Below are positions 1 to 31,641 of a stretch of DNA of 31,641 nt, piece after piece. The stretch spans positions 1 through 31,641 of the IMG/VR virus record IMGVR_UViG_3300032516_000110; one strand, given 5' to 3'. A model generated the notes under the pieces. It saw nothing but the letters and a program-made list of their open reading frames with translations, was not told the DNA's origin and ran no database searches. This stretch comes from a virus. The translations under genes and the position numbers were made by a program. Within the stretch, counting starts at the first letter, position 1. Each line of letters starts with the position of its first letter.

Positions 1-3000
1 ATCTGCGACCATCTTGCCGGATGGCTCGGCAGTCACATACTGCCCCCCATAGGCCCTCAGGGTGATCCTCTCAGGATACTTTGTAGCGGGATCTTTTGGA
101 GGCGTGGGTTCTTTTGGAGGCGTGGGTACTGTTCCCGGCCCTGCCTTGCTGATGACGCTTTCCAGCCTTGACCAGCATGAATCTAGGGTGCTGACGCTAC
201 TATTGATACCTGCTATCCATGCCTCGCCCCCGGCTTTCATGTTTTTCATGATCTGTGTAGATCCGTACACAATCGAGTCTATGAAATCTACGAAAGAGAC
301 GGTCACAAGCTGCTGATTCGTTCTTGCAGATCCTCCGATTAGGCCGCCAGAAGCGAAGGCCTGGTAGGGAAGATACTGATTGAGCAGTTCCTTGGTTCTG
401 CGGGGATCGCTTAGAGGCAGGATCAGTTCAGGCCCAGCCTCTCCGGTCACTGTAAACGTGGGCTTGCTGACAAGGCCGCCTTCGGCCTGCCATGTCCAGC
501 GAGGCATCCAAGGTGGCTGGACCTCGCCTGGTGTGATTTTTCCGACTGCTCCTGGCCCGCCGTTTGCCCACCCTCCATAGAAAGGCCCGACATAAGGCCC
601 GTTGCCCCAGCTTTTAGACGTATCTCTGACATATCCACCCGTTCCCCCCCCTCCTGTGCTGCTGTATTTGTATCCAGCTCCTTCCGCAATCGAGTTAGCG
701 GCCACCCACGCGCCGTTTACGAAGACTTTTACACCTTCATCTATCCCGGTTTTGAATGTGGCTGAATTGGTAATTCCTGCTGATGTCCATTCTGTTGATT
801 TCGCGGTACCTGTGTTTGTCCATTGAGCATTTATACCGACGTGAGTTGCCACAGCGGCGGTGTTGATGCCTGTGGAGGTCGTCTTAGCGTCGGTATTGAT
901 GCCAGTATAAGTCGTCTTGGTGAGGCCAGAAGTTAGCCCTACCATTGTTTGCCAGGTCATGCTGCTTGTCGTAAGCTTCCCGGCCAGGTCTGCGCCGGCG
1001 GGCGGGAGGTAGCTCGCGCCCATTCTGAGGAAATTGCCACCATCAGAAGCATCATTGTATAAAACGCGGCCAGAGTCTCTAACATAATCTCCACCGGCGA
1101 CGGCCTTATTGTAATTCTCGTTTGCAACGCCGCCCGCCTTATTACTAATATCGGAAGCCGTCTCTTTTTGGATGTCTGCTGCGTCCTGGGCACCAACCAC
1201 AATCTCGCCTGCTGCCTTTGCGATAGCAGCATCCAGTTCTTTGAATTGTGCATACCCGGAAGTTGGGCCTATGTAAGACTGTTTGAATATTCCAAGCGTG
1301 TTCTCCTGGGCTAGGCCGAAGTCCGACATGGCTTCACAGAACTTTCCATTTTCGGCGGTGAGTTTCACCAGGGAATTGATGACAGCTCCGGTTCCGAGCG
1401 TCATCTGACCATACTCATCGGACTGAGCATACGCCTGGGCGCACATTTCGGCAGTTATGGCCGTGGATTCTTTGATGGCAGTGAATTGCGATTTTTGGGC
1501 ATCATTGAGAGCACCATATTGCTCAACTGATATTTTATTTCCGGCAACATCCGCATAACCGACTATATTAGAGAATTGATTTGCCTGGATATATTGGCGC
1601 GCCAGGGCCATCGTGCCTTCGCTTATGATGCCATTCCAGCCTGAAACGGCTCGTTGGACTACAGCCGTACCCACCACGGCAGCCACACCGAGGCCGAGAA
1701 CCTCAGCACCCAGAGAAGTTACCGCAGGATGTGTTGCCTGCGAGTTGGCACCAAGAGTAACTAACTTAGTATCCAACTCTTGCACAGGCTGAGAGGTCTT
1801 GGCCGCGCCAAGACCAAGCCGTTCATAGTCTGCTGTGGTGCCTATGAAAGAGGTAGACACCTTAGCTAGAGCCGCTTCCTGATCGAGCGTAAAGCCTGTT
1901 ACCGCTTCACAAGTTGCTCCATATTCAGCCGTTGCCCCGGCTAGATTTTGGGTATTGCTGTAGGCTTCTCTCTGCGCCGGAGTCAGAGAATCCCTGATGA
2001 TGATGCTCTGCTCCTTGAACATACCCTTCATGGATTCTTGCTGAATGCCGAATGGTGAGATGGCTTCACATAATGCGCCCATGTCGTTTGTGATCTTGAA
2101 AACGCCAGGTGAAAGCTCCTGGATAGAGGAAGTTTGGGCTTTGTTTGCTTTGGTGAGTGTTTCGGTGCTGGCCGCAACTTTGGTATTGGATACCGCCAGG
2201 CTGCCTGTAGGCTTGAGCGAGAGGTTCATGCTGTCATAATATTTTATGAGAGCTTCCGTATTGACTTTTATTAGGGGTTCATCTGTCCAGGGATTGAGCG
2301 GAATGGAACCCACATTAACATGTAATCCAGGTGCCTTAGATGGTGCCCGGAGTTGGCCCGCGGGTGCTGAAATTTGAGCTGATCCTTCATCCCTGGCCCA
2401 CATATCAGATACCCATTTGATATCTGTGCCTACTCCTGGCCCGGTTATGGCATCATAGGGGGATGTCATAATAGCCGGGTTGCTTGCCGTATTTGCGATA
2501 GTTACAGGAATCGGAGAACTGGATGCTGAAGATATTGCTTTTGCCTGGGTCGGTGCAATGTTTCTTGGAGAGAAAACCGACTGATCAATACCAAGCTTAC
2601 TAAATATGTTGCCTGTTAGCGTTGGGATTGCTGTCGCTATATTCTTCGGAATGGCCGCAACTTCTTTTGCAATCTGTTTTATGGGTTCGGCAACGGGCTC
2701 TTTATACCATATTCCGCCCATGCCTTTGATGACGGCATCCTCGGAGGCTTTGCGTCTAGCTGAAATATCTTCTTCGGATAGCGTTTTGCCTGCGGTCCAA
2801 TTATCAAGAGCGCCCGTAAACCCTTTTTGGACTCCATCAGAAATTGCACCAATAGGATCGACTAAATCAGGATTTTTTGCCCTCATAACCTCGCCAAGAG
2901 AACTTTTTTGGCCAGTACTGATTACTTTGCCTTCGGGTGTTTGATAATCCCCAGACATATCTTTATTCTGTTCACCCACAGGCAACAAGGACACCTGTTT

Positions 3001-5451
3001 CAAATTGCCTACACGGTCTCTATAATACCCCTGTGCGTCTGGATGCTGAGCGTCTGGGCCGCCCTGTATTTTTCGGACAATGTCATTTGTGCCAATCTTA
3101 TATTTATTTTGTTCTTTCGGTTCGACTACATTCGCGCCCATTTCACGCAGTACTTCAAGCACCCGGACATTTTTAAGAGCTTTTGCAATCGGGTCATTTT
3201 CCGCACTAATGCTATTCGCAAAAGACTGCCCCCCAATAGAGTCAGCAACATCTTTTGATACACCGAAATTCGATGCTTCGTAGTTGGTAAGCGTTTCTCG
3301 TTCAGGTTTTGGCTGTCCTCCGCCTTCGCTGCTTCCGCCGCCTCCACCGCCGCCGCCTCCCTCTTCTACTACCTTCACAGTTACCGTTTTGTCTGGGATG
3401 CCCATAATATAATTGTAGACACCGACAGCAGCATCATACCATGATTGGAGCATCCTCTTGATTTCGCTCTGGGCACCCGATAGGCCCTGGACGATGGCAT
3501 TGCCCATCCTTAGGCCAGCCTCGACAAAACCACCTACAATAGTCGCTAATGCGGTCGTAAAATAGTCATGCAGTTTATTGATATGAGGCTGGATTAAGGT
3601 ATAGATGCCCTCACCAATGCCGGTGGCTATATCTAAAGCAAGTTGCCTCCAATTATTATAAGCTCCGAATGCGGCTTTGACAGCCCCCCAGAAATCGAAA
3701 TTGCCTTCCCCGGACCCAAATAAAGCTTTTATGCCTCCCGCTATGGCATTGGCGATATCTTCCCCTAATCTTTTTGGGCCACCTGAGGATACCCATTCAG
3801 TAGCTTTGTCGTAGATCCAGCTACCGATTTCAAGTACTGAAGATATAGCACCATGTAGGAAAGTGCCAATAGCAGTAATAAGTCTGGTAGCCGCTCCGCT
3901 CCAATCAACGCCTGAACCGCTCCCAAACATGTCAGCTAACTTATCAAGTGCTGGTTTTACCTTGCCTGGTAAGGTTTCCCATACAGTAGTAACTATATCC
4001 ATAACTGCATTAAACCAATCCATCCAGGGTAGGGCCTTGACTTTTTCACCTACACTTCCTAACGTGGTTGTAATAGTTGTGACGGCAGAATTAAACCAAT
4101 CGCCCCAGGGTAATGAGAAAATAAATGTACCCAATCCACTCAGCGAATTTTTGACAGCCGTGATGCCTATCGTAAAAGCATCTTTCAGCATTGAGCCGAC
4201 TTTAGACCAATCTCCGGATGACAGTGCTCTAAAGAATTCGATTATAGTAGGTGTAGCTTCTCGGACCCATGCCGCCAGAGCGTTTACCTTTTCACCCAAT
4301 GGTGTGAGGGCGTCCGAGAATACCTTGATACCTGCTGTATCAATCGAATTCCATAATCCACTTAGTGCATCGGTGAGATTGTTGGTCTGCTTCTCATATT
4401 CCTTTGCCATCGAGGTACCTTCTTTGTACCCCTGGGTGGATACCTTAAGCATCTCGTTATATTTTTTTCCCTGGTCTGCGACCTTTGCCGCTGCCGAAAA
4501 ACCGAACGACCCGAATATCTCTTTCATCTTCAAGGTCTTGTCGAATTCGGAGAGTGGTAATTTGCTGACGGCAGTAGATATCTCTATGATCGTGCCATAA
4601 AGATCTTTAGAGAGCTTATCTTTCATGGCCTGATCGCCAATGCCAAGCATTTGTGCAGCCACTTGATAGCCTTTTATTTTACCGCCAGCCATCAAGCCTT
4701 CCAGGGTCATTGAGCGCAGAGCTGTTGCAGCCTCATCGCCCTTGATGCCCTTGGTTTCCAGCAGAGCGCCAAAGGCAGCGGTGGCCTCAAGATTCTGCTT
4801 AAATGTACCTGCAACGCCGCCCGCAGCAGCTAAGTATGACAGCAAATTCTTTTCAGTCGCCGCATATTTATTACCAAGCTCGTTTATGGATGAGCCCGCC
4901 TTATCAAACATCTTGGCGGTTCCGCCTGCAGCTTCCGTTTGCTTCTCCCATAAGGTTGATATGACTCCCAACTGAGATGTAGCATCCTGGGCACTTACCC
5001 CAAAAGCGCCCTGTGCCTGGAGAATGGATTTTGTGGCACTCACGATCTGATCATTTGCGATACCCAGAGATCCGAGACCCCCGGCCACGGTGGTAATATC
5101 TGCTTTACTCGCGCCCTTCGTGGTGGAATATAATTCAAGAAGGGCGTCATTAAGTTTATTGGCTTCCGCCGTGCCCTTCTCCAAGCCGGTAGTTTTGAAA
5201 ACACCACCCGCCATTTTCTCCCATTCCATAGCGGATTTTCCAAATAGAGCACCAGTGGCGACTAGAGCAGTTGTGAACAGAGCCACGCCAGCAATCAAGG
5301 CCATTCCAATAGCCTTGCCAGCACCGACGGCTATACCTTCCAGCTTGCGGAATGATCCGGTTGCATGATCTCCGATACCAGATAGAGCACCCTTAATAGA
5401 ATTGATGCCTGAATGGAAGCCGGAGGCGTCCAAGATAGCCCTAAAATTCAT
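1..5451 (-). CDS. tail tape measure protein (3' partial)
   Basis: This frame is open from an ATG at 5451 to the left edge: I read it codon by codon and found no stop over 1817 codons, so the C-terminus is missing. The protein sets tail length and is threaded through the tail tube during assembly. Visible features are an N-terminal start MNFRAILDASGF, a hydrophobic Ala/Gly stretch (about residues 40-65), alternating amphipathic and hydrophobic segments rich in Trp, Gly and Ala (about 390-690), a poly-Gly linker near residue 700, and a C-terminal motif TGEAGPELILPLSDP near residue 1670. The last is characteristic of tape measure proteins. It follows the two tail-chaperone frames, the usual order in siphoviruses. 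At roughly 1.5 angstrom per residue (family rule) the tail would be about 270 nm or more. A Cys-Glu-Ala motif block recurs near residues 1120 and 1368. The function is certain; the total length is unknown. Confidence 0.96.
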   Translation of the reverse strand, partial: MNFRAILDASGFHSGINSIKGALSGIGDHATGSFRKLEGIAVGAGKAIGMALIAGVALFTTALVATGALFGKSAMEWEKMAGGVFKTTGLEKGTAEANKLNDALLELYSTTKGASKADITTVAGGLGSLGIANDQIVSATKSILQAQGAFGVSAQDATSQLGVISTLWEKQTEAAGGTAKMFDKAGSSINELGNKYAATEKNLLSYLAAAGGVAGTFKQNLEATAAFGALLETKGIKGDEAATALRSMTLEGLMAGGKIKGYQVAAQMLGIGDQAMKDKLSKDLYGTIIEISTAVSKLPLSEFDKTLKMKEIFGSFGFSAAAKVADQGKKYNEMLKVSTQGYKEGTSMAKEYEKQTNNLTDALSGLWNSIDTAGIKVFSDALTPLGEKVNALAAWVREATPTIIEFFRALSSGDWSKVGSMLKDAFTIGITAVKNSLSGLGTFIFSLPWGDWFNSAVTTITTTLGSVGEKVKALPWMDWFNAVMDIVTTVWETLPGKVKPALDKLADMFGSGSGVDWSGAATRLITAIGTFLHGAISSVLEIGSWIYDKATEWVSSGGPKRLGEDIANAIAGGIKALFGSGEGNFDFWGAVKAAFGAYNNWRQLALDIATGIGEGIYTLIQPHINKLHDYFTTALATIVGGFVEAGLRMGNAIVQGLSGAQSEIKRMLQSWYDAAVGVYNYIMGIPDKTVTVKVVEEGGGGGGGGGSSEGGGQPKPERETLTNYEASNFGVSKDVADSIGGQSFANSISAENDPIAKALKNVRVLEVLREMGANVVEPKEQNKYKIGTNDIVRKIQGGPDAQHPDAQGYYRDRVGNLKQVSLLPVGEQNKDMSGDYQTPEGKVISTGQKSSLGEVMRAKNPDLVDPIGAISDGVQKGFTGALDNWTAGKTLSEEDISARRKASEDAVIKGMGGIWYKEPVAEPIKQIAKEVAAIPKNIATAIPTLTGNIFSKLGIDQSVFSPRNIAPTQAKAISSASSSPIPVTIANTASNPAIMTSPYDAITGPGVGTDIKWVSDMWARDEGSAQISAPAGQLRAPSKAPGLHVNVGSIPLNPWTDEPLIKVNTEALIKYYDSMNLSLKPTGSLAVSNTKVAASTETLTKANKAQTSSIQELSPGVFKITNDMGALCEAISPFGIQQESMKGMFKEQSIIIRDSLTPAQREAYSNTQNLAGATAEYGATCEAVTGFTLDQEAALAKVSTSFIGTTADYERLGLGAAKTSQPVQELDTKLVTLGANSQATHPAVTSLGAEVLGLGVAAVVGTAVVQRAVSGWNGIISEGTMALARQYIQANQFSNIVGYADVAGNKISVEQYGALNDAQKSQFTAIKESTAITAEMCAQAYAQSDEYGQMTLGTGAVINSLVKLTAENGKFCEAMSDFGLAQENTLGIFKQSYIGPTSGYAQFKELDAAIAKAAGEIVVGAQDAADIQKETASDISNKAGGVANENYNKAVAGGDYVRDSGRVLYNDASDGGNFLRMGASYLPPAGADLAGKLTTSSMTWQTMVGLTSGLTKTTYTGINTDAKTTSTGINTAAVATHVGINAQWTNTGTAKSTEWTSAGITNSATFKTGIDEGVKVFVNGAWVAANSIAEGAGYKYSSTGGGGTGGYVRDTSKSWGNGPYVGPFYGGWANGGPGAVGKITPGEVQPPWMPRWTWQAEGGLVSKPTFTVTGEAGPELILPLSDPRRTKELLNQYLPYQAFASGGLIGGSARTNQQLVTVSFVDFIDSIVYGSTQIMKNMKAGGEAWIAGINSSVSTLDSCWSRLESVISKAGPGTVPTPPKEPTPPKDPATKYPERITLRAYGGQYVTAEPSGKMVAD

Positions 5452-5501
5452 ATCTTCCGCACTAATGTAAAACACCGCCTATAAAAATATACAAAATGGG
5501 G

Positions 5502-5807
5502 TTAATCCTCGTTCTCTTCTTTCTTCTTGGTCGCCTGTATCGCCTTTTGCCACATGGTTTCGCGGTCAGGATAGTTCTCTGCGCCTGGGTGGGCACCCTT
5601 GAAGCTGCTGTCTTTCCGGTCCTTTTCGTAGGCTTCTTTTTCGCGGCGATTGTATTCAGAGAGACATTCCATATCGAGAATGAGCTTATCAATACCAGAT
5701 AAGCTATTAATGAATTCGCGCGGGAAAAGTTTGTAGTATTCAAACGCCGCATGGGTCGGTGTTCCTAGCGTCGGAAACCTCATACATAGCTGCGTCACTA
5801 AGTTCAT
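5502..5807 (-). CDS. second tail assembly chaperone frame (gpT-like position)
   Basis: A 101-residue charged protein frame between the first chaperone frame and the tape measure gene. Its ATG at 5807 lies inside the preceding gene, 68 nt before that gene stops, and no good Shine-Dalgarno sequence precedes it. The C-terminus is strongly Lys/Glu-rich (ends KKKEENED). Position, overlap and size match the second part of the G/GT chaperone pair of tailed phages, whose distal part is often made only as a frameshift fusion. It lies in the +1 (equivalently -2) frame relative to the upstream gene. It could instead be an independently started overlapping gene. I recognise the role from position, not from sequence. 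Confidence 0.7.
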   Translation of the reverse strand: MNLVTQLCMRFPTLGTPTHAAFEYYKLFPREFINSLSGIDKLILDMECLSEYNRREKEAYEKDRKDSSFKGAHPGAENYPDRETMWQKAIQATKKKEENED

Positions 5808-6279
5808 TAGCTCGGTTCTGGACAGTTTCGGGCTGATCGAGCGCGCCGGGAAACATCATCTCATTCAAGAGATTCCAATCTCTGGGTGAGAAGATACTTA
5901 GGCATATTTGTTTTCTGGCGAGCAGTTCTTCTTTGGTAGTATTCTTTAGAAGTTCTTTTCTATCGACATCGTTTACTATGTGCCATCCATCCATTAGGCC
6001 CATATTCACTTTTTTGGCGAATATGCGTCGAGTTTTGGCGGGGTCGTTGACTTCGTTTTCTTTAAATCTCTCGCCAGCCGATGCCTCCAGGCCATGTGCG
6101 AAATCCATTTCCATGATCCGAAGCTTGAGAATTTTGTGTCCGACATGCAACGGAAACGTCTTTATGACCGGCTTTAGTGCCTCTCTCAATGCATCCAAAT
6201 TGTTTTGATCAATGAATTCGTCTTCATTCTGAGCCTCGATTGGGGTAGGCTCATCAAATACTTCAGATTTCTTGGACAT
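5740..6279 (-). CDS. tail assembly chaperone (gpG-like position)
   Basis: A 179-residue acidic, mostly helical protein, starting MSKKSEVFDEPTPIEAQNED, directly downstream of the tube protein and just before the tape measure region. In tailed phages the gene pair here encodes chaperones that coat the tape measure protein and recruit tube subunits. The ATG at 6279 has a GGGAG ribosome site about 9 nt upstream. The gene ends in GTT TGA, and a +1 slip on that last sense codon would continue into the following frame. The family assignment rests on synteny; no catalytic motif is expected. Confidence 0.72.
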   Translation of the reverse strand: MSKKSEVFDEPTPIEAQNEDEFIDQNNLDALREALKPVIKTFPLHVGHKILKLRIMEMDFAHGLEASAGERFKENEVNDPAKTRRIFAKKVNMGLMDGWHIVNDVDRKELLKNTTKEELLARKQICLSIFSPRDWNLLNEMMFPGALDQPETVQNRANELSDAAMYEVSDARNTDPCGV

Positions 6280-6301
6280 AATGGTATTCTCCCTTTGTGG
6301 A

Positions 6302-6406
6302 TTAGGTTAGGTAAGGGAGCCGGGGGACGGGTTGACCGCCTGATCCTGGGTAGCAATGCCAGGCTTTGTACGCCCCGGCTCCGATGGGTAAAACATAAGG
6401 CCGCAT
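6302..6406 (-). CDS. possible 34-residue leaderless peptide
   Basis: In the 176-nt gap between the tube and chaperone genes a short frame starts at ATG 6406 and ends at 6302, reading MRPYVLPIGAGAYKAWHCYP and 14 further residues. An AT-rich AAAATATAATTTC stretch lies about 25-30 nt upstream, the spacing of an archaeal TATA box for a leaderless start. The peptide is rich in Gly, Pro and aromatic residues and resembles nothing I know. It may simply be a leader of the chaperone transcript. Confidence 0.25.
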   Translation of the reverse strand: MRPYVLPIGAGAYKAWHCYPGSGGQPVPRLPYLT

Positions 6407-6429
6407 AAAAAAAGTGGCCTCAAACGCAG

Positions 6430-6445
6430 TACAGAAATTATATTT
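6430..6445 (-). promoter_or_regulatory. candidate TATA box before the chaperone and tape genes
   Basis: An AT-rich AAAATATAAT stretch follows the tube gene stop on the minus strand and would start transcription near 6410. It could give the chaperone and tape genes their own late transcript. The evidence is composition and spacing only. Confidence 0.3.
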
Positions 6446-6455
6446 TCGGTTGGAT

Positions 6456-8117
6456 TTAAGTATAGGCCGAAGCCTTATCATTGACACACGTGATTGAAGG
6501 TTTCCCGGTGCTCACCAGAGCGCCCACGCCTGATGTATGGTAGGCTGAAAGTGTGGCCTTCTTGAAGTCTCTGCCCCCCGATTCGGATACATTCTCGATC
6601 ATGTTGTTTTCGCACTTGACTCTCAAGTATCTGAGGGCATGGCTGTAGACGTAGTACCTATCCAGAGCTGCGCCAAGTGTGCTCGATGAGAAGAGCAGCT
6701 TGATTCCATCGGCCAGGTCTTGAGTCTGCGCGGCCATTGTGGTCAAGCCGCCGTTGGATACTGATGTGAGGCCTGTCTCAGTTCCGCTGTTTGCGACACC
6801 GAGCTTGAGCGTGACATCAACCGTGTTCCTGGTGGCCGGAGTGACTACAGGCTGCTTGCTGGCGTGTGTGATAGTGTAGTTTCCGCCGCCGAAGGCGCAG
6901 GTCATAGCCGAGTAATCTCCTCCCAATGCCTGGATAGCCGTCTGGATTGCGGATGCGATGGTTGCTCCGGCCACAAGACCCGCATAGTTGAAGGTGACTA
7001 CAGAAGCCGCTCCGGTATCGAGTGCCAGCTTGAAGCTGCCAGACATGATATTCTCCACAGAGGACCATGCGCTCCACTTGCCGCCAGTACAGGACCTGTA
7101 AGAGTAGGTGTCAGGAGTGCCCTGAGCGAGCTTGATCTCATACATGGACAGAGAGGCAGCTCCGCCAGAGTAGGTTCCGCTCACTATTACGGTTGTGGTG
7201 CCGATGTTGTTGAGATCCGCTTCACCCCAGGGATAGGCAGCGTTGCCGATGATATCCCCGAAGGCCGTAAACTGGTAATCCACCACGCCCGCGTTGTCGT
7301 GCTGCTGAGTGGCTGTTGGGTCTGCATCCGTGCCTTCATACCACCGCGCCATTTCTTCGCCATCGGTATCTACGAAATCGATATCTATAGTAGTATCGAT
7401 CTTCGAAGAGGTAACGAGCTGAGGCGAGCCGGAACCGGCTATGTGGAGGCCGTCCTTGCTGTTCGCCCCAAACACGGTGTTCAGCTTTGAAGCGAACTTG
7501 ATCTGCTCCCAGGTGTCACGGATGGCCGCGCCGGGTTGCCCCCATTCCAGGCGAGCTTGCAGAGCGTTCAGAGCCTGGGGCATGAGGGCCTCAAGATCGG
7601 CATAGCTGGCTGAGCCGAAATCTGAGGCGTTATACATGTCCGCGCCTTTCAGATCAAAGACTGGCTGGACATCTCCATCGTCTCGCTTGATCGTGAGCGA
7701 GAAGGTATCCGGAGCCATCATCCTGATCTTCTTATCCTGGATGCCATCGTGAACCCACACGGTAAGCGTCTTGAAGGGGACGGCGCGGGTGAAGACATGC
7801 GGATATGCGCCTGTAGTACCTATCTGCGAGCCTATGACATCGCTTCCCATGTGGGCCAGCAGAAGCTCACCCAGGCCGTTATCTTCCAGCAGCGGAAGCA
7901 TAGGCAGGCTCATGTCGGTAGTCTCAGGCTTGCGCCAGGGTAGCACAGGATCGGGATTGCCATAAACCTGTCTCTGGCCGGTGGCCTTCGTATTCTTGGG
8001 TCTCGATTCGGCGCCCAGGCAAATATAAACGCCCGGCACGACTTCGGCAACGCCAGACACGGCCTCAACCTTGAGCGCCACATTTAGAGTTGTCGAGCTA
8101 ACTGCTCCTGTAGCCAT
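6456..8117 (-). CDS. major tail tube protein with large insert
   Basis: A 553-residue protein, beta-rich, with N-terminus MATGAVSSTTLNVALKVEAV and the overall look of long phage tail tube proteins. Position fits: it follows the gp10-like and tail-terminator genes and precedes the chaperones. The N-terminal part (to about residue 290) and the last roughly 90 residues look like the tube core. Between them lies a Gly/Ser/Thr-rich region (about 300-460, with segments such as SGTYSGGAASLSMYEIKLAQ) that may be an exposed extra domain. The ATG at 8117 has an AAGGAG ribosome site 13 nt upstream. At 553 residues it is much longer than the 150-300 usual for simple tubes, so a surface-decorating insert is likely (inference). 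Confidence 0.85.
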   Translation of the reverse strand: MATGAVSSTTLNVALKVEAVSGVAEVVPGVYICLGAESRPKNTKATGQRQVYGNPDPVLPWRKPETTDMSLPMLPLLEDNGLGELLLAHMGSDVIGSQIGTTGAYPHVFTRAVPFKTLTVWVHDGIQDKKIRMMAPDTFSLTIKRDDGDVQPVFDLKGADMYNASDFGSASYADLEALMPQALNALQARLEWGQPGAAIRDTWEQIKFASKLNTVFGANSKDGLHIAGSGSPQLVTSSKIDTTIDIDFVDTDGEEMARWYEGTDADPTATQQHDNAGVVDYQFTAFGDIIGNAAYPWGEADLNNIGTTTVIVSGTYSGGAASLSMYEIKLAQGTPDTYSYRSCTGGKWSAWSSVENIMSGSFKLALDTGAASVVTFNYAGLVAGATIASAIQTAIQALGGDYSAMTCAFGGGNYTITHASKQPVVTPATRNTVDVTLKLGVANSGTETGLTSVSNGGLTTMAAQTQDLADGIKLLFSSSTLGAALDRYYVYSHALRYLRVKCENNMIENVSESGGRDFKKATLSAYHTSGVGALVSTGKPSITCVNDKASAYT

Positions 8118-8139
8118 ATTTGAAAACTCCTTAAAAATT

Positions 8140-8153
8140 CTATTTGCAAATAG
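8140..8153. promoter_or_regulatory. 14-bp perfect palindrome upstream of the tube gene
   Basis: CTATTTGCAAATAG is a perfect palindrome in an AT-rich 81-nt spacer between the tail terminator stop and the tube gene start. It lies just upstream of the tube gene ribosome site. It could be an operator or a small hairpin shaping tube expression. Role unknown. Confidence 0.4.
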
Positions 8154-8198
8154 ATTAAAAAATGTTAGAAGTTAATTGGGATTGGTGATGGTAATAAT

Positions 8199-8675
8199 TC
8201 AAGAATCCAGATACTTCAGTCTCACAGTTCCAATGATCTCGACGCGATCAGGACCCGCGCCCGGCGATAGGCCCCCGTCCATGCTGTTGCCTCCATCCAG
8301 GGGTGCGAAGTTGAGCCTCAGCACCAGCACACGATAAGATATGGCGTTGTAGGTGCAATACAGCCCGCCCTTCAGGAGGTCTTTGATCCTCTCCACAATA
8401 GCGTTTGCAGCAGCATCATCTGTTCCGATTGAAATGACATGTATCTCTATGAGCTGGTCTTCTTCAGTTCCACGATGAAAATAACAACCTGGAAGCGGCG
8501 TCGTTATACATTGCAAGTTCCGCACTCCAATGCAAGCCTGTTTCGGGCCTGTGAGATATGAGTCTGCCGCAGAGCGCCGGAAGCCTGGGACCACGAAATC
8601 CACCAGGCCGCCAAGGGTGTCGTCGTTCTGCAAAACCTGAGAAATCAGGTTCACGTATAGGGAGGCATCTGCCAT
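8199..8675 (-). CDS. tail terminator / tail completion protein
   Basis: A 158-residue protein that begins MADASLYVNLISQVLQNDDT and has alternating helix and strand segments, including a central HVISIGTDDAAANAIVERIK helix and a beta-rich C-terminus ending GTVRLKYLDS. The size, the helix-strand pattern and the place between the gp10-like gene and the tube gene match phage tail terminators, which cap the tail tube and join it to the head. The gp10-like stop is 5 nt upstream of this ATG. The assignment depends mainly on synteny. Confidence 0.68.
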   Translation of the reverse strand: MADASLYVNLISQVLQNDDTLGGLVDFVVPGFRRSAADSYLTGPKQACIGVRNLQCITTPLPGCYFHRGTEEDQLIEIHVISIGTDDAAANAIVERIKDLLKGGLYCTYNAISYRVLVLRLNFAPLDGGNSMDGGLSPGAGPDRVEIIGTVRLKYLDS

Positions 8676-8680
8676 TTAAA

Positions 8681-9136
8681 TCAAAATCCTGCCATGCTTG
8701 CCATCTCATCTATCCCGGAGGAGGCTATGTTCTGGGTGATCGACCGCCCACCCAGGCCCGCTGTGATGTTGCGCTGGAAGAGATTCTTCATCTCGGACTG
8801 TGCGGCTATCCAACCACGCTCGATTGGATGAAAAAGTCTTTCCTGGCGGGCACCATAGTTAAACCCCCCATTTGGCTTATCTGATGGTGGGTTTCCTGCG
8901 AAAGCGCCCCGGCTGCCTACCCAGAGTTCCACTTTCATCGCGCCGATCTTCTTGACCTCTGCATGAATAGAACTATCCCACGTAGTTGTTAACTTATGTG
9001 TGAGGGGATGGATCTCATTCGTGGCCAGCACGCCCATCTGCTTAGCGGTCTTCTCCAATGTGGCCTCGATGTTCTTGACTCGATTGTTGAGGGAGGCCAT
9101 CACCTGGGAGGCATTCGTGAACTCGATTTTGGTCAT
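8681..9136 (-). CDS. HK97 gp10-like head-tail connector / minor tail protein
   Basis: A 151-residue protein starting MTKIEFTNASQVMASLNNRV, with an N-terminal helix followed by a region resembling HK97 gp10 proteins (a WVGSRGAFAG segment, then a FNYGARQERLFHP turn) and a C-terminal helix. Such proteins act at the head-tail interface. The gene start at 9136 sits 1 nt from the TTCAC pentamer bordering transposon element 1. In the present arrangement the upstream sequence CAAGGTGAA before the ATG therefore comes partly from the element left end and supplies a ribosome site. Expression may now depend on that junction. Confidence 0.75.
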   Translation of the reverse strand: MTKIEFTNASQVMASLNNRVKNIEATLEKTAKQMGVLATNEIHPLTHKLTTTWDSSIHAEVKKIGAMKVELWVGSRGAFAGNPPSDKPNGGFNYGARQERLFHPIERGWIAAQSEMKNLFQRNITAGLGGRSITQNIASSGIDEMASMAGF

Positions 9137-9147
9137 TTCACCTTGTT

Positions 9148-9189
9148 GCCCAAGGAGGCCCCATCCTTCAGGTTGGGGAGGAATTGGGC
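9148..9189 (+). repeat. left-end stem-loop of element 1
   Basis: Outer arms GCCCAA and TTGGGC flank an inner hairpin CCCCATCC / GGTTGGGG (one mismatch), separated by the unpaired segments ggaggc-like and aggaa. The same design occurs at 10528-10571 with different but complementary outer arms. This is the expected form of a single-strand recognition hairpin of an IS200/IS605 left end. Confidence 0.7.
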
Positions 9190-9207
9190 GGATTCGTTTC
9201 GTAGATA

Positions 9208-9217
9208 GTTATTTATA
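9208..9217 (+). promoter_or_regulatory. candidate TATA box of tnpB
   Basis: TTATTTATAC lies about 27-35 nt upstream of the tnpB ATG (9243), inside the left end of element 1. The spacing fits an archaeal promoter producing a nearly leaderless transcript. Confidence 0.45.
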
Positions 9218-9242
9218 CTCATAGAGTTATCTCCTCAATACA

Positions 9243-10352
9243 ATGATGCAGACTCTTATGGTTAAGGTAGAGACTACCTCGGAGCAAGCTGAAGCTCTCC
9301 ACAAGACCATGCATCATTTTAATGCTGCGTGCAATGACATCGCCAAGACCGCTTTTGAATTGCGGCTTGCAAACAAAATTGAGTTGCAGAAGACCGTCTA
9401 TTATCGCGTTCGAGAGCAATACAACCTTTCTGCTCAGATGGCCGTTAGAGCCATTTCCAAGACGGTTGAAGCCTACAAGCGAGACAAAGATATCCAAGTA
9501 GAATTTGATCTTGATGGGGCTATGCCCTATGATCAACGTATCATGTCTTGGAAAGGACTTGACCGGGTTTCTCTGCTTACCCTGGAAGGCAGACTCATCA
9601 TGCCTATTCGCATCGGTGAGTACTACTCGGATAGGATGAACAGGCCAAGAGGCCAGGTTGATCTGATCTTCAGGAACAAGACGTTCTATCTTGCCGTTGT
9701 TGTGGATGCTCCTGAAGCTTCGCCTATCGATGCTACGGCGGTTCTTGGTATTGATCTTGGTGTCAAGAATATTGCCGTAGACTCTACCGGGGAAGTCTTC
9801 TCTGGTGACAGAATCGAGAAGACCAGACGTAAGATAGACGTAATCAAGGCCGATCTGCAACATTGTGGCACACCAAGTGCCAAGAGGCATCTTAAGAAGA
9901 TAGGCAAACGCGAATCCCGATTTAGACGTGATACTAATCATTGCATCTCCAAAAAGATGGTTGCGAAGGCTATAGACACTTCTTCCATTATCGCACTCGA
10001 AGATCTTGAGGGCATCAGGAAGAGGACTACGGTTAAGAAGTCCGAGAGGCGCAAGCATCTTTCTTGGGGATTTGCCCAACTCAGGCAGTTTGTAGGCTAC
10101 AAGGCGGCCAAAGCGGGTATTCCTGTAGTCTACATCGATCCTGCCTATACCTCCCAAGAATGCCATGTTTGCCATCATATCTCCAAAGCCAACCGTCCCA
10201 CAAGGGATGATTTTGTTTGTACCTGCTGTGGTTCCTCTTCCGATGCAGACTACAACGCTGCTATGAATATCAGAGCAAGGGTAGAAGCCAACCTGCCCAT
10301 CGTAGCGCGACTTTTTGCGCAGCTACAAGCCCCGCCCTTTAGGACGGGGTAG
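9243..10352 (+). CDS. tnpB: TnpB RNA-guided nuclease (IS605/IS1341 type), intact
   Basis: A 369-residue protein with the complete TnpB layout. The N-terminal helical region (1-160) is followed by RuvC-I GIDLGVKN (Asp171), RuvC-II ALEDLEG (Glu253), a zinc finger with CxxC pairs at Cys307/Cys310 and Cys326/Cys329, and RuvC-III DADYNAAMNI (Asp336). All catalytic and zinc residues are present, so the nuclease should be active. Known TnpBs cut DNA next to a short motif equal to the insertion target, guided by an omega RNA from the element right end; this favours element retention and re-insertion. Here the motif would be TTCAC. A second ATG follows at 9246. The stop overlaps the right-end hairpin, so RNA and coding sequence share their ends. 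Confidence 0.96.
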   Translation: MMQTLMVKVETTSEQAEALHKTMHHFNAACNDIAKTAFELRLANKIELQKTVYYRVREQYNLSAQMAVRAISKTVEAYKRDKDIQVEFDLDGAMPYDQRIMSWKGLDRVSLLTLEGRLIMPIRIGEYYSDRMNRPRGQVDLIFRNKTFYLAVVVDAPEASPIDATAVLGIDLGVKNIAVDSTGEVFSGDRIEKTRRKIDVIKADLQHCGTPSAKRHLKKIGKRESRFRRDTNHCISKKMVAKAIDTSSIIALEDLEGIRKRTTVKKSERRKHLSWGFAQLRQFVGYKAAKAGIPVVYIDPAYTSQECHVCHHISKANRPTRDDFVCTCCGSSSDADYNAAMNIRARVEANLPIVARLFAQLQAPPFRTG

Positions 10353-10376
10353 TTGACAGCATGACGATTCCCTGGT
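10200..10376 (+). ncRNA. predicted omega RNA and guide of element 1
   Basis: By analogy with known TnpB elements, the guide RNA spans the tnpB 3' end and the right end, and the guide is the flanking DNA after TTGAC (from 10358, AGCATGACGATTCCC). Visible structure is a GCGC/GCGC hairpin (about 10306-10321) and the terminal CCCCG-hairpin (10331-10349). The 5' end is uncertain. The guide matches the viral DNA downstream of the insertion, so the RNA should address the uninterrupted viral site. Confidence 0.5.
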
Positions 10377-10506
10377 GTCTGTACCCTCTATGGATTCGTG
10401 GGTGGGCTGGCAACCGGACCGCAGGAGCGGGCCAGGGGCGCACTATGCGCTCATGTGGCTCTTCGGTGAGCCGAATTCTGGCCAGGGAGAAATGGATAGA
10501 GATCAT
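10339..10506 (-). CDS. small viral ORF between the elements, 3' end altered by element 1
   Basis: An ATG at 10506 overlaps the restored stop of the holin-like gene (TGATG). The frame reads MISIHFSLARIRLTEEPHER and on through 53 residues to the edge of element 1. It now continues two codons into the element and stops at a TAA in its right end (55 residues). If element 1 is removed, it would end CTG TGA, 2 nt before the gp10-like ATG. The start/stop fit on both sides supports a genuine small gene, but the Arg/Pro-rich composition is unusual and no family is recognised. Confidence 0.4.
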   Translation of the reverse strand: MISIHFSLARIRLTEEPHERIVRPWPAPAVRLPAHPRIHRGYRHQGIVMLSTTPS

Positions 10507-10527
10507 CAGCCGCCCTTCACGATCGTT

Positions 10528-10571
10528 CGTCCAAGGAGGCCCACGACTTTAGTCGTGGGAGGAATTGGACG
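10528..10571 (+). repeat. left-end stem-loop of element 2
   Basis: Outer arms CGTCCAA and TTGGACG flank a perfect inner hairpin CCCACGACTTTAGTCGTGGG. The internal segments ggaggc and aggaa match those of the element 1 left end. The outer-arm differences between the two copies are compensatory (GCCCAA/TTGGGC versus GTCCAA/TTGGAC). Confidence 0.75.
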
Positions 10572-10692
10572 CTCCCCGGCGTTGTTCGTTATCCAATATT
10601 CGATTAATGACCTTATCATAGCTTTCTCCTTTTTTGCCTATATCCACAAGGCGTTGCTTGGTCTCGCTTCTAACCTGTATCGTAGTTAGCAT
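10549..10692 (-). CDS. ribbon-helix-helix protein (antitoxin-like), cargo of element 2
   Basis: A 47-residue frame starting MLTTIQVRSETKQRLVDIGK, then KGESYDKVINRILDNEQRRG. This is the RHH pattern of small archaeal antitoxin or regulator proteins: a basic beta strand TTIQVR that contacts DNA, helix A (residues 9-19), a turn KKGESYD and helix B (25-36). The stop codon lies in the left-end hairpin, so the last residues are encoded by the transposon end. The ATG is about 27 nt from a TATA-like arm, giving a leaderless transcript. No toxin gene is next to it. The likely role is dimeric DNA binding to the adjoining palindrome (inference). Confidence 0.8.
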   Translation of the reverse strand: MLTTIQVRSETKQRLVDIGKKGESYDKVINRILDNEQRRGASNSSHD

Positions 10693-10696
10693 AAGT

Positions 10697-10723
10697 CTTA
10701 TATAGCATTAGATACTATATAAG
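10697..10723. promoter_or_regulatory. divergent promoter/operator palindrome of element 2
   Basis: CTTATATAG and CTATATAAG form a perfect 9-bp inverted repeat with a 9-bp spacer. Each arm is also a good archaeal TATA box. The right arm read on the minus strand is centred about 27 nt from the RHH ATG (10692). The left arm read on the plus strand would start RNA near 10727, feeding the omega-like RNA. RHH dimers normally bind such repeats, so autoregulation together with RNA control is likely. Confidence 0.7.
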
Positions 10724-10726
10724 AGT

Positions 10727-10972
10727 ATGTTCTTGTGGCCCGCAAGGGTCAACCCGATTATCGTAGCGTTTGGGTCGAACTGTCTCAAGGCTGCTACAGC
10801 CGTTTGAAATGGCCTGTTAGGGGGTCGCTTCCCTGATGCCAACCAGCCTATCGTCGTCCGTTGTTGGTCTGAACCCAACCGTCTTATGAGGAACCAACCT
10901 CTTAACGAAAACTGGAACGGCAAGCCCATGACTTCAGTCATGGGTGGTTGACAATCAGCTCAAACAGATCAT
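10727..10972 (+). ncRNA. free-standing omega-like RNA of element 2 with 3' guide
   Basis: From the predicted start near 10727 to the right end at 10952, followed by guide-position DNA (10953 on, AATCAGCTCAAACAG). Three hairpins are visible: TTGG/CCAA (10864-10878), GAGG/CCTC (10888-10901) and the terminal CCCATGAC/GTCATGGG (10925-10944). The inverted copy at 31517-31641 keeps the loops while changing both sides of each stem, strong evidence that structure is selected. No tnpB reading frame overlaps it, unlike element 1. A 26-residue leaderless frame (ATG 10727) exists at its 5' end, but coding is doubtful. Confidence 0.65.
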
Positions 10973-11213
10973 AGAGCCTGCCCGCCCCCACCATAAGAAG
11001 AAGGAGAGCTAACGCACCATCACGATAAGTCGCCCATTTCTCTAATTTGGTTACTCTTTCCGGTAAGTTATCTTCTTTCAGGATACCTAGTGCAAGTGTT
11101 GCCGCATCTCGGAAAACGCCAAATTTTGTAATGATCTCCTGGATGGCGGTCAGCTTCTCATCCATGCGGGTGAGAAGTTCCTTCTCTTCGGGCGTCAATG
11201 CATCAGCTCCCAT
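10938..11213 (-). CDS. holin-partner-like membrane protein, C-terminus altered by element 2
   Basis: A 91-residue protein. Residues 1-65 are charged and helical (MGADALTPEEKELLTRMDEK onward); a membrane segment follows (about residues 68-82, DGALALLLLMVGAGRL). The layout resembles haemolysin/XhlA-type proteins that work with a holin. The last residues VNHP and the stop are encoded by the transposon right end. Deleting element 2 between TTCAC and TTGAC restores the ending LYDLFELIVKGG and a stop of almost the same length, so the insertion probably leaves the protein functional. It overlaps the right end of element 2 by 15 nt. Confidence 0.72.
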   Translation of the reverse strand: MGADALTPEEKELLTRMDEKLTAIQEIITKFGVFRDAATLALGILKEDNLPERVTKLEKWATYRDGALALLLLMVGAGRLYDLFELIVNHP

Positions 11214-11222
11214 TCAGCCCGG

Positions 11223-11513
11223 TCAGCTCAGGATGGTCCCGAATTTGCCCGCTATGGCATTGAGGTGCGCCTGGATGTCCCGGGCCTCGTCCTTAATGCA
11301 TGTCCACTCTTCGGCGGTTAGAGTGCCATCGGCTCCCGCCTTGGATATGGTTATCATGAGCTGGCCTACATCCACCAAGACATCCGCCACCAGCGCCAGG
11401 CCGCCAAGGGCTTTGCTGATGTAGGTCTTGCCCAAAATGCCGCCCACGGCCACAAGGATAGTCAATAGGGCCGTCACCATGCTTGGTATATCAATTGTCG
11501 AAATGTCAACCAT
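11223..11513 (-). CDS. holin-like small membrane protein
   Basis: A 96-residue protein with two hydrophobic segments (about residues 10-30, SMVTALLTILVAVGGILGKT, and 35-55, ALGGLALVADVLVDVGQLMI) and a charged C-terminal half. Size and topology fit a small phage holin that permeabilises the membrane. It sits 9 nt upstream of the XhlA-like gene, a common pairing. No endolysin is visible next to it. The lysis role is inferred from topology and position between head and tail genes, which is an unusual place for lysis genes. Confidence 0.55.
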   Translation of the reverse strand: MVDISTIDIPSMVTALLTILVAVGGILGKTYISKALGGLALVADVLVDVGQLMITISKAGADGTLTAEEWTCIKDEARDIQAHLNAIAGKFGTILS

Positions 11514-11525
11514 TCAATCCCCTCC

Positions 11526-11837
11526 TTAATGCTTTACGACCTGGAGCAGATGATTGAGGAGATCAAGCCCCAGCTCGACGGGCTTCTGCGGATTCTTGCC
11601 CCTCATATTTTGATAGGCTATCTCCGGGTCGATGTTGTACTTCACCAGGTAAGCCTCGCGGCTCAGGTGGTTGCCATGAGCATCTACGTAGATCGGAGCA
11701 CCCACGGCTGGCGATAGCTTCCCGGCTGGTAAGCTCCATTCAAAACCCTGGGGCAACAGGCATTCCAGCCAATCCTCGCCAGGTTCAGGCTCAACGAGAT
11801 TGACAGCCCCGCAGTTTTGGCATATGCATTTTGCCAT
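11526..11837 (-). CDS. small protein with N-terminal CxxC zinc motif
   Basis: A 103-residue protein starting MAKCICQNCGAVNLVEPEPG: Cys4, Cys6 and Cys9 form a half zinc knuckle, with Cys27 a possible further ligand. The remainder has a YVDAHGNHLSREAYLVKYNI segment and a helical C-terminus. I do not recognise the family. It lies between head genes and the holin-like pair, so a structural or assembly role is possible. Confidence 0.7.
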   Translation of the reverse strand: MAKCICQNCGAVNLVEPEPGEDWLECLLPQGFEWSLPAGKLSPAVGAPIYVDAHGNHLSREAYLVKYNIDPEIAYQNMRGKNPQKPVELGLDLLNHLLQVVKH

Positions 11838-11839
11838 AT

Positions 11840-12187
11840 TTACAGATCTCCCATTGGAATAGCAGGCGGTAAGGAATAGGCTTTGCCGTGGCCTGCCATC
11901 TCAAGCTGATCCGCATCTACAGACATCTCTTTGGCGCTGTTTATCTCGGCGATCATGGCACATATCCGAGCATCGAGAGTGGCCTTCAGAGATTCCAGAT
12001 TGCGAACAGCCTTTTTGTCCTCTCCAAACGCCAGGGTTGCACCTGCACCGGCGCTTTGGCCCTCTATGATGGCCGACTGGATCTGCCTGGCCTGCTGGTT
12101 CACGCTCTTCATGACGGTATCCAGGCCCTCACAAATGATCAGGCCTGTTACGTTTCTTAGGTCGCTTATTGTTTTCGGCATATTCAT
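11840..12187 (-). CDS. helical protein of unknown function
   Basis: A 115-residue frame from ATG 12187 (MNMPKTISDLRNVTGLIICE), which overlaps the previous stop as TGATG; a GTG one codon upstream is an alternative. It is mostly helical and of mixed charge (VNQQARQIQSAIIEGQSAGA, then LKATLDARICAMIAEINSAK). No recognised motif is visible. Its stop is 2 nt from the next ATG, so the two are co-translated. Confidence 0.68.
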   Translation of the reverse strand: MNMPKTISDLRNVTGLIICEGLDTVMKSVNQQARQIQSAIIEGQSAGAGATLAFGEDKKAVRNLESLKATLDARICAMIAEINSAKEMSVDADQLEMAGHGKAYSLPPAIPMGDL

Positions 12188-12327
12188 CACTCATCATTTT
12201 TTCGGATTATTATTTTCCTCTTCGGGCGAGTTGCTAATTTCTCGACTATGATTGATTGTAGATAGAGTAGGTCAGCTTCCTCCCAGGATTGAAACATAAT
12301 TCGCCAGTCGATATCGTTTATTTGCAT
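12187..12327 (-). CDS. 46-residue basic-tailed protein
   Basis: From ATG 12327 the frame reads MQINDIDWRIMFQSWEEADL and ends in a strongly basic tail (ATRPKRKIIIRKNDE). An upstream in-frame extension to 12390 exists but overlaps the preceding gene, so the later ATG is preferred. A GGGG-containing ribosome site lies about 11 nt upstream. No family recognised. Confidence 0.55.
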   Translation of the reverse strand: MQINDIDWRIMFQSWEEADLLYLQSIIVEKLATRPKRKIIIRKNDE

Positions 12328-12349
12328 TTTTGTCAGACCCCTACAGGAA

Positions 12350-12562
12350 TTATGTCCCTGATGATAGAAGAGGAAAACCAATCCACCCAACGCGATTCAA
12401 GCAGTTCGGCCAGTTCGATATCTCCATAGTGCGCCGGATTTGCATCGCTTCCCAGGCCAGGCATGATAGCTCCTTGAAAACATCGTAATAGTAATCTAAA
12501 GTGTACTCATTCGCCAGGCGCATGAAATAGATATCAATGGCCTCGATTCGCTGTTCGCTCAT
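12350..12562 (-). CDS. 70-residue protein of unknown function
   Basis: Starts MSEQRIEAIDIYFMRLANEY immediately after the stop of the minor head gene (TAA ATG). It is rich in aromatic residues and helical. It is co-translated with its neighbours; no known domain seen. Confidence 0.65.
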   Translation of the reverse strand: MSEQRIEAIDIYFMRLANEYTLDYYYDVFKELSCLAWEAMQIRRTMEISNWPNCLNRVGWIGFPLLSSGT

Positions 12563-13294
12563 TTAAGCCGCCTTCTTTGCGCCCCATTTCAGGTGCTCCC
12601 TATCCAGAAAATACAACATGAAGCACCTGCAATTTACTTGGCCGGGGTAGATCTCACCGTTAGCGAAAGGATCTTCCAATGCCTTCACTTGATACCAGTT
12701 TGCTCTATGAGAAGGTCGCGGCCATCGGTTTTTCGGTGTGCACATCCACTGTTTGTAATTACAGTCTGCTTCATTTGCGAAATTCCATGATCCGCCCTGT
12801 GCGGAAGCATGGACCTCCGATCGTTTTATCCTCTCCAGCCTGGCCGGGCTGCAAGAATAGCTATCTGCAAACTTCTTTGCAAAGTCTTTTGGATTCAGGT
12901 TGAAATCATATTGGATTCTCTGATGAAGTGAAGCAATGTCAGTGTTTGACATGGCACGAATAAAGAAATCGCCATGATCATCATAGAATTTCTGTGCAAG
13001 TGGATTCCAGTTATAGGCAGACTGAGGGACATTGATTTGCTTGGCCGTGGCCGCGACTCCCGAAGCAAAGGCAGCCGAGCTGATGACCGCCCACACAAGA
13101 GGCCAGATCTTGCTGTTCTTGGCGACGGATGCCTTGATCGCTTCTCGGTCGAAGCTCGGCCCCAGCTCCTTCAGGATCTCCTCAGGCTCGATGTCCTCAC
13201 GGTCGAGGGAGAAGTAGCCATGCTTATTCAGGAGAGCTATAACGGCAGGCCCCCAGGAAGCGATGAGAGCTAAGATCTCGGCTTCTCGTGTCAT
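12563..13294 (-). CDS. minor head protein, SPP1 gp7 / Mu gpF-like
   Basis: A 243-residue protein. The C-terminal part (about residues 190-232) carries the gpF-type pattern: RPSHRANW, then DPFANGEIYPGQVNCRCFML, with the conserved Pro-Gly and Cys-x-Cys. The N-terminal half is helical with a hydrophobic Ala-rich stretch (about 68-88). Proteins of this family lie inside the head near the portal and assist ejection or assembly. The ATG overlaps the preceding stop as ATGA. At 243 residues it is shorter than typical family members of 300-400, and the gene is displaced from the portal, to which it is usually adjacent. Confidence 0.82.
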   Translation of the reverse strand: MTREAEILALIASWGPAVIALLNKHGYFSLDREDIEPEEILKELGPSFDREAIKASVAKNSKIWPLVWAVISSAAFASGVAATAKQINVPQSAYNWNPLAQKFYDDHGDFFIRAMSNTDIASLHQRIQYDFNLNPKDFAKKFADSYSCSPARLERIKRSEVHASAQGGSWNFANEADCNYKQWMCTPKNRWPRPSHRANWYQVKALEDPFANGEIYPGQVNCRCFMLYFLDREHLKWGAKKAA

Positions 13295-13851
13295 TGCAGG
13301 TACAACCTGCGTAAGAACTCCCGGCCACTGAGCTTAGAATAGCTCTCCATCTGCATAATCGTGTAATCTGTTGAGCCTATCCTCAGGATGCCGCCAACAT
13401 TGCTGCTTGCATCCGCCGTGAGCGCCTGCGCCTGGGAGGTAGTCCAATTGCCGAGAGCGTCCCTATAGCTTTTTTGCACGTTCATGAAGCGGCAGGTTAT
13501 GGCCGTCAGGGTTTCCTTCTGGATGTTTGCCCCTCCCGATGATAGAGCCTCAATCAAGAGCTGACAGTCGAGGCCCGATGTGGTGATGGCCGGGAGAGCT
13601 GACAAAAGTACGGTCGTGGTCTTGCGGGTGGCACTTGTGAAGGTCAGGACTTCGCTACCGATTGTGACTGTGCCCGTAAGATCTGCGTGGCCTGTTATCG
13701 CCGAGACTGTGACTGCGCACTTGCAGGACACCGAAGGCAGGCCGTCGCCGTTCAGGACCAGGGAGGCAATAGATAGCCCGGTGAAGAGCTGCCAGTTACT
13801 TTTATCGACGCGATTGCACGCGGTTTTCAGGCCAGGCACAATAAAAACCAC
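13291..13851 (-). CDS. virion structural protein, head-closure position
   Basis: A 186-residue beta-rich protein starting from GTG at 13851 (MVFIVPGLKTACNRVDKSNW). Thr/Ser/Val-rich strands (residues 40-100) suggest an Ig-like or jelly-roll insert, and the C-terminus IMQMESYSKLSGREFLRRLY is helical. Its place directly after the connector gene suggests head closure or neck. The family is not recognised from sequence. Confidence 0.65.
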   Translation of the reverse strand: MVFIVPGLKTACNRVDKSNWQLFTGLSIASLVLNGDGLPSVSCKCAVTVSAITGHADLTGTVTIGSEVLTFTSATRKTTTVLLSALPAITTSGLDCQLLIEALSSGGANIQKETLTAITCRFMNVQKSYRDALGNWTTSQAQALTADASSNVGGILRIGSTDYTIMQMESYSKLSGREFLRRLYLQ

Positions 13852-13854
13852 ATC

Positions 13855-14394
13855 CTAAACTATCGCTGCTGATCTTGCTATGTACTTGGTGAGTATATTG
13901 TAAGCCTCGGAACTCAGCAGGCCATAATGGGTGTCTGCGTTGGATCGCTTCAAGGTTTCTGAATAAACGCCACCAAGATTATAGCTCTCCACGCCCTGTT
14001 CTTTCATGGCCTTTCTATCTACATTATCGGAGTCTGCGAAAAAGGCATACTGCGCTATTGCCTCCTCTGCACATGCATCGATAATGGCCTGCGGAACTGA
14101 GGAGCTGTCGTAGATGTAGCCATAGGCATCCTCTGTGATGGTCGCACCCCAGGGTGAATCGTACTCGGACTTTTTATACTTCCTCGGAAATTCTAGGGTC
14201 TGGGTGCTGGCCAGCTTGAAACCTTGGAATGGGATGGCATCAATAAGCTTGGTAGCTCGGATGCAATACCACCCTTGAGCGGCGGCGGAAGCTGCCTTCA
14301 GAGCGATTGCCGAGGCCCTGGGATCATTAGTGAGGTAAGTTTCCAGGATGGCATCTGTCGTCACATAGGACGCCGTAAAGGTGGTATCAGGCAT
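13855..14394 (-). CDS. head-tail connector (DnaT-like / gp6-type)
   Basis: A 179-residue protein that begins MPDTTFTASYVTTDAILETY and is mainly helical, with a central FPRKYKKSEYDS segment and an Ala/Glu-rich helix (ACAEEAIAQYAFFADSD). This matches phage connector proteins often annotated as DnaT-like. They attach below the portal and form the head-tail adaptor ring. The ATG at 14394 is 6 nt from a GAGGAA site that is the last of three identical 10-bp repeats. Confidence 0.75.
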   Translation of the reverse strand: MPDTTFTASYVTTDAILETYLTNDPRASAIALKAASAAAQGWYCIRATKLIDAIPFQGFKLASTQTLEFPRKYKKSEYDSPWGATITEDAYGYIYDSSSVPQAIIDACAEEAIAQYAFFADSDNVDRKAMKEQGVESYNLGGVYSETLKRSNADTHYGLLSSEAYNILTKYIARSAAIV

Positions 14395-14400
14395 TCAATC

Positions 14401-14430
14401 TTCCTCAGTTTTCCTCAGTTTTCCTCAGTT
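14401..14430 (-). repeat. three exact 10-bp tandem repeats carrying ribosome sites
   Basis: TTCCTCAGTT (minus strand AACTGAGGAA) occurs three times head to tail with no mismatch, filling nearly all of the 40-nt spacer upstream of the connector gene. Each copy contains GAGGAA. Only the copy at 14401-14410 has proper spacing to the ATG. Confidence 0.85.
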
Positions 14431-14434
14431 CAAC

Positions 14435-14803
14435 TTAGAGCGGGATATAATAGATCGTGACTAGAAAATGCTTGCTTGCTGCGCCACTGGTGACAGCCAC
14501 GTTGATAGTATCGGCCACAATGATGGGGCACCACTTGTTATCGCCTGCGCTCGATCCTTGGACGGCTGCGCGCACATAGCGCATGGCATTGCCCGTATTC
14601 ACATTGTAGCTATCCAGGGATTGGATAGGCGCATTCTTGGTAGTGACGACTGCTGTAGTTCCGCCATTAACGGTGTCCTTCGTGAATCCTATCGCCATGA
14701 TCTGCCCATAAATAGGGGCATCGGAATCTTGGCTTGCATTGCCAGAGCCATCGGTGGTGACACTGATATTGGTTTCGCAGATTGCTTTACTTTTGCCGCT
14801 CAT
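14435..14803 (-). CDS. beta-rich virion protein (decoration-like)
   Basis: A 122-residue protein beginning MSGKSKAICETNISVTTDGS, with regularly spaced Val/Ile/Thr strands and a C-terminus KHFLVTIYYIPL. A strong AGGAGGT ribosome site lies 8-9 nt upstream of the ATG, fitting high expression. Small beta-rich proteins in this part of head operons often decorate capsids, but the family is not recognised. Confidence 0.65.
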   Translation of the reverse strand: MSGKSKAICETNISVTTDGSGNASQDSDAPIYGQIMAIGFTKDTVNGGTTAVVTTKNAPIQSLDSYNVNTGNAMRYVRAAVQGSSAGDNKWCPIIVADTINVAVTSGAASKHFLVTIYYIPL

Positions 14804-14839
14804 TTTTGCTTACCTCCTGGGTTATTATCTGAAGTTATT

Positions 14840-14856
14840 ATTCAAAAAAATTGAAT
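14840..14856. other. small inverted repeat with A/T loop
   Basis: ATTCAA and TTGAAT flank an A5 (T5 on the transcribed strand) loop between the 56-residue gene and the beta-rich virion gene. It could attenuate transcription or cap the mRNA. Too short for a firm terminator call. Confidence 0.3.
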
Positions 14857-14859
14857 AGT

Positions 14860-15030
14860 TTAAGCCTTGCTTTTCTTAGTCTTAGCCTTCTCCTGCTCGA
14901 TAATGTCCTGGGGGATCGCCTCGGCTGCTCCCCGGTCTATGAACTGTTGAGCTACCTGATCGGGAAACGACCAGCGTTCATTTGGAGAGAGCGATAAAAG
15001 CTCCCTCCGCTTCATGACGATTTCGATCAT
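14860..15030 (-). CDS. 56-residue charged protein in the head operon
   Basis: ATG at 15030 overlaps the stop of the secreted repeat protein gene (ATGA). The protein reads MIEIVMKRRELLSLSPNERW, then a helix (DQVAQQFIDRGAAEAIPQDI) and a Lys-rich tail EKAKTKKSKA. It resembles short helical linker proteins encoded between capsid and connector genes in many phages, but no function is assigned. Confidence 0.6.
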   Translation of the reverse strand: MIEIVMKRRELLSLSPNERWSFPDQVAQQFIDRGAAEAIPQDIIEQEKAKTKKSKA

Positions 15031-16955
15031 GTCCACGTCCCCGAAGAGGCTACCTTAATCCAGGCAATACCATTACTAATGACGGTATAGAAGCTGCCTA
15101 CTACATCGGTGCAGGTTTTGGTGTTCGCTCCATCAATGTTCTCGGCTGCCTCGCCCTTCACAATGACCGTATTAGCTCCGGGATCGGTAGCTACTGTAAC
15201 CGTAATAATCCTGCCCACGTTATCGGCTACAGTTGGGAAGGTTATTGTCTGAGTATTTGGGACAGTTGCATTTCCAACCTTCCAGATATCAGTACTGCTA
15301 TCCAGGATGGTCACGTTCGCGGCAGTTGTGGTGATCCTGCCTGTGAACCTATCCGCAGTGATTACAGAACCAGAGTCCACAGTGAGCGCGGCTACTGTCG
15401 TTGCCCCGTTGACATCAAGGGTGGTATTGATGACGCCTGTATTAGCTACCAGATCTCCGAAAACTAGCATGTCATCGGTTGAGGTGACTTGCTCGCCTTG
15501 AACTATGCCAGATCCGGTGATGGCCGTTCCGCTAATTGTGCCATTGCTTGCTACGGATGCCACTGTCAGAGCTTCATCAAGCCTGGTCGCTCCATCAACC
15601 ACAAGATCATCTGCTACAAATATGTCATCGGCAGAAGCTATGTGCTCGGCTCCGGTGATTGTCCCGGTGCCTGACATGATCAGATTCTTATCTGCCGCAA
15701 TTGTAGTATGCCCGTTCAGGCTAACGGCTCCAGTTCCTGTCGCTAATGTGTTAATGCCTGAGATCGTGACCGGGCCATTCAGAGCAACCGCACCAGATCC
15801 CGTGGTTATGGCCGCCGTGCCAGACATTGTAATAGACTTGTCAGCCGCCAAGACCACGTTTCCGTTTAAGGAATTGGTGCCTGTGCCTGTCCCAAAGGTT
15901 CCCGCGCCCGCCTGAGCAAAGTTCTTCCCAGAAGCTACAGTAACATCCCCATTCAAGCCGACTGCACCGGTTCCTGTGGTGAAGGTCTTCGCGCCCGTAA
16001 TGGCCACATCGCCCATCAGGGTATTTGCGCCTGTACTAGATCGGAATATGCCAGTTGCAAGCCCAAAATCATAAGCTCCTGTTCCAGCCAATGAGGACAT
16101 GCCCTTGTTGGCGGCCTGGGTAATCTCGCCTGTAACTCCAATGGCACCCGGCCCGATGGTGATGGCTCCTCCGGGAGTCGTAAAGATGCCGGTGGTAGAC
16201 AACGCATAATTAATATCTGATCCCGCACCGGCTGCCGTGATGTCCACACCAGTGTCTACAGATACAGCGCCCTTCAGGGTTGTAGTGCCTGTGCCTGTAG
16301 TAAACACCTTGGTTCCGGTAACGGTCGTGTCACCGTTCAAGCTGACTGCGCCGGTGCCAGATCCCATAGTTCCTGAACCGGTCATGGCAAAGTTCTTGCC
16401 GCTTGCTATGGTCGTATCACCATTGAGGGATACCGCGCCCGTGCCTGTGCCGAAAGTGCCAGCGCCTGTCATAGCGTAATTCTTGCCTGAGGCAACTGTA
16501 ACATCACCGTTTAGGCTGACGGCTCCGGTGCCTGTGCCGAAAGTGCTTGCGCCAGACATGCCGAAATTCTTAGCTGACGCGAGTGTGACATGTCCATTCA
16601 AGCCTACTGCGCCTGTGCCCGTATCAAAGGTCTTGGAACCCGCGATAATGACATTACCGTTCAAATAGTTGGTTCCTGTGGTCGTATTGGTGAACCCAGT
16701 TCCAAGTTCAAGCGCCAAATGGCCTGTGCCTGTCTCAAAGGACAGATGCTTATTGGCAGCCAGAGCCACATCACCCGTAATAACGCCAGAATCGATAGTC
16801 GTACCACCCACGGCCAGGTTACCTGTAACTGTCAGGCTACCAAGAGTCACGGCTCCAGGATTCTGAAAGCCCGCCGGAGGGCCGACCAAAGGAGCGGCTC
16901 TTGCCATCCCCATCGTCATCATGAAGATGAGGCAAATGATTAGAATGTTTTTCAT
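15027..16955 (-). CDS. secreted Gly/Thr-rich repeat (beta-solenoid-like) protein
   Basis: A 642-residue protein from ATG 16955, chosen because GAGGAGG lies 6 nt upstream and the next residues form a classic signal peptide (MKNILIICLIFMMTMGMARA, cut before AP). An in-frame ATG at 16970 overlaps the capsid gene stop. Residues about 40-440 are near-perfect repeats of about 21-29 residues built on TGTGAVSLNGDVTVASGKNF and AMTGAGTFG, which suggests a beta-solenoid. The C-terminal 110 residues form a different beta domain (FTGRITTTAANVTILDSSTD). It sits just after the major capsid gene. An exported signal is unexpected for an assembly protein; it may be a surface fibre, a secreted factor or an S-layer-facing protein. 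Confidence 0.8.
   Translation of the reverse strand: MKNILIICLIFMMTMGMARAAPLVGPPAGFQNPGAVTLGSLTVTGNLAVGGTTIDSGVITGDVALAANKHLSFETGTGHLALELGTGFTNTTTGTNYLNGNVIIAGSKTFDTGTGAVGLNGHVTLASAKNFGMSGASTFGTGTGAVSLNGDVTVASGKNYAMTGAGTFGTGTGAVSLNGDTTIASGKNFAMTGSGTMGSGTGAVSLNGDTTVTGTKVFTTGTGTTTLKGAVSVDTGVDITAAGAGSDINYALSTTGIFTTPGGAITIGPGAIGVTGEITQAANKGMSSLAGTGAYDFGLATGIFRSSTGANTLMGDVAITGAKTFTTGTGAVGLNGDVTVASGKNFAQAGAGTFGTGTGTNSLNGNVVLAADKSITMSGTAAITTGSGAVALNGPVTISGINTLATGTGAVSLNGHTTIAADKNLIMSGTGTITGAEHIASADDIFVADDLVVDGATRLDEALTVASVASNGTISGTAITGSGIVQGEQVTSTDDMLVFGDLVANTGVINTTLDVNGATTVAALTVDSGSVITADRFTGRITTTAANVTILDSSTDIWKVGNATVPNTQTITFPTVADNVGRIITVTVATDPGANTVIVKGEAAENIDGANTKTCTDVVGSFYTVISNGIAWIKVASSGTWT
15690..16680 (-). 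repeat. coding repeats of the solenoid protein
   Basis: Roughly a dozen related units of about 63-87 nt, most encoding a GTGAVSLNG-type strand followed by ASGKNF and MTGAGTFG. Some neighbouring copies differ by only a few bases (for example near 16380-16480 and 16470-16560), so copy number could change by recombination. Confidence 0.75.
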
Positions 16956-16966
16956 CGTCTGCCTCC

Positions 16967-17935
16967 TCATGCGGTGGTCAGGCCGTAGATAGCTCCACTG
17001 TGTCTCTCATTTCCATAGTCTAATCCAAGATTGGCATAGAGCTGGTATTTCTCGCTTGCACCGTCTTTTGCCAGAGGCTCAAGGAATATTACGCCCTTGT
17101 CTCCTACCTTTAATCCGGTGAGCTTCATTTCCGACATCTCCGCAATGACTATGGCCGTGGTCAGCATCTTAGGAGCGAATACAACCGGTATTCTGGCAAA
17201 ATCAGTCTCAATAACTTCGACCGATGTACCCCCCAACCCAGAACCAGGTGCCGCGACCGGGGACCAGCCATAGAGATTGCTGATCTTCTGCTTTTGCCAT
17301 GAATTGCACCAAAGCACAGGTTCTCTAAATGGTGCGCCTGCGTCGGCCATCTTCTTGACTAGGCCATCGATTAGGGTGGTGGTAAGTGCCGCCGTTCCCG
17401 CATTCGTTAGATTGGTAGTGATACCGCCATTAGCACCAGTTCCAACTAATCCTCTGGTCTTGGCATTCGCAGCCGAGTTTGTCCGGGCCGCATAGACTCC
17501 TTGGAAGACTGAGTACTCCATGTCAACCGCTAGTTGCAACAGAGCCATCTCGGTTTGGAAGTCCAGTTCAGCCTTCTTGAACTCAAAGTCTGTGGCATAA
17601 TAAATCCCAGACAACGCCAATCTGTCTGCTATTTTGGCATAGGAGACTTTGACGCTTCTATGCATCGTCTGGATGACGTTGAATTCTTGTGCCTTCACGT
17701 AGCTTGTGGCTTCCGGTGCCCCGGCTATCGAAGTATCCTCAGATACCGTTGTCTGAGCTGCTGATTCAAGACTGGCATACTCAAGTAACGGAAAAGTAAA
17801 GCCCGCTACGGGCCTAAAGCCGCCAGGATAACCCAATCGAGAGATGAAGGGCGTTTGGTTGGCACCGAGCACCATGAACGGGCCAAGATAGTTTGGAGTA
17901 TTATCTGACTCCGCCATACCTGTAACATTTACCAT
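16967..17935 (-). CDS. major capsid protein, HK97 fold (SU10/DUF5309-like)
   Basis: A 322-residue protein beginning MVNVTGMAESDNTPNYLGPF. The layout is that of SU10-type capsid proteins: a short N-arm, TPFISRLGYPGG, a tense region with SYVKAQEFNVIQTMHRSVKV, a long spine helix (FEFKKAELDFQTEMALLQLA), and a C-terminal P/A-domain ending GNERHSGAIYGLTT. It assembles the icosahedral shell. It lies directly downstream of the scaffold gene (stop TAA immediately before the ATG). Confidence 0.9.
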   Translation of the reverse strand: MVNVTGMAESDNTPNYLGPFMVLGANQTPFISRLGYPGGFRPVAGFTFPLLEYASLESAAQTTVSEDTSIAGAPEATSYVKAQEFNVIQTMHRSVKVSYAKIADRLALSGIYYATDFEFKKAELDFQTEMALLQLAVDMEYSVFQGVYAARTNSAANAKTRGLVGTGANGGITTNLTNAGTAALTTTLIDGLVKKMADAGAPFREPVLWCNSWQKQKISNLYGWSPVAAPGSGLGGTSVEVIETDFARIPVVFAPKMLTTAIVIAEMSEMKLTGLKVGDKGVIFLEPLAKDGASEKYQLYANLGLDYGNERHSGAIYGLTTA

Positions 17936-18565
17936 TTATATACCTCGCATTAATTCATTGTTCAGTGAAACTAACTGCCGTCCGAAGGTAAGCTTTTCAT
18001 GGCTCGTTGTCTTCGGATCATTGATTTTGTCTTGAATATCGGCGATCTGATCAACTACCGTTTTGGGTTTCGCAGGTGCGCCGCCTGTAGTGGTCGCAGT
18101 CCCTAAGCCCTTAGAGGCCGGGAACATCTTCTTGAATTTCTCGACATAACCGGCTATGGCCTCGTCGTCATTGCCGCCCATCATATCGAGAAGATCATTC
18201 ATTGAAACGTCATTAGGAAGAGTGAGCTTCGCGCCTTCCAGGGCCGCCCGCTTCTTCTCCTTGCTTTCTAATGAGGCAAGTTTTTTATGTGCTTCATCAC
18301 GTTCTTGAAGAAGCCGCTCTTCCTTGGTTTTGGCCGCATCGTCTGCGTCTTTTTTGGCTTTGAGAAGAGCCTTGGCATCCTTCATGGACATGCCAAGTTC
18401 TTTTTCTCGCGCCTCTCTGTCCCTCCGCAATCGGTCCTCGATGATTGAATCTACTTCCGCTTGCGTGAGTGTCTTCTGTACTTTTTCATCCACCTTTAAG
18501 GTGTCAGTCGTTGGTGCTTTTTGACCGTCTTCGGTAGACGTAACCGTTTTAATTTCTTCTGTCAT
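17936..18565 (-). CDS. capsid scaffolding protein (gp46/DUF4355-like)
   Basis: A 209-residue highly charged protein with a long predicted coiled coil (about residues 30-110, rich in Lys, Glu, Asp, Ala) and a C-terminal basic/hydrophobic helix (TSHEKLTFGRQLVSLNNELM), which usually binds the capsid subunit. It guides capsid assembly and then leaves the head. The gene lies between portal and capsid genes, the canonical place. A GGGAGA ribosome site precedes the ATG within a GAGATATCTC palindrome (18569-18578). Confidence 0.88.
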   Translation of the reverse strand: MTEEIKTVTSTEDGQKAPTTDTLKVDEKVQKTLTQAEVDSIIEDRLRRDREAREKELGMSMKDAKALLKAKKDADDAAKTKEERLLQERDEAHKKLASLESKEKKRAALEGAKLTLPNDVSMNDLLDMMGGNDDEAIAGYVEKFKKMFPASKGLGTATTTGGAPAKPKTVVDQIADIQDKINDPKTTSHEKLTFGRQLVSLNNELMRGI

Positions 18566-18623
18566 AAGAGATATCTCCCAGGGATTGGCTCCTTGTAGCC
18601 GTGATTGTGATTAGGAAAAGAAA

Positions 18624-20027
18624 TCAAAGAATTTCGTCGCTCCTATCATTCATGATCTGATTAATTTCATCAGCGTCATAATTCATTAAACGTAATATCT
18701 CTTTGCGTCCCAAAATCGGCAGCAAAAGCGTATATGTAGCCGCCTCTTCGGAAGCAATTTTGGGAAGGCCATCGGCCCACTCAAAATACAAACCTGTTAG
18801 GTCGACCCCAGAGAGCTTCCCAGCAACCAAAAGAGCCCTGATCGCCGAGCCATTCAGCGCCTCCCTTATGCGGCTAACCTTCGATAAGGTATTGATCAAG
18901 CGAAGCCTTATCGCCGTCCCGCTCTCCGCAGCGCCCGCAAGAGCGTTGGCGCTAAAGAGGATTGGCGACATTTCCGAGATGTTAAACAGCTCGTTCCTCA
19001 AGTCCTCCCGCTCCTGGCGGGCTTCGGCAAGATGTGCGTCCCACACAAGAGCCTGGGGATAGACTGCAGGTGCATGAGGATCAGGATTGATGCCCAGATA
19101 TTGGCCGGGCCTGAAGGTCATTTTTCTTGTGACGGGATCATAATCTTGATAATCCTTTGGGCCTGTGACTGTCGGCTTGCCAAAGACATCTAAGATACTA
19201 TTGCTGACGGCATACCTGATAATCAGCTTCTTCAGGACATCTTTGAAGTCCCGGCCATAGCTGGATTTGCCATAGCATGATCCTGCGCTCTTCTGGTTAT
19301 GGGCGGCGATGACCAGAAACTCGCCAGCCTCATTAGGCTCCAGCTCCTTAACTGCTGGCGACCAGGCCTTCCAATCCTGCCGTTTGCCTATGTTGGTTGA
19401 TACTCCATGAATCGAGGATTTGTTGAGTTCATAAATGCGATGTTCGATAACTGCCGGGGAATGGATTTCGACTTCTAAGAAGTGCTGCTCCTGCTTGTCT
19501 ATCGTGCGCTCCCGCACGAAGGCTAGGACATGGTACTCGATTTCATAAGTGCCTTCCTTGATGACTGGATACCAATGCTTCGGGCTGATGGAGGCTATCT
19601 TAGGCTGACCCTGTGCATCTCTGTAGACCTTCTGGATGGAGTCACCCAGGCTATCTATATCTGCCGCCTGCTCCCATAAGACTTGGCGATAGCCTAAGGC
19701 CTGGTAGATCTCATCGAGCTTGCTCTGGAAAGCGTTGGCTGTGCTCATCGTTCCGACTTTGGTCTTGGGCAGCAGGACCTGGCAGGGTTCGCCCAATAGC
19801 AAGTCACAAGTTTTTTTGGTTGTTAATGCTGGATAGCCTAACCAGAAATCAAGTTCTTTAGGTTTATCATCTCTAAGATATTTATTGAGATCGGGCCAGA
19901 CCTGGCCTACCTCGTTCTCCCTCAGGCATTCATTCTCATGATATAGATTGAGCCGCGCCGTTTCGCCCTTTGGCGGCCAGGGCTGAGATTCTTCTAGGAA
20001 ACTAAGATCTGTGAGAATAGGAATCAC
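18624..20027 (-). CDS. portal protein
   Basis: A 467-residue protein, starting from GTG at 20027 (MIPILTDLSFLEESQPWPPK). It has the length, order and segment pattern of SPP1 gp6-like portals: an N-terminal wing, a central IASISPKHWYPVIKEGTYEI region, the stem/clip with GKPTVTGPKDYQDYDPVTRK, and a long C-terminal helix with LFNISEMSPILFSANALAGA. The dodecameric portal forms the DNA entry vertex and docks the terminase. It sits between the terminase and scaffold genes. A weak AGG site overlaps the start; no better start is seen nearby. Confidence 0.87.
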   Translation of the reverse strand: MIPILTDLSFLEESQPWPPKGETARLNLYHENECLRENEVGQVWPDLNKYLRDDKPKELDFWLGYPALTTKKTCDLLLGEPCQVLLPKTKVGTMSTANAFQSKLDEIYQALGYRQVLWEQAADIDSLGDSIQKVYRDAQGQPKIASISPKHWYPVIKEGTYEIEYHVLAFVRERTIDKQEQHFLEVEIHSPAVIEHRIYELNKSSIHGVSTNIGKRQDWKAWSPAVKELEPNEAGEFLVIAAHNQKSAGSCYGKSSYGRDFKDVLKKLIIRYAVSNSILDVFGKPTVTGPKDYQDYDPVTRKMTFRPGQYLGINPDPHAPAVYPQALVWDAHLAEARQEREDLRNELFNISEMSPILFSANALAGAAESGTAIRLRLINTLSKVSRIREALNGSAIRALLVAGKLSGVDLTGLYFEWADGLPKIASEEAATYTLLLPILGRKEILRLMNYDADEINQIMNDRSDEIL

Positions 20028-20045
20028 CTGAGAAATATAATTAGT

Positions 20046-20270
20046 TTATTCTATCCCGAAGTCAGAATCGTTTACCGCGATGTTTAGCGCAATCTGCCGG
20101 GCGCAAGAATGGCAAACCCAAAGATTATGATAGACTGTATTTCGGACAGGATGAGGAAATTGTGACGGATGCCATTCTAATAGATCGACTTTCATGCAAT
20201 GAGATATATCAACGCCTTCAGCCTTTACTTCAGGCAACTCTTCACCACATACTACACATTTGGCTTTCAT
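20046..20270 (-). CDS. small zinc-ribbon protein in the packaging operon
   Basis: A 74-residue protein with two CxxC pairs (KCVVCGEE at residues 4-11 and VCHSCARQ near 53-60), plus His and Cys at 24-25, so one zinc ion is likely. The ATG overlaps the terminase stop (ATGA). No function is assigned; small zinc proteins beside terminase genes are often packaging accessories or DNA-binding proteins (inference). Confidence 0.7.
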   Translation of the reverse strand: MKAKCVVCGEELPEVKAEGVDISHCMKVDLLEWHPSQFPHPVRNTVYHNLWVCHSCARQIALNIAVNDSDFGIE

Positions 20271-21445
20271 GAAACCCCATATTCGTGCCTAATTCGCATA
20301 CAGGCATAGCGTAACGAGTCTAAAACGTGATCATTTATTTTATTAGGTGCATCTTCACCGAGGGCCTGTTTCTTCGCGTCCCAGGTGTAGCCAGCCATCT
20401 CTTCCAGGAGGTGAGTGCACTTATCGGAGATCTTCAGCTTGCCTGTGAACATCATTTGCGCTACAGTCTGGATGCCCGGCAGAACGTCCTTGATCGCATA
20501 GCGAACATCCAGGGCGGGATAGTCATTACGGAGCTGTGAGATAAAGGATGGCTCATGATCTACGTCCATGAAACGAGGATAGATGCCTTTTAGGAGCGGC
20601 GCAAGCTCCCTGGAATATTGGATGTTTGTCCAGCCTGTTTTTTCCAGATAGACTTCTTGCAAGACATACCAGGTCACGCCTGATTTTCCTAAAAGAAGGT
20701 AAGCGGTAGCATTGGTTGCGCCAAAGTCCGACCCGATAATGTATTGATCGCACTTAGGAACCTCGGACGCGGGAATAACACAATCTTGATACATTGGATA
20801 AACGCTGCCCTCTGCGACCGCCCACAGGCCCAAGACATATCTTTTGAACCACAAACCAGTGAATTCCCGTTTCAGGGCGGCTATATAGTCTTTGGGTAAT
20901 GTTAAGTTGTCATCTAAGGTAAATGTGAACAGGTTAAGTCCTATCTCTTCTTTGCGGTCGATATAACCTTTCTTAAGCCAATGGGCCGGATTATCTGGGT
21001 TGGTAGTGCCAAAGAACTTTGCGTTTGGCTCTGATAACCTTGATAATAACATGGTGAAGAAGGACTCGGGCCATAATGTAATTTCGTCGCCGTATGCGGC
21101 CAGCAAGGTTACGCCCCGGATCTTGGACTCGGAGCGCTCATCATTTGCCCCAACGAGATAGATCTTCCTGCCCAAGAGCGTGCATTCCCCCAGGCCCGTT
21201 GAGATCCGAAACCTTTCCGGGCCTGCTATGTCCATGATGACATCAAGGATATTCCGGCGCAGGGTGCGCTCAGTCTTACCGACCATCAGCAGATTACCGG
21301 GAGGCGCATGAGCCACGAAATAGATCCAGCGCATTACTGAAGCGATGGTCTTGCCGCTCCGGACGGAGCCAGACCACAGATTCAGCCTTGAATTACTTTC
21401 CAGGATGCTCTGTCTCTGCTTTGGACTCATCCTTTGGAGCTTCAC
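20267..21445 (-). CDS. terL: terminase large subunit (PBSX-type)
   Basis: A 392-residue packaging motor. The ATPase has Walker A SGSVRSGKT (residues 25-33) and Walker B LLAAYGDE (114-121), followed by a coupling motif near FFGTTNP (144-150). The RuvC-like nuclease has IIGSDFGATN (Asp240), Asp294/Asp296 in MDVDHEP and a final DHVLDSLRYA (Asp372, Asp376). It pumps DNA into the head and cuts it. The GTG at 21445 has a GAGGA ribosome site about 8 nt upstream; an ATG at 21430 is the alternative. It overlaps the small subunit gene by 53 nt. Confidence 0.94.
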   Translation of the reverse strand: MKLQRMSPKQRQSILESNSRLNLWSGSVRSGKTIASVMRWIYFVAHAPPGNLLMVGKTERTLRRNILDVIMDIAGPERFRISTGLGECTLLGRKIYLVGANDERSESKIRGVTLLAAYGDEITLWPESFFTMLLSRLSEPNAKFFGTTNPDNPAHWLKKGYIDRKEEIGLNLFTFTLDDNLTLPKDYIAALKREFTGLWFKRYVLGLWAVAEGSVYPMYQDCVIPASEVPKCDQYIIGSDFGATNATAYLLLGKSGVTWYVLQEVYLEKTGWTNIQYSRELAPLLKGIYPRFMDVDHEPSFISQLRNDYPALDVRYAIKDVLPGIQTVAQMMFTGKLKISDKCTHLLEEMAGYTWDAKKQALGEDAPNKINDHVLDSLRYACMRIRHEYGVS

Positions 21446-21830
21446 GTTTTAAATCCTCATAAAAAGAATCGATTGCAGCAACGCCCAAACTATCGGGCTT
21501 GTGTGGCTCGATCAAAGAGCGTTTATCTTCCAGGATGCCATAGGAAATAAGATAACTTTTGAAGTCCTGAGCGGAAAGCTTGTCTTGGTCTGTGAATCCT
21601 TCAAGCTTCTTAAAGAGCTTGTCATTCAACGCAAGCCGCCTTTCCCTAGAGTAAGTTATGTTTGCTTCGGTGGCGTTTTTCGTAGCTGAACGTTCAGTTT
21701 TCACGTTCAATGCTTTAAGAACACCGTTTACCCACCCAACCGACTTATCAAATTCTTTGGCTATTTCTCGCTGTGACTTATGCGCCTCATGGAGTTCTAT
21801 TATCTTTTTGATTTCGGCTTCAGTTGGCAC
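21393..21830 (-). CDS. terS: terminase small subunit
   Basis: A 145-residue protein from GTG 21830. The N-terminal helix-turn-helix (MPTEAEIKKIIELHEAHKSQ, then REIAKEFDKSVGWVNGVLKA) fits DNA recognition, and the helical C-terminal part (residues 60-120) fits oligomerisation. It lies upstream of and overlaps the large subunit gene. It should bind the packaging start site, which in many phages is in or near this gene. Confidence 0.82.
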   Translation of the reverse strand: MPTEAEIKKIIELHEAHKSQREIAKEFDKSVGWVNGVLKALNVKTERSATKNATEANITYSRERRLALNDKLFKKLEGFTDQDKLSAQDFKSYLISYGILEDKRSLIEPHKPDSLGVAAIDSFYEDLKREAPKDESKAETEHPGK

Positions 21831-21840
21831 ATTAACTCAC

Positions 21841-22205
21841 CTATGTAGAAACTTGATCCCGGCCAGGAGTCTTGAGATTATATCGAGTTGTGGTTAGGAA
21901 GAAGATTCGGAGGGCTTTCCGAAAACTCAGTCCTGGCCAAGATCCGGCCATCGAACGACGGCGATGACAGAGATATCTAAATGTATGCCCCGCCGGACGG
22001 CTGAGCCGTGACCGTTGGCCTGACTGTAGGCTACTAAGCCGCCCTATCGGGGCCGCGCGGAGCATGACGGGGAAGATAGGGCCGGGAGGTAAGGAGGCCT
22101 GGAACCCGGCCCTGATTGTGGCTTTACTTTTTCTAGCTGAGGTGCTGAGGTTTGGATAATCATTTTTTGCAGATGTCATAAAGATTCGGTAGGCAGCGGT
22201 GGTTC
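21841..22205 (-). ncRNA. hairpin-rich interval; structured RNA or pac site candidate
   Basis: This 365-nt stretch between the Zn-protein gene and the small terminase holds several perfect inverted repeats: TGGCC/GGCCA (21934-21950), ACGGC/GCCGT (21997-22009), GCCCTATC/GATAGGGC (22041-22048 with 22075-22082) and GGGCCGGG/CCCGGCCC (22079-22086 with 22105-22112). The last two share bases 22079-22082, so they are mutually exclusive. A 122-codon frame (22209 to 21841, GTG overlapping the preceding stop) also runs through it, but its Arg/Ser-rich product looks like a non-coding translation. Either reading is possible; I favour structure over coding. Confidence 0.4.
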
Positions 22206-22613
22206 TCACCGATGTCCTTTGGCGGTCTTGCCGGGCCGCTGACCAGGATGGCCTTTTCTGAGGGCCTTAGATCCTGAAAGTCTTGGCTCATCATCCACCT
22301 CAAATAGGTTATCAGCCCATTTCCGATATTGATATAGCTTCATGCCCCTTTCAAGAGGTTCATTTGGCTTGGCCCTTGGCACTTCCATGATTACCAAGCC
22401 GCATTTAGGGCAGCATCTGGAATGAGCAGTTAAAACTTTGCATGTTGGGCAACTCCAATCCGAAATAAAAGGCTGACTAAAATCATTAGCTTTAGATAAT
22501 ATTGGTACCCATCCGCCACGAGTCTTTTCTCCTGGATAGGTCGACGCACCGGACAAGTGGTCAGCTCGTTCAACCTTTTCGGAGGCGTACTCTGACACTA
22601 ACAACGTTATCAC
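22206..22613 (-). CDS. zinc-ribbon protein of unknown function
   Basis: A 135-residue protein starting GTG 22613 in a GTGA overlap with the preceding stop. Residues about 54-73 hold CPTCKVLTAHSRCCPKCGL, a four-cysteine zinc ribbon. The C-terminus is basic (ALRKGHPGQRPGKTAKGHR), fitting nucleic-acid binding. It may be a late regulator or recombination helper (inference). Confidence 0.7.
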   Translation of the reverse strand: MITLLVSEYASEKVERADHLSGASTYPGEKTRGGWVPILSKANDFSQPFISDWSCPTCKVLTAHSRCCPKCGLVIMEVPRAKPNEPLERGMKLYQYRKWADNLFEVDDEPRLSGSKALRKGHPGQRPGKTAKGHR

Positions 22614-22813
22614 ATCCTAGGTTTATTAATCATTCTATATAGTCGCTTTACTTTTCCGTTGATGACCTTACAATCCACGTCTTTAGTTCTCATCAATTTC
22701 CGCATTAGCAGGCGAACATTCGACTGGTCGCATCCAAGATCCTCTGCTATATCCAAGACTGTGTGCCACCCAGGATGCTCCTCAAGCCATACCAAAATGT
22801 CAGCCTGGCCCAT
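22610..22813 (-). CDS. winged-helix DNA-binding protein
   Basis: A 67-residue protein beginning MGQADILVWLEEHPGWHTVL, then DIAEDLGCDQSNVRLLMRKL, a typical winged helix-turn-helix with recognition helix near residues 30-41 and a short wing ending KRLYRMINK. It probably regulates viral transcription. It is embedded in the replication operon and followed by the zinc-ribbon gene. Confidence 0.78.
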   Translation of the reverse strand: MGQADILVWLEEHPGWHTVLDIAEDLGCDQSNVRLLMRKLMRTKDVDCKVINGKVKRLYRMINKPRM

Positions 22814-22913
22814 CCCAACCTCCGGCCCTGGCCGTTTTCGGCTCTTCAGCCAGTTCTCCTATCTCCTCATTGTTGCATCGATCCTTGGGCCTGTGGAGGG
22901 CCTTACGGCCCAT
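22800..22913 (-). CDS. possible 37-residue basic peptide
   Basis: ATG 22913 lies just inside the end of the Cys-rich gene, and the frame ends after the start of the winged-helix gene, so it bridges an otherwise empty 90-nt gap with overlaps at both sides. It reads MGRKALHRPKDRCNNEEIGE and 17 more residues. An AAAGG-like ribosome site precedes it. Coding status is uncertain. Confidence 0.35.
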   Translation of the reverse strand: MGRKALHRPKDRCNNEEIGELAEEPKTARAGGWDGPG

Positions 22914-23127
22914 CCAGCCTTTCGCACCTTGCTTCTGAGACATCCTTACAATCCTCCATCGGAAGAAACACCAGATCTATTTTGACCGCCGCCACGCACT
23001 CCGTTATTTCGCATGATTGGCATGGCTCAAAATCATCCAGGCCACACCCACACTCAAGAACTGGATTGCATAGCCCGTCTGCGCCAATCTCTTTCAGCTT
23101 CTCGATCAACAGTGTCCTTGCGTTCAT
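22903..23127 (-). CDS. Cys-rich small protein
   Basis: A 74-residue protein with eight cysteines, clustered as CNPVLECGCG, CQSCEITEC and a later DC / RC pair. It probably binds one or two zinc ions or an iron-sulfur cluster. The ATG overlaps the previous stop (ATGA). No family is recognised; it may bind nucleic acid or protein partners. Confidence 0.7.
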   Translation of the reverse strand: MNARTLLIEKLKEIGADGLCNPVLECGCGLDDFEPCQSCEITECVAAVKIDLVFLPMEDCKDVSEARCERLDGP

Positions 23128-23336
23128 GCCTCCTCCTTTCCCTTCTCCTTTGCCGTCCCTTCCAGCTTCTCGACTCTGGCCTGCCAGGTCATGACCTGCT
23201 CTGCGGCTATCTTGTCATCCTCGATGGGGCAATTGATGGCCGAGCGCAGGCCGAGCATTTTGGCTCGCCAGTATTCCAGCTCGTTTTTGGCCCCCTGTGG
23301 CTCGGAGGCTTTTGAGCGGGGATAATCTGAGATCAA
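23124..23336 (-). CDS. helical protein of unknown function
   Basis: A 70-residue frame from TTG 23336, which overlaps the pentapeptide gene stop (TTGA) and has GGGGGG about 7 nt upstream; a TTG at 23360 would add eight residues. It reads SKASEPQGAKNELEYWRAKM and ends in a Lys/Glu-rich helix (EKLEGTAKEKGKEEA). A single-helix or coiled-coil protein is likely. Confidence 0.62.
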   Translation of the reverse strand: MISDYPRSKASEPQGAKNELEYWRAKMLGLRSAINCPIEDDKIAAEQVMTWQARVEKLEGTAKEKGKEEA

Positions 23337-24049
23337 ATGATAGCCCCCCTTGATTTGCAATACTCTTTCTGCTCACAACTCAGGTCCGCCCCTCTCAGGT
23401 CCGCCCTGCTCGGGTCCGCCCTGCTCAGGTCCGCCCCGCTCAGGTTCGCCCATCTCATGTTCACCCCGCTCAGGTCCGCCCCGCTCAGGTTCGCCCGGCT
23501 CAGGCCCGCCCAGCTCAGGGTTGCCACTCTCAGGTTCGCCCCTCTCAGGTTCGCCCCGCTCAGGTCCGCCTCGCTCAGGTTCGCCCGGCTCAGGTTCGCC
23601 CAGCTCAGGGTCGCCACTCTCAGGTTCGCCCCTCTCAGGTTCGCCCCTCTCAGGTCCGCCCCGATCAGGTTCGCCCCGCTCAGGTCCGCCCTGCTCAGGT
23701 CCGCCCTGCTCAGGTCCGCCCGCTGTAAGGTTTTCGGGTCATGCTTCAGTGAGTTGGCTGTGAGCCACTGCATAATTTCAGATGCCACGGAATCTTTCAG
23801 CCGGGCAACCCCGAATACGATCTCAGCCACGCCAAGATCTACGGCTTGCTTCTTGCATTCACCATCAGGCGCATCCAGAGTGATGCAATTGGGGAATGTG
23901 TACTCGATCTTCACGACGCGGTTATGCTGTTCTACCGGCACGCATTCCGACTGCAATATATCATGGCTGCTGTTGCCTTCTTTACCAAAAATTTGTAATG
24001 GCGATCCATCTTCCGGGACCACCGCGATAATCGCTATGCCCACACACAT
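23333..24049 (-). CDS. pentapeptide-repeat protein with N-terminal Cys2 domain
   Basis: A 238-residue protein from ATG 24049, which overlaps the SSB-like stop (TGATG); an upstream in-frame extension inside the SSB gene is rejected. Residues 1-105 form a separate domain starting MCVGIAIIAVVPEDGSPLQI. Residues about 110-225 are roughly 23 repeats of A(D/N)L(S/R)x (for example RADLSRADLSGANLIGADLR), predicting a right-handed quadrilateral beta-helix. Such helices can mimic DNA and bind gyrase; that role here is only a possibility. The repeats contain a 90-nt (six-repeat) duplication at 23491 and 23581. Confidence 0.85.
   Translation of the reverse strand: MCVGIAIIAVVPEDGSPLQIFGKEGNSSHDILQSECVPVEQHNRVVKIEYTFPNCITLDAPDGECKKQAVDLGVAEIVFGVARLKDSVASEIMQWLTANSLKHDPKTLQRADLSRADLSRADLSGANLIGADLRGANLRGANLRVATLSWANLSRANLSEADLSGANLRGANLRVATLSWAGLSRANLSGADLSGVNMRWANLSGADLSRADPSRADLRGADLSCEQKEYCKSRGAII
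23491..23660 (-). repeat. 90-bp offset duplication in the pentapeptide gene
   Basis: The sequence from 23491 recurs from 23581 with only a few mismatches over about 70 nt, including the irregular unit encoding RVATLSWA. The high identity points to a recent in-frame duplication of six pentapeptides. Confidence 0.75.
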
Positions 24050-24627
24050 CAGCGTACCCCCGCCTTCTCTGCGGCTGCCCTTTGCTGCTCGATCCAATCC
24101 TGGCCGGGATCTGCCTGCGCCTGTGCCTGTGCCTGTGGCGTGGCCTGGGCGGCTGCCTGGCGGGCCTGGAACGATGCCTCTCTGTCAGCATCGCTCACCG
24201 GGATTGGTGCGGGCACTGGGGCAGCCTGGTTGACTGCGGGCTTCTGGAGGAGGCGGATAAACCATCTCCTATCTTTTCCGTTGCCCGTTGCCGTTGCTCT
24301 CAAAGTGCTTCCGGCCAGGCTTGACATGCCTTCCTTCTTGCAGATCGCCAGGATCTGTTGCATAACAGAACGGTTTGTGACCGCCCATGTCTTGATGTCT
24401 GTGTTATTTCCGTCCATTACCTCAATCTTGAACTCTGGTTTGGGACTTCCGTCTGCATACGGAAATTTGCTTACCCCCTTCACTGGGTCTTTCACAATCT
24501 TCAATATCTTTTCATCTTCGTCTGCTGCGAATTTCAGGAAATTGCTGCTTCCGCTGCTGACCTCATCCATCTCATTCATCCATTGGATTGTCTGCGTTTG
24601 TTGCTGTGCCTGTACTTCGGTTGTCAT
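24049..24627 (-). CDS. single-stranded DNA-binding-like protein
   Basis: A 192-residue protein from ATG 24627 (MTTEVQAQQQTQTIQWMNEM); a TTG four codons earlier is less likely. Residues about 25-120 are beta-rich in the manner of an OB fold (FKIEVMDGNNTDIKTWAVTN, then SSLAGSTLRATATGNGKDRR). The C-terminal 70 residues are an Ala/Gln/Pro-rich low-complexity tail. It lies directly after the primase-helicase gene, where phages often encode an SSB. The assignment is tentative. Confidence 0.6.
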   Translation of the reverse strand: MTTEVQAQQQTQTIQWMNEMDEVSSGSSNFLKFAADEDEKILKIVKDPVKGVSKFPYADGSPKPEFKIEVMDGNNTDIKTWAVTNRSVMQQILAICKKEGMSSLAGSTLRATATGNGKDRRWFIRLLQKPAVNQAAPVPAPIPVSDADREASFQARQAAAQATPQAQAQAQADPGQDWIEQQRAAAEKAGVR

Positions 24628-24631
24628 ATTT

Positions 24632-24709
24632 TCATTCAACTCCTTCTTTCAATTCCGCCCTGGCTTGCATCATTGCTGCCTTGGGCTTCGGATTGGAAAA
24701 AGAGTTCAT
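24632..24709 (-). CDS. possible 25-residue peptide between helicase and SSB genes
   Basis: ATG 24709 is a few nt after the primase-helicase stop, and the frame ends at 24632 beside the SSB start: MNSFSNPKPKAAMMQARAEL and five more residues. Its position fills the gap and could translationally couple the two large genes. Too short to judge on its own. Confidence 0.3.
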   Translation of the reverse strand: MNSFSNPKPKAAMMQARAELKEGVE

Positions 24710-24711
24710 GC

Positions 24712-27546
24712 TTACGATATCCCCATTGCTTTCTTTGCCTGCTCGGTGGCCCACCAAATTCTGATCCCCGATGCTTCAACCGTGGAGCTTTCCCAACCAT
24801 TGCCTTTGAGAAGTTGCTCAATATCCCTGGTAGACTGCTTTGATCTTTTTGAAACATCTTCCGAAGTGAGTCCTATTTTTACTCCCTCTTTTCTAGGATC
24901 ATTCCTCAGTATCCAAGCTACTTCATCCCATGTTTTTGCCTTCAAAATAGGGGTCAAAATCGACTCATTTTCAAACCCGTCATTCGCTACCACCGGGCTT
25001 ATTTTTTGTGGGTCTAATGACGGGTATGACGGGGTTTCTATATCCCCCCCTTGCGAGGCTAGACAAGGCTGAGTTAATAGATTAGGTGTCATACCCGTCA
25101 TATTAACAGCGTTATTTGAATCTCCTGGTGTCGTATGACGGGTTTGTTTCCATTCTTCTTTTAGATCAATTCCATACCAAAATCTGCCTTCCATCGTTTT
25201 CTTTAGGAAGATGTTTTCTTTGGCCCTGAGATCAATAGAAAATTTAGTCTGTGATATTTGGTTTAGACCACTGTCCCTACAGTATACTTCATACGCATAG
25301 AATAGTTCAGTGTTCTTGCAGACGGCCAATCTTTGCACCAGGCAACACTCTGCTATGAAAGCCTCCAGGCTGTCATTCTCGCGTCGGTAGGTTTCCGTTG
25401 CCACCTTGACAGCTTCCGGAGGCTCCAAGCCGATCCTGTGATATTCTCTCAAGCCTTCCAGCGCCCAATTGAGGATACCCGGAAGCTCCTGCAGTAGCTT
25501 TGATTCAAGCTCCTTGTCCTGTTCCGTTTTCGGGATTGTAACCAGGAAGGGGATAAGGTGGACTCTGCGCCAGGCTGCGAAATTGCGCTCTGAAATGATC
25601 GGCTTGGTGTTTGCAGCCATCCAGATCTTGCCCACGGGCTTGAAAGTGAAGTCCTCACCAAATAGGAACCGGGCTGTAATCGGGTCCGAGCCTGTCCAGC
25701 TCTTGATAACAGTCATGGACATCCTCGCGCCCTCTTCCGCCTCCGAGGCCGTGATGAGGCGAGCACCGGCCAGGGCAGCAAGATCATTCCTTACTTTAGC
25801 ATCTCGTTGCACCAGGAAAGTATCAAAGCTTGCCTGCTTTGCATACTCACCCAGGAGCGCCCTAAGCACCGCAAGGAAGACACTTTTGCCGTTAGCTCCA
25901 CTACCATGCAGGAAAAAGTAAACCTGCTCCTGGGTGGAACCTGTGAGCGTGTAGCCTATCGCCCGCTTAAGATAGGCTATCAGCTCTACATCTGCCCGAA
26001 AGATCTTCTCCAGGAAGGCCAACCATATTGGGCAAGTTGCGTCCTTGTCATAGTCGCAGCCTATTCGCTTTGTAATGAGATCTTCCCGGCGCGGGTTGCT
26101 ATGCCCCAGCGTCCTCAGGTTAATTGTGCAATTCGTTGCGCAAAGCATCCACTCATCGCAGTCCAGGACTCTTGAAGTGATGGCAACTTTCTCGCGATTT
26201 TTGGCTATCTCCAGCACGTTCTTGAGGTGGAAGTTTCGGTCGGCGGTCTTGGCGAATTGGACCAGTAGATTCCGGGCGTTGGTACTTTCAGCACTGGCGG
26301 CCATCCGGTATAGATGCCTGATTATGTTCTCTACAATCCTCAATATCTGTCCATCAGTGTCTATTTTCCACCGTGAGCCGTCCCATATCAACCATTTTTT
26401 ATATGTATGACAATATCTTATATCATCCCCATGAAAGTTTATGAGCCGCGTGGCATTCCCGCCTTCAGTTAATGGCTCAGAGTCTATTATTATCGTATTT
26501 TCGGTTTTTACTACATTTTGTATAATTGGATTAAACAATTTTTCTCTTAAAAAATGGCCTTGCCGTATCGCATATTCCTTTGTTTTCTGCATGGTCTCTG
26601 GATCTCGGAGAGCACCCGGTCCGGCATCCTCCCATCGGATGGCCCCGCATTCACAAGCAAGCCATGTCCATGCATCCCCGCCTTTCTTTAGGCCGTTATG
26701 CATGTATGCATAGACGCCCGCCCCCATACCAGGATTGACAACTACATTCCGGCCAGTAGAACTTCCGAGGGTGGGATGTGGCCCCAAAATCTGATCTCCT
26801 GATTGCCACCACCCGCGAGTATTGATTACTTCCAGAATACTTAACGCAGGAAGTCCCTGTCCCTTCGTGGCCTCGCTCATCTGGCGGAACCACTCAGAAT
26901 CTATCTGCGCCTCTGCTTGGACAATCCGTGGCTCAAGCTTGATACATTCCTCCAAGAGCTGTTCAAGCTCATCCTGGCGATGCATCAGCTCACCGGGATA
27001 TTGATCTACCATCTGGCCGGTTATCGCAAAATGCCGTCCATTTTCATAGATCTCCAGGGAGTTACATTTCTTAGCAGTCGGTTTCGCGGTTTTGATTCTA
27101 TTCCAGGTATCGAGCGGAAGCTCTGATGATTCTTGCCCATCGCTATTAGCGGAATCAATACCATCGGGGAGCTTGCCATAAATCCAAATATGGTATCCTG
27201 TTAAGGATTGTGTAATTTCGCTGTAGCTACTTAGTAGCTCCAATCTAGCTTCTGCCCACGGACTAATCCATCCAGTGACCGGATCTCTGCAACAGTCCAA
27301 ATCAATGCCTATGATCTGCTTTGATCCCCTCCCCGGTTCCCTTGCAATAATGAACCCTAAACCATCGAAGCCCTGCCCATTTCGCTTAAGAACGGCGATA
27401 GCATCTTGGTAGCTTATCCAAAAGGCAGATAGTTGCCATCCTTTAGGGTTCCCATATTGATCAAAAGGCTGCTTTCCCTTTCTCATGACCCAGTGTCTTG
27501 CCAGCCCCAGCGCACCCGGCATCCTGGTGGGAATGGAGGAGCTCAT
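24712..27546 (-). CDS. primase-polymerase / SF3 helicase (P4/D5-type replication protein)
   Basis: A 944-residue protein from ATG 27546, which overlaps the preceding stop (ATGA); an 11-codon upstream extension is rejected. The N-terminal archaeo-eukaryotic primase-polymerase domain shows QIIGIDLDCC (Asp82 and Asp84) and SLTGYHIWIY with the catalytic His119. A D5-N-like linker leads to a superfamily 3 helicase with Walker A LHGSGANGKSVF (near residue 549), a Walker B-like SEAEEGARM segment and a C-terminal winged-helix region (after about residue 850). It should start and unwind viral DNA at the origin. No separate DNA polymerase was seen. Confidence 0.92.
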   Translation of the reverse strand: MSSSIPTRMPGALGLARHWVMRKGKQPFDQYGNPKGWQLSAFWISYQDAIAVLKRNGQGFDGLGFIIAREPGRGSKQIIGIDLDCCRDPVTGWISPWAEARLELLSSYSEITQSLTGYHIWIYGKLPDGIDSANSDGQESSELPLDTWNRIKTAKPTAKKCNSLEIYENGRHFAITGQMVDQYPGELMHRQDELEQLLEECIKLEPRIVQAEAQIDSEWFRQMSEATKGQGLPALSILEVINTRGWWQSGDQILGPHPTLGSSTGRNVVVNPGMGAGVYAYMHNGLKKGGDAWTWLACECGAIRWEDAGPGALRDPETMQKTKEYAIRQGHFLREKLFNPIIQNVVKTENTIIIDSEPLTEGGNATRLINFHGDDIRYCHTYKKWLIWDGSRWKIDTDGQILRIVENIIRHLYRMAASAESTNARNLLVQFAKTADRNFHLKNVLEIAKNREKVAITSRVLDCDEWMLCATNCTINLRTLGHSNPRREDLITKRIGCDYDKDATCPIWLAFLEKIFRADVELIAYLKRAIGYTLTGSTQEQVYFFLHGSGANGKSVFLAVLRALLGEYAKQASFDTFLVQRDAKVRNDLAALAGARLITASEAEEGARMSMTVIKSWTGSDPITARFLFGEDFTFKPVGKIWMAANTKPIISERNFAAWRRVHLIPFLVTIPKTEQDKELESKLLQELPGILNWALEGLREYHRIGLEPPEAVKVATETYRRENDSLEAFIAECCLVQRLAVCKNTELFYAYEVYCRDSGLNQISQTKFSIDLRAKENIFLKKTMEGRFWYGIDLKEEWKQTRHTTPGDSNNAVNMTGMTPNLLTQPCLASQGGDIETPSYPSLDPQKISPVVANDGFENESILTPILKAKTWDEVAWILRNDPRKEGVKIGLTSEDVSKRSKQSTRDIEQLLKGNGWESSTVEASGIRIWWATEQAKKAMGIS

Positions 27547-27695
27547 TCGTCCCCCCAAAGCTTCTCGCACCGTTCGCACTGTCCATCACAGTATAGATCA
27601 TTCGACAGCAGATAGGCATCTTCATCATCTGGATCGTCTATAATACGTCTGCTGCTATCATAACAAAATTTATATAGGCTTGAATTAATATCCAT
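27543..27695 (-). CDS. 50-residue acidic Cys-containing protein
   Basis: From ATG 27695: MDINSSLYKFCYDSSRRIID, then an acidic stretch DDPDDEDAYL and CDGQCERCEKLWGDE at the C-terminus. The three closely spaced cysteines suggest a metal knuckle. The gene overlaps its upstream neighbour by 11 nt and its stop overlaps the primase-helicase ATG. Function unknown. Confidence 0.6.
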   Translation of the reverse strand: MDINSSLYKFCYDSSRRIIDDPDDEDAYLLSNDLYCDGQCERCEKLWGDE

Positions 27696-27921
27696 CTTGA
27701 ATCACATCTTTTACCCCGCTTGCCTTTGCGAGAGGTGGGCGGGTCTTGTTCTTCTGCTTCCTCTTCTCCTTCCCCCGCAGCTTGGCCGGGCGGAAGAGGC
27801 CTATGCCGCATTTGTGCGCCGGATCTTTCTGGTCAGCACACAGGCTCGCCCTGGGATTCTGAAACCACATACAACGACCACAGCAGCCCCAGGCCGCACC
27901 TGATGGAGTGCTGGCGTTCAT
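27685..27921 (-). CDS. Cys-rich basic small protein
   Basis: A 78-residue frame from ATG 27921, chosen because it overlaps the preceding stop (ATGA); an upstream ATG at 27951 is possible. It holds WGCCGRCMWFQNPRASLCAD and DPAHKCGIGLF, with five Cys and a His, a likely zinc site. A strongly basic tail (LRGKEKRKQKNKTRPP) suggests RNA or DNA binding. Confidence 0.68.
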   Translation of the reverse strand: MNASTPSGAAWGCCGRCMWFQNPRASLCADQKDPAHKCGIGLFRPAKLRGKEKRKQKNKTRPPLAKASGVKDVIQDGY

Positions 27922-28094
27922 CTCTTCGCTCCCCATATCGAGTACATCCACCCGAACCAGAGCAGCAGATCATACCTCGATCTGACCAGATCCATCACAA
28001 TCGGCATCCCAGCACGTGGCGAACCGAGAGGCAGATCGTTAACATGGCAATCAGCCATGATATCGACACAATCCTCTTCAGTCAGCCCCTTCAT
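27918..28094 (-). CDS. 58-residue protein of unknown function
   Basis: ATG 28094 overlaps the previous stop (ATGA), preferred over a TTG at 28169. It reads MKGLTEEDCVDIMADCHVND and ends in an aromatic segment (YDLLLWFGWMYSIWGAKR) that may be membrane-associated. No known family. Confidence 0.62.
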   Translation of the reverse strand: MKGLTEEDCVDIMADCHVNDLPLGSPRAGMPIVMDLVRSRYDLLLWFGWMYSIWGAKR

Positions 28095-28237
28095 GGCCTG
28101 CTCCCGGAGTCCATATTCCACAAAATGAAGCCCACAAGCGCTAATATGGCCGCCCACATGAGCCACCAAGCGGCCAGGATAACATTCTGAAGCCTATTGG
28201 AGACCCTTGGAGGCGGAAGCAAAGGCAGATAGGGCAT
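28091..28237 (-). CDS. 48-residue single-pass membrane protein
   Basis: From ATG 28237: MPYLPLLPPPRVSNRLQNVI, then a strongly hydrophobic Trp-rich segment (about residues 20-40, LAAWWLMWAAILALVGFILW) and a short tail NMDSGSRP. GAGGT lies about 10 nt upstream. It is a convincing one-helix membrane protein, and its stop is coupled to the next ATG. The role is unknown. Confidence 0.62.
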   Translation of the reverse strand: MPYLPLLPPPRVSNRLQNVILAAWWLMWAAILALVGFILWNMDSGSRP

Positions 28238-28239
28238 AC

Positions 28240-28401
28240 CTAGCTGACCTCACACTCGGCCAAATCCGGGCAAGCATGGCAATACTCGCCACTTTCACAT
28301 GCTATTCCAGCTTGCTCAATGCAGTTATCGCAAAACTGCGCCTCCATCACCATGAATTTGAGGGGCGATAGATCCTTCTTGCATCCTTTGCACCAGGTCA
28401 T
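28240..28401 (-). CDS. 53-residue zinc-finger-like protein
   Basis: ATG 28401 overlaps the previous stop (ATGA). Nine cysteines sit in paired arrangement: WCKGCKK, FCDNC, then AC, YCHAC and EC near the C-terminus, enough for two zinc sites. It resembles the small treble-clef or zinc-ribbon proteins of archaeal viruses but I cannot name a family. Confidence 0.7.
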   Translation of the reverse strand: MTWCKGCKKDLSPLKFMVMEAQFCDNCIEQAGIACESGEYCHACPDLAECEVS

Positions 28402-28688
28402 AGTGACATCACACCCGCCCTGAGCTTGCCCTTGATCAGCGCCAGCCAGATCCGTTGCCCCACAAGCTCGCGCTCCTCCAGCTCCTGCGCGAAGCTGGCC
28501 GGAACCTCGACCCGTGTCCCACCGACGCAGGCCAGGGCATAGCCGTCCTGGTCAGGAGAACTTATGACGGTAAGTTGTCCCGCCACAATACCCAACTCAT
28601 CGAGGCGGACAGGCTCGTCGCTGGAGTCGCGATCAGAACCGAGAGCAACAACATCAGAAGGCTTATCTATAGCCGCGACATTATTCAT
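28398..28688 (-). CDS. 96-residue beta-rich protein of unknown function
   Basis: Begins MNNVAAIDKPSDVVALGSDR with an acidic linker; residues 33-96 alternate strands and a helix (LTVISSPDQDGYALACVGGT, then FAQELEERELVGQRIWLALI), compatible with a small OB-like or barrel fold. The ATG overlaps the winged-helix stop (ATGA). Possible nucleic-acid binder. Confidence 0.65.
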   Translation of the reverse strand: MNNVAAIDKPSDVVALGSDRDSSDEPVRLDELGIVAGQLTVISSPDQDGYALACVGGTRVEVPASFAQELEERELVGQRIWLALIKGKLRAGVMSL

Positions 28689-28945
28689 GATTGGCCACCC
28701 CCCAAGGCGGCCAGCATGCCTTTAATTTTCTTGATATTATTAATTTTAGGATAGCAATGAACCTTCGATACTCCCGGTCTCATCTCGATCAGATCATGAA
28801 TAGAAAATGCACGCACCCGCGTACGCAAGACGCTTTCTGATCGTTCTTTCAAAAACGGTTTTATGACATCCCGGATCGATCCGCCAGGATATTCTACAAT
28901 GCTTTTCAGCATCCGCTTATCCAAATCATCCCAGTCTTGTTGCAT
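28685..28945 (-). CDS. winged-helix protein, first gene of the replication operon
   Basis: An 86-residue frame from ATG 28945 (MQQDWDDLDKRMLKSIVEYP), chosen for a GGAAAGG site 5 nt upstream; a TTG at 28987 would add 14 residues. The helix-turn-helix is around GGSIRDVIKPFLKERSESVL, followed by a wing and a basic end (YPKINNIKKIKGMLAALGGG). As the first gene after a promoter region it is a good candidate regulator of the operon. Confidence 0.72.
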   Translation of the reverse strand: MQQDWDDLDKRMLKSIVEYPGGSIRDVIKPFLKERSESVLRTRVRAFSIHDLIEMRPGVSKVHCYPKINNIKKIKGMLAALGGGQS

Positions 28946-29018
28946 GCCTTCCTTTCCCGAAGGGCTAAGACCGATACGGCACGGCAACCATGCAGCAATA
29001 CTGAGCTGAGACCGCAGG

Positions 29019-29027
29019 ATTTATAAG
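29019..29027. promoter_or_regulatory. bidirectional TATA-like box
   Basis: ATTTATAAG reads as a TATA box on both strands. To the left, a start near 28998 would serve the replication operon. To the right, a start near 29046 would match the ATG of a hydrophobic small frame, leaderless. Confidence 0.5.
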
Positions 29028-29045
29028 ATTCGGCGGCACAATCAT

Positions 29046-29243
29046 ATGCTGCTAGGGTTGTTGTTACTCCCTGGTCTTTGCGAGAGCGAGAGAGTCTTCA
29101 GCCTTAGCTTTCTTCTTTTATTTTCATTTCCGTTATCTGTCCATGATAGAACGTATCATGGCTTAAAGCTTCCGACACCATCAAACTTTGCTGTGTGTAG
29201 TGAAAGTAATGTAATAGGGAGATCCCACCCAGGAGGGGAGTAG
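29046..29243 (+). CDS. doubtful small hydrophobic ORF
   Basis: A 65-residue plus-strand frame whose ATG is about 23 nt from the shared TATA-like box. The N-terminal half is hydrophobic (MLLGLLLLPGLCESERVFSL, then SFLLLFSFPLS), like a membrane segment. No ribosome site is needed if leaderless. It spans a perfect inverted repeat (29141-29161), which argues the interval may be regulatory instead. Confidence 0.25.
   Translation: MLLGLLLLPGLCESERVFSLSFLLLFSFPLSVHDRTYHGLKLPTPSNFAVCSESNVIGRSHPGGE
29141..29161. promoter_or_regulatory. perfect 8-bp inverted repeat, operator candidate
   Basis: CCATGATA and TATCATGG are separated by GAACG. It lies in the 289-nt interval (28988-29276) between two minus-strand gene groups, where otherwise I see only the TATA-like box and the doubtful ORF. 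It is a good size for a dimeric regulator site. Confidence 0.5.
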
Positions 29244-29276
29244 CCTTGAACTGAAGTGGGACCGCATAGATAATCA

Positions 29277-29471
29277 TCATGCTGTGCCGTACTGACTCTT
29301 AAGCGCGGCGTCTGCTGCCTGAATCTGTATCAATATATCGGGCAACTTAGAGCCAGCGCAGGATATTTCCCATCCATAACTGTCCTTCTGACCTTTGACC
29401 AGCTTGACCTTAATCGGCTCCGGCTGTCCTCCAATGTGCTCCAAGATAATCTTCTTCGCGCAGTCACACAT
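29277..29471 (-). CDS. 64-residue protein of unknown function
   Basis: Reads MCDCAKKIILEHIGGQPEPI, then a beta hairpin KVKLVKGQKDSYGWEISCAG and a C-terminal helix. Two N-terminal cysteines. The ATG is 2 nt after the previous stop. Last gene of the tiny-gene group. No family recognised. Confidence 0.65.
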   Translation of the reverse strand: MCDCAKKIILEHIGGQPEPIKVKLVKGQKDSYGWEISCAGSKLPDILIQIQAADAALKSQYGTA

Positions 29472-29473
29472 AA

Positions 29474-29641
29474 CTAAGCCCCCTCTTCCCGGTCTTGCTC
29501 CTGCCTGAGCAGCATCAAGGACATTATTTTCTGGATCTCCGAAAGGATATAGAGAGCCTCACACGGCCTAAAATTCATCTCCAAATCCTGAAAAATGAAG
29601 CTCGCTTTTTCTTCTAATTGGTTCTTAGATTTGACTTTCAT
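29474..29641 (-). CDS. 55-residue helical protein
   Basis: ATG 29641 overlaps the previous stop (ATGA) with AGGAGGGG 6-7 nt upstream, a strong ribosome site. It reads MKVKSKNQLEEKASFIFQDL and onward, all helical, with an acidic/basic C-terminus. Unknown function. Confidence 0.6.
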   Translation of the reverse strand: MKVKSKNQLEEKASFIFQDLEMNFRPCEALYILSEIQKIMSLMLLRQEQDREEGA

Positions 29642-29778
29642 CTTCCGCCCCTCCTGATCTCATCGATACCGATATCCGCCAAGATATCCGCGCATGCCTG
29701 CCTCAAGGCCACCCGCTCATTAGGCAGGCGGCCAAGGGCCTTGCAAGCAGCAATCCGAAGCCTCAGAAATTGTTCCAT
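29638..29778 (-). CDS. 46-residue basic helical protein
   Basis: From ATG 29778: MEQFLRLRIAACKALGRLPN, then RVALRQACADILADIGIDEI and RRGGR. The 3' end also encodes the ribosome site of the next gene. Basic and helical; possible nucleic-acid binder. No family recognised. Confidence 0.58.
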   Translation of the reverse strand: MEQFLRLRIAACKALGRLPNERVALRQACADILADIGIDEIRRGGR

Positions 29779-29780
29779 CT

Positions 29781-29930
29781 TCAACACTTCCTCGACTCCC
29801 TAGGCACTAAACCACAGCCCGGAAACACACCTAAATTCCCTACATCCCACAGAGCGCAGTCTCCTTCTATGCAATAGTCTCGCGGTTCCGTGTGGGACAT
29901 TACCGGACAGATCAAAGATTTTGGCATCAT
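29781..29930 (-). CDS. 49-residue Cys-rich protein
   Basis: From ATG 29930 (overlapping the previous stop, with GGAGG 7 nt upstream): MMPKSLICPVMSHTEPRDYC, then IEGDCALWDVGNLGVFPGCG. The C-x11-C-x4-C-ALW pattern recurs in small zinc proteins of archaeal and bacterial viruses. The longer in-frame extension to 30050 lies within the upstream gene and is rejected. Confidence 0.65.
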   Translation of the reverse strand: MMPKSLICPVMSHTEPRDYCIEGDCALWDVGNLGVFPGCGLVPRESRKC

Positions 29931-30127
29931 CCCTCGCCTCCTGTTTTCTTCTCCCTGGCAAATACTGGCCGTACATTCACAAACCGGGAATCTCCCATCC
30001 TGTATAGAGGAAACCCGGTCTCTTGGTCCCTCAGCAGGATATCCCCCCACCTGGCGGGCCGCCCCAACTCGTTCAACAGCACCAGCTTCTTGGCGATCAT
30101 CTTTCTCAGCTCCACGATTCTTGGCAT
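29927..30127 (-). CDS. 66-residue basic protein, first gene of the leftward early group
   Basis: From ATG 30127: MPRIVELRKMIAKKLVLLNE, then WGDILLRDQETGFPLYRMGD and a basic tail. A TATA-like box about 25-30 nt upstream predicts a leaderless transcript. Unknown function; its position opposite the RHH gene suggests an early viral protein. Confidence 0.65.
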   Translation of the reverse strand: MPRIVELRKMIAKKLVLLNELGRPARWGDILLRDQETGFPLYRMGDSRFVNVRPVFAREKKTGGEG

Positions 30128-30137
30128 AACACTACCT

Positions 30138-30200
30138 ACGACGTATTAGTATATATAATTAACGTAGATGTGGACGTATACGCAAACTATTTAAACTAAA
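30138..30200. promoter_or_regulatory. divergent control region with two GACGTAT repeats
   Basis: Between the divergent genes (30127 and 30218). Leftward TATA-like TTAATTATATATAC lies near 30150-30163; rightward TATTTAAACT is at 30188-30197, about 26 nt from the RHH ATG. GACGTAT occurs at 30140-30146 and 30173-30179, 33 bp apart (three helical turns), a candidate operator pair. Confidence 0.5.
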
Positions 30201-30217
30201 AGGATATAGATATATGT

Positions 30218-30385
30218 ATGAATGAAATAATGTTCGCTCATATGGAGCTAAAAAGGATCAACGTCATGGTCCCGGAAGATGTTCATTCCATCCTGGATGA
30301 GTACCAGAAGAAACACGGCCATAGATCAAAAGATAAGGCACTGGCTGAGTTACTAATGGAATTTAAAAAAACAAAGGTGAATTAA
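30218..30385 (+). CDS. ribbon-helix-helix regulator
   Basis: A 55-residue frame reading MNEIMFAHMELKRINVMVPE, then DVHSILDEYQKKHGHRSKDK and ALAELLMEFKKTKVN. KRINVMVP is the DNA-contacting beta strand, followed by two helices, the RHH pattern of Arc/CopG-type regulators. A TATA-like box about 26 nt upstream suggests leaderless expression. It is followed 1 nt later by the lipoprotein gene, so both are co-transcribed. Likely binds the adjacent divergent control region (inference). Confidence 0.72.
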   Translation: MNEIMFAHMELKRINVMVPEDVHSILDEYQKKHGHRSKDKALAELLMEFKKTKVN

Positions 30386-30386
30386 G

Positions 30387-30869
30387 ATGCTAAAAGAATT
30401 GGTAATAGTCGCGAGCGTGATTCTTGTATTATTCGCGACGGGCTGCGTTAGTGCCCCGGTGAAGGAGACCGCAAATTCAACAACCCTGACCACGGAAACA
30501 CAACCCAAAGACCGATATGTAAAACTTCTAATGTTTGATGGGTCAGAAGTGGGTGGAAAATATGTATCCGAGTCCGTTGCCTTTGTGACAATCATTCCGA
30601 TATATATCCTCGATAAAGAGGGATTCGTGACTAAGGGAAATGGAAACGAAGTCGGAGTTAAAACCAGTCTTGTAAATTCTATGATGACGATAGAAGATCC
30701 TAGACCGTGGACGAATGCGACCCTGAAAGCCCAAAGTGATAAAGCCACTGAGATCGCTGCCGCTAAAAAATTAGAACAGGACAAAATCACAGAGGCCCAC
30801 AGAATAGAAATGGAAAGGCGAGATGCTGAGATAGCAAAGAGGATGCCTACTAAAAGATCAACCAATTAA
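30387..30869 (+). CDS. lipoprotein, possible host-surface modifier
   Basis: A 160-residue protein with an N-terminal hydrophobic signal (MLKELVIVASVILVLFATGC) ending in a lipobox, FATGC, so Cys20 would be lipid-anchored. A Thr/Ser-rich linker (ANSTTLTTETQ) follows, then a beta-rich core (KLLMFDGSEVGGKYVSESVA), and a charged C-terminal coiled coil (ATEIAAAKKLEQDKITEAHR). Phages often express such lipoproteins from the lysogenic state to block superinfection; that role is inferred from context. The ATG is 1 nt after the RHH stop. Confidence 0.75.
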   Translation: MLKELVIVASVILVLFATGCVSAPVKETANSTTLTTETQPKDRYVKLLMFDGSEVGGKYVSESVAFVTIIPIYILDKEGFVTKGNGNEVGVKTSLVNSMMTIEDPRPWTNATLKAQSDKATEIAAAKKLEQDKITEAHRIEMERRDAEIAKRMPTKRSTN

Positions 30870-30921
30870 GCCTTTGTGGGAAAGGGCTTCTAGAATTTAT
30901 TTCCCCGCCCATCGAAGCAAT

Positions 30922-30934
30922 AATTTATAATCTA
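30922..30934 (+). promoter_or_regulatory. TATA box of the RHH/winged-helix gene
   Basis: AATTTATAATC lies about 26 nt upstream of ATG 30956, indicating a leaderless archaeal promoter. A weak hairpin (AAGCC/GGCTT, about 30868-30889) after the lipoprotein gene may end the preceding transcript. Confidence 0.5.
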
Positions 30935-30955
30935 GAACGTATATAGCTTCTTTTC

Positions 30956-31465
30956 ATGCCCCGCGAGAAATACAGATATCGTCAATTCTGCCTAATGCTC
31001 CCTTCAGAAAAAGATATCGAGCGATGGGATGAAGATTCTAAGAAGGCGGGAACCACCTTGAGCCGCTACATATATGAGATGGTCGAGCGTGGCCGCGAGG
31101 TTCCCACAATCCCAAACCCAGATATCCTGCAAGAATCCGCCCAGGCCCGCTCGGAACTCTCTCGCCTGCGCCGCGAGCTGCAGGACGCAAAGGCCGCCCG
31201 GCAGAAGCTCGAGACGGAACTCTTCGCCCTGAAGGGCTCGCTCTTTCTACAGCCTAGACCGACCGGCCAGGGGCAGCTCTCCTCCGAGCTGGCGGATCTC
31301 CTGCAGGACGGCCATGTCTGGCGAGCTACAGAGATCATGAAGGAGCTGAACATAGACCCCAAGAACAGCGATGCCATCCAGATCCTCGCCCGGCAGCTCC
31401 GAGCCTACCAGGACATGACGTTAGTCGAGGAAACGACGAGAGGGTGGAGATGGATATTTCAGTAG
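30956..31465 (+). CDS. RHH / coiled-coil / winged-helix DNA-binding protein
   Basis: A 169-residue protein. Residues 8-50 look like a RHH-type domain (FCLMLPSEKDIERWDEDSKK, then LSRYIYEMVERG). Residues about 58-95 form a regular Arg/Glu/Leu coiled coil (QARSELSRLRRELQDAKAAR), and residues 105-169 resemble a winged helix (ELADLLQDGHVWRATEIMKE, then LARQLRAYQDMTLVEE). It is probably an oligomeric regulator or a partition-type DNA binder. The codon use of the coiled coil is more GC-rich than that of the lipoprotein gene. Confidence 0.72.
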   Translation: MPREKYRYRQFCLMLPSEKDIERWDEDSKKAGTTLSRYIYEMVERGREVPTIPNPDILQESAQARSELSRLRRELQDAKAARQKLETELFALKGSLFLQPRPTGQGQLSSELADLLQDGHVWRATEIMKELNIDPKNSDAIQILARQLRAYQDMTLVEETTRGWRWIFQ

Positions 31466-31474
31466 CCACCGAAA

Positions 31475-31504
31475 CCTATATATTCTAGTAGCCACTAATA
31501 TAGG
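31475..31504. other. inverted repeat after the last viral gene
   Basis: CCTATAT and ATATAGG bracket a 16-nt loop, and AGTAGCCAC occurs twice (near 31462 and 31487). It could be a terminator or an operator between the viral gene and element 3. Confidence 0.3.
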
Positions 31505-31516
31505 TAATAGTGTAAT

Positions 31517-31641
31517 GTCAACTACCCACGAATAAATTCGCGGGCTTGTCGTTCCAGTTCTCGTTAAGGGGTTGGTTCCCCATCAGACGGCCAGGTTCAA
31601 ACTGGCTACGGACGACATTAGGTCGGTTGACATCAGGGAGC
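31517..31641 (-). mobile_element. element 3: right end and omega-like RNA of a third element (partial)
   Basis: Read on the minus strand, the sequence ends in GGGTAGTTGAC with the terminal hairpin (31525-31544). It matches the last 125 nt of element 2 at about four in five positions, including all three hairpins (31568-31581 and 31591-31605 for the inner two). The rest of the element lies beyond the window, so whether it encodes tnpB is unknown. Its guide-position DNA would start at 31516 (ATTACACTATTACC). Confidence 0.8.

Follow-up and report, generated by a model that had tools for sequence, protein, structure and literature searches.

Background

The closest precedent for the arrangement described here comes from cyanobacterial type V-K CASTs, in which small RHH genes of the Arc_1/Arc_2 type lie in reverse orientation upstream of cas12k (PMC9938897). 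The MerR-type regulator gene and cas12k of the CASTs are leaderless, and CvkR, itself of the MerR type, gave no sign of autoregulation when tested (PMC9938897). Both systems have a small, reversely oriented RHH gene immediately upstream of a TnpB-lineage effector on a transposon. However, the CASTs are Tn7-like, cyanobacterial, dependent on bacterial promoters and have cas12k as the target, whereas the elements examined here are of the IS200/IS605 type and carry closely facing archaeal TATA promoters, with tnpB or a stand-alone omega-RNA-like RNA as the predicted target.

Three further groups of described systems bear on the locus. SvtR, AvtR and F55 are RHH factors of archaeal viruses that occlude and so repress their own promoters, and the sites bound by F55 of SSV1 are ATAGATAG repeats (PMC5569661). 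These are small RHH proteins like the one studied here, and the F55 sites contain ATAG; they regulate viral genes, however, while the present RHH gene is part of an insertion element, opposite tnpB, RNA or HNH genes. The VapB antitoxins (PF02697, DUF7557) show N-terminal RHH similarity to the element protein, which differs in being shorter, in having no toxin and in its neighbour. Elements of the ISDra2 type within IS200/IS605 (PMC8612924) share end hairpins, a structured RNA at the right end and a guide taken from flanking DNA. In ISDra2 tnpB is present and the RNA comes from its 3' end, whereas the element considered below (element 2) has no tnpB, has a separate predicted promoter for the RNA and has gained an RHH gene.

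The literature searched, which took in few subscription journals or preprints, contained neither RHH control of tnpB nor an archaeal tnpB-omega-RNA case with closely facing TATA boxes. Natural on/off control of TnpB and its guide RNAs is largely unexplored, and the cassette is of interest as a compact, testable switch that is conserved beside tnpB and resembles an arrangement known for the TnpB-lineage effector cas12k. Our reading, which we hold to be probable, is that the cassette of element 2 is an autoregulated bidirectional promoter through which the RHH protein represses both its own mRNA and the RNA.

Two insertion elements side by side in a viral genome

The window, by which we mean the whole 31,641-nt stretch of DNA that was analysed, comes from an archaeal virus and has a gene set that includes an SU10-type major capsid protein, a terminase and a D5-type primase/helicase. 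It also contains two adjacent IS200/IS605-type elements. Element 1 has a tnpB gene (9243 to 10352, plus strand; PF07282 and PF01385) flanked by end hairpins and lacks an RHH gene; its TnpB is a possible source of the protein in trans. The omega-RNA 3' end of element 1 (10284 to 10362, plus strand) is matched at 44.6 bits (E 1.6e-11) by R1, the covariance model described below for the RNA of element 2. Element 2, at about 10531-10953, is likewise of the IS200/IS605 type but small and non-autonomous, with neither tnpA nor tnpB, and its plus strand holds no convincing gene. Its left-end hairpin (10531 to 10571, plus strand) has 76% identity with the left end of element 1, and its right-end hairpin (10921 to 10953, plus strand) terminates in GTTGACA, a pattern in common with the tnpB element. 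The Y1 transposase family PF01797 was found in 6 of 6 related genomes searched, which would make a transposase available in trans, and nowhere in the window record.

No uninserted viral counterpart of the element 2 site was found when one was sought to define the exact ends. Among relatives of element 2, three near-identical elements (L283, L285, L286) have differing left flanks, which indicates mobility of those relatives, and the element family is present in multiple copies in genome G002. A viral ORF on the minus strand (10938-11213) has its C-terminal residues encoded by the right end of element 2, which suggests that the element was inserted at the 3' end of this gene. The RNA 3' part and right end occur a second time at 31512 to 31641 on the minus strand (80% identity over 124 nt; 130.6 bits with R1). 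This copy is truncated by the contig end, and the assembly may have ended at the repeat. Elsewhere in the window, an ORF on the minus strand (23333-24097) encodes pentapeptide-like repeats (ADLSRADLSGANL...).

Opposed promoters and predicted transcript starts

The sequence-only reading had placed two opposed TATA boxes between the RHH gene and an RNA gene, and comparison with relatives bears this out, since both boxes are conserved with a fixed geometry in 14 aligned copies. The box for the RNA, CTTATATAG, lies at 10697 to 10705 on the plus strand, and its core TTAWATA is invariant in the 14 copies. The box for the RHH gene, which reads CTTATATAG on the minus strand, lies at 10715 to 10723, is conserved in all aligned copies and would serve a leaderless transcript. 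From the first box centre (10701) to the predicted RNA start at 10727 there are 26 nt, and from the second (10719) to the RHH ATG (10692, minus strand) there are 27 nt, both of them usual as archaeal TATA-to-start distances. Across copies TTAWATA on one strand faces TATATA on the other at 18-19 bp (18 bp in element 2), and the region upstream of RHH aligns in the 14 copies as AAGTCTTAWATAG-N9-CTATATAWA, in which TTA.ATA (first box) and the second box's core vary little or not at all.

Box positions carry 1.76 and 1.74 bits each (average 1.75), compared with 0.83 bits in the spacer. Among the same copies the synonymous sites of the RHH gene approach saturation (dS from about 1.1 to infinite), and its dN/dS, with the window as reference and where computable, is 0.12-0.36. 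Because the boxes stay near-invariant against this background, they must be kept by selection. Bases outside the boxes are conserved as well (G13, T14, A18, T21 and C23 in alignment numbering). A strict two-box pattern gave 2 matches in 50 Methanotrichaceae genomes, both at RHH/tnpB junctions; a loose promoter pattern gave more than 119 matches in viral contigs, mostly by chance.

Box spacing thus places the probable starts at the RHH ATG (10692) and at 10727. The latter position, also proposed from the single sequence, gains support from relatives, as related RNA-only elements have the predicted beginning of their RNA at the equivalent position, which is also where two tnpB genes start. The start codons of these tnpB genes (L280 and L265) fall at alignment position 36-37, where a leaderless transcript would begin, against 35 for the RNA start predicted in the window. 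In the RNA-only element L223 resemblance to the window RNA sets in at the predicted start, and this element, L211 and L212 have TATTTAT upstream. A 26-aa frame that opens with an ATG at 10727 was considered as coding and judged unlikely, because L211 and L223 carry ACG at that position.

Relatives and partner genes

More than a dozen copies of the same RHH gene, each with the same opposed boxes, were found in Methanotrichaceae genomes and on viral contigs; within Methanothrix sp. OWC_0023 the RHH family is multicopy, and several viral contigs also carry it. The partner across the promoter is an RNA in the window and in L020, L231, L146, L147, L287, L230 and L283-L286, with L149 probably the other end of the L147 copy. 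Going beyond what had been claimed for the window, the divergent partner is tnpB itself in five loci (L213, L262, L227, L265, L280). Two of these tnpB genes lie at contig ends (L213, L262) and that of L227 is damaged at its 3' end; L280 and L265 encode full TnpB proteins confirmed by Pfam (PF01385, PF07282, PF12323). L282 was placed in neither group. On one of the viral contigs (L020, 1990-2570) short GTCAAGTC/GGCAGTC-like repeats form a long, degenerate array.

The right ends of the tnpB-bearing RHH elements L265, L227 and L280 are of the GTCAC type and not GTTGACA. This difference suggests that the cassette probably moved between element subfamilies and that element 2 is no simple deletion product. 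Given the same difference in right ends, derivation of element 2 from an element of the L280/L265 type by direct loss of tnpB is no more probable than module exchange.

A second RHH subtype has TNVRLK in place of TxIQLK in the predicted strand (R for Q), and its boxes are further apart. Here an inverted repeat of 12-13 bp, ATAGCGTAATAT / ATATTACGCTAT, lies over each predicted start, making these arms a possible operator pair. The partners are either an RNA of the same kind (L228, L229, L263, L264) or an HNH-AP2 endonuclease (L266, L292). In the four loci with RNA the ATAGCGTAATAT / ATATTACGCTAT arms are tens of nt apart. The HNH-AP2 genes (L266 1086-1862 and L292 1896-2411, both minus strand) have the second-subtype RHH gene divergently upstream, accompanied by the inverted repeat just described. 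Both loci have this upstream cassette in common, although their endonucleases differ. A hairpin, GAGATGGATCTTTCTAAATCCATCTC, lies 3' of the HNH-AP2 gene of L266.

The palindrome as candidate operator

The 9-bp arms originally noted, CTTATATAG (10697-10705) and CTATATAAG (10715-10723), are exact. The palindrome, which separates the RHH gene from the RNA, is in fact slightly larger (10696 to 10724), with either 10-bp perfect outer arms or 13-bp arms in which 12 of 13 positions pair around a 3-nt centre. No other 13-bp inverted repeat with at most 1 mismatch and a loop of at most 9 exists in the window, and each of 12 Markov shuffles contained 0 of such quality. In a local AT-rich stretch of 100 nt the chance of such a palindrome is about 0.001.

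The perfect symmetry is not a family trait. In 11 aligned copies, halves within one copy matched no better than halves taken across copies (P = 0.45 overall, 0.22 for inner positions), so the perfect palindrome is not conserved as such, and a palindromic operator stays a candidate, since the symmetry of any single copy is no better than the conserved columns predict. What is conserved instead is the box pair with ATAG-N9-CTAT, and as most copies retain only the latter, the symmetry is partly just that of two facing TATA boxes. The idea that the perfect palindrome as such serves as operator is thereby weakened. The family consensus from the 14 aligned copies, ATAGTA-N5-TACTAT, is compatible with a two-half-site RHH operator.

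These observations bring up the alternative that the promoters are real, that the palindrome is a by-product of two boxes facing each other, and that the RHH protein acts elsewhere while the transcripts compete. TATA boxes are nearly self-complementary, the dyad shows no within-copy covariation and the spacer is poorly conserved, all as this explanation would have it. Yet the conserved consensus includes bases outside the boxes, an RHH gene so placed normally targets its own promoter, and the second RHH subtype, with R for Q, pairs with a different inverted repeat. The accompanying change of residue and repeat fits the repeats being operators. On balance we regard the by-product explanation as rather unlikely.

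Returning to the autoregulated bidirectional promoter, the cassette would comprise the RHH gene and the divergent omega-RNA-like RNA, with two opposed archaeal TATA promoters facing each other over 18 bp. An RHH dimer would most likely bind the dyad in and between the boxes (core ATAG-N9-CTAT) and, once bound, would block TBP/TFB at both. It would repress its own leaderless mRNA together with the divergent RNA or tnpB in a negative feedback loop. At a distance of 18 bp the boxes leave hardly any room for two preinitiation complexes at once, and competition between the two sides is therefore also probable. In general, such a cassette would let nuclease or guide RNA be made in a burst upon entry into a new host and would then shut this expression off. 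Because relatives keep the arrangement in front of tnpB, it resembles a switch by which a mobile genome-cutting system turns itself on and off. If the RHH protein worked in trans, the activity of every related copy in a cell would depend on a single small protein.

A wider view can be offered only tentatively. The RHH/bidirectional-promoter cassette may be portable, and shared and swapped among archaeal mobile nucleases, here taken to comprise tnpB, tnpB-less omega-RNA elements and HNH-AP2 endonucleases; the RHH protein of tnpB-less elements might repress its own RNA and a resident tnpB in trans, and such mini-elements might tune or parasitise the TnpB of relatives and viruses.

The RHH protein and its similarity to antitoxins

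The RHH gene (10549 to 10692, minus strand) encodes a DUF7557/VapB-like protein of 47 aa. Its assignment to the RHH type agrees with a Pfam match to DUF7557 at 29.2 bits, above the cut-off of 25. An AlphaFold monomer has two helices and no strand (pLDDT 81), with weak RHH matches in the PDB to SeqA and ParD2. In a class search of 238 genomes, hits above about 60 bits were nearly all on elements of this kind; most generic VapB-type hits of the 238- and 393-genome searches, which were partly inspected, lack the opposed-box layout. RNA-only elements without an RHH gene also exist (L016, L211, L212, L223), so the gene is dispensable.

The protein had been called antitoxin-like, and of this description the VapB-like similarity stands while the accompanying toxin gene is absent from the element copies. 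That the gene might be an orphan VapBC-type antitoxin riding on the element, its promoter overlapping that of the RNA by coincidence, would accord with the DUF7557 match and with similarity to VAPB_antitox, the latter at 23.3 bits and below its cut-off of 27.9. We consider this very unlikely. No VapC (PIN) toxin gene lies beside the RHH gene, as element 2 has no other gene and the neighbouring viral ORFs tested gave no match to a Pfam family, and every other element copy is likewise without a toxin gene. The element-associated proteins, mostly 42-51 aa, do not have the C-terminal extension of generic VapBs of 60-90 aa, and what they are paired with is tnpB, an RNA or the gene of an HNH endonuclease.

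The omega-RNA-like RNA

The candidate omega-RNA-like non-coding RNA extends from 10727 to 10953 on the plus strand; its start is predicted from the promoter, its 5' end aligns to L223, and its guide would be the sequence after 10953. The structured, conserved 3' part (10835 to 10957, plus strand), from which model R1 was built together with its relatives, aligns with the second copy at the window end (31512-31634) and also, in genome G034, with RNA-only elements. In the predicted structure 10 pairs show compensatory double changes in a set of five sequences, three of them close relatives. These counts exceed those of nearly all shuffles and all slid controls, and we consider the support for the structure good but not overwhelming. 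A search of Rfam with the RNA gave zero families above threshold.

R1 picks up tnpB elements by their 3' ends, among them that of element 1, and has matches in 29 of 50 Methanotrichaceae genomes, part of the signal being the element end itself. In TnpB elements the element end is the end of the omega RNA (reRNA) (PMC8612924); the matches to tnpB 3' ends thus argue that the RNA of element 2 is omega-RNA-like. Both these matches and the conserved G-U pairs favour the plus strand that the sequence-only reading had assigned. The RNA may be used by TnpB in trans.

An RNA on the minus strand, as in IscB/HEARO, would run in the same direction as the RHH gene and leave the plus-strand promoter unused. 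It was considered on account of shared end hairpins: a HEARO (IscB omega RNA) element at L010 (3400-3661, minus strand) shares its end hairpin consensus with the TnpB elements of this study, so that the end pattern alone cannot separate TnpB from IscB. There is also a HEARO match on the minus strand of element 2 (10950-10895), but at 14 bits it is far under the cut-off of 83. The conserved G-U pairs suit the plus strand, and the R1 matches at the 3' ends of tnpB elements are in the sense orientation. Every aligned copy has a TATA box on the plus strand, and L211, L212 and L223 have the TATTTAT noted above. The minus-strand RNA was rejected on the G-U pairs and the model matches, and we rate it as very unlikely indeed, marginally below the orphan antitoxin. 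The further suggestion that the palindrome is a DNA hairpin or recombination site for a Y1 transposase deserves next to no credence. IS200/IS605 transposases are known to recognise hairpins, but the hairpins of element 2 are at its ends (10531-10571 and 10921-10953), whereas the palindrome lies inside the element, is rich in AT and shows no conservation as a hairpin.

Three other tnpB-less elements of roughly 350-450 nt (L210, L224, L215) have the same kind of ends. Their interiors are longer, different, conserved and RNA-like (e.g. GGTAGGGCAC motifs), and are possibly further omega-RNA-like families.
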